Of a stretch of DNA of 64,000 bases, positions 1-64,000 are shown in pieces (position 1 is the stretch's first letter; the number at the start of each line of letters is the position of its first letter). The stretch lies in NCBI RefSeq assembly GCF_040438925.1, contig NZ_CP159258.1:5541001-5605000 (forward strand). The letters are read 5' to 3'. The position numbers and the translations under genes were made by a program. The notes beneath the pieces were generated by a model. It was not told where the DNA came from. It saw only the letters and a list, made by a program, of their open reading frames with translations, and did no database searches. The stretch comes from Pseudomonas sp. MYb327. GTDB taxonomy: Bacteria; Pseudomonadota; Gammaproteobacteria; Pseudomonadales; Pseudomonadaceae.

Positions 1-473
1 GGGTGGTGCTGATTCTGGATTTGCTGGCGCCGATCCGCGCCTTGCAAGCCCATGTGCCGCAACGGTCGAAAACCCATGATCTGGAGGTCGAACCGCAGCG
101 GCCATTGCTGGTCATGGTGGTTGATGACTCGGTCACCGTGCGCAAGGTCACCAGCCGTTTGCTCGAGCGTCACGGCATGAACGTGCTGACGGCCAAGGAC
201 GGTGTCGATGCCATGTTGCTGCTCGAAGAACACCTGCCGGACGTGATGCTGCTGGACATCGAAATGCCGCGCATGGACGGCTTCGAAGTGGCGACACAAG
301 TGCGCAGCGACGAGCGTCTGCAGCACCTGCCGATCATCATGATCACCTCCCGCACGGGCCAGAAACATCGCGACCGGGCCATGGCCATCGGCGTCAACGA
401 TTACCTCGGCAAGCCGTACCAGGAATCGGTACTGCTCGAAAGCATTGCCTTGTGGAGCAAAACCCATGCTTGA
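1..473 (+). CDS. chpA: ChpA-type hybrid histidine kinase, C-terminal receiver domain (5' partial)
   Basis: This is the tail of a large chemosensory hybrid kinase whose reading frame is open to the left edge, so only the last ~156 residues are present. A short hydrophobic stretch, compatible with the end of the CheW-like regulatory domain, precedes a complete CheY-like receiver. The receiver shows the acidic pair in VVDDS, the phospho-acceptor Asp in MLLDIEMPRMDG, the conserved Thr/Ser of MITSR and the Lys of GKPYQ. In pseudomonads ChpA is the CheA-like kinase that controls type IV pilus twitching and cAMP. The next gene encodes a ChpC-like CheW protein and overlaps by a few bases, which supports chpA over another CheA hybrid. 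The kinase domains are outside the window, so the assignment rests on the receiver and the neighbour. Confidence 0.8.
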   Translation, partial: VVLILDLLAPIRALQAHVPQRSKTHDLEVEPQRPLLVMVVDDSVTVRKVTSRLLERHGMNVLTAKDGVDAMLLLEEHLPDVMLLDIEMPRMDGFEVATQVRSDERLQHLPIIMITSRTGQKHRDRAMAIGVNDYLGKPYQESVLLESIALWSKTHA

Positions 474-933
474 GCGGCTAATGAGCCAGCGCACCAACAA
501 CCTCACAGGCCTGCTGCTGCCACTGGCCGACCGTAACCTGATCCTGCCCAACGTAGCGGTTGCCGAACTGATCGATTACCAACCGGCGGCGTTCGATCTC
601 GACACCCCACCGTGGTATCTCGGCCGGGTGACGTGGCGTAACCGGCAGATTCCGTTGCTCAGTTTCGAGTCGGCGTGCGGCAACAAAATCGCCATTGGCG
701 AGCGCGCGCGGATCGTCATTCTCAATGCGCTGGGCGGTCGGCCTGAACTGAAATTCATGGCAATGCTGGTTCAAGGAATTCCGCGCTCGTACAAGCTCGA
801 CAGTCAGTTGAGCTACGTCGACGTGCCGTTGTGTCCACTGGAAAAAGCGGCGGTGCAGGTGGGCGATCAAGTGGCCAAGGTGCCGGATTTGTTGGCGTTG
901 GAGGAGTTACTCGTGACGGCCGGGTTGTCCTGA
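466..933 (+). CDS. chpC: ChpC-type CheW-like chemotaxis adaptor
   Basis: A CheW-like protein of about 155 residues expected to couple the chemoreceptor to the ChpA kinase in the Pil-Chp twitching pathway. The body is typical of CheW beta-barrels: an N-terminal LLLPLADRNLILPN strand, the VAVAELIDYQ segment and the WRNRQIPLLSFE core. The gene overlaps the end of chpA, so the two are translationally coupled. I chose ATG 466, which spans the chpA stop; ATG 481 is an equally possible start giving a protein five residues shorter. There is no signal peptide or membrane segment, as expected for a cytoplasmic adaptor. The family call is firm; the exact name depends on the neighbour. Confidence 0.8.
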   Translation: MLERLMSQRTNNLTGLLLPLADRNLILPNVAVAELIDYQPAAFDLDTPPWYLGRVTWRNRQIPLLSFESACGNKIAIGERARIVILNALGGRPELKFMAMLVQGIPRSYKLDSQLSYVDVPLCPLEKAAVQVGDQVAKVPDLLALEELLVTAGLS

Positions 934-961
934 CTGGCTCCCTCGCCTCAGAGGAATGTTC

Positions 962-978
962 GTTACGGTGACCGTAAC
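962..978. promoter_or_regulatory. 17-bp perfect palindrome upstream of mdcA, candidate operator
   Basis: GTTACGGT-G-ACCGTAAC is a perfect 8-bp inverted repeat around one central base, about 80 bp before the mdcA start and after the chpC stop. It is well placed to bind a dimeric regulator of the malonate operon. The cluster's own LysR gene (mdcR) lies at the far end, but LysR sites usually look like T-N11-A, so a GntR- or TetR-like factor is also possible. The repeat is seen directly; its role is inferred. Confidence 0.45.
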
Positions 979-1057
979 AATCCACCACTCTGCTTGATTG
1001 ATGCCCCCCACCAACGCTCCTAATGTGACCCCACGACAGCGAACCCGTGGAGTGGTC

Positions 1058-2728
1058 ATGACAACATCAATTTCCCCCGACTCGCGATGGACGCGGCGGC
1101 GCAGCGAGAAGCAGCGGCGTCTCGAGCTGGTGCGAGGTCTCGCCGATGGTGTGGTGTTGCCCACCGACAAGATCGTGGCGGCGCTGGAAGCGTTGATCCT
1201 GCCCGGCGACCGCGTGGTGCTGGAGGGCAACAACCAGAAGCAGGCGGATTTTCTTTCCCGTTCACTGGTCAAGGCTGACCCGGCCAGGCTGCATGACCTG
1301 CACATGATCATGCCCAGCGTTGGTCGCGCCGAGCACCTGGACCTGTTCGAACGCGGTATCGCCCGCAAACTCGATTTCGCCTTCGCCGGCACCCAAAGCC
1401 TGCGCATCAGCCAATTACTCGAAGACGGCCTGCTGGAAATCGGCGCGATTCACACCTACATCGAGCTTTACGCTCGGCTGGTGGTGGACCTGATTCCCAA
1501 CGTCGTGCTCTCGGCCGGTTTCATGGCCGACCGTGCTGGCAACATCTACACCGGCGCGAGCACCGAAGACACCCCGGCCCTGATCGAACCAGCGGCCTTC
1601 AGCGACGGCATCGTCATTGTCCAGGTCAACCAGTTGGTGGATGACGTCAGCGAATTGCCCCGCGTCGACATTCCGGCGTCATGGGTCGATTTCGTGGTGG
1701 TGGCCGACAAACCGTTCTACATCGAACCGCTGTTCACCCGCGACCCGCGCCACATCAAGCCTGTGCACGTGTTGATGGCGATGATGGCGATCCGCGGGAT
1801 CTACGAAAAACACAACGTGCAGTCGCTCAACCACGGCATCGGTTTTAACACCGCCGCCATCGAACTTATCCTGCCGACCTACGGCGAATCCCTCGGTCTC
1901 AAAGGCAAGATCTGCCGTAACTGGACGCTCAACCCGCACCCGACCTTGATCCCGGCGATTGAAAGCGGCTGGGTCGAAAGCGTGCATTGCTTCGGCACCG
2001 AACTGGGCATGGAAAACTACATCGCCGCCCGGCCCGATGTGTTCTTCACTGGGCGCGATGGCTCCATGCGTTCCAATCGGATGTTCAGTCAGCTTGCCGG
2101 GCAATACGCGGTGGATCTGTTTATCGGCGCCACGCTGCAAGTCGATGGCGACGGTCATTCCTCCACTGTGACCCGCGGACGCCTGGCCGGATTCGGTGGC
2201 GCGCCGAACATGGGCCACGACCCGCGCGGTCGCCGTCACGGTACGCCGGCCTGGCTTGACATGCGTCACGGCGACGCTGTCGAGCCGATGCTCGAACGCG
2301 GCAAGAAGCTCGTGGTGCAAATGGTCGAGACGTTCCAGGAGGGCGGCAAACCGACTTTCGTCGAAACCCTTGATGCGGTGGACGTGGCGAAAAAAAGCGG
2401 CATGCCGCTGGCGCCGATCATGATCTACGGCGACGACGTCACTCACCTGCTGACCGAAGAAGGCATCGCCTACCTGTACAAGGCGCGATCCCTGGAAGAA
2501 CGCCAGGCAATGATCGCCGCCGTCGCCGGGGTGACAGCCATCGGCCTGCGCCATAACCCGAAAGACACCGCGCGCATGCGCCGCGAAGGTCTGATCGCCT
2601 TGCCCGAAGACCTCGGCATCCGCCGCACCGACGCCACCCGCGAATTGCTCGCCGCGAAAAGCGTGGCCGATCTGGTCGAGTGGTCCGGTGGCCTCTACAA
2701 CCCGCCCGCCAAATTCAGGAGCTGGTAA
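1058..2728 (+). CDS. mdcA: Malonate decarboxylase alpha subunit (malonyl-S-ACP:acetate ACP transferase)
   Basis: MdcA exchanges the acetyl group on the acyl carrier subunit for malonate, giving malonyl-S-ACP and acetate. It is the ACP-transferase part of the soluble, biotin-independent malonate decarboxylase. The protein is 556 residues, the usual length, and starts [18 protein letters not shown] at ATG 1058 behind a GGAG (1049-1052). An in-frame ATG at 998 lacks such a site. Co-transferase-like features include the [17 protein letters not shown] stretch and a glycine-rich [16 protein letters not shown] segment near residue 390. It is the first gene of the mdc operon, and its stop overlaps the mdcB start by one base. 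A 17-bp palindrome upstream may control the whole operon. Confidence 0.95.
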
Positions 2729-3603
2729 TGCACGCCTTCAACCTGCAACCGAAAACCCTGACCCTGGCCGAACGGCTGGCGGACCTGGCGGTGGACGCGC
2801 TGATCGACGAAGCCGACCTGTCGCCGAAACCGGCATTGGTCGACCGTCGTGGCAACGGTGCTCACACTGATTTGCATCTGGGGCTGATGCACGCGTCGGC
2901 GCTGGCGTTGTGGCCGGCGTTCAAGGCGATGGCTGAAGCCGCCATTGAAATTGGCGAGATTGGATTGCCGCTGCGCGAGGCCATCGGCCAGATCGGTCGT
3001 GACGGCGAACAAGCGATGCTCGCCACCACCAACGGTGTGAACACCCACCGTGGCGCGATCTGGGCCTTGGGTTTGTTGGTCGCCGCTGCGGCGCTTGAGC
3101 CCAAGTCCACCGCCGCGAGTTCCCTCTCTTTACGCGCTGCGCGCCTGGCCTTGCTCGATGATCGTTATGCGCCGCGACCGCTGAGCCACGGCGCCCAGGT
3201 CGCTCTGCGCTACGGCGCACGCGGTGCCCGTGAGGAAGCGCAGCTCGGATTTCCGGCAGTCACTCAACGCGCACTGCCGCAACTCAAACGCAGCCGTGCT
3301 GCCGGCCATGGCGAACAGAACGCCCGGCTCGATGCGCTGCTGGCGATCATGACCAATCTGGCCGACACCTGCGTGCTGTATCGCGCTGGCGAAGAAGGCC
3401 TGCAGTCCATGCAGCTCGGTGCCCAGGCAGTACTCGACGCGGGCGGCAGTGCCAACCTCGCCGGGCGCCGTCGCTTACATGAGCTGGACCAACAATTAAT
3501 TGCGTTGAACGCCTCGCCCGGCGGCGCTGCCGACCTGCTCGCAGCCTGCCTGTTCATCGACCGAATCGAGTCCGGCGACGGCATCATCCAGGGAGTTTTC
3601 TGA
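2728..3603 (+). CDS. mdcB: Triphosphoribosyl-dephospho-CoA synthase MdcB
   Basis: MdcB joins ATP to dephospho-CoA to make 2'-(5''-triphosphoribosyl)-3'-dephospho-CoA, the precursor of the prosthetic group carried by MdcC. It belongs to the CitG/MdcB family. The 291-residue protein shows the family's early [15 protein letters not shown] motif and the [15 protein letters not shown] motif. Its ATG overlaps the last base of the mdcA stop, so an upstream in-frame extension inside mdcA is rejected. Its stop in turn overlaps mdcC. The tight overlaps show co-translation with the decarboxylase subunits. Cytoplasmic. Confidence 0.94.
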
Positions 3604-3902
3604 TGGAAACCTTATCCTTTGAATTCCCCGCGGGGCAGCCGCCACGCGGCCGCACGCTGGTGGGTTGTGTCGGCTCGGGCGATCTGGAAGTGCTGATCGA
3701 ACCGGGGCAGGCCGGCAAGTTGACCATCACCGTGCAAACCTCGGTCAATGGCAGCGAACAGCGCTGGCAGCATCTGTTTGCGCGGATGTTCGACGGGCAG
3801 ATGCCGCCGGCGATGGACATCGATATCCACGATTTCGGCGCGACTCCTGGTGTGGTGCGCCTGCGTCTGGAACAAGGCTTCGAGGAGATCAGCCATGACT
3901 GA
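3603..3902 (+). CDS. mdcC: Malonate decarboxylase acyl carrier protein (delta subunit)
   Basis: A 99-residue acyl carrier protein of the malonate decarboxylase. Unlike ordinary ACPs it carries phosphoribosyl-dephospho-CoA on a serine rather than phosphopantetheine. Ser25 in LVGCVGSGDLEV matches the attachment position known for the Klebsiella protein. The length and the CitD/MdcC-like fold pattern agree. ATG 3603 overlaps the mdcB TGA, and the 3' end overlaps mdcD by eight bases. MdcB and MdcG, encoded on either side, make and attach its cofactor, and MdcA and MdcH load it. Confidence 0.93.
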   Translation: METLSFEFPAGQPPRGRTLVGCVGSGDLEVLIEPGQAGKLTITVQTSVNGSEQRWQHLFARMFDGQMPPAMDIDIHDFGATPGVVRLRLEQGFEEISHD

Positions 3903-4746
3903 CAGCGCAGCGTTGCTGAGCAAACACAGCTTCGTCGAGCTCGGTGCTCGGCAGCGGGCAAAAGCCTTGCTCGATGCGGGTACCTTTCGCGAATTGCTCG
4001 ATCCGTTCCAGCGCGTCATGTCGCCCTGGCTGTCGCGTCAGGGCGTGGTGCCGCAAGCCGATGACGGCGTGATCATCGCCAAGGGCAGCATTGATGGTTT
4101 GCCGGTGGTGATTGCCGCCATCGAAGGCGCGTTCCAGGGCGGCAGCCTTGGTGAAGTCGGCGGGGCGAAAATTGCCGGCGCGCTGGAGTTGGCGGCCGAA
4201 GATAACCGCAAGGGCATTGCGACCCGCGCCGTATTGCTGTTGGAAACCGGCGGTGTGCGTTTGCAGGAAGCCAATCTTGGCTTGGCCGCGATTGCTGATA
4301 TTCACGCGGCGATTGTCGATCTGCGCCAGTACCAACCGGTGGTGGGTGTGGTCGCGGGCAGCGTTGGTTGCTTCGGCGGCATGTCGATTGCCGCCGGTTT
4401 GTGCAGCTACTTGCTGGTGACCCAGGAAGCACGCCTCGGTCTGAACGGCCCACAAGTGATCGAACAGGAAGCCGGGCTTGAAGAATACGACTCCCGGGAT
4501 CGTCCGTTAATCTGGAGCCTGACAGGTGGTGAGCAACGCTTTGCCACCGGACTGGTGGATCGCTACGCCGAAGATGACGTGGCGCAGATCCGCCAGCAGG
4601 TCAGCCAATTGCTCCAGCAAGGTTTACCAGCGCAGCATCGCAGCACTCAGGCCGAGCTGTTCCTGCAACGGCTGACGCGTCTGGACGCCGAGCCGCAAAT
4701 CGAGCCTTCGGTGGTTCGCGATCTGTATCAAGGAGAGCGTTCATGA
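3895..4746 (+). CDS. mdcD: Malonate decarboxylase beta subunit
   Basis: MdcD is one half of the co-decarboxylase that removes CO2 from malonyl-S-ACP to regenerate acetyl-S-ACP. It has a crotonase/carboxyltransferase-like fold. The 283-residue product begins MTDSAALLSKHSFVELGAR at ATG 3895 inside the mdcC 3' end. Carboxyltransferase features include the GGSLGEVGGAKIAGALELA segment near residue 80 and the glycine-rich GVVAGSVGCFGGMSIAAGL oxyanion-hole region near residue 150. It overlaps mdcE by four bases, consistent with the D and E subunits forming one complex. Confidence 0.94.
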   Translation: MTDSAALLSKHSFVELGARQRAKALLDAGTFRELLDPFQRVMSPWLSRQGVVPQADDGVIIAKGSIDGLPVVIAAIEGAFQGGSLGEVGGAKIAGALELAAEDNRKGIATRAVLLLETGGVRLQEANLGLAAIADIHAAIVDLRQYQPVVGVVAGSVGCFGGMSIAAGLCSYLLVTQEARLGLNGPQVIEQEAGLEEYDSRDRPLIWSLTGGEQRFATGLVDRYAEDDVAQIRQQVSQLLQQGLPAQHRSTQAELFLQRLTRLDAEPQIEPSVVRDLYQGERS

Positions 4747-5546
4747 GTTCGTATTCCCTGAGAGGCTTGAACTGGTTCAACGCCTTGAGTGTTGGCGCCA
4801 AAGCGGTCAACGGCTTGCCCGCTTCGCTGAAAGTGGCCGATGGATTTCTGGGTGAGCAACCGGTGCGGTTTATCGCCGTGGTGGCCGATCCTGACAACCG
4901 ATTTGTCCGTGCCCGTAACGGTGAGGTCGGTTTGCTCGAAGGCTGGGGCCTGGCCAAGGCTGTGGATGAAGTCATCGCAGCCGATCAGGACAAACCGCAA
5001 AAACGCGCCTTGATCGCCATCGTCGATGTACCGAGCCAGGCTTATGGTCGTCGCGAAGAAGCGCTGGGCATTCATCAGGCCCTGGCCGGCGCCGCCGACA
5101 GTTATGCCCGCGGCCGACTGGCTGGGCACGCCGTGATTGGTTTGCTGGTGGGCAAGGCGATGTCCGGGGCATTTCTCGCGCATGGCTATCAGGCCAACCG
5201 GTTAATCGCCCTGCGCGATCCGGGCGTGATGGTGCATGCCATGGGCAAGGCGTCGGCGGCGCGGGTGACGCTGCGCAGCGTCGAAGAGCTGGAAACCCTG
5301 GCCGCCAGCGTGCCGCCGATGGCCTATGACATCGATAGCTATGCCAGCCTTGGTTTGCTTTGGGAAACCCTGTCGGTGGAACAAATCGAACAGCCATCGA
5401 AGAGCGACCTGGCGCGGGTGACTGAATGCCTGACTTTGGCGATCAGCGATGTGGCGACGAAGGGGCACGACCTGAGCGGTCGACTCGGCGCCGTCAATCG
5501 CGCGGCGTCGAGCAAGGTGCGCCAATTGCTGAGGGAACAGTGGTGA
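4743..5546 (+). CDS. mdcE: Malonate decarboxylase gamma subunit
   Basis: MdcE is the partner of MdcD in the malonyl-S-ACP decarboxylase component and is likewise related to carboxyltransferase subunits. The 267-residue protein contains the expected LIAIVDVPSQAYGRREE segment (residues ~90-107) and the GLLVGKAMSGAFLAHG segment (~136-151), typical of this fold. The ATG overlaps the mdcD stop in the ATGA arrangement. The C terminus runs into the GTG start of mdcG. The subunit has normal length, and no catalytic damage is visible. Confidence 0.93.
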   Translation: MSSYSLRGLNWFNALSVGAKAVNGLPASLKVADGFLGEQPVRFIAVVADPDNRFVRARNGEVGLLEGWGLAKAVDEVIAADQDKPQKRALIAIVDVPSQAYGRREEALGIHQALAGAADSYARGRLAGHAVIGLLVGKAMSGAFLAHGYQANRLIALRDPGVMVHAMGKASAARVTLRSVEELETLAASVPPMAYDIDSYASLGLLWETLSVEQIEQPSKSDLARVTECLTLAISDVATKGHDLSGRLGAVNRAASSKVRQLLREQW

Positions 5547-6160
5547 ACACGCTCCTGGCTCACGACTTGCTCTGGGGCATGGCCTCGGAGCAACTGCCTG
5601 CGGATGCGCCTGCGTGGTTGGTTGAGTCGATTAGCGCCGGGCAGCCCGTTGTGGTGCGCCGCGCATTGTCGGTGGCCGGCGAGATCGCGGTCGGCGTGCG
5701 CGGACGTTTGCGTGAGCAGCGTTATGCGACGTCGATGGCGATCACTTCAATGACTCGTCGCGTTACGCCGGAAGAACTTTGCCATGTTGATATCGATCGT
5801 GATTTGCCGGCCCTTCAAGCCTTGGCTCAACTGCGTCCGATGCTTGATGCGAGGGGCTGGGTGTGGGGTGTCAGCGGCAGCGCCGGGTTTGAACTGGCGA
5901 GTGGTTTTACGGCGTTGCACGAGGGCAGCGACCTCGACCTGATCCTGCGTACACCGCAGCCGCTGAGCCGTGTCGAATCCCGGGCGATGGTAGCGATGCT
6001 CGATACCGTCAACTGTGTGGTGGACATGCAACTGCAAACGCCATTCGGCGCCGTCGCCTTGCGCGAATGGGCGGGATCGTCGAATCGCGTGCTGCTCAAG
6101 AACGCCCGCCAGGCCTGTCTGGTGCTCGATCCGTGGAACCCACTGGAGCAAGCAGCGTGA
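5543..6160 (+). CDS. mdcG: Phosphoribosyl-dephospho-CoA transferase MdcG (holo-ACP synthase)
   Basis: MdcG transfers the prosthetic group made by MdcB onto MdcC. The 205-residue product belongs to the CitX/MdcG nucleotidyltransferase-like group; the GSDLDLILR motif near residue 130 is the expected metal-binding GS-D-D signature. I chose GTG 5543, which overlaps the mdcE stop and has a GAGGGA six bases upstream. An adjacent GTG at 5540 is the only close alternative, and a longer frame inside mdcE is not credible. The end overlaps the mdcH GTG start. Confidence 0.9.
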   Translation: MNTLLAHDLLWGMASEQLPADAPAWLVESISAGQPVVVRRALSVAGEIAVGVRGRLREQRYATSMAITSMTRRVTPEELCHVDIDRDLPALQALAQLRPMLDARGWVWGVSGSAGFELASGFTALHEGSDLDLILRTPQPLSRVESRAMVAMLDTVNCVVDMQLQTPFGAVALREWAGSSNRVLLKNARQACLVLDPWNPLEQAA

Positions 6161-7068
6161 GCAGCCTGTTGGTGTTCCCCGGTCAGGGCGCGCAGCAGCC
6201 GGGCATGCTCCAGCGTTTGTCTCGGGAAACGCTAATCGAAGCAAGTGACGTGCTCGGTGAAGATGTTCTGCTGCTGGATTCTGCCGAGGCGTTGCAATCG
6301 ACGCGGGCCGTTCAGTTGTGCCTGTTGATCGCCGGTGTGGCGGCGGCGCGGCAGTTGTCGTTGCCAGCCGATTACGTCGCCGGGTTGTCCATCGGTGCGT
6401 ATCCGGCAGCAGTGGTGGCGGGTGCCTTGAGTTTCAGCGACGCGCTGCATCTGGTCAGCCTGCGCGGTGAGTTGATGCAGCAGGCTTATCCACAGGGCTA
6501 TGGCATGACCGCGATCATCGGTCTGGATCTGGTCACGTTGGAAGGTTTACTGGCGCAGGTGCACAGCGCGGAAACGCCGGTTTACCTGGCCAACATCAAT
6601 GCCGACAACCAGGTCGTCATCGCCGGCAGCGACGCGGCGATGAAAGCCGTTGCCGGGTTGGCGAAAGGTTGCGGCGCAGGGCTGGCCAAACGTCTGGCAG
6701 TCAGCGTGCCGTCGCACTGCCCGCTGCTGGACGCGCCCGCAAAACGTCTCGCAGAAGCCTTCGCCAAGGTGCAACTGAAAACGCCGACTCTCGGTTACTT
6801 GAGCGGCAGCCGCGCCCGACCGGTGATCAACGCCGAAGCCTTGCGCGATGACCTGGCCTTCAACATGTGCCGCGTGGTGGATTGGCGCGGCACAGTGCAA
6901 AGCGCTTATGAGCGTGGCGTACGTCTACAGATCGAACTGCCGCCCGGTGCGGTGCTGACCGGGCTGGCGCGCCGGGTGTTCGAGCAGGGCACCGTAATTG
7001 CTTTCGACGGTGCCCGCCTCGATACCTTGCAGGCGCTGTTGCGTGAGGAGGGAAGCCGCCAACTCTAG
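6157..7068 (+). CDS. mdcH: Malonate decarboxylase epsilon subunit (malonyl-CoA:ACP transacylase)
   Basis: MdcH loads malonyl groups from malonyl-CoA onto MdcC to start the catalytic cycle. The 303-residue protein is FabD-like: it begins LLVFPGQGAQQPGML, has the nucleophile elbow GLSIGA with Ser78, the Arg-containing LVSLRGELMQ segment and the VPSHCPLLD motif that supplies the conserved His. GTG 6157 overlaps the mdcG stop, so a start further upstream is unlikely. It ends the overlapping mdcABCDEGH chain. A 64-bp gap follows before the transporter genes, which probably belong to the same transcript. Confidence 0.93.
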   Translation: MSSLLVFPGQGAQQPGMLQRLSRETLIEASDVLGEDVLLLDSAEALQSTRAVQLCLLIAGVAAARQLSLPADYVAGLSIGAYPAAVVAGALSFSDALHLVSLRGELMQQAYPQGYGMTAIIGLDLVTLEGLLAQVHSAETPVYLANINADNQVVIAGSDAAMKAVAGLAKGCGAGLAKRLAVSVPSHCPLLDAPAKRLAEAFAKVQLKTPTLGYLSGSRARPVINAEALRDDLAFNMCRVVDWRGTVQSAYERGVRLQIELPPGAVLTGLARRVFEQGTVIAFDGARLDTLQALLREEGSRQL

Positions 7069-7132
7069 AGCACCGACTCAAGCTTCGAAAACAAAAACAA
7101 CATTCGACGATGCACTTTGAGGACGACAAACA

Positions 7133-7549
7133 ATGATTATTTACGGTGTGGCGCTGTTGGCGATCTGTACGCTGGCAGGGGTGATCATGGGTGACATGCT
7201 CGGCGTGTTGCTCGGTGTCAAATCCAATGTCGGCGGGGTCGGGATCGCGATGATCCTGCTGATCTGCGCGCGGCTGTGGATGCAAAAACGCGGCGGCATG
7301 ACCAAGGATTGCGAGATGGGCGTCGGCTTCTGGGGCGCCATGTACATCCCGGTGGTGGTCGCAATGGCCGCGCAACAGAATGTGGTGACGGCGCTGCACG
7401 GCGGCCCGGTGGCGGTGCTGGCGGCGATCGGTTCGGTGGTGATTTGTGGCTGCGCCATCGCCCTGATCAGCCGGACTCACAAGGGCGAACCGTTGCCCGA
7501 TGAACCCGAAGAGATAAGTCCCGTTGGCACACCCGTAGGAGGTCGCTGA
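7133..7549 (+). CDS. madL: Malonate transporter subunit MadL
   Basis: A small 138-residue integral membrane protein with about four hydrophobic segments, matching the MadL half of the two-component malonate:Na+ symporter. It starts with the MIIYGVALLAICTLAGVIMG helix and keeps the GVKSNVGGVGIAMILLI region conserved in the family. TGAGGACGAC precedes ATG 7133. The gene is two bases from madM, and both follow the decarboxylase genes, so the operon imports and consumes malonate. Called mdcL in some Pseudomonas literature. Confidence 0.92.
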   Translation: MIIYGVALLAICTLAGVIMGDMLGVLLGVKSNVGGVGIAMILLICARLWMQKRGGMTKDCEMGVGFWGAMYIPVVVAMAAQQNVVTALHGGPVAVLAAIGSVVICGCAIALISRTHKGEPLPDEPEEISPVGTPVGGR

Positions 7550-7550
7550 T

Positions 7551-8315
7551 ATGTGGGATCTCATCGAGAAAGGCCTGGAACATAACGGCCTGGTCACTGC
7601 GTTCGCCTTCGTCGGCGTGATCATGTGGGTGTCCGTGGTGCTCTCCAAACGCCTGACCTTCGGGCGGATTCACGGCTCGGCGATTGCCATCGTCATCGGC
7701 CTGGTGCTGGCCTGGGTCGGCGGCACCCTGACCGGCGGGCAAAAAGGCCTGGCGGACTTGACGCTGTTTTCCGGCATCGGCTTGATGGGCGGCGCCATGC
7801 TGCGGGACTTTGCCATCGTCGCCACGGCGTTCGAAGTACAGGCCACCGAAGCGAAAAAGGCCGGGCTGATCGGCGTGATCGCGCTGCTGTTGGGTACGGT
7901 GCTGCCGTTCATTGTCGGCGCGAGCATCGCCTGGGCCTTCGGGTATCGCGATGCGGTGAGCATGACCACCATCGGTGCCGGCGCGGTGACATACATCGTT
8001 GGTCCGGTGACTGGTGCGGCGATTGGCGCCAGTTCCGATGTGGTGGCGTTGTCGATTGCCACCGGGTTGATCAAGGCGATTCTGGTGATGGTCGGCACGC
8101 CGATGGCGGCGCGCTGGATGGGCCTGGATAACCCGCGTTCGGCGATGGTGTTTGGTGGGCTGGCCGGGACGGTGAGCGGGGTGACGGCGGGGCTGGCGGC
8201 GACGGATCGGCGGTTGGTGCCTTATGGCGCGTTGACGGCGACGTTCCACACCGGGCTTGGCTGTCTGCTGGGGCCTTCGTTGTTGTACTTCATTGTTCGG
8301 GGGATTGTCGGCTAA
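7551..8315 (+). CDS. madM: Malonate transporter subunit MadM
   Basis: The larger half of the Na+/malonate symporter, 254 residues with seven or eight predicted membrane segments rich in Gly and Ala. Characteristic stretches are GGTLTGGQKGLADL, GLMGGAMLRDFAIVATAF and GAVTYIVGPVTGAAIGAS. AGGAGG lies just ahead of ATG 7551, and the gene starts one base after the madL stop. It closes the mdc operon, and a REP pair follows, which may shape the mRNA 3' end. Convergent to mdcR. Confidence 0.92.
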   Translation: MWDLIEKGLEHNGLVTAFAFVGVIMWVSVVLSKRLTFGRIHGSAIAIVIGLVLAWVGGTLTGGQKGLADLTLFSGIGLMGGAMLRDFAIVATAFEVQATEAKKAGLIGVIALLLGTVLPFIVGASIAWAFGYRDAVSMTTIGAGAVTYIVGPVTGAAIGASSDVVALSIATGLIKAILVMVGTPMAARWMGLDNPRSAMVFGGLAGTVSGVTAGLAATDRRLVPYGALTATFHTGLGCLLGPSLLYFIVRGIVG

Positions 8316-8345
8316 CCCGCAGGTTGTACCGGCTGATCTGACGCA

Positions 8346-8409
8346 ATCGCCAGCAAGCCGGCTCCTACAGGATTTGTTCCGTCCCTGTAGGAGCCGGCTT
8401 GCTGGCGAT
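8346..8409. repeat. REP pair (REPIN), inverted
   Basis: Two inverted copies of the genome's common REP (ATCGCCAGCAAGCCGGCTCC... and its complement) separated by about 14 bp, between convergent madM and mdcR. The mRNA would fold into a strong hairpin. No T-tract is seen, so it is not a classical terminator. Confidence 0.85.
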
Positions 8410-8425
8410 TGGCGGCGGCACAGTT

Positions 8426-9340
8426 TCAGGCCTGGCGATTGGCATACATCCGACACTCCGCCAGCAACGCCAGCAGATTCGGGTCGCGCTCCTTGGCTTT
8501 CAGAAACACCACACCGATGTGCTGCTGTAACCGGTACTTCTCCTGCAACGGAATCAGCTTCACCCGGTTCTCGTACACCGCCGCGATCCTTCCCGGCAGC
8601 AACGCATAACCGACGCCCGAGCTGACCATGCTCAGCAGGGTGAAGATGTCGTTGACCTGCATCGCCACCTTCGGCTCGAAGCCTGCCTGTTCGAATACCC
8701 GTTTGCCGTCCTGGTGCGTGGCGAAGCCCTGGGTCAGGGTGATGAAGGTCTCATCGCGCACTTCGGCCAGGTCGACTTCGGTCCTGTGGGCAAACTTCGA
8801 ATCGGCGGGCGTGGCGAGGAAGATATCGTCGGAAAACAGCGGAATGTGCTCCAGATCCGGGTCGACGATGCTGTCGTCCAGCGACACCAGGATCGCGTCG
8901 ACTTCCATGTTCTTGAGCTTGTACAGCAGGTCGAAATTCGAGCCGAGGATCAGATCGATATTGAGCTCGCTGCGGCGGATCTTCAGGCCCATGATCAGTT
9001 GCGGCACGGTCTTTACCGTCAGCGAATACAGCGAGCCGAGTTTGAAGCGTTCAGCGGAAAATCCGGCGGCTTCGCGGGTCAGGCGCACGCTTTCAACGAC
9101 GTCCTGAATCAGCTTTTGCGCACGCTCTTCCAGCACGTAAGCACTTTCCAGCGGCGTCAGGTTGCGGCCCTCGTGTTTGAATAACGGGCAGCGCAGGGCG
9201 CTTTCCAAGGAGTGGATCGCCCTATGCACGCTGACATTGCTGGTCTGAAGCTCAGCGGCGGCCCGAGCCAGATTGCCAGTGCGCATGAAGGCGAGGAACA
9301 CCTCGAGTTTTTTCAGGGTCAACTCTTCGTCGATCAGCAT
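8426..9340 (-). CDS. mdcR: LysR-family regulator of the malonate operon
   Basis: A 304-residue LysR-type activator. The N-terminal winged helix (residues ~6-65) reads KLEVFLAFMRTGNLARAA followed by SNVSVHRAIHSLE, and the C-terminal two-lobe effector domain follows. It is convergent with the malonate cluster, as in other pseudomonads, so malonate or malonyl-CoA is the likely ligand. Its own promoter would lie in the 9341-9480 region, which contains a degenerate REP pair. Whether it binds the palindrome before mdcA cannot be told from sequence. Assignment to MdcR is by context; the LysR call is certain. Confidence 0.88.
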   Translation of the reverse strand: MLIDEELTLKKLEVFLAFMRTGNLARAAAELQTSNVSVHRAIHSLESALRCPLFKHEGRNLTPLESAYVLEERAQKLIQDVVESVRLTREAAGFSAERFKLGSLYSLTVKTVPQLIMGLKIRRSELNIDLILGSNFDLLYKLKNMEVDAILVSLDDSIVDPDLEHIPLFSDDIFLATPADSKFAHRTEVDLAEVRDETFITLTQGFATHQDGKRVFEQAGFEPKVAMQVNDIFTLLSMVSSGVGYALLPGRIAAVYENRVKLIPLQEKYRLQQHIGVVFLKAKERDPNLLALLAECRMYANRQA

Positions 9341-9381
9341 GGCGCGGACTCTTTTTGGAATGGCCCGATTGTACGGCTCTT

Positions 9382-9463
9382 TGTGGGAGCTGGCTTGCGA
9401 GCGATGGCGCCCTGAAGATCAACGTAAAGCCTGAGGCCCTATCCAGCAAGCCGGCTGCTACGG
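9382..9463. repeat. Degenerate REP pair upstream of mdcR
   Basis: A GTGGGAGCTGGCTTGCGAGCG arm and an inverted TATCCAGCAAGCCGGCTGCTAC arm flank about 35 bp. Both arms have mismatches to the consensus seen elsewhere in the window. It lies in the divergent mdcR/hemolysin III promoter region, which is an unusual place because most copies here are at gene ends. Confidence 0.7.
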
Positions 9464-9550
9464 GAGGATTTGTGTTCTGAAACATTGCGCTTTTACGCTC
9501 GAGGCCTGAGCCTTGCGCACTGCGGGAACGAATGTCGAGGTGAGCAACAC

Positions 9551-10168
9551 ATGTATCACGGGGAAAGATTGAATGCCTGGACGCATCTGGTCGGGGCGGT
9601 GGCGGCGACGGTCGGGGTGGTGTGGATGCTGGTGATCGCCAGCATGGACGGCAGCCCGTGGAAGATTGTCAGCGTGGCGATTTACGGGTTTACCTTGATG
9701 TCGCTTTACAGCGCCTCGACCGTGTACCACAGCGTGCGCGGGCGCAAGAAAGCGATCATGCAAAAGGTCGATCACTTTTCGATCTACTTGCTGATTGCCG
9801 GCAGTTACACGCCGTTCTGCCTGGTGACCCTGCGTGGGCCGTGGGGCTGGACGTTGTTCGGGATTGTCTGGGGATTGGCGCTGATCGGCATCCTGCAGGA
9901 GATCAAGCCGCGTTCGGAAGCGCGGATTCTGTCGATCGTGATTTACGCGGTGATGGGCTGGATCGTGCTGGTGGCGGTCAAGCCGTTGCTGGCGGCATTG
10001 GGCAGCGCCGGGTTTGCGTGGTTGGCGACGGGCGGAATCTTGTACACCGTGGGCATAGTCTTTTTTGCCCTCGACCATAGACTGCGGCATGCCCACGGGA
10101 TCTGGCACTTGTTCGTGATCGCCGGGAGTTTGCTGCACTTTGTGGCGATTTTCTTCTACGTTTTATAA
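9551..10168 (+). CDS. Hemolysin III / PAQR-family membrane protein
   Basis: A 205-residue integral membrane protein with seven hydrophobic segments, of the hemolysin III/YqfA (PAQR-like) family. The signature is the early GERLNAWTHLVGA motif with a conserved His, the SLYSASTVYH motif with Ser and His, and a late DHRLRHAHGIWHLFV motif with the two-His pattern thought to bind zinc. An AGGTGAG lies before ATG 9551; the frame extends upstream but without family similarity. The physiological role is unresolved; the haemolysis label is historical. It stands alone between mdcR and rsmE. Confidence 0.85.
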   Translation: MYHGERLNAWTHLVGAVAATVGVVWMLVIASMDGSPWKIVSVAIYGFTLMSLYSASTVYHSVRGRKKAIMQKVDHFSIYLLIAGSYTPFCLVTLRGPWGWTLFGIVWGLALIGILQEIKPRSEARILSIVIYAVMGWIVLVAVKPLLAALGSAGFAWLATGGILYTVGIVFFALDHRLRHAHGIWHLFVIAGSLLHFVAIFFYVL

Positions 10169-10183
10169 ACCGAGTCTCGGCCA

Positions 10184-10265
10184 ATCGCCAGCAAGCCGGC
10201 TCCTACAGGTTAGGTGTCGCACTCAAAAACTGCGGACATCTGTAGGAGCCGGCTTGCTGGCGATG
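10184..10265. repeat. REP pair between convergent hemolysin III gene and rsmE
   Basis: Inverted consensus REP arms (ATCGCCAGCAAGCCGGCTCC and complement) separated by about 35 bp, at the junction of two convergent genes. Confidence 0.85.
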
Positions 10266-10270
10266 TCGTT

Positions 10271-10990
10271 TTAAAAATCTCCCCAAAGCTGCTGGGCCAC
10301 CGCCAATGCCACCACCGGCGCTGTCTCGGTGCGCAACACCCGTGGGCCGAGGCGTGCGGCATGAAAACCGTTGCCCTTGGCTTGTTCCACTTCGGCGTCC
10401 GACAACCCGCCTTCCGGCCCGATCAAAAACGCCAGCGTCGCCGGTTTGGCGTGGCTGACCAGAGGCTCAGCCACCGGATGCAACACCAGCTTCAGTTGCG
10501 CCTCGGTTTGTTTCAACCAATCCGCCAACAGTACCGGCGGATGAATCACCGGCACCCGCGAACGCCCGCATTGCTCGCACGCGCTGATCGCCACCTGGCG
10601 CCAGTGCAGCAGGCGTTTGTCGGCGCGTTCGTCCTTGAGCCGGACTTCGCAGCGGTCGCTGAAGATCGGGGTGATTTCAGTCACGCCCAATTCCGTGGCT
10701 TTCTGAATCGCCCAGTCCATGCGCTCGCCACGGGACAGACCCTGGCCCAGGTGGATTTGCAAAGGCGACTCGACCTGGCCGGCGAAACTTTCATCGATTT
10801 GCACAACGACGCGCTTCTTGCCGACTTCGACCAGCGTGGCGCGAAACTCCTGGCCCGAGCCATCGAACAGTTGCAGTGCATCGCCCTCGGCCATGCGCAG
10901 CACGCGGCCGATGTAATGGGCCTGGGCCTCGGGCAATTCGTGCTCGCCGGTGCTCAAGGGGGCGTCGATAAAGAAGCGGGACAGTCTCAT
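10271..10990 (-). CDS. rsmE: 16S rRNA (uracil-1498-N3)-methyltransferase
   Basis: A SPOUT-class methyltransferase of 239 residues that methylates U1498 of 16S rRNA using SAM. The N-terminal PUA-like part begins MRLSRFFIDAPL with AHYIGRVLRMAEGD. The C-terminal SPOUT knot has the FLIGPEGGLSDAEVE motif and the ARLGPRVLRTETAPVVAL motif, both diagnostic of RsmE. It lies downstream of bioA on the same strand with an 82-bp gap containing a 12-bp perfect hairpin, so it may be transcribed separately or by read-through. Confidence 0.93.
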   Translation of the reverse strand: MRLSRFFIDAPLSTGEHELPEAQAHYIGRVLRMAEGDALQLFDGSGQEFRATLVEVGKKRVVVQIDESFAGQVESPLQIHLGQGLSRGERMDWAIQKATELGVTEITPIFSDRCEVRLKDERADKRLLHWRQVAISACEQCGRSRVPVIHPPVLLADWLKQTEAQLKLVLHPVAEPLVSHAKPATLAFLIGPEGGLSDAEVEQAKGNGFHAARLGPRVLRTETAPVVALAVAQQLWGDF

Positions 10991-11025
10991 GATGAATCTC
11001 TAAAAAATGGATCGGAATCGCATTT

Positions 11026-11053
11026 GTGGCGAGGGAGCAAGCTCCCTCGCCAC
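11026..11053. repeat. 12-bp perfect hairpin between bioA and rsmE
   Basis: GTGGCGAGGGAG, a four-base loop CAAG, then the exact complement CTCCCTCGCCAC. There is no T-tract. The identical hairpin recurs at 32824-32851, so it is a dispersed repeat of a second REP-like type rather than a gene-specific terminator. Confidence 0.75.
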
Positions 11054-11072
11054 AGGGGTTGTGCAATGACGG

Positions 11073-12479
11073 TCAACCCGGATCACGGAACCCTGGATGG
11101 AAGTCCTTGGGCACTGAAACACTCACGCTGTCGCGAGTGGCAATGTCGATCCCTTCGCTGGCCACTTCGGCCAGAAAGTCGATCTGCTCCGGCGTAACCA
11201 CGTACGGCGGCAGGAAATACACCACGCTGCCCAACGGCCGCAGCAGAGCACCACGCTCCAGCGCATGCTGGAACACCTTCAGACCGCGACGTTCCTGCCA
11301 CGGATAGGCTTCCTTGGTGGCCTTGTCCTTGACCATCTCGATGGCCAGGACCATGCCGGTCTGGCGCACTTCGCTGACGTTCGGGTGATCGACCAGATGC
11401 GCCGTGGAGGAAGCCATGCGTTGCGCCAACGCCTTGTTGTTTTCGATGACGTTGTCTTCTTCGAAGATGTCCAGCGTCGCCAATGCCGCCGCGCACGCCA
11501 GTGGATTGCCGGTGTAGCTGTGGGAGTGCAGGAAGGCGCGCAGAGTCGGGTAGTCGTCGTAGAAGGCGCTGTAGACATCTTCGGTGGTCAGACAGGCGGC
11601 CAGCGGCAGGTAGCCGCCGGTCAGGGCCTTGGACAGGCAGAGGAAATCCGGACGAATGCCGGCCTGTTCGCAGGCAAACATGGTGCCGGTGCGGCCGAAG
11701 CCGACGGCGATTTCGTCGTGGATCAGGTGCACGCCATACCGATCGCAAGCTTCGCGCAGCAGCTTGAGATACACCGGGTGGTACATGCGCATGCCGCCAG
11801 CGCCCTGGATCAGCGGCTCGACAATCACTGCTGCAACGGTGTCATGGTTCTCGGCCAGGGTCTGTTCCATCGCGGCGAACATGTTGCGCGAGTGGTCTTC
11901 CCAGCTCATGCCCTCGGGGCGCAGGTAGCAATCCGGGCTCGGCACCTTGATGGTGTCGAGTAGCAGGGCTTTATAGGTTTCGGTGAACAACGGCACGTCG
12001 CCCACCGACATCGCCGCCATGGTTTCGCCGTGGTAGCTGTTGGTCAGGGTGACGAAGCGCTTCTTGTCCGGCAGTCCGCGATTGAGCCAGTAGTGAAAGC
12101 TCATTTTCAGCGCGACTTCGATGCAGGAAGAACCGTTATCGGCGTAGAAGCACCGGGTCAGGCCTTCCGGTGTCATCTTCACCAGGCGTTCGGACAACTC
12201 GATCACAGGTTGATGGCTGAAACCGGCGAGGATCACGTGTTCCAGCTGATCGACCTGATCCTTGATGCGCTGGTTGATCCGCGGGTTGGCGTGGCCGAAC
12301 ACGTTGACCCACCAGGAACTGACCGCATCGAGGTAGCGCTTGCCTTCGAAATCCTCCAGCCAGACCCCTTCACCGCGCTTGATCGGGATCAGCGGCAGTT
12401 GTTCGTGGTCTTTCATCTGGGTGCAGGGATGCCACAACACCGCGAGATCGCGCTCCATCCACTGTTTATTCAGGCCCAT
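11073..12479 (-). CDS. bioA: Adenosylmethionine-8-amino-7-oxononanoate aminotransferase
   Basis: BioA converts KAPA to DAPA in biotin synthesis, using SAM as the amino donor and PLP as cofactor. The 468-residue protein starts MGLNKQWMERDLAVLWHPC at ATG 12479, with a GAGGAG site upstream; an in-frame start ten codons earlier lacks family support. Class III aminotransferase motifs are present: WHPCTQMKDHEQLP near the start, the SWWVNVFGHANPRI substrate-binding part, the HDEIAVGFGRTG cofactor-binding motif, and LSKALTGGYLPLA with the Schiff-base Lys. It is apart from other bio genes, as is usual in pseudomonads. Confidence 0.94.
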   Translation of the reverse strand: MGLNKQWMERDLAVLWHPCTQMKDHEQLPLIPIKRGEGVWLEDFEGKRYLDAVSSWWVNVFGHANPRINQRIKDQVDQLEHVILAGFSHQPVIELSERLVKMTPEGLTRCFYADNGSSCIEVALKMSFHYWLNRGLPDKKRFVTLTNSYHGETMAAMSVGDVPLFTETYKALLLDTIKVPSPDCYLRPEGMSWEDHSRNMFAAMEQTLAENHDTVAAVIVEPLIQGAGGMRMYHPVYLKLLREACDRYGVHLIHDEIAVGFGRTGTMFACEQAGIRPDFLCLSKALTGGYLPLAACLTTEDVYSAFYDDYPTLRAFLHSHSYTGNPLACAAALATLDIFEEDNVIENNKALAQRMASSTAHLVDHPNVSEVRQTGMVLAIEMVKDKATKEAYPWQERRGLKVFQHALERGALLRPLGSVVYFLPPYVVTPEQIDFLAEVASEGIDIATRDSVSVSVPKDFHPGFRDPG

Positions 12480-12563
12480 TTTCACTCTCCTCGAGGCGGT
12501 CCGTGACACGCGCGGACATACAATCGCGCAAGCCTATGCAATGCGTCGCACGGGGACAACCCA

Positions 12564-12591
12564 TTGTGTCGAATGAGCTACTTTGTATAGG
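12564..12591 (+). promoter_or_regulatory. Possible sigma70 promoter for the amine oxidase gene
   Basis: TTGTGT (12564-12569) and TATAGG (12586-12591) are separated by 16 bp, about 110 bp before the start codon, in the divergent spacer with bioA. The -35 match is modest, so this is a weak prediction. Confidence 0.3.
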
Positions 12592-12701
12592 TCGATAGAC
12601 GTTGCTGGCGGGCGTTTGAAGGCTGACGTATCCTTCGCGGTTCTTGAGTCGTCTGGCTCGCAAAACCGCTATTTTTCTCGTGTATTTCCGGAGTTCGCTG
12701 A

Positions 12702-14471
12702 ATGTCTGTCGGTTGGCTGCGCGCCTGTGCGCTGGTGATGTTGGGGCTGTTCAGCGTGTCTGCGCTGGCAAAGGATAAAACCGCGATCGTGATCGGCGGT
12801 GGGGTCGCGGGCCTCACCGCTGCTTATGAGCTGCAGAACAAGGGCTGGCAAGTCACGCTGCTGGAAGCCAAGCCGAGCCTGGGTGGGCGTTCCGGCATGG
12901 CCACCAGTGAGTGGATCGGCAACGACAAGGCTCAACCGGTTCTGAACAAGTACGTCTCCACGTTCAAGCTGAGCACCACGCCAGCGCCTGAATTCGTGCG
13001 GACCCCGAGTTACCTGATCGATGGCGTGTATTACACCGCTGCCGATCTGGCTACCAAGGATCCAACCACGGCCGAAGCGCTCAAGCGCTATGAAAAGACT
13101 GTGGACGACCTGGCACGCTCGGTCGAAGACCCGCTGAACCCGGCAGCGAACAACACGCTGCATGCTCTGGACCAGATCAACGTGTCCAATTGGCTGGACC
13201 GCCTGAGCCTGCCGGTGACTGCCCGTCAGTTGGTGAACCAGCAGATTCGTACCCGTTATGACGAGCCTTCGCGCCTGTCGCTGCTTTATTTCGCGCAGCA
13301 AAGCAGTGTCTACCGTGGCGTTTCCGACCGTGACCTGCGAGCTTCGCGTCTGGTCGGTGGCAGCCCGGTGCTGGCCCAGGCCTTCGTCAAACAACTGAAA
13401 ACCATCAAGACCAGTTCCCCGGTCTCGTCGATTACCCAGGACAAGGACGGCGTCACCGTCAAGGTCGGCAGCGTGGGCTATCAGGCTGACTACGTGGTAC
13501 TGGCCGTGCCGTTGCGCGCGCTGAACAAGATCCAGATGACCCCGGCGCTGGACGCCCAGCACCTGGCCGCGATCAAGGGCACCAACTACGGTTGGCGCGA
13601 CCAGATCATGCTGAAGTTCAAGACGCCGGTGTGGGAACCCAAGGCCCGCATGTCGGGCGAGATCTACAGCAACACTGGCCTGGGCATGTTGTGGGTCGAG
13701 CCTGCCTTGAAGGGCGGCGCCAACGTGGTGATCAACCTGTCCGGCGACAACGCACGGGTGATGCAGGCGTTCGGCGACAAGCAGATGGTCGATCAGGTGC
13801 TGATTCGCCTGCATGCGTTTTATCCCCAGGCACGCGGCTCGTTCACCGGTTATGAAATCCGTCGCTACAGCACCGACCCTTCGATGGGCGGCGCTTACCT
13901 GGCTTTCGGCCCGGGCCAGATCAGCAAGTTCTGGCGCATTTGGGAACGTCCGATTCAGCGCGTAGCGTTCGCTGGCGAGCACACCGACACCTTGTATCCG
14001 GGCACTCTGGAAGGTGCACTGCGCACCGGTCAGCGTGCGGCCAGTCAGGTTGAAGACCTGGCGGCGGGCAAATCGTTTGAACCGGCGAAGGTCGGTCCGG
14101 CAGCGACGGCCGCTGCTGCGGCAGGTGCTGGCGCGGTGGCGGCGAAGAAGGGCAACTTCTTCACGAACTTGTTCGGCGGGTCGGACGACGAGAAGAAGCC
14201 GGAACCGGTTAAGGCGCCTGAGCCTATTGCACCGCCAGCTCCGGCGCCTGCTCCAGCCCCGGTCGCTGCCCCGGCGCCGGTTGAAGCACCGAAGCCTGCA
14301 ACTCCGGTGAAAGCCGAGCCTGCGAAGAAGGCTCCAGCCAAGACCCCGGCGAAACCGGCAGCCAAAACCGAGGCCAAAAAAGCCCCGGCCAAGACTCCGG
14401 CAAAAAAGGCTGAACCGGCGAAGAAGCCAGCAGCCAAACCGGCGGCGACTACTGAGACCAAGGCTCAGTAA
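12702..14471 (+). CDS. Secreted FAD-dependent amine oxidase with Ala/Lys/Pro-rich tail
   Basis: A 589-residue flavoprotein. Residues 1-23 form a Sec-type signal peptide ending SALA. A Rossmann FAD motif IVIGGGVAGLTAAYEL follows at about 29-44 with the downstream LLEAKPSLGGRSG. The C-terminal FAD/substrate segment RVAFAGEHTDTLYPGTLEGAL is typical of flavin monoamine oxidases. From about residue 450 the protein becomes a low-complexity tail of Ala, Pro and Lys with repeated PAKK/AKTP units, resembling the tail of the histone-like AlgP. Such a basic tail on an exported enzyme is unusual. The substrate is unknown. The 3' end of the gene and its terminator are duplicated about 2.6 kb downstream. 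Confidence 0.82.
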   Translation: MSVGWLRACALVMLGLFSVSALAKDKTAIVIGGGVAGLTAAYELQNKGWQVTLLEAKPSLGGRSGMATSEWIGNDKAQPVLNKYVSTFKLSTTPAPEFVRTPSYLIDGVYYTAADLATKDPTTAEALKRYEKTVDDLARSVEDPLNPAANNTLHALDQINVSNWLDRLSLPVTARQLVNQQIRTRYDEPSRLSLLYFAQQSSVYRGVSDRDLRASRLVGGSPVLAQAFVKQLKTIKTSSPVSSITQDKDGVTVKVGSVGYQADYVVLAVPLRALNKIQMTPALDAQHLAAIKGTNYGWRDQIMLKFKTPVWEPKARMSGEIYSNTGLGMLWVEPALKGGANVVINLSGDNARVMQAFGDKQMVDQVLIRLHAFYPQARGSFTGYEIRRYSTDPSMGGAYLAFGPGQISKFWRIWERPIQRVAFAGEHTDTLYPGTLEGALRTGQRAASQVEDLAAGKSFEPAKVGPAATAAAAAGAGAVAAKKGNFFTNLFGGSDDEKKPEPVKAPEPIAPPAPAPAPAPVAAPAPVEAPKPATPVKAEPAKKAPAKTPAKPAAKTEAKKAPAKTPAKKAEPAKKPAAKPAATTETKAQ

Positions 14472-14484
14472 CGTTCAGATGTAG

Positions 14485-14518
14485 AAAAAAGCGCGGCCTA
14501 AGGGTCGCGCTTTTTTTT
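14485..14518 (+). terminator. Rho-independent terminator of the amine oxidase gene, interrupted by IS
   Basis: A GC stem (GCGCGGCC paired with GGTCGCGC) preceded by an A-run and followed by T8. The T8 at 14511-14518 is also the left target duplication of the inserted ISL3-family element. Confidence 0.85.
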
Positions 14519-15826
14519 GGTTCTTCACGGATTACCGGGAAAGACGCTCTTGATCTTCATGAAAAAGAACTCGCTATCCCGGTAACCGTACGCCATCCGT
14601 TTAATGACTTTTATTCGATTGTTTATTCCTTCCAACTGACCGGTGTGCATCGGCCAGCGCACTCGGCTCACGATGCCCCGCCAGTAGCCCTTTAGCCGTT
14701 TGGCAAACTGGATCAGAGCTGGTATTTCGCTTTCATGAGCATGGCGCAGCCATTGCTTCCAGGCCGATCTCCAGGCCCAAGCAGCACTCGGCGTCCAGAG
14801 CGTTTTGAGCTCAGCTTTCATCAAATAAACCGTCATCAGCGATTGGTTGGCCGCCAACAAATCCTGCAAGTGAACCTGTTGTTCCGGCCTTTTCAGGTTC
14901 TCTGGATTGCGCAGCAACAGCCACCGCGCTTGCTTGATGACCTTGCGAGCCGGCTTGTCGTGGCGCAGTCGGTTAGCCTCGTCGACGCGGACCCGATCAA
15001 TCACCTCTCGGCCATATTTGGCCACCACATGAAAGAGGTCGTAGACCACTCGCGCTTTCGGGCAGTGCTGACGAACCTCCAGGTCAAAAGCGGTGTTCAT
15101 GTCCATCGCCACCGCTTCGATTCGAGCACACCCCTCTGGCCCCAGCTCCTCGAAAAAGGGCCGAACCGCCGCCCGGCTGCGGCCTTCACCGATCCATAGC
15201 ACTCGTCGCGTATCGGCATCCAACACCACGCTGGCGTAGCGATGCCCTTTGAACAGCGCGAATTCATCCATCACCAGGCGTCGTGGTTGCGCCTTTGGCA
15301 GCGTGCTCAACGCCGCCTGTAAGGCTCGACGCTCCAGCAACCGAACGGTGTCCCAATGCAGCCCAAACATCTGGGCCACGTGCAGGGTGGGAAGGCGCTA
15401 GCAGGTCTGAATGACCGCATCGGCTAAGCGGCGCGTCATGCGGGCATAGCGATCCAGCCAACTGACGGCCTCCATGCGCTTGCCACAGTCGCGGCAGCCA
15501 ACCCGCCTGAGCAAAACGCTGAGGCGTACCGCGCGACCGAGAATGGGAAGATCACGAACAGTTCGCTCGCAATACTCATGAGTGGTTGAACACGGTTTTT
15601 GGCAGCCGCCGCAGGAAGGGAATCGGGTGGCATGGGGAATCAGATCGATCTGTAGGGCGTCACCATCGGGCTTGATGGTGACGACAGAAAAGCCCTCCCA
15701 AAAAGGAAGGAAAGTATTAATATCACGCATAAGAACGCCGGTTTTTTAGATGTGTTTGCTCGCACGAACATCATCAATCAAATCGGCGTTCTTGTTTCTG
15801 TCTTTCCCGGGATTCCGTGAAGAACC
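14519..15826 (-). mobile_element. ISL3-family insertion sequence, copy 1 (1,308 bp, defective)
   Basis: Terminal inverted repeats start GGTTCTTCACGGATTACCGG on the left and, read inward, GGTTCTTCACGGAATCCCGG on the right. Both sides carry an 8-bp direct repeat TTTTTTTT (14511-14518 and 15827-15834). The element is almost identical to that at 35239-36546 and encodes the same transposase, but the gene has a nonsense codon. It lies in the T-tract of the amine oxidase terminator, inside copy 1 of the tandem duplication. Confidence 0.95.
14525..15730 (-). pseudogene. ISL3-family transposase, inactivated by amber codon
   Basis: The frame encodes the 401-residue transposase found intact at 35245-36450, but codon 111 is TAG (complement of CTA at 15398-15400) where the intact copy has GAG (Glu). 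This separates the N-terminal zinc-binding and helix-turn-helix part from the DDE catalytic part. A second difference gives Val instead of Leu at residue 228. A downstream start could still yield a ~284-residue catalytic fragment lacking the DNA-binding domain. The element could be mobilised in trans by the intact copy. Confidence 0.93.
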
Positions 15827-16014
15827 TTTTTTTTGCTTATCTAACAAGCGGAAGACATTACTTTTTTCAAACGCAGTAATCAGGTGCCGCGATTCATGAT
15901 CCTGGTCCTACACGCTTCGACCATATATCAGATTCTTCCCACAAATTAATCAGAAGCAAATGATGGGTGGCGCCTTGAATTAAAATCTATGCTTTCGGAA
16001 AATCTGGAGGGCGT

Positions 16015-16176
16015 ATGAAAACAATATTGGTTTTAGTGGTGTTGATAACATTCACAGGATGTGTTGATGGGAAATTCACTCTTAAAAGACATGCTCCTGA
16101 ATTGGCCCATAAGTGCCATATTAATCCATACGACCCAGATTGTTTGGATCCGCCTCCAATCTTCAAAAGCTCTTAA
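16015..16176 (+). CDS. Small putative lipoprotein, copy 1
   Basis: A 53-residue protein of unknown function. It begins MKTILVLVVLITFTGC, a short hydrophobic signal ending in a lipobox-like FTGC, so the mature N terminus would be the Cys at residue 16. The rest is about 38 residues and carries AHKCHINPYDPDC, a pattern shared with the paralogue at 17318-17479 and containing two cysteines. GGAGG precedes ATG 16015. It is convergent with the lectin gene, 26 bp apart. AT-rich compared with the surroundings. No family recognised; it could be a cell-surface partner of the lectin, but that is only an inference. Confidence 0.65.
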   Translation: MKTILVLVVLITFTGCVDGKFTLKRHAPELAHKCHINPYDPDCLDPPPIFKSS

Positions 16177-16202
16177 GTGTTCGATTAATGAATCATGAGG
16201 TG

Positions 16203-16703
16203 TTATGGAAATTTCCATATAGGAATTTCAGTGCCATCCGGAAGCACTTTTACCCACCTTTCCTTTGGCTTTGGAATGCGGCCAGGGGTGAATCCAAAGC
16301 GAGCCCAGCACATACTCCCTGTCCGTTTATCGTAGATGACTAGATTCCCGTCATCCTGAATAACCATACACGTGTTGTACCAAAGCGATTTATCAATGCT
16401 GTGAGTGCTGTCAGCAATCCATAAGCGCCGTCTGGACGGGTCATAAAGAAACCCATTATTGCTAATCACAAACATCAGAGGCTCACGCATCTTTTTCGGA
16501 TATAAGGTTCTGCTGTAAATCTGATTGCCATCTGCAATCCAGACTACAGCGCCGTTATCGGTGATTACTAAATTGCCATCCACTTGCAGCACCAAGCGAA
16601 ATCGCCCGTTTGGGGACATGAGATATTGACCCGGCGTCATCGTTTGGTTGGGCGGTAGTACTGGCGAGCCACTTGCTTGAAATGGTGTGTATCTGATAGC
16701 CAT
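16203..16703 (-). CDS. Monocot-type mannose-binding (B_lectin) protein, copy 1
   Basis: A 166-residue protein with one bulb-type lectin domain covering most of its length. Three beta-prism subdomains are visible: one with QVDGNLVIT (the final Tyr of the QxDxNxVxY mannose site replaced by Thr), a degenerate one FVISNNGFLYD, and one with the intact QDDGNLVIYD. There is no signal peptide, as in LlpA-type lectin bacteriocins, but those have two such domains and about 275 residues. Clearly paralogous to the protein at 17523-18017. The convergent small lipoprotein gene is adjacent. Role unknown: carbohydrate binding is well supported, antibacterial action is speculative. Confidence 0.85.
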   Translation of the reverse strand: MAIRYTPFQASGSPVLPPNQTMTPGQYLMSPNGRFRLVLQVDGNLVITDNGAVVWIADGNQIYSRTLYPKKMREPLMFVISNNGFLYDPSRRRLWIADSTHSIDKSLWYNTCMVIQDDGNLVIYDKRTGSMCWARFGFTPGRIPKPKERWVKVLPDGTEIPIWKFP

Positions 16704-16718
16704 GTTTCATTCCTTAAT

Positions 16719-16742
16719 CAATGAGTTGTTGAGCACTCATTG
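16719..16742 (-). promoter_or_regulatory. Conserved leader hairpin before lectin gene copy 1
   Basis: CAATGAG and CTCATTG pair around a ten-base loop directly upstream of the lectin ribosome-binding region. The same stem with a slightly different loop precedes the second lectin (18032-18054), so it has been kept while flanking bases changed. It may affect translation. Confidence 0.45.
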
Positions 16743-16863
16743 AATCAAGCTCGAATACGGAAATGGCGATACATATGTATTACAAGCCAATTAATTAAGC
16801 CGCAACGCGTTCCGCGTAGCAGCTGCCGAAGGCTGCGTTCGGCTGCGCAGCAGTCGTAAGCCA

Positions 16864-17112
16864 GTGGCACCGGCCCCAGCACCTGCTCCGACGCCAGCCC
16901 CGGCCGCTGCACCGGCGCCGGTTGAAGCGCCGAAGCCTGCGACGCCAGTGAAAGCCGAGCCTGCGAAGAAGGCTCCAGCCAAGACCCCGGCGAAACCGGC
17001 AGCCAAAACCGAGGCCAAAAAAGTCCCGGCCAAGGCTCCGGTGAAAAAGGCTGAACCGTCGAAGAGGCCAGCGGCCAAGCCGGCGGCGACTACTGAGACC
17101 AAGGCTCAGTAA
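16864..17112 (+). pseudogene. Duplicated 3' fragment of the amine oxidase gene
   Basis: An open frame encoding about 82 residues of the Ala/Pro/Lys tail, ending ATTETKAQ exactly as the complete gene at 12702-14471 does. It lacks the signal peptide, FAD domain and any convincing start signal. Differences from the parent (for example KKVPAKAPVKKAEPSKR against KKAPAKTPAKKAEPAKK) show the copies have diverged. It is a gene remnant produced by the tandem duplication and is probably not translated. Confidence 0.85.
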
Positions 17113-17125
17113 CGTTCAGGTATAG

Positions 17126-17157
17126 AAAAGCGCGGCCCGAGGGCCGCGCTTTTTTTC
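17126..17157 (+). terminator. Duplicated rho-independent terminator
   Basis: AAAAGCGCGGCCC and GGGCCGCGCTTTT pair around GA and run into a T-tract. It is the copy-2 counterpart of the terminator at 14485-14518 and is uninterrupted here. Confidence 0.85.
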
Positions 17158-17317
17158 TGATCCGATTTACATGAACTGAACTCTGTAGTCGCAAAGCGAT
17201 GATTTCAGTCCTACAAGCTTCAGCGATGTATCAGATACTTCTCACAACATAATCGGAAGCGAATGATCGAACTGGTTGAGCTTGAAGTATAGGCTCTTCA
17301 AAAAATCTGGAGCCTAT

Positions 17318-17479
17318 ATGAAACTAATATCAGTAATTTTAATATCGATAATACTTTCTGGTTGTGTGGTTGGCAAAAGCAGGGATCCACTGAGGATTCA
17401 AATGCTTCCCAAGCGCGACACTGAGTTAGCCCACAAATGTCGGATTGATCCTTATAAGCCTGAATGTTCAGTCAATTAG
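17318..17479 (+). CDS. Small putative lipoprotein, copy 2
   Basis: A 53-residue protein paralogous to that at 16015-16176. The start MKLISVILISIILSGC is a clear lipoprotein signal with a perfect lipobox LSGC. The mature part ends with AHKCRIDPYKPEC, again matching the AHKCxIxPYxPxC pattern. CTGGAG precedes ATG 17318; an earlier in-frame start at 17276 would bury the lipoprotein signal and is rejected. Convergent with the lectin gene 43 bp away. The middle portions of the two paralogues differ in length and sequence while the signal and the Cys motif are kept, which argues for a real, selected product. Confidence 0.7.
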   Translation: MKLISVILISIILSGCVVGKSRDPLRIQMLPKRDTELAHKCRIDPYKPECSVN

Positions 17480-17522
17480 ATGTTAAAAGGGTTTTAATTT
17501 CGGTAAGTGCTCGTAATCAAGA

Positions 17523-18017
17523 TTAATTAAAGTCCCAGTGAAAGATAGGTATGCCCTGAACTATCACATTAAGCCGCTTTTGTTTAGGGAAGCGGCCAGG
17601 AACAAATCCAGAGCGAGCCCAACGCAGATCTCCTGTTCGCATATCGTAGATGACCAAATTTCCATCATCTTGAATAATCAAACAAGTGTTGTGCCAAAGT
17701 GATTTATCCGTGCTGTGAGTGCTCTCAGCAATCCACAAACGACCCCGAGATGGGTCATAAAGAAAACCGCTATTGCTGATCACGAACTGCAAAGGCTCAC
17801 GCATTTTTCGTCGGTGCAATGTTTGGCTATAGGGTTGGTTGCTGTCTGCAGCCCAAATAATAGTCTCGCCGTTCTTGATGACTAAGTTTCCGTCAGTTTG
17901 CAAGATTAGTCGAAACTGTCCATTTTGTGATGTGAGGAATTGTCCAGACGACATCGTTTGGTTGGGGGGTAACACCGAGGTGCCATTTGCTTGAAACGGG
18001 GTATAAGTGATAGGCAT
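17523..18017 (-). CDS. Monocot-type mannose-binding (B_lectin) protein, copy 2
   Basis: A 164-residue single-domain bulb lectin, by eye about two-thirds identical to copy 1. Conserved blocks include YTPFQA at the start, VLPPNQTM, KMREPL and GFLYDPSR. The sites read QTDGNLVIK (last Tyr lost), a degenerate FVISNSGFLYD and an intact QDDGNLVIYD, so each paralogue keeps the same single complete mannose site. The C-terminal 15-20 residues are the most divergent part. No signal peptide. GC content is below that of neighbouring core genes. Possible roles are lectin-like bacteriocin, adhesin or immunity-type decoy; none is proven by sequence. Confidence 0.85.
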   Translation of the reverse strand: MPITYTPFQANGTSVLPPNQTMSSGQFLTSQNGQFRLILQTDGNLVIKNGETIIWAADSNQPYSQTLHRRKMREPLQFVISNSGFLYDPSRGRLWIAESTHSTDKSLWHNTCLIIQDDGNLVIYDMRTGDLRWARSGFVPGRFPKQKRLNVIVQGIPIFHWDFN

Positions 18018-18031
18018 GTTTTTCCCTTGAA

Positions 18032-18054
18032 CAATGAGTTGGTGAGCCTCATTG
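18032..18054 (-). promoter_or_regulatory. Conserved leader hairpin before lectin gene copy 2
   Basis: CAATGAG...CTCATTG with a nine-base loop, matching the hairpin before lectin copy 1 in stem and position relative to the start codon. Confidence 0.45.
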
Positions 18055-18130
18055 AATCAAGTTCAAATGTGTAAAATGCGGTACATATGTATTGCACGCC
18101 AATTAATGAAGCCGAAACGCGTTCCACGTA

Positions 18131-18254
18131 GCAGCTGCCGAAGGCTGCGTTCGGCTGCGCAGCAGTCGTGGATCCTGCGCCTGTGGTTTATCTGACAGAC
18201 CGCGAGTTTTGACTTTGCGCCTGCTTCGCAGCCGAACGCAGCCTTCGGCAGCTG
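18131..18254. repeat. REP-type inverted pair of a second family, in the 483-bp gap before cybB
   Basis: GCAGCTGCCGAAGGCTGCGT (from 18131) and its inverted partner ending CAGCCTTCGGCAGCTGC (to 18254) flank a short spacer. The first arm also closes copy 1 of the tandem duplication at 16819-16851. The rest of the 18018-18500 gap is AT-rich, with a small AAAGCG/CGCTTT hairpin around 18428-18447 and presumably the cybB promoter; no gene was seen there. Confidence 0.8.
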
Positions 18255-18500
18255 CTACAGGTTGCATATGGGCTTAAGGACCGTGGCGAAAAAATCAGTA
18301 GTAGCCATCGAATAAACCTTTTGATACAGGTGTTCTCTGGTTCGTATTCAGTTTTTTTCACAATTTCGACTTTAATCTTTACTTAACTCGCTTGCTTCAG
18401 ACTCTTGATCGGTTTTCTCGATATTTCAAAGCGAAATTTTCCGCTTTAATTCGATAGATAACTCGATAGTCTTGGGCCAGCACTTACAGGGATCTAGGCA

Positions 18501-19052
18501 ATGCAGCTACGAAACTCTACTTCCCGCTACGGCTGGGTCAGCATTTTCATGCACTGGGGCGTGGCGCTGGCGGTTGTCGGTCTGTTCGCGTTGGGGTTGT
18601 GGATGGTCGGTCTCGACTACTACAGCACCTGGCGTAAAGACGCGCCGGATCTGCACAAGAGCATTGGCCTGGTGTTGTTGGGCGTGATGGTGTTGCGGGT
18701 GTTGTGGCGCTTCATCAGCCCGCCGCCGCCAACCCTGTCCAGCTACAGCCGCATGACGCGCCTCGGCGCCAAATTCGGCCATGGCTTTCTGTATCTCAGT
18801 CTGTTCGCTGTGATGATTGCCGGTTACCTGATTTCCACCGCAGAAGGTGTCGGTATCCCGGTGTTTGGCTTGTTTGAAGTCCCTGCGCTGGTATCCGGAC
18901 TGCCGGACCAGGCAGATACCGCAGGCGTGATTCACCTCTACCTGGCGTGGGTGTTGGTAATTTTTTCCGGCCTCCATGCGTTGGCAGCATTGAAACACCA
19001 CTTTATCGACCGTGATGTGACCCTCAAGCGCATGCTGGGTCGCAAAGCCTGA
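18501..19052 (+). CDS. cybB: Cytochrome b561
   Basis: A 183-residue four-helix membrane cytochrome that binds two haems b and passes electrons at the inner membrane, probably from quinol. Histidines at about 18, 52, 94, 145 and 159 lie in or near the helices (for example [11 protein letters not shown] and [12 protein letters not shown]) and include the haem ligands. ATG 18501 follows a CAGGGATC site. The downstream yceI gene begins 33 bp later on the same strand. The cytochrome b561-YceI pairing is common in proteobacteria and suggests a shared role with isoprenoid quinones. Confidence 0.92.
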
Positions 19053-19084
19053 AGTTCAACCTCGACTCCAAAGGAAAACAAAGC

Positions 19085-19672
19085 ATGTTGAAAAAGACTC
19101 TGGCCGCTCTGGCAATCGGTTCCGCCCTGTTGTCCGCCGGTAGCGCAATGGCCGCTGACTACGTAGTCGACAAAGAAGGCCAGCACGCCTTCGTTGACTT
19201 CAAGATCAGCCACCTGGGCTACAGCTACATCACCGGTACCTTCAAGGACATCGACGGCAAGTTCAGCTTCGACGCTGCCAAGCCTGAAGACAGCAAGATC
19301 GAGTTCAACGTGAACACCGCCAGCGTGTTCACCAACAACGCCGAACGTGACAAGCACATCTCCAGCAAAGACTTCCTGAACGGCAGCAAAGCCACGTTCG
19401 TTTCCACCAGCGTCAAATCCACCGGCAAAAACGCCGCTGGCAAAGACACTGCCGACGTGGCCGGCGACCTGACTATCCTTGGCGTGACCAAGCCAATCGT
19501 GGTCAAGGCTACTTTCCTGGGTGAAGGCAAGGATCCATGGGGCGGCTACCGTGCAGGCTTCGAGGGTACTTTCGCCCTCAAGCGTTCTGATTTCGGCAAG
19601 CAGAAAGACCTGGGCCCATCGTCCGACGCCGTTGATCTGTACGTGACCTTTGAAGGTGTCAAAGCGAAGTAA
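19085..19672 (+). CDS. YceI-family periplasmic protein
   Basis: A 195-residue lipocalin-like protein exported by a Sec signal peptide (residues 1-23, ending AMAA). The mature part has the YceI pattern: [20 protein letters not shown], the [19 protein letters not shown] strand, the [11 protein letters not shown] motif and the final [14 protein letters not shown]. Family members bind isoprenoid lipids such as ubiquinone-8 in the barrel. Co-transcribed with cytochrome b561. A REP pair and a bidirectional terminator follow. Confidence 0.92.
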
Positions 19673-19681
19673 TGCTGAGAC

Positions 19682-19768
19682 CGTAGGAGCCGGCTTGCTG
19701 GCGATAGCGCCTTCTGCAACACAGCAGAAACCAAGTCGCCCCAATCGCCAGCAAGCCGGCTCCTACAG
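19682..19768. repeat. REP pair between yceI and rhlE
   Basis: Inverted consensus REP arms with about 40 bp between them, just before a bidirectional terminator at a convergent junction. Confidence 0.85.
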
Positions 19769-19773
19769 CCCAT

Positions 19774-19812
19774 AAAAAAATGCCCCGACTCTCACGAGCC
19801 GGGGCATTTTTT
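19774..19812. terminator. Bidirectional terminator between yceI and rhlE
   Basis: An A7 tract, TGCCCCG, a 12-base loop region, CGGGGCA and a T6 tract form a symmetrical stem that would serve both convergent genes. Confidence 0.88.
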
Positions 19813-19826
19813 ATTGCAGCGATAAA

Positions 19827-21701
19827 TCAGCGATTGCGGGTCAGCAAGGCCGGTTTTTCACCGCGAGGACGGCTTGGCAGTTGATCGAGCTGCTCAGGTG
19901 TCGGGAAGCGGTCAGCCTTCGACTCCTTGTGCATGATCTTCGGCGCAGGACCGCGCGGGTTTTGCACGGCCGGTTCCGAACGAGGCTGCTCGTCACGGGC
20001 CGGGCGGCGGTTGCGCGAGTCTTCGCGACGGGCCTGGCCGTCACGTGGCGCGCCATTGCGTGGGCCGCTACGTTTGGCTGGCGGTGTGCCGGTGCTGGCG
20101 CCATCGCTGTTGCGCGGACCGTTCTGGCGACCCTGTGGCTTGCCGCCACGTGGTGCGCCCGAGCCGGCAGCAGTGCCTTGTGCCGGAGCACCCGGACGGC
20201 GGCCACGGCCTTGGGCCGGTTTTGGCTGAGGCACGTAGTCGACACGGTTACCGAAGTTATCGATATCGTCGTCCAGGAACTCGTCCGGTGCACGATCAGC
20301 CGCGGCGCGTGGTGGCTGGCTGGGCTGACGCTGTTCGCGGGCCGGGGTGCCTTCGCGTGGTTTTTGCTGACGGGCTGGACGCTCGCCGCGTTCACCCGAC
20401 GCCGGTTTTTCCTTGCCCTTGTCCTTGCCCTTGTCTTTACGACCGCCGCCACCGCCGCCGCCGTTCGGACCATCGCCGCGCGGGCCACGTGGATTGCGCG
20501 GGTTACGCACATCCGGACGCTCGCGGACTTCTGGCTTCTCGGCTTCCACGGCGCTCGAATCGAAGCCCATCAGGTCGCCGTCGGCGATTTTCTGCTTGGT
20601 CATGCGTTCGATACTTTTCAGCAGTTTTTCTTCGTCCGGGGCTACCAGCGAGATCGCCTCGCCCGAACGACCCGCACGGCCGGTACGGCCGATACGGTGC
20701 ACGTAGTCTTCATCGACGTTCGGCAGTTCGAAGTTGACCACGTGTGGCAACTGGTCGATGTCCAGCCCGCGCGCGGCGATGTCGGTGGCAACCAGGATGC
20801 GCACGTCACCGGCCTTGAAGTCGGCCAGGGCTTTGGTGCGGGCGTTCTGGCTTTTGTTACCGTGGATCGCGACGGCGCTCAGGCCGTGTTTGTCCAGGTA
20901 CTCGGCCAGGCGGTTGGCGCCGTGCTTGGTGCGGGTGAACACCAGCACCTGTTCCCAGGCGCCGGCGGTGATCAGGTGCGCCAGCAGGGAGCGCTTGTGG
21001 CTGGCCGGCAGACGGAATACGCGCTGTTCGATGCGTTCGACCGTGGTGTTCGGCGGCGTGACTTCGATGCGTTCCGGATTGTGCAGCAGTTTGCCGGCGA
21101 GGTCGGTGATGTCCTTGGAGAACGTTGCCGAGAACAGCAGGTTCTGCCGTTTGGCCGGCAGGCGCGCCAGGACTTTCTTCACGTCATGGACGAAGCCCAT
21201 GTCGAGCATGCGGTCGGCTTCGTCCAGCACGAGGATTTCCACGTGGGACAGGTCGACGCTGCCTTGGCCGGCGAGGTCGAGCAGACGGCCAGGGCAGGCC
21301 ACCAGCACGTCTACGCCACGGGACATGGCTTGAACCTGCGGGTTCATGCCGACGCCGCCGAAGATGCAGGCGCTGACGAACTTCAGGTCACGGGCGTAGA
21401 TCTTGAAGCTTTCGTGTACCTGGGCCGCGAGTTCGCGAGTAGGCGTCAGGACCAGTACGCGCGGTTGGCGCGGGCCGTGACGCTGGGATTTGTCCGGGTG
21501 ACCGTTGGGGAACAACCGCTCCAGAATCGGAAGGGCGAAACCGCCGGTTTTACCAGTACCTGTCTGTGCCGCGACCATCAGGTCGCGACCTTGCAACACG
21601 GCGGGAATGGCCCGCTGTTGCACCGGAGTAGGCTCGGTATAGCCCGCTGCCTCGATGGCGCGGACTAAAGCCTCGGAGAGACCGAGGGAAGCAAAGGACA
21701 T
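19827..21701 (-). CDS. rhlE: DEAD-box ATP-dependent RNA helicase RhlE
   Basis: A 624-residue helicase. It starts [20 protein letters not shown] at ATG 21701, with AGGATT upstream; the open frame extends 84 codons further but without homology. Ordered motifs are the Q motif ([12 protein letters not shown]), Walker [34 protein letters not shown], and [10 protein letters not shown]. The last ~230 residues are a basic, disordered tail rich in Gly, Arg, Pro and Lys, including a poly-Gly run, typical of the long RhlE of pseudomonads and used for RNA binding and condensate formation. Role: RNA remodelling and decay, cold growth. Confidence 0.92.
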
Positions 21702-21924
21702 GAGTAATCCTGTTTTAGTTAGGGCTTGGCCCAATGGGAGTCTTGCCTGGCGCGAATAGCGTTTAAGAGGAACGCAATCCCGTCCGGTCCTGCTGGGCCT
21801 TGAAAGCTCGTCTGGAGCGCTCGCGCGGGCTGGAAAGCTGCGCCGTAGCGGGGTCGAGATGCCTTGAACAAGTCCGAGCGTCCGGGCGTGAGCCTGGCGG
21901 GAAGGCCGGAGTATAACAGAGCAA

Positions 21925-22740
21925 TCACTGCGCGCCGCTTTCCTGCTGCTCAACGGTTTTTACCGTGATGGCGGAGGCTCTCGCCGGGTTGACGGTAGCG
22001 GCCGGGTCGGCGCCGTAACGGGCGCTTAGCTCTGCGTAGGCCGGCTCGCGTTTGAAACGCTTGAGTTCGGCACCGAAGCGCTGCACCAGTAAATCCATGC
22101 CGGCATTGCGTCGCACCGCCAGGTATTGGCTTTGCTGGCTGATCACGGTCGGGTTTTCGGAGATCTTGTCGCGAATGTTCAGTTCGTCGAGCAAATGCTG
22201 GCCGACCCGGCGATCCGTGATCAGCAGGTCGATCCGTCCGCGCACCAGTTTGCCGAAGTTGGCTTCATGGCTCGGTGCCGGTTCACGGATGAACAGATTC
22301 GAATCCCTGAAATCCTGGCTGTACAGATAGCCCGGCGAGGTGCCGATGGTCAGGCCATGCAGTTCGTCGAGGGTACGGAAGGGGTGCGGACGCTCGTTGG
22401 CGTAGAACATCACGAACTGCACTTCCGAGAGCGGTTCGCTGGGGTAGAGCAATGTCGCATCGCGCTCGTCGCTGTGGAAAATGTCCAGTGCGCCATCGGC
22501 CTGGCCGGTTTCAAGCATCGACAGGCAACGTTTCCATGGCAGGAACTGCCACTCGACTTCGATGCCCAGGCGCTTGAAGACAATCGCGGTGGTTTCGTAG
22601 TCGAGTCCCAGGGATTTGCCGTTCTCCTCATACACATAAGGCGCCCACGGTTCTGTGACAATGCGCAATTTCTCGCCCCGAGCGGTGAAGCTCAGGCAAG
22701 TGAAAAGCACAACGGCAAGCAACTGGACAATGGCGGGCAT
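21925..22740 (-). CDS. Orphan periplasmic amino-acid-type solute-binding protein
   Basis: A 271-residue SBP_bac_3 family protein. The N terminus is a signal peptide (about 22 residues, ending FTARG) followed by [19 protein letters not shown], the usual ligand-site start. The mid-region [15 protein letters not shown] and the [14 protein letters not shown] segment follow the class pattern. No ABC permease or ATPase gene is nearby, so it may act as a sensor or an unlinked binding protein. A second protein of the same broad family is encoded at 50931-51668. Confidence 0.82.
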
Positions 22741-22827
22741 GGCCTGAGGTTAGTACGCCCAACGGCTAATGAGAAGCTCTGGCTTGCATGTTTCGCGCAG
22801 TGCTTGAGCATATTGGGCGCCAAGTCT

Positions 22828-23928
22828 CTATTTGTCGGGCCTGTTGAGTAAGTGTTCGTGGATTGCCGTGCGCCGCTGTCCAAGAATCATCTTGACCAGG
22901 CCGTTGGTGAACCAATCCTCTAGCAGGTTGCGGCAAACCGGTGTGCCAAGGCGTTCCTGTTGGTTTTGCAGTGCTTTATCCCACCAGACTGGTCCGCAGG
23001 CCTTGTCGAACTCGTTGGGATGCTCGTAGCAACCGTAAAGGATTTCGCGAATGAACTGACGAAGGTGTTCGGGCAGTGCCAGGGTGATGAGCTTGTAGAG
23101 CATTCGCTGGGATCGCGGTGGCCGTGGAAGTTGGGCCGACACGCGACGAGTGTCGTCCAGTGCGCCCAGGCTCGTTGGGCGCCCGCCATGTTTGTTGACC
23201 CAAGCCCTGACCTTGGCCCTGAACAATTGCTTGCGGCTCCAGTAATGATGGATCAGGTCCGGGCACTTTTTGACTTCCAGCGTACGGTAGGCCGCGACCG
23301 ACAGGCAGAACTCTTCGAGGGTGTAGGCCGTCTTCGCGGACGGATACAATTCGTCGATCAGGGCGATCGAGCGATCAAGCACCTGGATATCCTGCTTGTG
23401 CAGGCCGATGACGCCAGAATTGAGCAGCATCATTTGATCGTCCGCCAGGCCCTTTTCCCTTAGGGTTGACGACAACGCTCTGTAGAGCAGGTTTTCTTTG
23501 TTGTTGCCGTATTCGGCGTAATAGTCATTACACAACAGGGTGCCGGGCTGCACGCGCTCGAACAGTTTGAGCGGCGAGCAGTGGAAGAAGGTGTCGGTAT
23601 CAATCAACAGCGCAATTTCGGATTCTTCGAGCACCGTGCGCAGTGCGACGTGTTTGGCGCGGAAATGATAGCCGTGGGGCTCGCTCCAGCGTCGACGTGT
23701 TTCCTCATCGAGAGGGCGTACGCGAACCGGCAGATGTTTGTAGGGTTGCGGGTTGTCGCTGAAGACCTGGATGTCGAGCGCTGCATCGGGTGTTTCGCGT
23801 AGCCGGCCCAAGGCGCTGGCTATGCTGAAAACCGCTTCCTGATGATAAGTCTCGGGCCCGAAAACCAGATAGACAAGTTGAGGGCGTGCTTGCGAGGGTG
23901 CGGTATTCATTGAACTACAACTTTCCAT
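22828..23928 (-). CDS. Putative glycosyltransferase (GT-A-like)
   Basis: A protein of up to 366 residues that looks like a retaining-type or GT8-like glycosyltransferase. The N-terminal QLVYLVFGPETYHQEAVFS begins a nucleotide-sugar fold, and LLIDTDTFFHCSPL near residue 108 supplies the DxD metal motif. LLNSGVIGLHKQD and a C-terminal helical, basic part follow. There are two possible starts, 23928 and ATG 23910; the latter has GGAAAG ten bases upstream. No signal peptide or membrane segment. It is not in a polysaccharide cluster, so acceptor and product are unknown. Confidence 0.6.
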   Translation of the reverse strand: MESCSSMNTAPSQARPQLVYLVFGPETYHQEAVFSIASALGRLRETPDAALDIQVFSDNPQPYKHLPVRVRPLDEETRRRWSEPHGYHFRAKHVALRTVLEESEIALLIDTDTFFHCSPLKLFERVQPGTLLCNDYYAEYGNNKENLLYRALSSTLREKGLADDQMMLLNSGVIGLHKQDIQVLDRSIALIDELYPSAKTAYTLEEFCLSVAAYRTLEVKKCPDLIHHYWSRKQLFRAKVRAWVNKHGGRPTSLGALDDTRRVSAQLPRPPRSQRMLYKLITLALPEHLRQFIREILYGCYEHPNEFDKACGPVWWDKALQNQQERLGTPVCRNLLEDWFTNGLVKMILGQRRTAIHEHLLNRPDK

Positions 23929-23942
23929 GTTCTTTTAAATGT

Positions 23943-23964
23943 AAAAGGCCCTCCGAAGAGGGCC
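23943..23964 (-). terminator. Rho-independent terminator of metF
   Basis: On the minus strand GGCCCTC-TTCG-GAGGGCC runs into TTTT, a stable UUCG tetraloop hairpin 20 bp after the metF stop. Confidence 0.88.
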
Positions 23965-23984
23965 TGGGTACTGCGTGGAAACAA

Positions 23985-24830
23985 TCAGCGAGGTAGCTTC
24001 AAATTGTTCCATACAGCCAGGCTGGCTTCAGCCTGGTTCAGGGTATAGAAATGCAACCCTGGTGCACCGCCTTGTAACAACTGTTCACACATTTCGGTAA
24101 TCACTTGCTCACCGAACTGTTGAATGCTCTGCGCATCGTCGCCGTAGGCTTCCAGTTGCTTGCGGATCCAGCGCGGGATTTCCGCACCGCAGGCATCGGA
24201 GAAACGCGCGAGTTTGCTGTAGTTGGTGATCGGCATGATTCCCGGCACGATCGGGATGTTCACGCCAGCCGCCCGTACACGCTCGACGAAATAGAAGTAG
24301 CTGTCGGCGTTGAAGAAGTATTGGGTGATCGCACTGTCGGAGCCGGCGTTGGCCTTGCGCACGAAGTTGGCGATGTCGTCTTCGAAATTGCGCGCTTGCG
24401 GATGCATTTCCGGGTAAGCGGCGACTTCGATGTGGAAATGATTGCCGGTCTCTTCACGAATGAATTCAACCAGGTCATTGGCGTGGCGCATTTCGCCACT
24501 GGCCATGCCCATGCCGGAAGGCAGGTCACCGCGCAGGGCAACGATACGCTTGATGCCGGCGGCCTTGTATTGGCTCAGCAGGCTGCGCAAGTCGTCCTTG
24601 CTGTCGCCAACGCAAGACAGGTGCGGTGCGGCAGGGACTTTGACTTCGCTTTCGAGCTGCAACACGGTGTTGAGCGTGCGATCACGAGTCGAACCGCCAG
24701 CGCCGTAGGTGCAGGAGAAAAAATCGGGGTTGTACGTGGCCAGCTGACGAGCAGTGGCAAGCAGCTTTTCATGCCCAGCGTCGGTCTTCGTAGGGAAGAA
24801 TTCGAAGCTGTAGCGACGATCTTGGGACAT
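23985..24830 (-). CDS. metF: 5,10-methylenetetrahydrofolate reductase
   Basis: MetF reduces methylene-THF to methyl-THF for methionine synthesis, using FAD. The 281-residue protein starts MSQDRRYSFEFFPTKTDAG at ATG 24830, with AAGGAT seven bases upstream. Key parts are SFEFFPTK with the catalytic Glu, FFSCTYGAGGSTRDRT, the ALRGDLPSGMG FAD-binding segment and the ITQYFFNADSYF motif. It follows ahcY on the same strand, separated by a REP pair and hairpin. The two genes probably share the SAH-riboswitch-controlled transcript, linking SAH removal to remethylation. Confidence 0.95.
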   Translation of the reverse strand: MSQDRRYSFEFFPTKTDAGHEKLLATARQLATYNPDFFSCTYGAGGSTRDRTLNTVLQLESEVKVPAAPHLSCVGDSKDDLRSLLSQYKAAGIKRIVALRGDLPSGMGMASGEMRHANDLVEFIREETGNHFHIEVAAYPEMHPQARNFEDDIANFVRKANAGSDSAITQYFFNADSYFYFVERVRAAGVNIPIVPGIMPITNYSKLARFSDACGAEIPRWIRKQLEAYGDDAQSIQQFGEQVITEMCEQLLQGGAPGLHFYTLNQAEASLAVWNNLKLPR

Positions 24831-24885
24831 GGTCATATCCTTGGAAACGCGTAAGCCTGTGGGGCCGGTATGTCGCGACACCGCT

Positions 24886-24975
24886 AATCGCTGGCAAGCC
24901 AGCTTCTACAGGTTTGCGTCGTACCGTAATGTTGCGTACGACCACTCACCTGTAGGAGCCGGCTTGCTGGCGATG
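24886..24975. repeat. REP pair between ahcY and metF
   Basis: Arms TCGCTGGCAAGCCAGCTTCT and GTAGGAGCCGGCTTGCTGGCG are inverted around about 45 bp. It lies inside the probable ahcY-metF transcript, where it could tune relative mRNA stability. Confidence 0.82.
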
Positions 24976-24980
24976 CAGAC

Positions 24981-25007
24981 GATGCGGTGCACAAGGCGCA
25001 CCGCATC
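24981..25007 (-). other. 10-bp hairpin after ahcY without T-tract
   Basis: GATGCGGTGC and GCACCGCATC pair around seven bases 21 bp after the ahcY stop. There is no U-tract on the minus strand, so it is not a clear terminator; it may be a processing or attenuation hairpin. Confidence 0.5.
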
Positions 25008-25027
25008 GTGAGCAAACCTGCGGCGAA

Positions 25028-26641
<1,614 letters not shown>

Positions 26642-26761
26642 AGGGTTTCTGTTGTTCAATGTCCGAACGGTAATCGAGACCATAGTCGATGGTTAATAGA
26701 GCTCTGGCCCGGGGTCTGCCAAGATACCGCCCATCATTCGGCAAGACGCTCAGGAGTGACC

Positions 26762-27166
26762 ATGAATTTCCACACCCGCAAGTGGGTTAAGCCCGAAGAC
26801 CTCAATCCCAACGGAACGCTGTTCGGCGGCAGCCTCCTGCGTTGGCTCGACGAAGAAGCGGCGATCTACGCCATCGTCCAGCTGGGCAATCAGCGCGTGG
26901 TGACCAAGTACATTTCCGAAATCAACTTCGTCAGTGCCTCGCGCCAGGGCGACATCATCGAACTGGGTATCACCGCCACCGAGTTCGGTCGTACCTCCAT
27001 CACCCTCAAGTGCGAAGTACGAAACAAGATCACCCGCAAAAGCATCCTGACAGTGGAGAAGATTGTGTTCGTCAACCTGGGCGAAGACGGTCTGCCTGCT
27101 CCGCACGGCCGGACCGAGATCAAGTACGTCAAAGACCAGTTCAAGGACGACGCCAGCATCGAATAA
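26762..27166 (+). CDS. Acyl-CoA thioesterase (hotdog fold)
   Basis: A 134-residue hotdog-fold acyl-CoA hydrolase of the YciA/BACH type. Family features are the NPNGTLFGGSLLRWLDEEAA helix region, holding the conserved Asn, Gly and acidic residues, and VTKYISEINFVSASRQGD. The chosen ATG 26762 follows CAGGAGTGACC and starts MNFHTRKWVKPEDLN; the frame upstream is open but reaches into the divergent ahcY promoter. Substrate chain length cannot be deduced. Divergent from ahcY; a REP pair follows. Confidence 0.88.
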   Translation: MNFHTRKWVKPEDLNPNGTLFGGSLLRWLDEEAAIYAIVQLGNQRVVTKYISEINFVSASRQGDIIELGITATEFGRTSITLKCEVRNKITRKSILTVEKIVFVNLGEDGLPAPHGRTEIKYVKDQFKDDASIE

Positions 27167-27174
27167 TGCGAGAC

Positions 27175-27262
27175 CTGTAGGAGCCGGCTCGCTGGCGATG
27201 GCGCCATAAGCGTCACCCCGGAAATCGAGTCGATCCCTTCGCCAGCAAGCCGGTTCCTACAA
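27175..27262. repeat. REP pair after the thioesterase gene
   Basis: CTGTAGGAGCCGGCTCGCTG and the inverted GCCAGCAAGCCGGTTCCTAC, each with one mismatch to consensus, around about 45 bp. Confidence 0.82.
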
Positions 27263-27346
27263 GATCCGGTTTGTTTTTACGTGCATTGAACAGTGCTGAT
27301 CCCCACGTGTCGTACCTACAAGACTCGTCACCGGTTCTGGAAACTT

Positions 27347-28234
27347 ATGGATACGCACAAAGCTGGCAAGACCCCGGACCTCTCGGCGAAAGAGCAGCAT
27401 GAGGTCGAAAAAAACCAGCCACCACGCGCGGCGGTATTGCACGAAATCATCCGTACCCAAGGCGATCAGGAACTGGAGCGCAGCGTCGCTGCCTTGTGGT
27501 GGTCGGCATTGGCCGCCGGCCTGACCATGGGCCTGTCGCTGATGGGCATGGGCTTGCTCAATTCCCGTCTGCCGGACGGCGAAGGTTTCAAGGTGATCGC
27601 CAGTTTCGGCTATTGCGCTGGTTTTCTCGCAGTGATTCTTGCGCGTCAGCAACTCTTCACCGAAAACACCCTGACCGCCGTGCTGCCGATCATGAGCAAG
27701 CCGACACTGGGCAACTTCGGCCGATTGCTGCGGCTGTGGGGGGTAGTGCTCTTCGGCAATCTGTGCGGGACGTTGCTGGTGGCTTACGTCATGCTCGAAC
27801 TGCCGATTTTCGACAGCAAGACCGATGTGGCCTTCCTCGACATCGGCCGCAAGGTCATGGAAAACGACGTCAGTCAGATGTTCGCCAAGGGCATCATCTC
27901 GGGCTGGATGATCGCCACCATGGTTTGGATGATCCCGTCCATGGAGAGCGCCAAGATGTGGATCATCATCCTCATCACCTACCTCATGGCGCTGGGGGAT
28001 TTCACTCACATCGTGGTCGGTTCGCTCGAGGTCGGTTATCTGGTGTTTGCCGGCGAGTTGCCGTGGAAAGATTTCTGGCTGGTGTTCGCGGGGCCGACAC
28101 TGGTGGGGAACATTGTGGGTGGCAGTTTCATCTTCGCGTTGATCAGTCATGCGCAAATTCGCAGCGAGAGCGGGCCGCCGAAAGACACCGCGAATCAAGC
28201 CGAGGAACCCGGCCCGCAGAACATCAAAAAGTAA
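27347..28234 (+). CDS. FNT-family (YfdC-like) membrane channel protein
   Basis: A 295-residue membrane protein of the formate/nitrite transporter superfamily, closest in style to YfdC. A charged ~45-residue N-terminal part precedes six hydrophobic segments. GLSLMGMGLLNSRLP, GYCAGFLAVILARQQLFTEN and the LVGNIVGGSFIFALISHAQ helix follow the FNT pattern. ATG 27347 has CTGGA upstream; an earlier frame start overlaps the REP zone and is rejected. Substrate unknown. It is convergent with the MFS gene, with no visible terminator between. Confidence 0.85.
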   Translation: MDTHKAGKTPDLSAKEQHEVEKNQPPRAAVLHEIIRTQGDQELERSVAALWWSALAAGLTMGLSLMGMGLLNSRLPDGEGFKVIASFGYCAGFLAVILARQQLFTENTLTAVLPIMSKPTLGNFGRLLRLWGVVLFGNLCGTLLVAYVMLELPIFDSKTDVAFLDIGRKVMENDVSQMFAKGIISGWMIATMVWMIPSMESAKMWIIILITYLMALGDFTHIVVGSLEVGYLVFAGELPWKDFWLVFAGPTLVGNIVGGSFIFALISHAQIRSESGPPKDTANQAEEPGPQNIKK

Positions 28235-29404
28235 TCAGCTCGGCACATTCACCGCAGCGGCACTTCGTCGTTGCAGGTAGATAAAAAACAGTGCGGTCAG
28301 CACGGTCAAGCCACTGACCAGTGCGCCTGTCCACGGCAGGTCTGCGAGGTCTGCGCCGCTGGCGACCACCAGTCCGCCGATCCAGGCGCCGGCAGCGTTA
28401 CCGAGATTGAATGCGCTCTGGTTAAGTGTCGAGCCAAGGTTGGGCGCTTCATGAGCCTGGTCGATAATCAGCAGTTGCAGGATCGGGCACAGGGCGAAAG
28501 CGAAAATGCCCCACAACACCAAGGTAATTGCCGCTGGAATAACCGAGTGGCTGGTCTGGCTGAACGCGGCCAATACCACCACGACGGCCAGCGCCATGCC
28601 GACGAGTGAAGGCAGCAAGCGGCTGTCAGCCAGTCGCCCGCCGAGCATGCTGCCCGCCGTCAGGCCGACCCCGAACAACAGCAGCATGATGGTCACGCCG
28701 TGGGGACTGACGCCGGTGATGTCCTGCAGGATCGGCGCGATGTAGGTGAATACGCTGAACAGACTGGTCGAGGCCAGCACGCTCATCCCCAGCGCCAACA
28801 GCACATTGGTCTTGCCCAGCACTTTGAACTCGCTCGCCAGGTTGGCTCTATCCATCGCGATGTTCTTTGGCAGCCAGACCCATTGCGCAATCGCAGCGAT
28901 TACGCCGATCACAGATACCGCCCAAAACGTCGAACGCCAGCCGGCGTATTGGCCGAGCGCCGTGCCCAATGGCACGCCCAGTACGTTGGCCAGGGTCAGG
29001 CCGGTGAACATCATGGCAATCGCCTGGGCCCGTTTGTTCGGTGCCACCAGGCCAGCGGCAACGACCGAACCGATACCGAAGAATGCGCCATGGCACAACG
29101 CGGTAATCACCCGTGCGGCCATCAGCGTGGCGTAATTCGGCGCCAGCGCACAGAGTATGTTGCCGAGAATAAACATCAGGGTCATGCCCAGCAGCGTGGC
29201 TTTGCGCGGCATGTTGGCAGTGCCGACCGCGAGGATCGGTGCGCCGAACACCACGCCCAGGGCATAGCCGGTGATCAGCAATCCTGCATGGGGAATGCTT
29301 ACAGCGAGATCTCGGGCAACATCGGGCAACAAGCCCATGATGACGAATTCAGTGGTGCCGATGCCGAACGCGGCAACAGCGAGGGCAAGCAAAGCGAGTG
29401 GCAT
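28235..29404 (-). CDS. MFS transporter (DHA1 type)
   Basis: A 389-residue, 12-helix major facilitator of the AraJ/NepI-like drug:H+ antiporter class. It begins MPLALLALAVAAFGIGTTEF, which is typical, with VIMGLLPDVARDL, and has the NMPRKATLLGMTL cytoplasmic loop motif and the LANVLGVPLGTALGQYAGWR antiporter-type motif. ATG 29404 is used rather than a TTG two codons earlier. Efflux substrate not predictable. No regulator adjacent. Confidence 0.85.
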   Translation of the reverse strand: MPLALLALAVAAFGIGTTEFVIMGLLPDVARDLAVSIPHAGLLITGYALGVVFGAPILAVGTANMPRKATLLGMTLMFILGNILCALAPNYATLMAARVITALCHGAFFGIGSVVAAGLVAPNKRAQAIAMMFTGLTLANVLGVPLGTALGQYAGWRSTFWAVSVIGVIAAIAQWVWLPKNIAMDRANLASEFKVLGKTNVLLALGMSVLASTSLFSVFTYIAPILQDITGVSPHGVTIMLLLFGVGLTAGSMLGGRLADSRLLPSLVGMALAVVVVLAAFSQTSHSVIPAAITLVLWGIFAFALCPILQLLIIDQAHEAPNLGSTLNQSAFNLGNAAGAWIGGLVVASGADLADLPWTGALVSGLTVLTALFFIYLQRRSAAAVNVPS

Positions 29405-29589
29405 GCGCAAAGTCTCTGTCGGTAGTCTTGACGCTGTGATCAGGCATACGCATGCCGATGACCGTTCTCGAGGAGAGCGGGCAGGGCAGAATTTTTATTG
29501 GAATTAGTCGGTGCGCAACTGAGTGCGGCGTGGTCGCTTGCAGTATAAACAGCTGCTGACATATGGCGAATCAATTCTCCGTCCGTTTC

Positions 29590-29649
29590 ATGTAGGAGCC
29601 TGGCTGCGATTTCAAATACGCCATCGCCGGCAAGCCGGGCTCCTGCAGG
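29590..29649. repeat. REP pair upstream of the EamA gene
   Basis: GTAGGAGCCTGGCTGCGAT and CATCGCCGGCAAGCCGGGCTCC with mismatches, about 20 bp apart. Its position within the longer upstream reading frame supports the later GTG start of the EamA gene. Confidence 0.75.
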
Positions 29650-29678
29650 GAAAGGGTGGGCAACATAAGGAGTTTGCC

Positions 29679-30512
29679 GTGCTTGCGACGGCGTTGGTGT
29701 TGGTGGCGGCGCTGTTGCATGCGGCGTGGAATACCCTGATCAAATTCAGTGCCGAACGGTTACTGGTGGTGGCCTGCATGGACAGCGTCGCGATGTTATT
29801 TGTCGCGCTGATGCTGCCGTTTGTAGAGCTGCCTCCGCTGGAGATCTGGCCGTGGATTCTCGCCTCGGCAGCGTTCGAATTGATCTACCGCTATTTGCTG
29901 ATCCAGGCCTATCGAGTTGGCGATCTGGGACTGGTCTATCCGCTGATGCGCGGTTTATCGCCGCTCGTGGTGCTGGCGCTGACATTGGTGTTCGCCGGCG
30001 AAGTGCTGACCCATCAGCAGATCATGGGAATTCTGTTGATCCCGCTCGGCATGCTTTGCCTGCTTTGGCAGGGCGGGGGTGGTGCACGATTACCGTGGTC
30101 GATGCTGCCGGTGGTGGCGCTGATCGGTCTGTGCATCGGTTGCTACACCTTTATCGATGGTCAGGCGCTGCGGCGATGGTCGCATCCGCTGGATTACCTG
30201 GTCTGGGTGACGCTGATCAGTGCCTGGCCGTTTCCGCTGCTGGCCTGGGTGCGCAAACGGCCAGCGTTCAAGTTGTTCTGGCGTGAGCAGTGGCGACTCG
30301 GCCTGGCGGTCGGGTTCTGCGTGTTGTTCAGCTACGCTCTGGTGCTGTGGGCCATGCAGCTGGGTTCGATTGCCGAAGCGGCTGCGTTACGCGAGATCAG
30401 CGTGATTCTGGTGGTCTTGTTCGGCATGCGTTACCTGAAAGAACCTTTCGGCGGGCCAAGGCTCTTAGCCTGTGGGTTGGTTTTGATCGGCATGTTGGTC
30501 ATGAAATTTTGA
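29679..30512 (+). CDS. EamA/DMT-family transporter
   Basis: A 277-residue protein with about ten hydrophobic helices, of the drug/metabolite transporter superfamily. The start is GTG 29679 with AAGGAG six bases upstream; the long upstream extension would run through a REP and is not credible. It begins VLATALVLVAALLHAAWNTL and has two internal EamA repeats, the second ending FGGPRLLACGLVLIGMLVM. Substrate unknown. The MAPEG gene lies 31 bp downstream, so the two may form an operon. Confidence 0.85.
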   Translation: MLATALVLVAALLHAAWNTLIKFSAERLLVVACMDSVAMLFVALMLPFVELPPLEIWPWILASAAFELIYRYLLIQAYRVGDLGLVYPLMRGLSPLVVLALTLVFAGEVLTHQQIMGILLIPLGMLCLLWQGGGGARLPWSMLPVVALIGLCIGCYTFIDGQALRRWSHPLDYLVWVTLISAWPFPLLAWVRKRPAFKLFWREQWRLGLAVGFCVLFSYALVLWAMQLGSIAEAAALREISVILVVLFGMRYLKEPFGGPRLLACGLVLIGMLVMKF

Positions 30513-30543
30513 TTGCTCTGATACGTGAGAAAGGGACTGCTAT

Positions 30544-30927
30544 ATGAATGTTGCTCTGTGGTGCATTTTGATCGCGATTTTCCTGCCCTATATCTGCACG
30601 GGCATCGCCAAGGCCAGTGGCGGATATCGTCTGAGTGACAACCATGACCCCCGGGACTTTCTCGAGTCGCTCAATGGTTTGGCCAGGCGTGCGCATGCGG
30701 CGCAATTGAACAGTTTTGAAGTGACCCCGGCGTTCGCGGCGGCAGTGATCGTGGCGCACCTGGTGGGCAACGCCGAACTGGTCACGCTCAATGTGTTGGC
30801 GGTGCTGTTCATCACCAGTCGGCTGCTGTACATCATTTGCTATCTGGCGGACTGGGCGATCTTGCGCTCGCTGGTGTGGTTTGTGGGGATGGGGTTGATT
30901 GCTGCGTTCTTCGTTGTTTCAGTCTGA
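30544..30927 (+). CDS. MAPEG-family membrane protein
   Basis: A 127-residue four-helix membrane protein of the MAPEG family (membrane-associated eicosanoid/glutathione metabolism). The NGLARRAHAAQLNSFE segment, with its conserved Arg, Asn and Glu, is diagnostic, and SRLLYIICYLADW follows. In bacteria the family includes glutathione-dependent transferases, but the role of this small subgroup is not known. ATG 30544 follows GAAAGGGACTGC. Confidence 0.85.
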   Translation: MNVALWCILIAIFLPYICTGIAKASGGYRLSDNHDPRDFLESLNGLARRAHAAQLNSFEVTPAFAAAVIVAHLVGNAELVTLNVLAVLFITSRLLYIICYLADWAILRSLVWFVGMGLIAAFFVVSV

Positions 30928-30937
30928 AAACGTAGTT

Positions 30938-31028
30938 CTGTAGAAGCCGGCTTGCTGGCGATAGCGGCGGCTCAGTCGACAATGATCGCGCCTGATACAC
31001 CGCATCGCCAGCAAGCCGGCTTCTACAA
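30938..31028. repeat. REP pair between MAPEG gene and mltA
   Basis: CTGTAGAAGCCGGCTTGCTG and CATCGCCAGCAAGCCGGCTTC, inverted around about 45 bp at a convergent junction. Both arms carry the same GAAGCC variant, indicating that they co-evolved as a hairpin. Confidence 0.85.
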
Positions 31029-31046
31029 GTTTCACTGGTTCACGGA

Positions 31047-32222
31047 TTATTTCACTGCATCCGGTACTTGCGGCACTTGCGGCAACGCCGCGCCCTTCGG
31101 CCACAGCATCCAGATCTGCCCCTGCTGCTTCATGTCTCCCGCCAGTTGCCCGGCCGCATCGCCGGTGCCCCAGAACAGATCCGCGCGAACCTCGCCGGCA
31201 ATCGCGCCGCCGGTGTCCTGGGCTGCCACGGGGCGTACCAGCGCTGTGCCGTCCGGTTTGGTGGTGGATAGCCACAACAGGCTGCCCAGCGGAATCACCT
31301 TGCGGTCTACCGCCGCGCTGTAGCCGGCCGTCAACGGCACGTTCAGCGAGCCGCGTGGACCTTCGTTGCTGTCCGGGTTCTGGGTGAAAAACACATAACT
31401 TGGGTTGCTGGCGAGCAGTTCCGGAATGCGCGAAGGATTGGCCTTGGCCCAACTGCTTATCGCACCCATGGTCACGTCTTCCTTCTTCAATTCGCCTTGC
31501 TCGACCAGCCAACGCCCGATCGGTCGGTAAGGGTGACCGTTCTGGTCGGCGTAGGCGATTCGAAGTTGACGACCGCTGTCGAGCTGGATCCGACCCGAGC
31601 CCTGGATCTGCAGGAACTGCAGGTTCATGGGATCGGTCAACCAGGCCACGACGGGAGCCTTGACACCTTTGCTGCCGATGGTTGCGGCATCGTCGTAAGG
31701 CTTGAGCACGCGCCCCTCAAGTCGACCGCGCAGGCGTTTGCCTTTGAGTTCCGGGTAGATGCTATCCAGCGAGACGATGATCATGTCTTCGGGCACGCCA
31801 TATACCGGCACGTTCGCCGTTGCGGTCTGGGTCAGGCTGCCGGGGTAGACCGGTTCGTAATAGCCGGTAATCAAACCGTTGGGGTTGTCGTTGGCGGCGC
31901 GCAGGCCGTAGACATCAAGGTTCTGTTTGAGGAATCCGCGAATGTCGCTGGCGGTTTGCGGCACGTTGGCGGCCGCCGCGCAGGTTCCGCCCCAGACCGG
32001 GTCGGCCTTGAGTCGAGTGCAGGCGCTGCGCCATGAGCCGAAACCGGCAACGAGATCATTGTCGGATACCGCCGGCAGGGCTTCCCACGTGGCGCTGGAG
32101 TAAGTGGCCAGGGCATGGGTTTTCGGCTTGTTGCTGTCGCCACCGGTGCAGCCTGCGAGCAGGGCCACCATTGGCAAGGTCCAGGTCAGGCTGTGACGCC
32201 ATGCCTTGAAACGGCTGTTCAT
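31047..32222 (-). CDS. mltA: Membrane-bound lytic murein transglycosylase A
   Basis: A 391-residue lipoprotein that cleaves peptidoglycan at the MurNAc-GlcNAc bond with formation of 1,6-anhydroMurNAc. The signal ends LLAGC, with the lipid-bearing Cys near residue 25. The MltA double-psi barrel is seen in NPNGLITGYYEPVYPGSL, VVAWLTDPMNLQFLQIQGSG, and the C-terminal 3D domain with AAQDTGGAIAGEVRADLFWG, which holds the catalytic Asp. ATG 32222 gives a proper lipoprotein signal; the longer frame does not. Outer membrane, periplasmic side. Confidence 0.94.
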   Translation of the reverse strand: MNSRFKAWRHSLTWTLPMVALLAGCTGGDSNKPKTHALATYSSATWEALPAVSDNDLVAGFGSWRSACTRLKADPVWGGTCAAAANVPQTASDIRGFLKQNLDVYGLRAANDNPNGLITGYYEPVYPGSLTQTATANVPVYGVPEDMIIVSLDSIYPELKGKRLRGRLEGRVLKPYDDAATIGSKGVKAPVVAWLTDPMNLQFLQIQGSGRIQLDSGRQLRIAYADQNGHPYRPIGRWLVEQGELKKEDVTMGAISSWAKANPSRIPELLASNPSYVFFTQNPDSNEGPRGSLNVPLTAGYSAAVDRKVIPLGSLLWLSTTKPDGTALVRPVAAQDTGGAIAGEVRADLFWGTGDAAGQLAGDMKQQGQIWMLWPKGAALPQVPQVPDAVK

Positions 32223-32349
32223 GAAGTGATTCCTTTGCCAGTTGCCCGCGTGCTCCCTGCGCTCAGGCAACCCGTATTGATAATAGGGGTATTGGTCTTT
32301 GACGATGACGCGAGGATACTGGCCGCCGTTCCCGTGACCTGAAGCCACC

Positions 32350-32799
32350 ATGACTCTCAAAAGACTTTCTGTTGTATTGCTGGCCTGCCTGACGTTGTCC
32401 GCTTGCGGTGGTGTCGACCCCAATTCGCCGCTCGGTCAGCGCAAGGCTATTTTCAAGCAGATGCTCAAGACCGGTGAAGACCTGGGTGGCATGTTGCGTG
32501 GCCGTATTCCGTTCGATGGCCCGAAGTTCGCGGACGGCGCGGTGAAGCTCGATGCGTTGTCCCATGAGCCGTGGAAACATTTTCCGCAAGTGCGTGAAGA
32601 AGACCACACCAGTGCCAAAAGCGATGTCTGGGAACAGCAAGCCCGCTTTCAGGCAATGGCCCGGGACCTTGAGTTCGCCACCGGTGAATTGGTAGTTGCC
32701 AGTCAGGTTCAACCTTATAAGGCCAGTAACCTGGGGCCGGCGGTGCAGAAGGTCGAGGATGCCTGCAGTGCTTGCCATAAGGCGTTTCGGGATCATTGA
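32350..32799 (+). CDS. Cytochrome c'-like lipoprotein
   Basis: A 149-residue lipoprotein: signal MTLKRLSVVLLACLTLSAC with lipobox LSAC. The mature part is helical and ends with DACSACHKAFRDH, a single CxxCH haem-c attachment site near the C terminus, as in the cytochrome c'/c-556 four-helix family. Membrane anchoring makes it likely to exchange electrons in the periplasm or to bind small ligands. It is divergent from mltA. A dispersed hairpin repeat follows it. Confidence 0.88.
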   Translation: MTLKRLSVVLLACLTLSACGGVDPNSPLGQRKAIFKQMLKTGEDLGGMLRGRIPFDGPKFADGAVKLDALSHEPWKHFPQVREEDHTSAKSDVWEQQARFQAMARDLEFATGELVVASQVQPYKASNLGPAVQKVEDACSACHKAFRDH

Positions 32800-32820
32800 T
32801 TTGAGTTGACCTGCTGCGCA

Positions 32821-32854
32821 TTTGTGGCGAGGGAGCAAGCTCCCTCGCCACAAA
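32821..32854. repeat. Second copy of the 12-bp perfect hairpin, at a convergent gene end
   Basis: TTTGTGGCGAGGGAG, CAAG, CTCCCTCGCCACAAA: a 15-bp stem here because the flanking T3/A3 also pair. The core is identical to 11026-11053. The short A/T ends could give weak termination in both directions. Confidence 0.8.
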
Positions 32855-32877
32855 TGCTTACTTGCTCAGCCGGGGTC

Positions 32878-33273
32878 TTACTTGTCTAGTTCATCCACCG
32901 CTTCCTGCAATTCCTTGCGGGACTCGGCGAGTTTGTCCTTGCGCTTGTTGATCTTCTCCGGATCGCCTTTTTTCATGGCCTTGTCGAGGTCGGCCTGACG
33001 CTTGCTGACTTCGTGCTTGGCATCAAGCACCTTGTTTTCCCGTTCTTTTTTCAACGAAGCGTCAGTGCAGTTGGCCGTGACTTCGCTCAGGGCAGTCTCC
33101 AGGCCGGCCTGCTGGTCGGCATTGCCGTGGGATTTGGCCAGTTCGATCTGATTGATGATGCCTTGCTTCTTGGCGGCGCAGCCGGTCAGCTCCGGTGCAT
33201 CTTCGGCCGCCATCAACGGGGCGGCCATCACGCTGCAAAGGGCCAACAGGGCGAGCGGTGAAAGAAATTTCAT
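32878..33273 (-). CDS. DUF1090 (YqjC-like) periplasmic protein
   Basis: A 131-residue exported protein: signal peptide of ~22 residues (MKFLSPLALLALCSVMAAPL, ending LMAA), then ELTGCAAKKQGIINQIELAK and a long charged helix rich in Lys, Glu and Asp. It matches the DUF1090 family (E. coli YqjC), whose function is unknown. Two cysteines (CAAKK and ANCTDAS) could form a disulphide. ATG 33273 is chosen because it begins the signal peptide. Confidence 0.85.
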   Translation of the reverse strand: MKFLSPLALLALCSVMAAPLMAAEDAPELTGCAAKKQGIINQIELAKSHGNADQQAGLETALSEVTANCTDASLKKERENKVLDAKHEVSKRQADLDKAMKKGDPEKINKRKDKLAESRKELQEAVDELDK

Positions 33274-33369
33274 AAAAGCTCCATGTGGAAAGGCAATCGG
33301 GTCTATGCGGCGATGGCTGTTTGAGCTCATCAGTGCCATGGGGTTCCCCGGTGGGTGGGCGTTGCCGGC

Positions 33370-35058
<1,689 letters not shown>

Positions 35059-35238
35059 TCATTATGGATGCTCGAAGGTTAGTCAGGATTTTGCGATCGG
35101 AATGACGGGTGTTTTGCTTGGTATTTCTAAGGTGATTGGGCTGGCCCGTCGTGCACAGGTTTTGTATTCACACCGATCAATGGGTGCGAGCCTGCTCGCG
35201 AAAGCGGCAACACGGTCTTGAGCGCAAGGCAATAAAAA

Positions 35239-36546
35239 GGTTCTTCACGGATTACCGGGAAAGACGCTCTTGATCTTCATGAAAAAGAACTCGCTATCCC
35301 GGTAACCGTACGCCATCCGTTTAATGACTTTTATTCGATTGTTTATTCCTTCCAACTGACCGGTGTGCATCGGCCAGCGCACTCGGCTCACGATGCCCCG
35401 CCAGTAGCCCTTTAGCCGTTTGGCAAACTGGATCAGAGCTGGTATTTCGCTTTCATGAGCATGGCGCAGCCATTGCTTCCAGGCCGATCTCCAGGCCCAA
35501 GCAGCACTCGGCGTCCAGAGCGTTTTGAGCTCAGCTTTCATCAAATAAACCGTCATCAGCGATTGGTTGGCCGCCAACAAATCCTGCAAGTGAACCTGTT
35601 GTTCCGGCCTTTTCAGGTTCTCTGGATTGCGCAGCAACAGCCACCGCGCTTGCTTGATGACCTTGCGAGCCGGCTTGTCGTGGCGCAGTCGGTTAGCCTC
35701 GTCGACGCGGACCCGATCAATCACCTCTCGGCCATATTTGGCCACCACATGAAAGAGGTCGTAGACCAGTCGCGCTTTCGGGCAGTGCTGACGAACCTCC
35801 AGGTCAAAAGCGGTGTTCATGTCCATCGCCACCGCTTCGATTCGAGCACACCCCTCTGGCCCCAGCTCCTCGAAAAAGGGCCGAACCGCCGCCCGGCTGC
35901 GGCCTTCACCGATCCATAGCACTCGTCGCGTATCGGCATCCAACACCACGCTGGCGTAGCGATGCCCTTTGAACAGCGCGAATTCATCCATCACCAGGCG
36001 TCGTGGTTGCGCCTTTGGCAGCGTGCTCAACGCCGCCTGTAAGGCTCGACGCTCCAGCAACCGAACGGTGTCCCAATGCAGCCCAAACATCTGGGCCACG
36101 TGCAGGGTGGGAAGGCGCTCGCAGGTCTGAATGACCGCATCGGCTAAGCGGCGCGTCATGCGGGCATAGCGATCCAGCCAACTGACGGCCTCCATGCGCT
36201 TGCCACAGTCGCGGCAGCCAACCCGCCTGAGCAAAACGCTGAGGCGTACCGCGCGACCGAGAATGGGAAGATCACGAACAGTTCGCTCGCAATACTCATG
36301 AGTGGTTGAACACGGTTTTTGGCAGCCGCCGCAGGAAGGGAATCGGGTGGCATGGGGAATCAGATCGATCTGTAGGGCGTCACCATCGGGCTTGATGGTG
36401 ACGACAGAAAAGCCCTCCCAAAAAGGAAGGAAAGTATTAATATCACGCATAAGAACGCCGGTTTTTTAGATGTGTTTGCTCGCACGAACATCATCAATCA
36501 AATCGGCGTTCTTGTTTCTGTCTTTCCCGGGATTCCGTGAAGAACC
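35239..36546 (-). mobile_element. ISL3-family insertion sequence, copy 2 (1,308 bp, intact)
   Basis: Same inverted ends as copy 1 (GGTTCTTCACGGATTACCGG and GGTTCTTCACGGAATCCCGG read inward). It is flanked by a perfect 8-bp direct repeat AATAAAAA (35231-35238 and 36547-36554). The repeat overlaps the U-tract of the metK terminator. The transposase frame is uninterrupted, so this is the potentially active copy. Confidence 0.96.
35245..36450 (-). CDS. ISL3-family transposase (intact)
   Basis: A 401-residue transposase. The N-terminal zinc-binding domain has Cys40, Cys43, Cys47, Cys54 and a CRDC pair at 79-82. A helix-turn-helix follows around residues 95-140 (TLHVAQMFGLHWDTVRLL). The DDE core shows Asp155 in LVMDEFALFK, Asp210 in AVAMDMNTAF and Glu367 in TGQLEGINNR. 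Length and motifs match full-size ISL3 enzymes. It would act on both copies in this window because their ends match. Confidence 0.95.
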   Translation of the reverse strand: MRDINTFLPFWEGFSVVTIKPDGDALQIDLIPHATRFPSCGGCQKPCSTTHEYCERTVRDLPILGRAVRLSVLLRRVGCRDCGKRMEAVSWLDRYARMTRRLADAVIQTCERLPTLHVAQMFGLHWDTVRLLERRALQAALSTLPKAQPRRLVMDEFALFKGHRYASVVLDADTRRVLWIGEGRSRAAVRPFFEELGPEGCARIEAVAMDMNTAFDLEVRQHCPKARLVYDLFHVVAKYGREVIDRVRVDEANRLRHDKPARKVIKQARWLLLRNPENLKRPEQQVHLQDLLAANQSLMTVYLMKAELKTLWTPSAAWAWRSAWKQWLRHAHESEIPALIQFAKRLKGYWRGIVSRVRWPMHTGQLEGINNRIKVIKRMAYGYRDSEFFFMKIKSVFPGNP

Positions 36547-36549
36547 AAT

Positions 36550-36583
36550 AAAAAGCCCCGCGCGGCGAACCGTGCGGGGCTTT
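36550..36583 (-). terminator. Rho-independent terminator of metK
   Basis: On the minus strand AAAGCCCCGCACGG and CGCGCGGGGCTTTTT form the stem, with T-tract ending TTTTTATT. The last eight bases are the target duplicated by IS copy 2. Confidence 0.88.
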
Positions 36584-36601
36584 GAGACTGCTGGGGAAGT
36601 C

Positions 36602-37792
<1,191 letters not shown>

Positions 37793-37810
37793 CTCGATAT
37801 TTTCCTGAAT

Positions 37811-38806
37811 TTACCGTTGGTGAGTGTTGCCAGCCGGTCGCTGAAAATGGCGGACCTGAATCTGGAAACCATTACGTAACCCCACATAGAGGCTTTCCCC
37901 GGGAACGAGTCCCGCAGCGGTGGCCCAACGGGCCAGATCGTCCTGTTCAAACCCCAACCAAAGATCACCGCAGGCCTCCCTGGCCCAACTCTGGTTGTGG
38001 CTACATAACTCTGTCACTAACAGGCTACCGCCTGGTTGCAGCAAGTCGGCCATGTGCTTGAGCGCTTCGGCCGGCGCGGCGAAATGGTGCAACACCATGT
38101 TCAGTACAACGCAGTCTGCTGTCAGGTTTACGCCGTTCAATGCATCGGCCAGTTGCAGGCTAACGTTAGCCAGGGCTTCACGATCGCAGAGCTGGCGTGC
38201 CAGTTCGAGCATCGCCGGGCTGTTGTCCAGCGCCGTAACCTGAGTGAAGCGACGCGCGAGTTCCGGCAAAAATGCGCCGTCACCAGGGCCGACTTCGATG
38301 GCGGTGGCGCCTTCACCGAAACTCAATTTGTCGAGCAGTGCCACCACGCTTTCGCGGTATTGCGGCAGGCCGGCGATCAAGTCTTGCTGGGCGCGAAATT
38401 TTTCCGCTATACGTGAAAAAAAGTCCTGGCTCGCCGCCGCGCGTTGCCCATGGACCTGACCAATCCGCGACTGCACATCGGCAGGCAGGGTCAAGTCGTC
38501 CACCTCATCGAGCAAGGCAGCGTGCAGCTTTCCGCCCAGCAAGTCGGTGTGGGGCAGGGCGCGACGGTAGAAAATCGCATTGCCCTCGCGGCGAGTCGCC
38601 ACCAGTTCGGCCTGGGCCAGAACCTTGAGGTGATGACTCATGCCTGACTGGCCGATACCAAAAATCTGCGCCAGCTCCAATACGCCAAACGAATCGTTGG
38701 CCAATGCGCGCAATACATTCAACCGCAAGGGATCTCCAGCAGCCTTGCATAAGGCCGCCAGCTCATCGCAATCGTCATGTCGAATGGAAGGCACACGTAA
38801 ATTCAT
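37811..38806 (-). CDS. ArsR-family regulator fused to a SAM-dependent methyltransferase domain (SahR-like)
   Basis: A 331-residue two-domain protein. Residues ~12-90 are an ArsR winged helix: LCKAAGDPLRLNVLRALAND, then IGQSGMSHHLKVLAQAELVA as recognition helix and FYRRALP as wing. Residues ~145-320 are a class I methyltransferase with motif I TAIEVGPGDGAFLPELA (~169-184) and the NMVLHHFAAPAEAL post-motif region. It precedes metK in an operon, so sensing SAM or SAH through the methyltransferase pocket to control metK is a natural inference; SahR-type ArsR proteins regulate this pathway in other Proteobacteria. Metal-binding Cys pairs of arsenic sensors are not seen in the recognition helix. 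Confidence 0.85.
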   Translation of the reverse strand: MNLRVPSIRHDDCDELAALCKAAGDPLRLNVLRALANDSFGVLELAQIFGIGQSGMSHHLKVLAQAELVATRREGNAIFYRRALPHTDLLGGKLHAALLDEVDDLTLPADVQSRIGQVHGQRAAASQDFFSRIAEKFRAQQDLIAGLPQYRESVVALLDKLSFGEGATAIEVGPGDGAFLPELARRFTQVTALDNSPAMLELARQLCDREALANVSLQLADALNGVNLTADCVVLNMVLHHFAAPAEALKHMADLLQPGGSLLVTELCSHNQSWAREACGDLWLGFEQDDLARWATAAGLVPGESLYVGLRNGFQIQVRHFQRPAGNTHQR

Positions 38807-38844
38807 AAGGCCGGCAGTCTAGTCACGCACCGAAAGCATCGCAA

Positions 38845-38874
38845 GAGCAATATCAAAAAGTTTTGATATTGCTC
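38845..38874. promoter_or_regulatory. 30-bp perfect palindrome, operator of the ArsR-metK operon
   Basis: GAGCAATATCAAAA, central AG, TTTTGATATTGCTC: a 14-bp perfect inverted repeat 38 bp before the regulator start codon, in the divergent spacer to tktA. The ATATCAA/TTGATAT core suits a dimeric winged-helix regulator, so autoregulation of the ArsR-metK operon is likely. Confidence 0.75.
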
Positions 38875-39067
38875 GATAGATGGCACTTCTTGGGCAGTGG
38901 GTCACTCTACAAACGAACAGCGGAAAGGTTTCATCAACTCAATCCGCCGTAATCCATTGGAAAAACGTCCTCAGATGACTATCTGTCATTGCCCCGAGGC
39001 GGTCCGGTGAGGGAAAATGCTCGCCTTTTTTCCGTTTCATTTTATTCAAGTCCCCAGGAGAACAGCG

Positions 39068-41065
39068 ATGCCTAGCCGTCGTGAGCGTGCCAACGCCATT
39101 CGTGCCCTCAGCATGGATGCCGTGCAAAAAGCCAACAGCGGCCATCCCGGTGCCCCTATGGGTATGGCAGATATCGCCGAAGTGCTTTGGCGCGACTACC
39201 TCAAGCACAACCCGAGCAATCCATCGTTCGCCGACCGTGACCGCTTCGTGCTGTCCAACGGTCATGGCTCGATGTTGATCTACTCGCTGCTGCACCTGAC
39301 CGGCTACGATCTGTCGATCGACGACCTCAAACAATTCCGCCAGTTGCACAGCCGCACTCCGGGTCACCCGGAGCTCGGCTACACCCCTGGCGTTGAAACC
39401 ACCACTGGTCCACTGGGCCAGGGTCTGGCCAACGCCGTAGGTTTTGCCCTGGCTGAAAAAGTCCTGGCGGCACAGTTCAACCGTCCTGGCCACAACATCG
39501 TTGACCACCACACCTACGTGTTCCTGGGTGATGGCTGCATGATGGAAGGCATTTCCCACGAAGTCGGCTCCCTGGCCGGCACTTTGGGCCTGGGCAAACT
39601 GATCGCCTTCTACGATGACAACGGCATCTCCATCGATGGCGAGGTCGAAGGCTGGTTCACCGATGACACGCCGAAGCGTTTCGAAGCCTACAACTGGCAA
39701 GTGATCCGCAACGTCGACGGTCACGACCCGGAAGAAATCAAGACCGCGATCGAAACCGCTCGCAAAAGCGACCAGCCGACCCTGATCTGCTGCAAGACCA
39801 CCATCGGCTTCGGTTCGCCGAACAAGCAGGGCAAAGAAGACTGCCACGGCGCTCCATTGGGTGACGCGGAAATCGCCCTGACCCGAGCTGCGCTGAAGTG
39901 GAACCACGGCCCGTTCGAAATCCCGGCCGACATCTACGCCGAGTGGGACGCCAAGGAAGCCGGCCTCGCCGTCGAAGCCGATTGGGATCAGCGTTTCGCT
40001 GCCTATTCCGCCGCTTTCCCGACCGAAGCCAACGAGCTGATCCGTCGCCTGAGCGGCGAGCTGCCGGCTGACTTCGCCGAGAAGGCCGATGCCTACATCG
40101 CCGAAGTGGCTGCCAAAGGCGAAACCATCGCCAGCCGTAAAGCCAGCCAGAACGCCCTGAACGCGTTCGGTCCGCTGCTGCCTGAGTTCCTCGGCGGTTC
40201 GGCTGACCTGGCAGGTTCCAACCTGACCCTGTGGAAAGGCTGCAAAGGCGTGACCGCCGAAGACGCCAGCGGCAACTACATGTACTACGGCGTGCGCGAG
40301 TTCGGCATGACCGCGATCATGAACGGCGTTGCCCTGCACGGCGGCCTGGTGCCTTACGGCGCGACTTTCCTGATGTTCATGGAATACGCCCGAAACGCCG
40401 TGCGCATGTCGGCCCTGATGAAGCAGCGCGTGATCCACGTCTACACCCACGACTCGATCGGTCTGGGCGAAGACGGTCCGACTCACCAGCCAATCGAGCA
40501 ATTGGCCAGCCTGCGCTGCACGCCGAACCTCGACACCTGGCGTCCAGCCGATGCCGTTGAATCGGCGGTGTGCTGGAAGTATGCGCTGGAGCGTAAAGAC
40601 GGTCCTTCGGCCCTGATCTTCTCGCGTCAGAACCTGCAGCACCAAACCCGTGATGCCGGCCAGATCGCCGACATCAGCCGTGGTGGTTATGTGCTGAAAG
40701 ACTGCGCTGGTGAGCCAGAGCTGATCCTGATCGCCACTGGTTCGGAAGTCGGCCTGGCCGTTCAAGCCTTCGACAAACTGAGCGAGCAGGGTCGTAATGT
40801 GCGCGTGGTTTCCATGCCTTGCACCAGCGTGTTCGATGCCCAGGACGCCGGCTACAAGCAATCGGTTCTGCCGTTGCAGGTCAGTGCCCGTATTGCCATC
40901 GAGGCATCCCACGCGGACTACTGGTACAAGTACGTCGGCCTGGAAGGTCGCGTGATCGGCATGACCACCTACGGCGAGTCGGCGCCTGCGCCTGCCTTGT
41001 TCGAAGAGTTCGGCTTCACCCTGGAAAACATCCTGGGTCAGGCTGAAGAGCTGCTGGAAGACTAA
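39068..41065 (+). CDS. tktA: Transketolase
   Basis: A 665-residue thiamine-diphosphate enzyme that shuttles two-carbon units between pentose and glycolytic sugars. It starts [20 protein letters not shown] at ATG 39068 behind CCAGGAGAACAGCG. The TPP/Mg site is [15 protein letters not shown] through [11 protein letters not shown], and [10 protein letters not shown] and the [15 protein letters not shown]is region are typical. The C-terminal part has [19 protein letters not shown]. It begins a co-directional run tktA-epd-pgk-fba; a REP pair after it suggests separate transcript ends. Confidence 0.96.
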
Positions 41066-41100
41066 AAGCGCGAATGCGGTGGCTTCGGTCACCGCAATCC

Positions 41101-41176
41101 TTGTAGGAGCTGGCTTGCCAGCGATCCGCGGTGTGTCAGATACATCGCCAATCGCTGGCAAGCCAGCTCCTACAAG
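41101..41176. repeat. REP pair between tktA and epd
   Basis: TTGTAGGAGCTGGCTTGCCA and ATCGCTGGCAAGCCAGCTCC, inverted around about 25 bp. This is the GCTGGCTTGCCAGC variant of the repeat. Confidence 0.85.
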
Positions 41177-41225
41177 GGGTGTGTGTTTACCGAGATTTCG
41201 TCTGACTGCGTTTATCGAGAACCCA

Positions 41226-42278
41226 ATGCCTCAACCGCGTCCCTACAAAGTTGCACTCAACGGCTACGGCCGGATTGGTCGTTGCGTCTTGCGTGCGTTG
41301 TTCGAGCGGGGCGAAAAGGCCGGGTTTGAAATTGTCGCGATCAACGATCTGGCCGACATGGCCAGCATCGAATACCTGACACGTTTTGACTCCACTCATG
41401 GGCGTTTTCCCGGTGAAGTGAAGATCGACGGCGATTGTCTGCATATTAATGGTGACTGCGTGAAGGTCCTGCGCAGTGCCACTCCCGAAGGCATCGATTG
41501 GGCGTCCCTGGGCGTCGATCTGGTGCTGGAGTGCTCCGGCGCTTATCACACCCGCGAAGACGGCCAGCGTTTCCTCGACGCCGGCGCCCCGCGCGTGCTG
41601 TTTTCCCAGCCGATGGCCAGCGAGGCGGATGTCGACGCCACCATCGTCTACGGCGTGAACCAGGATTGCCTGACCGGCCGTGAGTTGCTGGTGTCCAACG
41701 CCTCCTGCACCACCAACTGCGGCGTGCCGCTGTTGCGTCTACTGGATCAGGCCATAGGGCTTGAATACGTGTCGATCACCACCATTCACTCGGCGATGAA
41801 CGATCAGCCGGTGATCGACGCCTATCACCACGAAGACCTGCGCCGTACCCGTTCGGCGTTCCAGTCGGTGATTCCGGTGTCCACTGGTCTGGCGCGAGGC
41901 ATCGAACGCTTGCTGCCGGAACTTGCGGGGCGAATTCAGGCCAAAGCCGTACGCGTGCCGACGGTGAATGTGTCTTGCCTCGACATCACGATGCAGACAG
42001 TCAGTGATACCGACGCCACCGAGGTCAACCGGATCTTGCGCGAGGCAGCCACCAGCGGCCCGCTCAAAGGCCTTCTGGCCTACACCGAGCTCCCCCATGC
42101 AAGTTGTGATTTCAACCATGACCCACATTCGGCCATCGTCGATGCCAGTCAGACCCGCGTTTCCGGCCCACGGCTGGTGAACATCCTGGCCTGGTTCGAC
42201 AACGAATGGGGTTTTGCCAACCGAATGCTGGATGTTGCAGAGCACTATCTGCAAACAGCAACTTCAAAAAAACCGTAG
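41226..42278 (+). CDS. epd: Erythrose-4-phosphate dehydrogenase
   Basis: A 350-residue GAPDH-family enzyme that oxidises erythrose 4-phosphate to 4-phosphoerythronate for pyridoxal phosphate synthesis. The N-terminal NAD site is YKVALNGYGRIGRCVLRAL, and the catalytic Cys is in LVSNASCTTNCG. The WFDNEWGFANRMLD C-terminal motif is standard. Its position directly before pgk, as in E. coli, favours Epd over a second Gap. ATG 41226 is chosen; earlier in-frame codons pass through the REP. A gapB-type role cannot be fully excluded. Confidence 0.9.
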   Translation: MPQPRPYKVALNGYGRIGRCVLRALFERGEKAGFEIVAINDLADMASIEYLTRFDSTHGRFPGEVKIDGDCLHINGDCVKVLRSATPEGIDWASLGVDLVLECSGAYHTREDGQRFLDAGAPRVLFSQPMASEADVDATIVYGVNQDCLTGRELLVSNASCTTNCGVPLLRLLDQAIGLEYVSITTIHSAMNDQPVIDAYHHEDLRRTRSAFQSVIPVSTGLARGIERLLPELAGRIQAKAVRVPTVNVSCLDITMQTVSDTDATEVNRILREAATSGPLKGLLAYTELPHASCDFNHDPHSAIVDASQTRVSGPRLVNILAWFDNEWGFANRMLDVAEHYLQTATSKKP

Positions 42279-42290
42279 GAAGTGCGACCC

Positions 42291-43454
42291 ATGACCGTGT
42301 TGAAGATGTCCGACCTCGATCTGCAAGGTAAGCGCGTATTGATCCGCGAAGACCTCAACGTCCCAGTCAAGGACGGTGTAGTCACCAGCGATGCGCGAAT
42401 CCTGGCTTCGCTGCCGACCATCAAGCTGGCCCTGGAAAAAGGCGCGGCCGTAATGGTTTGCTCACACCTTGGCCGTCCGACCGAAGGCGAGTTCTCGTCC
42501 GAAAACAGCCTCAAGCCAGTCGCTGACTACCTGAGCAAGGCGCTGGGCCGTGAAGTGCCGCTGGTGGCTGATTACCTGGGCGGCGTCGACGTGAAAGCAG
42601 GCGACATCGTGCTCTTCGAAAACGTGCGCTTCAACAAAGGCGAGAAAAAGAACGCTGACGACCTGGCCAAGCAATACGCGGCACTGTGCGACGTATTCGT
42701 TATGGACGCCTTTGGCACCGCTCACCGTGCCGAGGGTTCGACCCACGGCGTGGCCAAGTTCGCCAAAGTCGCTGCTGCCGGCCCTCTGCTGGCTGCCGAA
42801 CTGGACGCGCTGGGCAAAGCCCTGGGTGCTCCGGCCCAGCCAATGGCAGCCATCGTTGCCGGTTCAAAGGTGTCGACCAAACTCGACGTCTTGAACAGCC
42901 TGAGCCAGATCTGCGACCAGTTGATCGTCGGCGGCGGCATTGCCAATACGTTCCTGGCCGCTGCCGGTCACCCGGTCGGCAAGTCGCTGTACGAGCCGGA
43001 CCTGCTGGACACCGCTCGCGCCATCGCCGCCAAGGTCAGCGTGCCGTTGCCGGTTGACGTCGTGGTTGCCAAGGAATTCGCTGAAAGCGCTGCAGCGACC
43101 GTCAAACTGATCGCTGACGTTGCCGCCGACGACATGATTCTCGACATCGGCCCACAGACCGCTGCCAACTTCGCCGAGCTGCTGAAATCGTCGAAAACCA
43201 TCCTGTGGAACGGCCCGGTCGGCGTGTTCGAGTTCGACCAGTTCGGTAACGGCACCAAAGTGCTGGCCCAGGCCATCGCTGAAAGCCCGGCGTTCTCCAT
43301 CGCGGGTGGCGGCGACACCTTGGCTGCCATCGACAAATATGGCGTTGCTGAACAAATCTCTTACATTTCTACCGGCGGCGGCGCGTTCCTCGAATTCGTC
43401 GAAGGCAAAGTGTTGCCAGCCGTTGAAGTCCTGGAAAGCCGGGCCAAGGCCTGA
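42291..43454 (+). CDS. pgk: Phosphoglycerate kinase
   Basis: A 387-residue glycolytic kinase interconverting 1,3-bisphosphoglycerate and 3-phosphoglycerate with ADP/ATP. The N-terminal signature [16 protein letters not shown] is present, with [24 protein letters not shown], the [11 protein letters not shown] region and the final [17 protein letters not shown] nucleotide loop. ATG 42291 follows TAGGAAGTGCG, 12 bp after epd, consistent with an operon. Cytoplasmic and of normal length. Confidence 0.96.
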
Positions 43455-43488
43455 GGCCGCCCGTTTGACCAGGCAAGGGAGTGGTGAA

Positions 43489-43710
43489 ATGGTCAAGACG
43501 TTAGCGCTGTTGATCGTTGCGGGTTCGCTGGCGGCTTGCGGGAGTAACCCGAAAGCCACGCCGGAGCCTGCGCCGACTGCGCCGCAGAATGGCTGCTACC
43601 AGGCCGATTGGCAGGCGGAAACCAATCCGGTGCTCAACAAGCGTTCCGGGCCTGATGGCCTGGACAAATACGAGACCCAGACGCCCGCCAAGGAACATGG
43701 TTGTCCTTGA
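43489..43710 (+). CDS. Small lipoprotein, function unknown
   Basis: A 73-residue lipoprotein lying between pgk and fba. Signal MVKTLALLIVAGSLAAC carries the lipobox LAAC, and the mature part starts GSNPKATPEPAP, a proline-rich linker, then GCYQADWQAETNP. The end KEHGCP contains another Cys, so a Cys pair could form. AAGGGAGTGGTGAA precedes ATG 43489. The product of the next gene is also a lipoprotein, and both share the pgk orientation, so they may be read-through members of a pgk-fba transcript. Confidence 0.7.
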   Translation: MVKTLALLIVAGSLAACGSNPKATPEPAPTAPQNGCYQADWQAETNPVLNKRSGPDGLDKYETQTPAKEHGCP

Positions 43711-43766
43711 CAGGTCTGACTCTTTACTCAGGGCCGGCGGCGAGTGCTGCCGGTCGAGGAACACGG

Positions 43767-44099
43767 ATGAAAGGTTTTATCGCCATTACGGCGTTGGCAT
43801 TGCTGGCCGGGTGCGCCAATTTGAACCCGTTCCAGTCATCGGCACCGGCGGATAACTGGACCACCTGGACGTGCGACAGCCAGGCAAAAGTTCTTTGGCG
43901 CTACACCGACGACAGCCGTAAGGAAGTCGACGTGCGTCTGGGCGGCGCGGATCAGGTCTACCGCTTGAAGCAGGAGCCGGGCGCGTCGGGTTCGCTGTAC
44001 AGCAACGATATGCTGGCGTTTCACGTAAAAGGTGAGGAAGGCTTGGTTTACTGGGTCGCCACCAATGATTTGATTGGGCGTGGTTGCAAGGCGCAATAA
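43767..44099 (+). CDS. MliC-family lysozyme-inhibitor-like lipoprotein
   Basis: A 110-residue lipoprotein: signal MKGFIAITALALLAGC with lipobox LAGC. The mature part WTTWTCDSQAKVLWRYTDDSR through GLVYWVATNDLIGRGC matches the MliC (membrane-bound lysozyme inhibitor of c-type) fold, a small beta-barrel closed by a Cys pair. Members block host lysozyme at the outer membrane. Some conserved MliC inhibitory-loop residues cannot be confirmed by eye, so activity is uncertain. Located between pgk and fba. Confidence 0.78.
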   Translation: MKGFIAITALALLAGCANLNPFQSSAPADNWTTWTCDSQAKVLWRYTDDSRKEVDVRLGGADQVYRLKQEPGASGSLYSNDMLAFHVKGEEGLVYWVATNDLIGRGCKAQ

Positions 44100-44117
44100 C
44101 AACGGCTGACGCAAAAC

Positions 44118-44203
44118 CTGTAGGAGCTGGCTTGCCAGCGATGAGGCCCTTGAGGCACACGCTGTCCAAACGGACACCATCGCCAGCAAGCCGGCTCCTA
44201 CAG
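44118..44203. repeat. REP pair upstream of fba
   Basis: CTGTAGGAGCTGGCTTGCCA and CATCGCCAGCAAGCCGGCTCC, one arm of each variant, around about 40 bp. The remaining ~130 bp before fba should hold its promoter or leader. Confidence 0.85.
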
Positions 44204-44334
44204 GGATATGTCGGCCAGTACGTAGTGACCGAATTCGCAGTCCGGGCCACCCCCGATCTGCAATAACTTGAATAGCCGCCGCCGCTACGGCAGGCTGGCA
44301 CGATTAACGACCCAAACCGGGAGAGAGACACACA

Positions 44335-45399
44335 ATGGCACTTATCAGCATGCGCCAGATGTTGGACCACGCAGCCGAATTCGGCTACGGCGTTCCAGCC
44401 TTCAACGTCAACAACCTTGAGCAGATGCGCGCCATCATGGAAGCCGCTGACAAGACTGACTCCCCGGTGATCGTCCAGGCTTCGGCCGGTGCTCGCAAAT
44501 ACGCCGGCGCGCCGTTCCTGCGTCACTTGATCCTGGCGGCAATCGAGGAATTCCCGCACATCCCGGTGTGCATGCACCAGGACCACGGCACCAGCCCTGA
44601 CGTTTGCCAGCGTTCCATTCAACTGGGCTTCAGCTCGGTAATGATGGACGGTTCCCTGGGCGAAGACGGCAAGACCCCGACCGACTACGACTACAACGTC
44701 CGTGTCACCCAACAAACCGTGGCCATGGCTCACGCCTGCGGCGTTTCGGTAGAAGGTGAGCTGGGCTGCCTGGGTTCGCTGGAAACCGGCATGGCCGGTG
44801 AAGAAGACGGCATCGGCGCCGAAGGCGTTCTGGATCACAGCCAGATGCTGACCGACCCGGAAGAAGCCGCTGACTTCGTCAAACGCACCCAGGTCGACGC
44901 CCTGGCCATCGCCATCGGTACCAGCCACGGCGCGTACAAGTTCACCAAGCCGCCTACCGGCGACGTACTGGCGATCGACCGCATCAAGGAAATCCACAAA
45001 CGCATCCCGAACACTCACCTGGTGATGCACGGTTCGTCTTCGGTCCCTCAAGAGTGGCTGGCGATCATCAACCAGTACGGCGGCGACATCAAAGAAACCT
45101 ACGGCGTACCGGTTGAAGAAATCGTCGAGGGCATCAAGCACGGCGTGCGCAAGGTCAACATCGACACCGACCTGCGTCTGGCGTCCACCGGCGCCATGCG
45201 TCGTTTGATGGCCACCAACCCGAGCGAATTCGACCCGCGTAAATTCTTCGGCGCCACCGTCACCGCCATGCGCGACGTGTGCATCGCTCGCTACGAAGCC
45301 TTCGGCACTGCCGGCAACGCTTCGAAGATCAAGGCGATCTCGCTGGAAGGCATGTATCAGCGTTATCTGAAAGGCGAGTTGAACGCCAAGGTCAACTAA
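44335..45399 (+). CDS. fba: Fructose-bisphosphate aldolase, class II
   Basis: A 354-residue zinc-dependent aldolase splitting fructose 1,6-bisphosphate. Zinc-site and active-site motifs are [34 protein letters not shown], the late [12 protein letters not shown] and [10 protein letters not shown]. The GGGAGAGAGACACACA region precedes ATG 44335. It closes the tkt-epd-pgk-fba block and is followed by a strong terminator. The protein belongs to the long Calvin-type class IIA group seen in pseudomonads. In this genus it serves gluconeogenesis as much as glycolysis. Confidence 0.95.
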
Positions 45400-45423
45400 G
45401 ACCCACAACGTTTAAGTTGTATG

Positions 45424-45450
45424 AAAAACCCGCCGAGAGGCGGGTTTTTT
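45424..45450 (+). terminator. Rho-independent terminator of fba
   Basis: AAAAACCCGCC, GAGA, GGCGGGTTTTTT: a compact hairpin with strong T-tract 25 bp after the stop. Confidence 0.92.
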
Positions 45451-45632
45451 ATTGAATATGCTTAAGTCAAAGCAAATACATATTTATGTTTGGTTGTAGG
45501 AATAATTGCTCAGTGTGCAGGTACTTTTCTGTTTGTTTTGTTTGCCTTTGACAGCGTTAAGATCTTTGCGCTAAATGAATTTATCGATGACTGGATCGCC
45601 ATCGATTTAATTCATTGAAAGGGAGCATTCAC

Positions 45633-46049
45633 ATGGTTTTTGATAAATATAGTAAGCAATTAGGTTTTTACGTTTCACTTATTGTGTTGCTGTGGGCTGG
45701 CTCAACCAGCCTGTATGCAGCAGACCGTTACTTTACGGCCTCTATCGATAGCAAAGGCCAAGTAATGAGGCAGTCACCCGACTGGGTAGGTAACGTGAAG
45801 CATAATCCCCGGACGGGCTATTTCTCTGAGTATGAAGTAATCCTCAAGGCTGGAGTATTTGAGCGAGCACCTGGATTCTGCTCCGTATCTGTGACGGATG
45901 TTGAGTCATATGACGATTTGCTTTTCGCTCATGCCAAACTGGCCGGAACACCGACGACGCGTGCTTTGAAGGTTGTTACGCAAGTGACGGGCAACTCAGC
46001 AAAGGATGTTGGAACGTCGAAGAGTTTCATGCTGATGTGCGTTCGTTAG
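45633..46049 (+). CDS. Secreted protein of unknown function
   Basis: A 138-residue protein with a Sec signal (about residues 1-30, FYVSLIVLLWAGSTSLYAA) and a mature part of ~108 residues beginning DRYFTASIDSKGQVMRQ. There are two cysteines (GFCSVSV and MLMCVR at the end) that could form a disulphide. The coding sequence is AT-richer than its neighbours and the upstream 180 bp are strongly AT-rich, suggesting acquisition. GGGAG lies seven bases before ATG 45633; a TTG six codons earlier has no site. No family recognised. Confidence 0.6.
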   Translation: MVFDKYSKQLGFYVSLIVLLWAGSTSLYAADRYFTASIDSKGQVMRQSPDWVGNVKHNPRTGYFSEYEVILKAGVFERAPGFCSVSVTDVESYDDLLFAHAKLAGTPTTRALKVVTQVTGNSAKDVGTSKSFMLMCVR

Positions 46050-46152
46050 AATTTGGGTGATTGAAAAGTGATCCGGCGTGTGCACGGTCGCGCCGGATCC
46101 TCTGTAGCAGTTTCGCAGCCTTGTCAGTTGCTATGGGATATGAAAAAAATCA

Positions 46153-46821
46153 TCATTTATCGTGATCAATATCCAGCTTGCTAAATGTCACTTTTCCGCC
46201 TTCACTGGTGTACCCGGTATTGTCCTGAACGTAGACCCCGGCCTTGAAGTACAACGGTTTATTGCGCCACGTCGCGCTGATGTTGGTGTCCCACTGATAG
46301 CCCGCTGCGCTGATGCCCAGGGCGCCGCCTGGGCTTAGGTGGATGAGGTAGGAGAATTCCTGGTCGAGCTTTACCCCGGTGGCGACTGTGATGACCCGGC
46401 CTTCATCGTCATCGGGATGCATGCGCACTTTGGCGACGATGTTGCCGGTGGAAGTTTTGGTCTTGTACTGATATTCGACCTTCACCAGGGGTTTCTGGCT
46501 GTTGTAGGCATGGATCTGGCCAATGACGATCTTGCCCGAGCTCGGCACCTGGTTGACTGCCAGGGTTGCACGCAGGGAGTTGTCGGCATCAGGGTAGTAC
46601 CAGTTTTTCAACGTGCCGTTGCTGTAGGTTTCACGCAGTTCAGTGCGTGGATAGATGGCATTTTCAGTACGCGAACCGGTTACCGGGGACCAGAAGAACA
46701 AAACGCCGGTGTCGGAATGGAAGTATTGATCCTTGAAGCCATTCACCAGTTTCGATGTTTCAACGGTGTAAGGTGGGCTGCCGACGGGAACGCTTAGGTT
46801 CCAGGATGCGAGGTCAATCAT
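46153..46821 (-). CDS. PL7-family alginate lyase (PA1167-like)
   Basis: A 222-residue polysaccharide lyase of family 7. The start MIDLASWNLSVPVGSPPYTV matches that of P. aeruginosa PA1167, an alginate lyase. The three family motifs are visible: AIYPRTELRE, VIGQIHAYNS and PLYFKAGVYVQDN. They hold the catalytic Arg, Gln, His and Tyr residues. ATG 46821 has GGAAG eight bases upstream. The frame is open for 44 more codons, but these show no family similarity. No signal peptide is present, so export is unclear. It would depolymerise alginate or related uronates. Confidence 0.87.
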   Translation of the reverse strand: MIDLASWNLSVPVGSPPYTVETSKLVNGFKDQYFHSDTGVLFFWSPVTGSRTENAIYPRTELRETYSNGTLKNWYYPDADNSLRATLAVNQVPSSGKIVIGQIHAYNSQKPLVKVEYQYKTKTSTGNIVAKVRMHPDDDEGRVITVATGVKLDQEFSYLIHLSPGGALGISAAGYQWDTNISATWRNKPLYFKAGVYVQDNTGYTSEGGKVTFSKLDIDHDK

Positions 46822-47144
46822 AATCAAAGCTTCCACTGATTTTTTGCTGCACGCCCGTGCCACAAGCTCTGGCACGTGCCTTGGAGGGCGGTCTTTATAA
46901 TCGTAGAATGCTTTTTTGTTAACGCCCGCCTGGAAGTTAGTTGGCGTCAACATCCTGTCGAAGTGCCATCTTTGCCGATTTCAGCGGGCTGTAGCTCCGA
47001 CCGTTAGTCGGCAAATGGACGCTTCAGTTAAATGATGGCTCACTGACAGCTTCTGCTTTCGCGGAACCCGGTCTAGAGTGAAGCCTCAGTATTTGTCCGG
47101 TTTTCACGAGAAACCGGCCTGACGCCCTGAACAAGAGAAGCAGC

Positions 47145-49268
47145 ATGGAATGCGCGCACCCCCCGCCAATTGAAGGCAGCTCAACGTTATTAATCGTCGA
47201 CGATTACCCTGAAAACCTGATCAGTATGCGGGCGCTCTTACAGCGTCAGGACTGGCAGGTCATCACTGCGGCCTCAGGTTTCGAGGCCCTCGGCGTGTTG
47301 CTTGAACACGATGTCGACCTGGTGCTGCTGGATGTGCAGATGCCGGGCATGGACGGTTTCGAAGTGGCGCGCCTGATGCGTGGCAGTCAGCGAACCCGCC
47401 TGACACCGATTATTTTCCTCACCGCCAACGAACAATCCCAGGATGCCGTGATCAAGGGCTATGCCAGTGGCGCGGTGGATTACCTGTTCAAGCCATTCGA
47501 CCCGCAGATTCTCAAGCCCAAAGTCCAGGCGTTGCTGGAACATCAGCGCAACCGACGGGCGTTGCAGCGCCTGAGCCACGATCTGGAGGTCGCGCGCGCC
47601 TTCAATGCCTCGGTGCTGGAGAATGCCGCCGAAGGCATTCTGGTGGTGGGTGAGGACGGTTTGATCCGCTTTGCCAATCCGGCGATCTCGCGGCTCCTCA
47701 ACGCTACGGTGCAAGAGCTGCAAGGCAAAGAGCTGCTGGGCTTTCTGCAAAAACCGCACATCCCGCTCTGGGCCGACTCGGATCTGTTGGCCGGCTACAG
47801 GCGCGGCGAGACGTTACGCCTGCACGATGCGCTGCTGCGCACTGCACCCGGCCAGCAAGTGCCGGTTGCGTTGTCGTGCGCGCCATTGCCCGCCGAGCAG
47901 CGCGCCATGGTGGTGACCGTGCAGGATATGTCGGTGGTGCGCCACCTGCATCAGCAGCTCGAATTCCAGGCCGTCACCGACCCGTTGACCGGATTGCTCA
48001 ACCGCCGTGGCTTTTACCAGACTGTGGAAAACCTGCTGCTGCGCAGTGATCGAACCGACAGTGCCTGGGTGTTGTTGTACCTGGATCTCGACGGCTTCAA
48101 GCGGGTTAACGACTCCCTCGGCCACGATGCCGGCGATCGGGTGCTGCGTTGGGTGTCCGAGCAGTTGAAGGCCTGTCTGCGGCCCTTCGACATTCTGGCG
48201 CGCATTGGTGGCGACGAATTCACCGCGCTACTCGACCTCGAGGTCCCTGATCAAGCGGCCCGGATTGCCGAAAAACTCATTGAGCGGGTATCGGTCAGTC
48301 AGCAAATCGATGGATTGGACATTACCCTGGGTGCCAGCATCGGTATCGCCACGTTTCCCGATTGCGGTCTCAATCTTGACGGTTTGCTGCGGGCGTCCGA
48401 CATCGCCATGTACGAAGCCAAACGCGCCGGTCGCCAACAGTATCGCTTCTACGATCGCGAAATGAATGGCCGGGCACGCTCGCGACTGATGCTTGAAGAA
48501 AGCGTGCGCACGGCGATTGAAAACCGCGATTTCAACCTGGTGTATCAACCGCAGGTGGCGATCGGTGACGGGAAGATTCGCGGGTTCGAGGCATTACTGC
48601 GTTGGCAGCACCCGAGCGTCGGCGACGTACCGCCGGGGCTGTTTTTGCCGCTGCTGGAAGAAGCACGGCTGATCAGCCGGCTCGGTAGCTGGATTTACCA
48701 GCGTGGCGCCGGGCAACGCAAGGCCTGGGAAACCCTGTTCGCCGAGGATCTGGTGCTGAGCGTCAGTCTGAGCCGCACGCAGTTCTCCATGCCCCATCTG
48801 GTCACCGAGTTGCGTCAAGTGCTTGAGCGCCATGGTTTGCAGGCGCGTCATCTGGAAGTCGAGGTAACGGAAGAGGCCTTGATGCACGACCCTGAAGAAA
48901 CCCGCAAACAACTGCGTTTGCTGCGCAACCTGGGTGTCAGGGTGGCGCTGGATGATTTCGGTTCCGGGCCGTGCTCACTGTCGCACCTGCGTGATCTGGA
49001 GCTGGACACGGTCAAGCTCGACCGGCATTTGATCGCGCGCCTGCCTGACTCTTCGCGGGACGCGGCGTTGGCGCGTAATGTCATCGACCTGTGCAAACAG
49101 TACGGGATACTGGTGATTGCCGAAGGGGTGGAAAGCATTGCGCAGTACGATTGGCTGCAAGCCAATGGCTGCGAATATGTGCAAGGTTTTCTGGTGGCAC
49201 GGCCAATGATGGCTGAAGACGTCCGCGACTTCGTGCAGCCCTTCGACTGGAGCGCGCTGCCCCGTTGA
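47145..49268 (+). CDS. Response regulator with PAS, GGDEF and degenerate EAL domains
   Basis: A 707-residue cyclic-di-GMP signalling protein. Residues 13-130 form a receiver with phospho-acceptor Asp63 (LLDVQMPGMDG) and Lys116. A PAS-like domain follows (~150-265). The GGDEF domain has an intact catalytic motif at 355-359 and the RPFD inhibitory site at 346-349, so it should make c-di-GMP. The EAL domain begins with EAL at 482-484 and keeps Glu573, Glu576, Asp603, Asp604, Lys624, Glu660 and Gln680. However, the metal-binding Asn is Ser541 (VSLSRTQF) and loop 6 reads DDFGSGPCS. Phosphodiesterase activity may be reduced or lost. No partner kinase adjacent. Confidence 0.9.
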   Translation: MECAHPPPIEGSSTLLIVDDYPENLISMRALLQRQDWQVITAASGFEALGVLLEHDVDLVLLDVQMPGMDGFEVARLMRGSQRTRLTPIIFLTANEQSQDAVIKGYASGAVDYLFKPFDPQILKPKVQALLEHQRNRRALQRLSHDLEVARAFNASVLENAAEGILVVGEDGLIRFANPAISRLLNATVQELQGKELLGFLQKPHIPLWADSDLLAGYRRGETLRLHDALLRTAPGQQVPVALSCAPLPAEQRAMVVTVQDMSVVRHLHQQLEFQAVTDPLTGLLNRRGFYQTVENLLLRSDRTDSAWVLLYLDLDGFKRVNDSLGHDAGDRVLRWVSEQLKACLRPFDILARIGGDEFTALLDLEVPDQAARIAEKLIERVSVSQQIDGLDITLGASIGIATFPDCGLNLDGLLRASDIAMYEAKRAGRQQYRFYDREMNGRARSRLMLEESVRTAIENRDFNLVYQPQVAIGDGKIRGFEALLRWQHPSVGDVPPGLFLPLLEEARLISRLGSWIYQRGAGQRKAWETLFAEDLVLSVSLSRTQFSMPHLVTELRQVLERHGLQARHLEVEVTEEALMHDPEETRKQLRLLRNLGVRVALDDFGSGPCSLSHLRDLELDTVKLDRHLIARLPDSSRDAALARNVIDLCKQYGILVIAEGVESIAQYDWLQANGCEYVQGFLVARPMMAEDVRDFVQPFDWSALPR

Positions 49269-49313
49269 ATTCGCTACACTGGCGACCTTTTAGTGATTTG
49301 TGTTGCCGCTCCG

Positions 49314-49805
49314 ATGACCGTGTTGAAATATCTCCAGGCCTATCCCGCTTCATTGCAGGACCAGGTGCGCCAGCTGATTGCCGAGGGTCGGCTGGGCGAT
49401 TACCTGAACCAGCGCTACCCGGAAAAACACGGGGTGCAGAGTGACAAGGCGCTGTACACCTATGCGCTGGACCTCAAGCAGGAATACCTGCGCAACGCCC
49501 CGGCCATCGATAAAGTGTTGTTCGACAACCGCCTGGACCTGACGCACCGTGCTCTCGGCCTGCACACCACGATTTCGCGGGTGCAGGGCGGCAAGCTCAA
49601 AGCCAAAAAGGAAATTCGAATTGCTTCGTTGTTCAAGGAAGCACCCTCGGAATTTCTGAAAATGATCGTGGTGCACGAGTTGGCGCATTTCAAGGAGTCG
49701 GATCACAACAAGGCTTTCTACAAGCTGTGCGATCACATGTTGCCGGGATATCACCAGGTGGAGTTCGATGTGCGGGTGTACCTGACGTGGCGGGATATGC
49801 AATAG
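49314..49805 (+). CDS. YgjP-type (DUF45) metallopeptidase
   Basis: A 163-residue putative zinc protease with the motif IVVHELAHFKESDHNKAF: HExxH near residue 122 and a following His that is the likely third ligand. It has the overall DUF45/YgjP-like M48-related shape, but no membrane segments or signal peptide, so it is cytoplasmic. The preceding region QGGKLKAKKEIRIASLFKEA is typical. It is 45 bp after the GGDEF-EAL gene and 20 bp before the winged-helix gene, in the same direction. Substrate unknown. Confidence 0.82.
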   Translation: MTVLKYLQAYPASLQDQVRQLIAEGRLGDYLNQRYPEKHGVQSDKALYTYALDLKQEYLRNAPAIDKVLFDNRLDLTHRALGLHTTISRVQGGKLKAKKEIRIASLFKEAPSEFLKMIVVHELAHFKESDHNKAFYKLCDHMLPGYHQVEFDVRVYLTWRDMQ

Positions 49806-49825
49806 AAGATCAAAGGGATCGTCAG

Positions 49826-50122
49826 ATGGAAGTAAGCAAGACCAAGAGCAGCTTCTACCGCCGCTTGTACGTGGCGTACTTGATCGACAGCGGTCTGGCC
49901 AGCAGTGTTCCGGCATTGACCGACGTCACCGGCATGCCCCGGCGTACAGCCCAGGACACCATCGCCGCGTTGGCGGATCTGGATATTGTTTGCGAGTTCG
50001 AGCAGGAAGAAGGCGCACGCAACCATGCCGGGCGCTATCGGATTCGCGAGTGGGGGGCAATTGATCGGGGGTGGATCGAGCGTAATTTGCAGCAGATCAA
50101 AGCGGTGCTGGAGTATCCCTGA
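49826..50122 (+). CDS. Small winged helix-turn-helix protein
   Basis: A 98-residue protein with the pattern of a winged helix domain: FYRRLYVAYLIDSGLASSV, then LTDVTGMPRRTAQDTIAALA as helix-turn-helix and a wing around AGRYRIREWGAIDRGW. It is widespread in pseudomonads and not characterised to my knowledge. GGGATCGTCAG precedes ATG 49826. It is probably co-transcribed with the metallopeptidase gene. Ligand-binding part absent, so it may bind DNA constitutively or act with a partner. Confidence 0.75.
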   Translation: MEVSKTKSSFYRRLYVAYLIDSGLASSVPALTDVTGMPRRTAQDTIAALADLDIVCEFEQEEGARNHAGRYRIREWGAIDRGWIERNLQQIKAVLEYP

Positions 50123-50137
50123 TATTTGCGCTGATGC

Positions 50138-50214
50138 CATCGCCAGCAAGCCGGCGCCTACAGGTTCCGATCCGATCCGCCCGCAATCACTGTAGGAGCG
50201 GGCTTGCCAGCGAT
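50138..50214. repeat. REP pair between the winged-helix gene and the acetyltransferase gene
   Basis: CATCGCCAGCAAGCCGGCGCC and TGTAGGAGCGGGCTTGCCAG, each with mismatches, at a convergent junction. Confidence 0.82.
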
Positions 50215-50221
50215 AGCGCCC

Positions 50222-50674
50222 TCAGGAACGACGCATACCGATATGCGGAATCCCGTCCTCGACAAATTCCTCACCCGCCACAACAAACCCGTACCGTCCG
50301 TAATACCCCTTCAAATGAGCCTGTGCCGAGAGATAGACAGGCATGTCAGGCCAGCGCTTCTCGGCCTGTTTCAACGCTTGGGCCATGAGCTCATGGCCCA
50401 GCCCTGATCCCCGGGCCTGAGGTGCAGTGACAACTCGCCCGATCACCACGTCGCCACCCTGCAGCTCGGGGTCGAGCAGGCGCAGGTAGGCCACCAGTCG
50501 ATCCTCGTCCCAAGCCATCAAATGGCAGGTATCGCCTTCCAGATCCTGACCATCAATGTCCTGATAGACGCATTTCTGCTCGACGACGAACACCTCGGCC
50601 CGCAGTTGCAGGATGGCGTACAGCTGCTCTTTGCCCAGATCACTGTGATGTTTGCAGACCCAATCGATTGTCAT
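50222..50674 (-). CDS. ElaA-type GNAT acetyltransferase
   Basis: A 150-residue GNAT-fold N-acetyltransferase of the ElaA group. The acetyl-CoA loop is VVTAPQARGSGLGHELM (R/Q-x-x-G-x-G/A). ILQLRAEVFVVEQKCVYQDIDG is the ElaA-specific N-terminal helix. The C terminus YYGRYGFVVAGEEFVEDGIPHIGM is also typical. ATG 50674 follows AGGAAATC; the 47-codon upstream extension is not supported. Substrate is unknown. Convergent with the winged-helix gene across a REP pair. Confidence 0.87.
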   Translation of the reverse strand: MTIDWVCKHHSDLGKEQLYAILQLRAEVFVVEQKCVYQDIDGQDLEGDTCHLMAWDEDRLVAYLRLLDPELQGGDVVIGRVVTAPQARGSGLGHELMAQALKQAEKRWPDMPVYLSAQAHLKGYYGRYGFVVAGEEFVEDGIPHIGMRRS

Positions 50675-50930
50675 GTTCTGATTTCCTGAAAACGTATCCT
50701 CGATACTAAGCGCCCGGGCGATAGATGTCTTGATGGCAAAGAAATCTGTGACAAAGACCAAAATGCCATCATTCATTTCGCGCGGCGCTGATTTCTTTGT
50801 GTAATCTGGGATCAAGCAATGTGCAGTGGCTTCAGTGAACTAATGTTTAGTGCCTGGGTGTGCCGGTACGGGGTCTTGGAGTTTTGGCTGAAAACATGTC
50901 GGGCAGCCCGCCCGCTAAGGATTTTCTAGC

Positions 50931-51668
50931 ATGCCGCGATTGCATCAAGCCTTTGCTTTGGTCGGATTGCTGTTGCTGATTCAAAACGCGGCGGCAGAAA
51001 AACTGCGACTGGTGGCGGATGCCTGGCCGCCATTTACCGACGCCACGCTGGTCAACGGTGGATTAGCCACCGATATAGTCAGCACCGCCCTGTCGCGGGC
51101 CGGCTATGCCAGTGATTTTGAACAGGTGCCGTGGGCGCGAGCTTTGCTGGGCGTGGGGGAGGGCCGCTATGACGTGCTGGTCAACGCCTGGTACGCCGAG
51201 GAACGCACGAAGCTCGGCCAGTTTTCCGGCGAGTACTTGCTCAATCGCATTCGTTTTCTCAAGCGCAAAGACGCGCCGATCGAATTCAACAATCTGCAAC
51301 AACTGCACACCTATCCGATCGCGGTAGTGCGCGGTTATGCCTATTCGTCAGCGTTCGATGAAGATGAATCCTTGCAGAAGATCCCGGTGCACAGTTTTGC
51401 CATGGCTGTGCGCATGGTCGCTGCCGATCGGGTGAAGCTGACGCTGGAAGATGAATACGTTGCTCGGTATTACCTGGCCCGCGAATCATCCAAAGTGCGC
51501 AATGCCGTGGAGTTTTTGCCCAAGGCGTTAAGCGAGAACAGCCTGCACATTCTGGTCAGCCTGAAGAACCCTAAGCATGAGCAAATCGTCGCCGGGTTCG
51601 ATCGGGAGATTGCCAGGATGAAGGCGGATGGGAGTTATGCGCGGTTGCTGAAACAGCATGGGATGTAG
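50931..51668 (+). CDS. Orphan periplasmic solute-binding protein (SBP_bac_3 type)
   Basis: A 245-residue exported protein: signal MPRLHQAFALVGLLLLIQNA ending AAA, then EKLRLVADAWPPFTDATL at the ligand site. The GEGRYDVLVNAWYAEER and PIAVVRGYAYSSAF segments match the amino-acid-type SBP fold. No permease genes are adjacent. The 256-bp region before it contains no gene; it holds a long-spaced AAAGAAATC/GATTTCTTT repeat and presumably promoters. It is similar in plan, not closely in sequence, to the protein at 21925-22740. Confidence 0.8.
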   Translation: MPRLHQAFALVGLLLLIQNAAAEKLRLVADAWPPFTDATLVNGGLATDIVSTALSRAGYASDFEQVPWARALLGVGEGRYDVLVNAWYAEERTKLGQFSGEYLLNRIRFLKRKDAPIEFNNLQQLHTYPIAVVRGYAYSSAFDEDESLQKIPVHSFAMAVRMVAADRVKLTLEDEYVARYYLARESSKVRNAVEFLPKALSENSLHILVSLKNPKHEQIVAGFDREIARMKADGSYARLLKQHGM

Positions 51669-51692
51669 ATCTTGTGGTGGGGCTAATGGCCT

Positions 51693-51748
51693 CATCGCAG
51701 GCAAGCCAGCTCCTACAGGTTTTGCGCTGCCCTTGTAGGAGCTGGCTC
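51693..51748. repeat. REP pair between the binding-protein gene and the YccS-like gene
   Basis: ATCGCAGGCAAGCCAGCTCC and TTGTAGGAGCTGGCTCTC. The second arm is truncated and abuts the stop codon of the YccS-like gene. Confidence 0.75.
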
Positions 51749-53932
51749 TCAATCTTCACCCGTATCCTTGATCAAATGCGCCGCCAGCGTGCGCAATGGC
51801 CCAAGCTGCCTGCAGATCAACGCTAATTGCGTTTGCACCAGTCGCTGACCTTCATCGATTTCATCCGGCATCTGCTCCAGCTCATTGGCCAGCGCTTCTT
51901 CCTCATCGCTTTGAATCGCAACCGGCGTTTTACTCGCTAGGCCTTGGGCGATTTCATCGATGCTGCTGGCCAGCTTCACGCCAGCGCCTTCAATCAAATG
52001 CTCGCGCACATCCGCCGGTAGTTGGGTTTCGCGGTGCGCGCCGAGTCCCGACAGGTAACTGAGCAACGTGTGCGACAAAACAAGGAAGCGGAACCCGACG
52101 TCCGCTTCCTTACGGAAATGCCCCGGCTCCATCAGCATGTTGGCCAGGGTGGTCGACAGCGCAGCGTCGGCGTTGTGCGCGTTGCGTCGGGCCAGGCGAT
52201 AGGCCAGGTCATCACTTTTACCGGCAGCGTATTGCTGCATGATTTGACGCAGATAAATGCTGTTGCAGCTCAGGGTGTTGGACAGCACTTTATTCAGGCG
52301 CCGACCCTGCCAGTCCGGCAGGAACAGGAACACCGCGAGGCCCGCGATCAGGCTGCCGAGCAAGGTATCGAACAGCCGTGGCAGGAACAGCCCGTAACCG
52401 TCACCCACCTGGTTGAAGCAGAACAGCACCATCAGGGTGATTGCGGCCGTCGCCAGGGTGTAGCGGGTGGTGCGGTTGGTAAAGAACACCACCCCGGCCG
52501 CGATGGCGAAACACGACTGGATCAACGGGTTGGGAAACAGGTCGAACAGCGCCCACGCCAGGGTCAGGCCGATCGCGGTGCCGATGATCCGCTGACCGAG
52601 TTTGCGTCGAGTGGCGCCGTAGTTCGGCTGGCAGACAAACAGCGTCGTCAGGATGATCCAGTAACCCTGGGACGGGTGAATCAAATGCACCATCGCGTAG
52701 CCGATGCTTAAAGCCAGGGGCAAGCGCAGGGCGTGACGGAACAGCAGCGACGTGGGTGTGAGCTGTGTGCGCAAACGCGTCCAGACGTCTTTGAGACTGC
52801 GCGGCGAGCGGTCGAGCAGGCTGCTGTCGGTGGCATCGGCCAAGGCGTCAGGATTGCTGGCATCGCTAAGCAAGCGGTCGAGGGTACCGAGGTTGGCCGC
52901 CAGTGCCCGCAATGAGCGCAGCAAACCTCGCCAGGCTGGGTTGCTCTGGATGCGCAAGTGCTCGAGGGAGGCGTGCAGGTCGCTCAAGGCTTCGGCGAAA
53001 CTTGCGTCATAGATGAACGGCTGGCGCATCTGGATCGACTCGGCCAGAGCGCGACAGGCCTTGCCTTGCTGGCGCAGCAAACGCTGGCAGCGGAACAGCA
53101 CGTCGCTGTGAAAGAATGCTTCGGCCAGGGCGTTGTAGGGATAGTGCGAGGAACTGGCGCGTTCGTGGATGTCCTGGGCGAGGAAGTACAGCTTCAGGTA
53201 GCGGCTGACTTTCGAGCCGGGGCGACCATTACCGACCCGGTGCAGGATGATTTCCTTGGCGGCGTTCAGTGCGGCGACCACTCGGCCGTTCTGCTGGGCC
53301 AACTCCAGTCGCCGCGCCTCCACGTCCATCTGCCGAATCGGCTCGAACAGCGACGATTTCAACTTCAGGTAAAACCCCAGTTCGCGGAATAATCGCGCCA
53401 GGCTCTGTTGCACTGGCTGGTTGGAAAACAGTGCCTGCCATAAAACCGACAGCAAGCCGTACCAGGCCGCGCCCGCCACCAGCAGCAACGGCTCATGCCA
53501 GAAATCAGTGACTGCCCCGCCGCGTTGGTCCACGCCGATCATGGTGTAGACGGACAGAATCAGCGTCGCCGATGCAATTGCCCCATAGCGCTCGCCGAGG
53601 GCACCGAGCATGGTCAGGCAGAAGGCGGCGAGGGCGAAGGCGATGATGAAGAGGTAAGGGTAGGGAAAGAGCAATTCGACCGACAGCGCGGCGACTGCGA
53701 AACACACCAGCGTCACCGCCAGCGCGTTGAGGCGGCCTTGCCAACTGTCGTCGGTCTCGGCCAGGGCGCTGGCGATAATTCCCAGGAATAACGGGATCAG
53801 CAATCCCATTTCATCCTTGTACCAACACAGCGCCATGGTGCCGGTCAGGGCGATGAACACCCGCACGCTGTAGCTGAATTTATCCAGCGCCCAAAGGCGA
53901 CGCAAAGACTGACGAAACGAGGTCGATGACAT
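51749..53932 (-). CDS. YccS/YhfK-type inner membrane protein (FUSC family)
   Basis: A 727-residue membrane protein with two hydrophobic blocks. The first (residues ~25-165) has about six helices from FSYSVRVFIALTGTMALCWY on. A soluble region of ~230 residues follows, then a second FUSC-type block (~400-525) with IHPSQGYWIILTTLFVCQPNYGATRRK, which is diagnostic. The C-terminal ~200 residues are cytoplasmic and acidic. E. coli YccS is of similar length and unknown function; related proteins take part in aromatic acid efflux. No MFP/efflux partner genes adjacent. Confidence 0.87.
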   Translation of the reverse strand: MSSTSFRQSLRRLWALDKFSYSVRVFIALTGTMALCWYKDEMGLLIPLFLGIIASALAETDDSWQGRLNALAVTLVCFAVAALSVELLFPYPYLFIIAFALAAFCLTMLGALGERYGAIASATLILSVYTMIGVDQRGGAVTDFWHEPLLLVAGAAWYGLLSVLWQALFSNQPVQQSLARLFRELGFYLKLKSSLFEPIRQMDVEARRLELAQQNGRVVAALNAAKEIILHRVGNGRPGSKVSRYLKLYFLAQDIHERASSSHYPYNALAEAFFHSDVLFRCQRLLRQQGKACRALAESIQMRQPFIYDASFAEALSDLHASLEHLRIQSNPAWRGLLRSLRALAANLGTLDRLLSDASNPDALADATDSSLLDRSPRSLKDVWTRLRTQLTPTSLLFRHALRLPLALSIGYAMVHLIHPSQGYWIILTTLFVCQPNYGATRRKLGQRIIGTAIGLTLAWALFDLFPNPLIQSCFAIAAGVVFFTNRTTRYTLATAAITLMVLFCFNQVGDGYGLFLPRLFDTLLGSLIAGLAVFLFLPDWQGRRLNKVLSNTLSCNSIYLRQIMQQYAAGKSDDLAYRLARRNAHNADAALSTTLANMLMEPGHFRKEADVGFRFLVLSHTLLSYLSGLGAHRETQLPADVREHLIEGAGVKLASSIDEIAQGLASKTPVAIQSDEEEALANELEQMPDEIDEGQRLVQTQLALICRQLGPLRTLAAHLIKDTGED

Positions 53933-54049
53933 GAAGTGCGAGGGCCTTCCGAGGCGATGACGCTAAATTGAGCCAGTAATGACGCCGACGCAATGGCGGC
54001 GATCACATCTGACAGCAAAATCTGTTCCTTCCCTGTGAGACACGACCTT

Positions 54050-54136
54050 TGTAGGCGCCGGCTTGCTGGCGATGAACGATCATGCGGTCTGCCTGACAGA
54101 CCGTGTTGTTGGCATCGCTGGCAAGCCAGCTCCTAC
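54050..54136. repeat. REP pair between YccS-like and BaiN-like genes
   Basis: TTGTAGGCGCCGGCTTGCTG and CATCGCTGGCAAGCCAGCTCC inverted around about 45 bp. The rest of the 217-bp gap contains nothing further recognised. Confidence 0.82.
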
Positions 54137-54149
54137 TGGGATCTGGGTA

Positions 54150-55328
54150 TCAGACGTACTGCGCGGCGGCGTAACCCGAGGCCCAGGCCCACTGGAAGTT
54201 GAAACCGCCCAGATGCCCGGTCACGTCCAGCACTTCACCAATGAAATACAGGCCAGGGCTTTTCAGTGATTCCATGGTCTTGGACGACACCTCGTGGGTA
54301 TCCACGCCACCCAGGGTCACTTCGGCGGTGCGGTAGCCTTCGGTGCCGGCGGGTACGACTTTCCAGCTCGCCAGTTTTTCGGCGATGGCGGCAATTTCCG
54401 CGTGGGTGTACTGCTTCATCGGTTTGGAGACGAACCAGTTGTCCGCCAGCAAATTGGCCATCTTCTTGGTGAAAATTTCACCGAGCAGGGTTTTCAGTTC
54501 GCTGTTGGGGCGTTCGGCTTGTTGCTGTTGCAGCCAGTCCGATGCGTCATGGTCCGGCATCAGGTTGATTTCCACCGTGTCACCGGATTCCCAGAACGAA
54601 GAAATCTGCAAAATCGCCGGGCCACTCAGGCCGCGGTGAGTGAACAGAATGTTCTCGCGAAAGCTCTGGTCATTGCAGCTGACCAGGCAATCCACCGACG
54701 TCCCGGACAACTCGGTGCACAGTTCCTTGAGCTGATCGGTGATGGTGAACGGCACCAAACCGGCGCGGGTCGGCAACAGGTCGTGACCGAATTGCTTGGC
54801 CACTTGGTAGCCGAAACCGGTGGCGCCCAGGGTTGGAATCGACAGGCCGCCCGTGGCGATCACCAGGGATTCGCAAGTGATCTGGCCCATTGTGGTGTCC
54901 AGCAAGTAACCCTGTTCGAGCTTCTCGATGGACTGGATCGCAGTGTCCAGGTGCAGGCTCACGCCGACCTGATCGCACTCGTTGAGCAGCATCTCGAGGA
55001 TGTCGCTGGACTTGTTATCGCAGAACAATTGGCCGAGTTTTTTCTCGTGATACGGCACGCCATGCTTGGCGACCATGCCGATGAAATCCCACTGGGTGTA
55101 ACGCGCCAAGGCAGATTTGCAAAAGTGTTCGTTTTGCGAGAGGAAATTGCCCGGTTCGGTGTACATGTTGGTGAAATTGCAGCGGCCACCGCCCGACATC
55201 AGGATTTTCTTGCCGGCCTTGTTCGCGTGGTCGAGCAACAACACCTTGCGTCCGCGCCCGGCGGCGGTCAGTGCACACATCAACCCTGCGGCGCCAGCGC
55301 CAATGATCACGACTTCGGTAGAGCGCAA
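54150..55328 (-). CDS. NAD(P)/FAD-dependent oxidoreductase (BaiN/YhiN, HI0933 family)
   Basis: A 392-residue flavoprotein with N-terminal EVVIIGAGAAGLMCALTAAG FAD motif, and NKAGKKILMSGGGRCNFTN, the family hallmark. The C terminus LYFIGEVLDVTGHLGGFNFQ is also typical. I chose TTG 55328, with GAGGA seven bases upstream, because the residues before it match no flavoprotein and the frame reaches the REP. Function unknown; related to enzymes acting on bile-acid-like or aromatic substrates. Cytoplasmic. Confidence 0.85.
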   Translation of the reverse strand: MRSTEVVIIGAGAAGLMCALTAAGRGRKVLLLDHANKAGKKILMSGGGRCNFTNMYTEPGNFLSQNEHFCKSALARYTQWDFIGMVAKHGVPYHEKKLGQLFCDNKSSDILEMLLNECDQVGVSLHLDTAIQSIEKLEQGYLLDTTMGQITCESLVIATGGLSIPTLGATGFGYQVAKQFGHDLLPTRAGLVPFTITDQLKELCTELSGTSVDCLVSCNDQSFRENILFTHRGLSGPAILQISSFWESGDTVEINLMPDHDASDWLQQQQAERPNSELKTLLGEIFTKKMANLLADNWFVSKPMKQYTHAEIAAIAEKLASWKVVPAGTEGYRTAEVTLGGVDTHEVSSKTMESLKSPGLYFIGEVLDVTGHLGGFNFQWAWASGYAAAQYV

Positions 55329-55370
55329 AACGGTGTCCTCACACAAGAGCTGATCTGGAATGAAATCAAA

Positions 55371-55458
55371 TGTGGGAGCGGGCATGCCGGCGATGGCATC
55401 ACTCGGTCTGCCTGGAAAGCCGAGTCGATGCCATCGCTGGCAGGCCAGCTCCCACAGG
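55371..55458. repeat. REP pair between dbpA and the flavoprotein gene
   Basis: TGTGGGAGCGGGCATGCCGG and CATCGCTGGCAGGCCAGCTCC, a more diverged pair, around about 45 bp. Confidence 0.78.
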
Positions 55459-55472
55459 GGGGCGCGTTGTTC

Positions 55473-56858
<1,386 letters not shown>

Positions 56859-56915
56859 GGGACTGGCCTGCAAAACAAAATGTCGCGCAGTGTACCAGTC
56901 CGATGGCCTTTAGCC

Positions 56916-58343
56916 CTAAGGTTCGATGTGCTCTTCCGGACGTTTGACGCGCCGTCCGTCTTCCTTTGAGAGCTGCGAGAAGATCGTCGCGGCCAGCATC
57001 GCCATGATGCCGACGGTCACAAAGGTCAGTTGAAAAGCACCCAAAACGGTTTGAACGCCGTCGTTTCCAATTTCCGCCGTAAAACCACCAAGCAACGCAC
57101 CGGCGCACGCAACACCCAGGCTCAGGGACAATTGCGCGACTACCGACAGCAAGCTGTTGCCGCTGCTGGCGCTGGCGTCGTCGAGGTCGATCAGGGTCAC
57201 GGTGTTCATCGCGGTGAACTGCAAGGAGTTGATCGCGCCGAGAACTGCCAATAGACACAGCAGCAGCCAGTACGGCGTCTGCTCGCTGACCAGACCCATG
57301 CTCGCCAACATGATCCCCAGCGCCAGGGTGTTGCCGGTCAGCACGATGCGGTAACCCAGGCGCTCGATAAGTGGCCGCGCCACCCACTTGGCGATCATCG
57401 CCGCAGCCGCCAGTGGCAGCATGCTCATCCCGGCCTGGGACGGCGAATAGCCCAGTGCCACTTGCAGCAGCAGCGGCACGAGGAACGGTAAGGCGCCGCT
57501 GCCCAGGCGGGCGAATAGATTGCCGAGGATGCCGACGGCGAAGGTGCGGGTCTTGAACAGCGACGGGGCGAACAGAGGGTTTTCGATGTGCCCGGCGCGC
57601 AGCCAGTAGGCCGCCAGACACGCCATGCCGCTGAACAGCAGCAACATCACTCGCAGATGTGGCAGGTGCAGTTCGCCGAGTCCTTCCATGGCGATGGTGA
57701 TCAGGATCATCGCTGCGCCGAACAGCACGAACCCCAGGCTATCGAAACGGGTGCGCTCGGTGCCGCGCAGGTCCGGGATGAATTTCCACACGGCGTAGCA
57801 GCCGATTGCACCGACCGGCAGGTTGATCAGGAAGATCCAGTGCCAGGTCAGGTATTCGACCATCCAGCCGCCCATGGTCGGGCCGATAAGCGGGCCGAGC
57901 AGCCCGGGAATGGTGATGAAGCCCATGATTCGCACCAGTTCCGAGCGCGGGTAGGCGCGCAGCACCACGAGGCGCCCGACTGGCAGCATCAAGGCGCCGC
58001 CCAAACCCTGAATCACTCGGGCGCCGATCAGCATGCTCAAGCTTTCCGAGAGCGCGCAGAGCAGCGAGCCGAGGCTGAACAGCAGGATGGCGCCGAAGAA
58101 GATTTTCTTGGTGCCGAAGCGGTCGGCGATCCAGCCTGAAGCGGGGATCAGCAAGGCGACCGTGAGCATGTAGGCGATGATCACGCCTTGCATACGCAAC
58201 GGGTCTTCCGCCAGGTCGCGGGCCATGGCGGGCAGGGCAGTGTTGAGGATGGTCCCGTCGAGGGACTGCATGAAGAAGGCAATGGCGACGACCCACGGCA
58301 CCCAGCGGGCGGTGATGGGATCGAGAGGCGGGCGGTTGGGCAT
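56916..58343 (-). CDS. MFS exporter, DHA2 family (14-helix type, MdtD-like)
   Basis: A 475-residue major facilitator with about 14 hydrophobic helices. Signature parts are FFMQSLDGTILNTALPAMAR in helix 1, the SGWIADRFGTKKIFF motif A loop, and GLLGPLIGPTMGGWMVEYL motif C. It resembles MdtD/EmrB-like drug exporters. ATG 58343 with AAGAGG upstream is preferred to an in-frame TTG 15 bases earlier. No regulator or membrane-fusion gene adjacent. Substrate not predictable. Confidence 0.88.
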   Translation of the reverse strand: MPNRPPLDPITARWVPWVVAIAFFMQSLDGTILNTALPAMARDLAEDPLRMQGVIIAYMLTVALLIPASGWIADRFGTKKIFFGAILLFSLGSLLCALSESLSMLIGARVIQGLGGALMLPVGRLVVLRAYPRSELVRIMGFITIPGLLGPLIGPTMGGWMVEYLTWHWIFLINLPVGAIGCYAVWKFIPDLRGTERTRFDSLGFVLFGAAMILITIAMEGLGELHLPHLRVMLLLFSGMACLAAYWLRAGHIENPLFAPSLFKTRTFAVGILGNLFARLGSGALPFLVPLLLQVALGYSPSQAGMSMLPLAAAAMIAKWVARPLIERLGYRIVLTGNTLALGIMLASMGLVSEQTPYWLLLCLLAVLGAINSLQFTAMNTVTLIDLDDASASSGNSLLSVVAQLSLSLGVACAGALLGGFTAEIGNDGVQTVLGAFQLTFVTVGIMAMLAATIFSQLSKEDGRRVKRPEEHIEP

Positions 58344-58382
58344 GGGACCTCTTGGCAAGGAAAATCAGCGTTTCACCGATAC

Positions 58383-58473
58383 TGTAGAAGCTGGCTTGCC
58401 AGCGATGAGGCCGTCAAATTCAACGTAGTTGTCAGCTGACAGAACGCGATCGCTGGCAAGCCAGCTCCTACAG
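58383..58473. repeat. REP pair between the TldD/PmbA pair and the exporter gene
   Basis: CTGTAGAAGCTGGCTTGCCA and GATCGCTGGCAAGCCAGCTCC around about 45 bp. Confidence 0.83.
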
Positions 58474-58485
58474 GGTTTTGCGTGT

Positions 58486-59823
58486 TTACAGGGTCAAGGT
58501 TAGTTTGCTGACCAGCGCTCCCGGCAACAACGCCGAAGCCGTTGCCCGTTGGCTGTAAGTACTCGCCGACAACAGCATCTCGCGCTCCTGGGTCAGCGCT
58601 TCCAGTTGTGAACCCAACAAGCTGAAGGCGCTGTCATCAAACCGCATGGTGCTGACCGGCGCCTGAATCTCGCCGTTCTCGACCCAGAACGTCGCAAACC
58701 GCGTCATGCCGGTCAGGCGTGCCGCCGGTTGATCCGAGAAGTTCAGGTACCACAGGTTACTGATGTACAAACCCGTGCCCAGTTGCTTGAGGATTTGCGC
58801 CTCAGGCAGATCCCCGGCCCGCATGTTCAATGCTGTTGGCGACTCCCCGCCGCTGGCGCCGTTGGCGGTCAAACCGTATTCGGCGGCGCTGCGTGAACCG
58901 ACCAGTTGCGCGCCAGCCTTGCCCTCGACAATCAACCCCAGGTCGCTGCGCGGATAGCCTTCGTCGGAGAACGCCGGGCTCAACGAACCGCTGACTTTTT
59001 CATCCAGCGAAACCAGCGGACTGAACGCCTGATCACCACCGTAGAGCCTTTGCAACGGACTGCTTTTGCTGGCAATCGACTGCGCGGAAAAACCGCCCCA
59101 GCACAGCATGCTCATGATTTCTTCCATTGCCGCGGGGGCGAGGTAGGCGCGGTACTGACCGGGCGCCAGGGTACGCAGCGGTCGACTCAAAAACTCAAGC
59201 TGTTCGCGGGCCTGCTGGAAGCGTTTGGCAAAGCCTTCGCTGCTCCAGTCGTGCCCGGCGTAACTGGCTTTCACCGCTTGGCCGTTTTCATGGAACAGGC
59301 TGAAATCGAAGTTGAAACTATTGGCTTGATGCCAGCCGAATGCCCCGCAAGAACTGGCGAAACCACGGCTGATGGGGCCGGCAGCATAGAACCCGACGAG
59401 GTCCAGGCCTTCGGCAGCCCGGGTGATTTCGGCCACCACTTGCTCGGTATCCGGCAGCGGATGTTCCTGCACGTTCTGGCTTTTCCAGCCGGTGTAGTTG
59501 AGCAGCAAGTACGGGTCTTGCGGCAGCAGCGGCAAGGTTTCGCGAAGTTGTTGCAGGCCTTCGGCCAAGCGCTGCAGGTCAACCAGTGGATCGCCAGCCA
59601 GGGTGATGTCGAGGTCGGCGTGGCGCCCATCGTTGATCAGTTTCAGGCCGATGCTCGCCTGCTGCACATGCCCGGCCTGACGCACCTTGGCGTGATTGAA
59701 GCGCACGAAAGCCGATGATTCGGCGGCGTAGCTGAGGGTGAATTGCTCCGGCTCGTGAAGCGCTTCACGCAAACCGGTGACCAATGCATTGAATGACTCG
59801 GCCTGAGCCTTGGACGTACTCAT
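58486..59823 (-). CDS. TldD/PmbA-family protein, non-catalytic-type subunit
   Basis: A 445-residue PmbA/TldE-like protein. TldD/TldE act as a heterodimeric protease, with the metal HExxxH in TldD only. No such motif is found here, so this is the partner subunit. AESSAFVRFNHAKVRQAGHV resembles the N-terminal PmbA domain, and CWGGFSAQSIASKSSPLQRL and GSLSPAFSDEGYPRSDLGL are in the C-terminal part. ATG 59823 overlaps the upstream gene's stop by one base (TGATG), so the two are co-translated. Probably a paralogue of the main pmbA/tldD pair that lies elsewhere in the genome. Confidence 0.85.
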   Translation of the reverse strand: MSTSKAQAESFNALVTGLREALHEPEQFTLSYAAESSAFVRFNHAKVRQAGHVQQASIGLKLINDGRHADLDITLAGDPLVDLQRLAEGLQQLRETLPLLPQDPYLLLNYTGWKSQNVQEHPLPDTEQVVAEITRAAEGLDLVGFYAAGPISRGFASSCGAFGWHQANSFNFDFSLFHENGQAVKASYAGHDWSSEGFAKRFQQAREQLEFLSRPLRTLAPGQYRAYLAPAAMEEIMSMLCWGGFSAQSIASKSSPLQRLYGGDQAFSPLVSLDEKVSGSLSPAFSDEGYPRSDLGLIVEGKAGAQLVGSRSAAEYGLTANGASGGESPTALNMRAGDLPEAQILKQLGTGLYISNLWYLNFSDQPAARLTGMTRFATFWVENGEIQAPVSTMRFDDSAFSLLGSQLEALTQEREMLLSASTYSQRATASALLPGALVSKLTLTL

Positions 59824-61265
59824 CAGGCGTCTCCCCCGAACACATCAACGTTACTGAATACACACGCTGGCGAGGCATGTCCGACGCGGATCACCTGATT
59901 CGGTTCGCCCTTGCCGCAGTTCGGTGTGCCGAGGACCTTAAAGGTGCTGGCATCGCCCACCGCGCTGAGACTCTTCCAGAACTGCGCGGAAATCGCCCGG
60001 TAATTTGGGTTCTTCACCACGCCCTTGAGTTCTCCATTCTCGATCAACTGACCCCACTCGCAGCCGAACTGGAACTTGTTGCGCGCATCGTCGATGGACC
60101 ACGAGCGGTTGGTGCTCATCAGAATGCCGTGCTCGATGTTCCCGATCAGTTGCTCCAGGGGTTGGTCGCCGGGCTCGATGTTGAGGTTGGCCATGCGATC
60201 AATCGGCGGGCGGTTCCAGCTGCAGGCGCGGCTGTTGGCGACGCCTTCCATGCCCGCGCGAAATTGCGACAGCGCACCGCCCAAGGGGCGTAGCAGCAGG
60301 CCTTCGTGAATCAGGAATTGCTTGCTGGCGGCCGTGCCGTCGTCGTCATGACCGTAACTGGCGAGTTGCTCGGGGATGTCTGGGTCGAAGGTCACGTTGA
60401 GCAGGTTCGAGCCGTATTGCAGGCTGCCGAAATCTTCGGCCTTGACGAAACTGGTGCCGGCGTAATTGCGCTCGTCGCCGAGGATGCGGTCCAGCTCAAG
60501 CGGGTGGCCGATGGATTCGTGGATCTGCAATATCATCTGGTCAGGCGTCAGCAGCAGGTCGCGAGGGCCTTGCGGAGTGTTCGGTGCCAGCAGCAATTGC
60601 AGCGCCTGATCGGCGATTTTTTTCCCTGCGCCAATCAGCCCGCAGCGGCTGACTACATCAAAGCCACCCTGTTGGCCGAAGTTTTCCCGCCCGAACGTTC
60701 GGGTCTGGCTGTCGTTACCGTCGTAGGCGGTGACCTCCAGTCCGGGGAAGACGAAGCGCTGGGCCTGACGCAGCTCGGCGCCGGCGCTGTTGAGGTAGAT
60801 CTGTTCGACATGAGTGATGCCGATGCTCACCTGCCAGTTCACCAGCCGCTCGTCCTTAGGGACGGCGGCGGATTCGGCGCCGAGCAGTTGGTAGCAATCG
60901 CTCAGGGACGGGAACGGTTGGTCGAAGTTTGGTGAGACGTAGTCGGCGCGGTCACTCGACACGGCCTGTTCGCGCAGGTCCAGCAAGGCGTGGGGCTTGA
61001 GCTGGCGTGCTTGCTGTTCGGCCCGTTCGAGTGCGGCTTGCAGGCCTTGTTGCGACAGGTCGTTGGTCGCGGCATAGGCTTCGACGCCATTGACGCGCAC
61101 GGTCAGCATCGCCCCTTCGTCACGGCTCATGCTCGGCGGCTCGGCAACGTTCTTGCGCACCGACAGGTGCTGGCCGGACTCGCGCACATAACGCAGGGAA
61201 AAGAATTCAGCGTTCGTGCGCAACGCAGCAAACCGCTGCTTGAGCTGGGGGTGGAAATCGAACAT
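59823..61265 (-). CDS. TldD-family zinc metallopeptidase, catalytic-type subunit
   Basis: A 480-residue TldD-like protein. The metal motif HExxxH is His249-Glu250 and His254 (LQIHESIGHPLELDR), and the Cys-containing GTPNCGKGEP near the C terminus corresponds to the third ligand. ATG 61265 is preceded by an excellent AGGAGG eight bases upstream; a longer frame is rejected. It is coupled to the downstream PmbA-like gene. The pair is expected to degrade unfolded or modified peptides; the specific substrate is unknown. Upstream are a REP pair and the end of betA. Confidence 0.87.
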   Translation of the reverse strand: MFDFHPQLKQRFAALRTNAEFFSLRYVRESGQHLSVRKNVAEPPSMSRDEGAMLTVRVNGVEAYAATNDLSQQGLQAALERAEQQARQLKPHALLDLREQAVSSDRADYVSPNFDQPFPSLSDCYQLLGAESAAVPKDERLVNWQVSIGITHVEQIYLNSAGAELRQAQRFVFPGLEVTAYDGNDSQTRTFGRENFGQQGGFDVVSRCGLIGAGKKIADQALQLLLAPNTPQGPRDLLLTPDQMILQIHESIGHPLELDRILGDERNYAGTSFVKAEDFGSLQYGSNLLNVTFDPDIPEQLASYGHDDDGTAASKQFLIHEGLLLRPLGGALSQFRAGMEGVANSRACSWNRPPIDRMANLNIEPGDQPLEQLIGNIEHGILMSTNRSWSIDDARNKFQFGCEWGQLIENGELKGVVKNPNYRAISAQFWKSLSAVGDASTFKVLGTPNCGKGEPNQVIRVGHASPACVFSNVDVFGGDA

Positions 61266-61429
61266 TCGGGAACCTCCTTGGCGTGGAGTGACGGTGACGC
61301 GGTGCTGCGAGGGGGGTGAAAGATTGCGTGGCGCTAGAGTAGGCTTGCGCGGGGGGAGGATCAAGTTTGGATCTGTGGCGAGAGGATTGCCGGGTTTGTC
61401 TGGACGAGGTGTGCTGCTTTTCATGGCCT

Positions 61430-61518
61430 CATCGCTGGCAAGCCAGCTCCCACAGGACCGAGTTGGACGCAAATTTTGCGGCCGACATAAAACCTGTGGG
61501 AGCTGGCTTGCCAGCGAT
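61430..61518. repeat. REP pair between betA and the TldD-like gene
   Basis: ATCGCTGGCAAGCCAGCTCC and CTGTGGGAGCTGGCTTGCCA around about 50 bp. Confidence 0.85.
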
Positions 61519-61534
61519 TGGCCGTGATGCTGTG

Positions 61535-63235
61535 TTACGCGGTCTGGCTCACTTCACGCAAAGGCTTGCCCTTCACCGGCGCATCGCCCGCGACGTAGTA
61601 GTCAGCCTTGCTGCGCGGTAGTGGTTGGCGACCACGGATCTTGTCGGCGATTTTCTCGGCGATCATGATCGTTGGTGCGTTCAGGTTGCCGGTGGTGATG
61701 ATCGGCATGATCGAGGCATCGACCACACGCAGGCCCTGCATGCCATGCACGCGACCTTCGCCGTCGACCACGGCCATCTCGTCGGTGCCCATCTTGCACG
61801 AGCAGGACGGGTGGAACGCGGTCTCGGCGTGCTCGCGGATGAACTTGTCCAGTTGCTCGTCGGTTTGCACGTCGATGCCCGGGCTGATTTCGCGGCCACG
61901 GAAGGCGTCCAGCGCAGGTTGCTGCATGATTTCACGGGTCAGGCGGATGCCGTCGCGGAATTCCTGCCAGTCCTGCTCGGTGGCCATGTAGTTGAACAGG
62001 ATGCTCGGGTGCTGGCGCGGATCCTTGGACTTGGCCTGGATGCGACCACGGCTCGGCGAACGCATGGAACCCATGTGCGCCTGGAAACCGTGTTCTTTCA
62101 CGCCGTTGCTGCCGTTGTAGTTAATCGCTACCGGCAGGAAGTGGTACTGGATGTTCGGCCATTCGAATTCCGGACGGGAACGGATGAAACCGCCCGCTTC
62201 GAACTGGTTGCTGGCGCCGATGCCGGTGCCGTTGAACAGCCACTCGGCACCGATGGCCGGCTGGTTGTACCAGAGCAGTGACGGGTACAGCGAGACCGGT
62301 TGGGTGCAAGCGTATTGCAGGTACAGCTCAAGGTGATCCTGCAGGTTTTCACCCACGCCCGGCAAGTCGTGGACCACCGGGATGTCGAGCTTGTTCAACA
62401 GTTCGGCAGGGCCGACGCCTGAGCGTTGCAGGATCTGCGGCGAAGCGATGGCGCCGGAGCACAGCAGCACTTCCTTGCGCGCTTTGACCTCGACGCGCTC
62501 TTCGGCATCGCCCACCAGGTAACGCACGCCGACCGCACGTTTGCCTTCGAACAGGATCTTGTCGGTCAGGGCGTGGGTGACGATGGTCAGGGTTGAACGC
62601 TTTTTGGCCACGTCCAGGTAACCGCGAGCGGTGGAAGCGCGACGGCCTTTCGGCGTCACGGTGCGGTCCATCGGGCCGAAGCCTTCCTGCTGGTAACCGT
62701 TGAGGTCTTCGGTGCGCGGGTAACCGGCCTGCACGCCTGCTTCGACCATGGCGTGGAACAGTGGGTTGTTGCCGGCTTTCGGCGTGGTCACGCTGACCGG
62801 GCCGTCGCCGCCGTGGTAATCGTTCGGGCCGATGTCGCGGGTTTCCGCTTTACGGAAATACGGCAGGCAATCGAGGTAGGTCCAGTCTTCCAGACCTGGC
62901 AGTTTCGCCCAGCCGTCGTAGTCCATGGCGTTGCCGCGGATGTAGCACATGCCGTTGATCAGCGAAGAACCACCCAGGCCCTTGCCGCGACCGCATTCCA
63001 TACGGCGACCGTCCATGTGTGGCTCGGCATCGGTTTCGTAGGCCCAGTTGTAGCGACGGCCTTGCAGCGGGAACGCCAGGGCGGCCGGCATTTGTGTGCG
63101 GAAGTCGAAACGGTAATCCGGGCCGCCCGCTTCGAGCAGCAGGACGGTGACGCCGGCGTCTTCAGTCAGACGGGTCGCCAGGGTGTTACCGGCCGAGCCG
63201 GCACCAATGATGATGTAATCGAATTCTTGGGACAT
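61535..63235 (-). CDS. betA: Choline dehydrogenase
   Basis: BetA oxidises choline to betaine aldehyde, the first step of glycine betaine synthesis for osmoprotection and choline catabolism. The 566-residue GMC-family protein starts [20 protein letters not shown] with the FAD motif. It has [21 protein letters not shown] and [16 protein letters not shown], the two GMC signatures. The active-site His lies in [14 protein letters not shown]. The start is ATG 63235, with GAGGG upstream, rather than a GTG three codons earlier. The betB gene lies upstream on the same strand across a REP pair. Confidence 0.95.
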
Positions 63236-63291
63236 TGAATGCACCCTCTTTGATAGTGGTCAGGTCGGGCCTCGGCGAGTGCTTCGCACTC

Positions 63292-63372
63292 GATCGCCGG
63301 CTCCTACAGGATCGGGGTAACCGATGATTTGGCGAACGACGCCAAACCTGTAGGAGCTGGCTTGCCAGCGAA
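63292..63372. repeat. REP pair between betB and betA
   Basis: GATCGCCGGCTCCTACAGG, which is a shortened arm lacking the CAGCAAG part, and CTGTAGGAGCTGGCTTGCCA around about 35 bp. It lies within the probable betBA operon. Confidence 0.75.
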
Positions 63373-63402
63373 AGCGGCCTCACGGGCAATACAAAACCCG
63401 GG

Positions 63403-64000
63403 TTAGAACACCGAGGCGTAATCGCCCAGCTCGACCTGTACCGATTTGATGCGGGTGAAGTTGTTCAGCGAGCTGATGCCGTTCTCACGACCAACACCCG
63501 ACTGCTTGTAGCCGCCAACCGGCATCTTCGCGTCGGACTCGCCCCAGGCGTTGATCCAGCAGATACCGGCTTCCAGTTGATGAATCACGCGGTGGGCGCG
63601 GTTCAGGTCCTTGGTGACGATACCGGCGGCCAGGCCGAAGTCGGTGTCGTTGGCGCGGCGGATCACTTCTTCTTCGGTTTCGTAGGTCAGGATCGCCATC
63701 ACCGGGCCGAAGATTTCTTCACGAACGATGGTCATGTCGTCGGTGCAGTCGGTGAACACGGTCGGAGCAACGAACGCACCTTTGGCGAATTCGCCCTCAG
63801 TCAGACGCTCGCCGCCGCACAGCAGGCGTGCGCCTTCTTCTTTGCCCTTGGCGATGTAGCCCAGCACGCTTTCCATGTGGGCGAAGCTCACCAGCGGACC
63901 GAAGTTGGTGTTTTCGTCTTCCGGGTTGCCGATGCGGATGCGTGCAACGCGCTCAGCGATCTTGGCTTCGAAAGCGGCTTTCAGGTGCGCCGGTACAAAC
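63403..64000 (-). CDS. betB: Betaine aldehyde dehydrogenase, C-terminal part (5' truncated by window edge)
   Basis: The frame runs to the right edge, giving the last ~199 residues of an aldehyde dehydrogenase. [20 protein letters not shown], the [19 protein letters not shown] motif with the cofactor-binding Glu-Phe, and [20 protein letters not shown] are typical of BetB, as is the [12 protein letters not shown] end. It oxidises betaine aldehyde to glycine betaine, following BetA. The catalytic Cys lies outside the window. An internal GTG at 63891 is not the true start because the homology continues upstream of it. Confidence 0.93.

What the first reader, a model, noticed from the sequence alone, without database searches (positions are those of the whole stretch)
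14240..18168. Tandem duplication of a lectin/lipoprotein cassette together with a chromosomal gene tail
The 3' tail of the amine oxidase gene, its terminator, a small lipoprotein gene, a convergent bulb-lectin gene and a REP-type palindrome occur twice in the same order. The second gene tail is a headless fragment. The lectin and lipoprotein paralogues have diverged strongly, whereas the gene tail and terminator are closer, so the genes may be under diversifying selection or the tail is homogenised. The cassette is AT-richer than its neighbours. This looks like an accessory system being amplified at a fixed locus.
Basis: partly seen in the sequence, partly recalled or inferred. Interest (0 to 1): 0.75.

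Follow-up and report, generated by a model that had tools for sequence, protein, structure and literature searches.

The report
Two lectin-bacteriocin cassettes with immunity lipoproteins
A Pseudomonas chromosome carries, side by side, two cassettes in which a gene for a predicted lectin-like bacteriocin (a protein that would kill related bacteria) faces a tiny predicted lipoprotein gene; the lipoprotein gene was found beside nearly every examined gene of this bacteriocin subclass, so it likely protects the producer, although the class was described as needing no immunity factor.

Summary
The repeat is real: amine-oxidase tail, terminator, 53-aa lipoprotein, convergent B-lectin gene and REP occur twice at 14235-18168. 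The lectins are LlpB-type bacteriocins by sequence; tandem llpB genes and the amine-oxidase site are already published (PMC6465234). In-place duplication followed by divergence is disfavoured: a LEC1+LEC2 clade is rejected (p-AU 0.003), and dS is about 2 in the lectins but 0.26 in the tails. Decayed second tails beyond single cassettes in relatives suggest repeated insertion at the gene end.

The new point is the lipoprotein: within 400 bp of 72 of 74 non-redundant llpB genes, none co-directional, but beside 2 of 24 llpA genes. At 111 amine-oxidase/b561 loci, 27 have both genes, 14 the lipoprotein alone, none the lectin alone. Its mature part covaries with the lectin's C-terminal extension. 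I propose an overlooked immunity lipoprotein, perhaps acting like phage superinfection-exclusion lipoproteins. This is inferred; no protection assay exists. Against it: two llpB genes scored intact have a frameshifted lipoprotein and one has none.

The parts
12702..14471 (+). flavin amine oxidase gene (589 aa) with Ala/Pro/Lys-rich tail; fixed left neighbour
   Evidence: Pfam PF01593 8.8e-48
14235..14493 (+). tail copy 1 (end of amine-oxidase gene and start of its terminator)
   Evidence: repeat D2, 91% to 16876-17134
14485..14518 (+). terminator 1; its T-run was the IS target
   Evidence: inverted repeat and sequence
14519..15826 (-). ISL3-family insertion sequence inside cassette 1; 8-bp target duplications 14511-14518 and 15827-15834; transposase frame interrupted by one stop at 15398-15400
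   Evidence: PF01610 1.7e-67, PF14690 8.3e-7; ends I4; five copies of the transposase in the genome, two with a 406-aa and three with a 290-aa open frame
16015..16176 (+). lipoprotein LIP1, 53 aa, lipobox FTGC, then C-x8-C; putative immunity lipoprotein of cassette 1
16203..16703 (-). LEC1, LlpB-type lectin-like bacteriocin, 166 aa
   Evidence: NF033557 8.7e-42 (below its full-length cut-off); PDB 3m7h 2.3e-39
16712..16749 (.). inverted repeat just upstream of LEC1, overlapping its likely Shine-Dalgarno
   Evidence: by eye; no consensus RNA fold found
16770..16779 (.). TACATATGTA palindrome about 75 nt upstream of LEC1
16816..16856 (+). REP1, single arm, running straight into the headless tail
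16857..17112 (+). headless second copy of the amine-oxidase tail
17126..17155 (+). terminator 2
17318..17479 (+). lipoprotein LIP2, 53 aa; putative immunity lipoprotein of cassette 2
17523..18017 (-). LEC2, LlpB-type lectin-like bacteriocin, 164 aa
   Evidence: NF033557 4.3e-40, below its full-length cut-off
18082..18091 (.). TACATATGTA palindrome upstream of LEC2
18128..18168 (+). REP2, first arm of an inverted REP pair
18218..18258 (-). second arm of that REP pair
   Evidence: I2
18501..19052 (+). cytochrome b561-like gene; fixed right neighbour (name by eye, no family search run)
   Evidence: adjacent to the amine oxidase in 111 of 114 genomes examined

Best explanation
Each cassette is a predicted toxin-immunity pair: an LlpB-type lectin-like bacteriocin gene facing a small lipoprotein gene whose product likely sits in the producer's outer membrane and would protect it from its own lectin. 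Shown: the pairing, the orientation, the asymmetric loss (lipoprotein kept where the lectin is broken or gone) and the covariation with the lectin's C-terminal extension. Inferred: after export and lipidation the lipoprotein, braced by a disulfide between its two invariant cysteines, would bind the lectin's outer-membrane receptor from the periplasmic side (BamA is the receptor of the related LlpA proteins), or the lectin itself, and block killing, as phage superinfection-exclusion lipoproteins do with FhuA or LptD. The convergent arrangement would let the lipoprotein be made independently of the lectin, as with immunity genes of pore-forming colicins (recalled). The two cassettes are two lineages of the same system stacked at one site. 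Decayed second tails beyond single cassettes in relatives suggest that a cassette enters by recombination within the amine-oxidase tail, bringing its own tail copy, so the oxidase gene stays whole and a headless tail remains; an IS later entered terminator 1. Carrying both pairs would give two killing specificities and two matching immunities.
For: Pairing: 72 of 74 non-redundant llpB genes have the lipoprotein within 400 bp; the nearest is convergent at the lectin 3' end in 62, divergent at its 5' end in 10, co-directional in none. Of the 30 llpB genes contributed only by the GTDB scan, which were not used to build the profile, 29 have it. It follows the lectin to other sites: beside APS-kinase/GTPase (cysN-type) genes (L057, L059, L060, L062, L071), between imelysin and di-haem oxidoreductase genes (L054), and near Cys/Met-metabolism genes (L035, L064). 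Subclass: 2 of 24 LlpA genes have it. Asymmetry: 27 both (3 of them with a broken lectin), 14 lipoprotein only, 0 lectin only among 111 loci; 15 llpB genes scored broken next to an intact lipoprotein; G125 keeps two lipoproteins beside a C-terminal lectin remnant. Matching: among 26 pairs LEC1 and LIP1 both have G088 as nearest, LEC2 and LIP2 both G087 (for LEC1 two others tie at 84%, and G372, nearer still, was not in the set because its lipoprotein is frameshifted). Partial Mantel, lectin against lipoprotein given amine oxidase and b561: r = 0.41 (26 pairs), 0.44 (34 pairs). The C-terminal extension carries it (0.59 given the lectin domain; domain given the extension -0.04). Synonymous correlations are flat along the lectin (0.32, 0.36, 0.29) while amino-acid ones rise (-0.01, 0.43, 0.52). 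No Asp at +2 in any of 34 lipoproteins, compatible with outer-membrane sorting (rule recalled). Analogues: T5 Llp and Rtp45. Stacking.
Against: No protection experiment exists. Three llpB genes scored intact lack an intact lipoprotein: G372 (1-nt frameshift; the closest relative of LEC1, counted as 'both' in the site census), L186 (frameshift) and G363 (none; 37% identical, perhaps the minor branch). The LlpB paper states that no immunity factor is required, though no strain of its panel with a known genome carried llpB. No homology to a known immunity or superinfection-exclusion family beyond the signal-peptide region. Mantel tests do not fully remove shared ancestry; the C-terminal extension is the lectin part nearest the lipoprotein gene, and third-position correlations also rise towards it (0.28, 0.37, 0.57). 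The lectin gene is about three times longer, so small lesions would hit it more often by chance, and some rows scored broken may be cut alignments or draft errors. Some orphan lipoproteins lie away from any lectin and could have another role. The structure model of the lipoprotein is poor (pTM 0.28).
Confidence: 0.6

Rival explanations
1. The lipoprotein is a release (lysis) protein for the lectin, like the small colicin lysis lipoproteins; LlpB shows no signal peptide and needs a way out.
For: Size (53 aa with lipobox) resembles colicin lysis lipoproteins (recalled); how lectin-like bacteriocins leave the cell is open (PMC6240691, passages seen).
Against: None of the 72 nearest lipoproteins is co-directional with the lectin, so co-transcription is unlikely. 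A lysis gene without its toxin should be lost, yet 14 amine-oxidase loci keep it alone. Two invariant cysteines and covariation with the lectin C-terminus are not expected.
Confidence: 0.12
2. The lipoprotein has an independent role, such as general outer-membrane defence or phage exclusion, and shares insertion sites with llpB.
For: Orphan copies occur at the amine-oxidase site and elsewhere. The PHROG matched by most members is Cor superinfection exclusion (17 of 34 members, best E 0.0012).
Against: In the 10 members rescanned, the 5 Cor matches cover residues 1-21 at most, that is the signal-peptide region. llpB genes are almost never without it, at several unrelated sites. Lectin and lipoprotein covary beyond genome background.
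Confidence: 0.18
3. One reading: one cassette was tandemly duplicated in place and the genes then diverged under diversifying selection while the tail was homogenised.
For: Same order of parts; tail 91%, lectins 66% aa.
Against: LEC1+LEC2 clade rejected, p-AU 0.003; each pair has its own nearest relatives; dS about 2 against 0.26; lectin dN/dS 0.11; second tails also beyond single cassettes.
Confidence: 0.05
4. The lipoprotein is an accessory part needed for lectin activity or folding, or a surface partner of the lectin.
For: Tight linkage and covariation.
Against: Purified recombinant LlpB inhibits susceptible strains on its own (PMC6465234); the lipoprotein outlives the lectin.
Confidence: 0.05

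Closest known systems
LlpB lectin-like bacteriocins (PMC6465234)
   Different: The parts of the paper seen (parts 1 and 2 of 4; find passages) mention no partner lipoprotein, and its abstract says that no cognate immunity factor is required.
LlpA / pyocin L / putidacin L1
   Same: Homologous B-lectin domain (PDB 3m7h, E 2.3e-39).
   Different: Two lectin domains; self-protection by a different BamA loop (PMC6240691, passages); 2 of 24 LlpA genes have the lipoprotein.
Phage superinfection-exclusion lipoproteins (T5 Llp, Rtp45, Cor)
   Same: Tiny outer-membrane lipoproteins with an internal disulfide; Llp and Rtp45 bind an outer-membrane protein from the periplasmic side and change its outer loops (PMC9586334, PMC12685063; passages).
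   Different: No detectable homology beyond the signal-peptide region; paired with a bacteriocin, not a phage; target unknown.
Convergent immunity genes of pore-forming colicins (recalled)
   Same: Immunity gene faces the toxin gene and can be expressed independently.
   Different: Those encode inner-membrane proteins with several transmembrane segments (recalled).

Membership tests
LlpB lectin-like bacteriocin | single B-lectin domain, about 166 aa, with a C-terminal extension of about 32 aa | tested here: met
   166 and 164 aa; residues 8-127 match NF033557, whose full-length (two-domain) cut-off is not reached; B_lectin 1.9e-5 and 2.7e-5, below the Pfam cut-off
LlpB lectin-like bacteriocin | sugar motif QxDxNxVxY | tested here: met
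   QDDGNLVIY in both; a near copy earlier in each (by eye)
LlpB lectin-like bacteriocin | low GC and site at an amine oxidase or cysN | tested here: met
   relatives at cysN-type genes
LlpB lectin-like bacteriocin | kills related Pseudomonas | not testable with these tools
   no assay
bacteriocin immunity protein | encoded beside the toxin and not missing where the toxin is intact | tested here: met
   beside 72 of 74 llpB; 55 lectins scored intact with an intact lipoprotein, 3 intact without, so met with exceptions
bacteriocin immunity protein | survives loss of the toxin | tested here: met
   14 lipoprotein-only loci (one looks frameshifted) against 0 lectin-only
bacteriocin immunity protein | specific matching with the cognate toxin | tested here: inconclusive
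   covariation with the C-terminal extension, but linkage and ancestry not fully excluded
bacteriocin immunity protein | confers protection | not testable with these tools
   no assay
phage superinfection-exclusion lipoprotein (Cor/Llp/Rtp45) | sequence homology in the mature part | tested here: not met
   only weak matches over the signal-peptide region
phage superinfection-exclusion lipoprotein (Cor/Llp/Rtp45) | small lipoprotein with an internal cysteine pair | tested here: met
   lipobox Cys plus two further invariant Cys in 34 of 34; the disulfide itself is inferred
colicin lysis lipoprotein | co-directional, co-transcribed with the toxin | tested here: not met
   nearest lipoprotein convergent 62, divergent 10, co-directional 0 of 72
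ISL3-family insertion sequence | ISL3 transposase, inverted ends, 8-bp target duplication | tested here: met
   (the 8-bp rule is recalled)

The most novel reading that the evidence does not exclude
The major clade of LlpB lectin-like bacteriocins has a dedicated immunity factor that was overlooked: a 30-60-residue, disulfide-braced outer-membrane lipoprotein that works as a cellular counterpart of phage superinfection-exclusion lipoproteins, jamming the lectin's receptor from inside, with specificity read through the lectin's C-terminal extension. The pairs behave as stackable cassettes that enter at the end of a housekeeping gene and carry their own copy of that gene end, and many strains keep only the immunity gene.
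Probability: 0.45. Interest if true: 0.78.

Novelty: new variant of a known kind. Interest (0 to 1): 0.62.

Why it matters
Lectin-like bacteriocins are described as killers that need no immunity factor, and how they kill from the cell surface is open. A cognate lipoprotein, if confirmed, would split the class by self-protection (LlpA by receptor variant, LlpB by immunity lipoprotein), point to the lectin's C-terminal extension as a specificity element, and give a genetic handle (the immunity protein's partner) to find the LlpB receptor. Orphan lipoproteins would also be a genomic predictor of LlpB resistance, useful when such bacteriocins are considered for biocontrol.

Tried and rejected
In-place tandem duplication: disfavoured by tree and dS. 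Diversifying selection over whole genes: not supported. An illegitimate join at REP1 remains possible for the left end of tail 2. Homology of the lipoprotein to Cor, spanins or Pfam families: Cor over the signal-peptide region only; a few spanin and unknown-function matches run further but are weak. PADLOC: no match. Structure of the lipoprotein: low confidence, not used; the LEC2 model (mean pLDDT 62.7) returned LlpA and pyocin L1 structures among its best folds. Conserved RNA hairpin before llpB: inverted repeat visible, no consensus fold. Minor-branch LlpB: the search with the G363 protein found no other close single-domain member in 398 genomes, so its lack of the lipoprotein rests on one locus. 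Five lectin hits (in G061, G146, G230 contig 8, G272, G377) were not fetched; those genomes have no lipoprotein match at E <= 1e-3. The tested llpB loci of strains UW4 and A506 were not reached. Papers: searches list no report of an LlpB partner lipoprotein in the held library (listings only, except the parts named of PMC6465234 and PMC6240691).
Full report
Observation. The window is part of a complete 6.15-Mb genome; several of its unnamed relatives have contigs of the same length as named Pseudomonas records. The region 14235-18168 holds two units in the same order: amine-oxidase tail, terminator, lipoprotein, convergent lectin, REP. Unit 1 is interrupted by an ISL3-family element, 14519-15826, inserted in the T-run of terminator 1 with an 8-T duplication; its transposase frame has one stop. 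Of five transposase copies in the genome, three show a 290-aa and two a 406-aa open frame. The genome has no other llpB-like gene at E <= 1 and no other such lipoprotein at E <= 1e-3.

The lectins. Both proteins match the first domain of putidacin L1-type bacteriocins (NF033557, 8.7e-42 and 4.3e-40, below the full-length cut-off; LEC1 to PDB 3m7h 2.3e-39; the best fold matches of the LEC2 model are LlpA structures). Size, single domain, C-terminal extension and low GC fit LlpB as described in PMC6465234 (parts 1 and 2 of 4 read; find passages). [quoted passage not shown] No panel strain with a known genome carried llpB, so self-protection was not tested in what I read.

The lipoprotein. Each lectin gene faces a 53-aa ORF with a lipobox. 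Of 398 genomes 65 have a lectin match at E <= 1e-15; stretches around 60 of the places were fetched, and a lipoprotein of the same type lies beside the single-domain genes. An alignment of 34 has five invariant columns: start Met, lipobox Cys, and C-x3-P-x4-C. The protein database search returned 53 relatives, unnamed or named hypothetical, uncharacterised or lipoprotein, without Pfam domains. A GTDB scan kept 80 of 192 relatives; the 30 distant, mostly non-Pseudomonas loci L201-L230 have no lipoprotein, and L151-L200 were scored further. Over all non-redundant loci, 72 of 74 llpB genes have it within 400 bp; the exceptions are L194, where the contig ends near the lectin, and G363 (L088), a 37%-identical protein that may belong to the minor branch. 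Of 24 llpA genes 2 have it (L080, L196). Of the 30 llpB genes contributed only by GTDB, none used for the profile, 29 have it.

Site census. The gap is 558-727 bp in 63 genomes with neither gene, 894-1236 bp in 14 with the lipoprotein only, and at least 1482 bp in 27 with lectin and lipoprotein; none has the lectin only; 7 have 1634-1869 bp and another gene. Classes were assigned; absence means no match at E <= 1e-15 (lectin) and 1e-3 (lipoprotein). Of the 27, three lectins are broken (G160, G290, G367) and one lipoprotein is frameshifted (G372). Of the 14, one (G269) looks frameshifted and one (G125) keeps a lectin remnant and two lipoproteins. Elsewhere the pair lies at cysN-type, imelysin/di-haem oxidoreductase and Cys/Met-metabolism neighbours, so the lipoprotein follows the lectin, not the site.

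Asymmetry of decay. Of the 74 llpB genes, 55 are scored intact with an intact lipoprotein, 15 broken beside an intact lipoprotein, 3 intact without an intact lipoprotein (G372, L186, G363) and 1 has neither. Because the lectin gene is about three times longer, the small lesions alone are not decisive; the lipoprotein-only loci add to the asymmetry.

Covariation. In 34 amine-oxidase-site pairs (the 26 pairs less broken L067, plus 9 of 11 added GTDB loci, L171 and L180 being truncated), mature lipoprotein distance correlates with lectin distance given amine-oxidase and b561 distances (0.44). The correlation sits in the C-terminal extension (0.62; 0.59 also given the lectin domain), not in residues 1-60 (-0.01). 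Synonymous correlations are flat along the lectin, so linkage to the neighbouring gene does not by itself explain the gradient; third-position distances do rise (0.28, 0.37, 0.57), which tells against a clean separation. Permutation p values (0.0005, the least possible with 1999 permutations) do not account for phylogeny.

Origin of the tandem. A tree of 43 lectins places LEC1 with G372 and LEC2 near G087 and two others, with weak support for some branches; a LEC1+LEC2 clade is rejected (p-AU 0.003). Lectin dS is about 2 (saturated), tail dS 0.26. Tail 2 is closest to the window's own tail 1, leader 2 to G087. Asking each non-redundant amine-oxidase/b561 interval for a same-strand second copy of its own gene end found one in 11 of 42 lectin loci (the window included; L034 is a 19-nt match only) and 2 of 13 lipoprotein-only loci, against 0 of 10 empty and 0 of 7 other-cargo intervals; in the lectin loci it lies on the b561 side of the lectin, and several copies run through the stop codon into the terminator. 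The direct repeats suggest insertion by recombination within the gene end, repeated here to stack a second cassette; the number of empty controls is small and the mechanism is inferred. REP1 has one arm of what in L032 and L034 is an inverted pair and adjoins tail 2.

Mechanism and rank. The receptor-jamming step is by analogy with T5 Llp and Rtp45 (passages of PMC9586334 and PMC12685063), small outer-membrane lipoproteins acting from the periplasm; no homology was found. The locus and tandem llpB are known; the partner lipoprotein is not reported in the papers searched. I file the lectins as LlpB by sequence; bactericidal activity and protection remain untested.

Noticed in passing
L231-L237 (genomes G114, G083, G233, G220, G237, G355, G183): The amine-oxidase/b561 gap holds instead a gene on the opposite strand for a protein of roughly 320-360 aa that looks like a YncE-like beta-propeller (by eye), so the gap is a small insertion hot spot.
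   Followed up: partly
16712-16749, 16770-16779 and 18082-18091: Inverted repeat overlapping the likely Shine-Dalgarno and a TACATATGTA-like palindrome about 75 nt upstream of many llpB genes; possibly regulatory. No consensus RNA fold was found.
   Followed up: partly
L080 and L196: Two two-domain LlpA-type genes have one or two lipoproteins of the same motif, convergent at their 3' end.
   Followed up: partly
window about 35248-36099 (-): Another copy of the ISL3 transposase with a 406-aa open frame.
   Followed up: partly
L199 (P. capeferrum WCS358): Broken llpB with an intact lipoprotein; a strain WCS358 was resistant to both LlpBs in the published panel, as were most strains.
   Followed up: no
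L044, L069, L128, L181: Two lipoproteins of different subtype stand in a row beside one broken or remnant lectin, as if immunity genes accumulate; in L069 and L181 one of the two is itself degenerate.
   Followed up: partly
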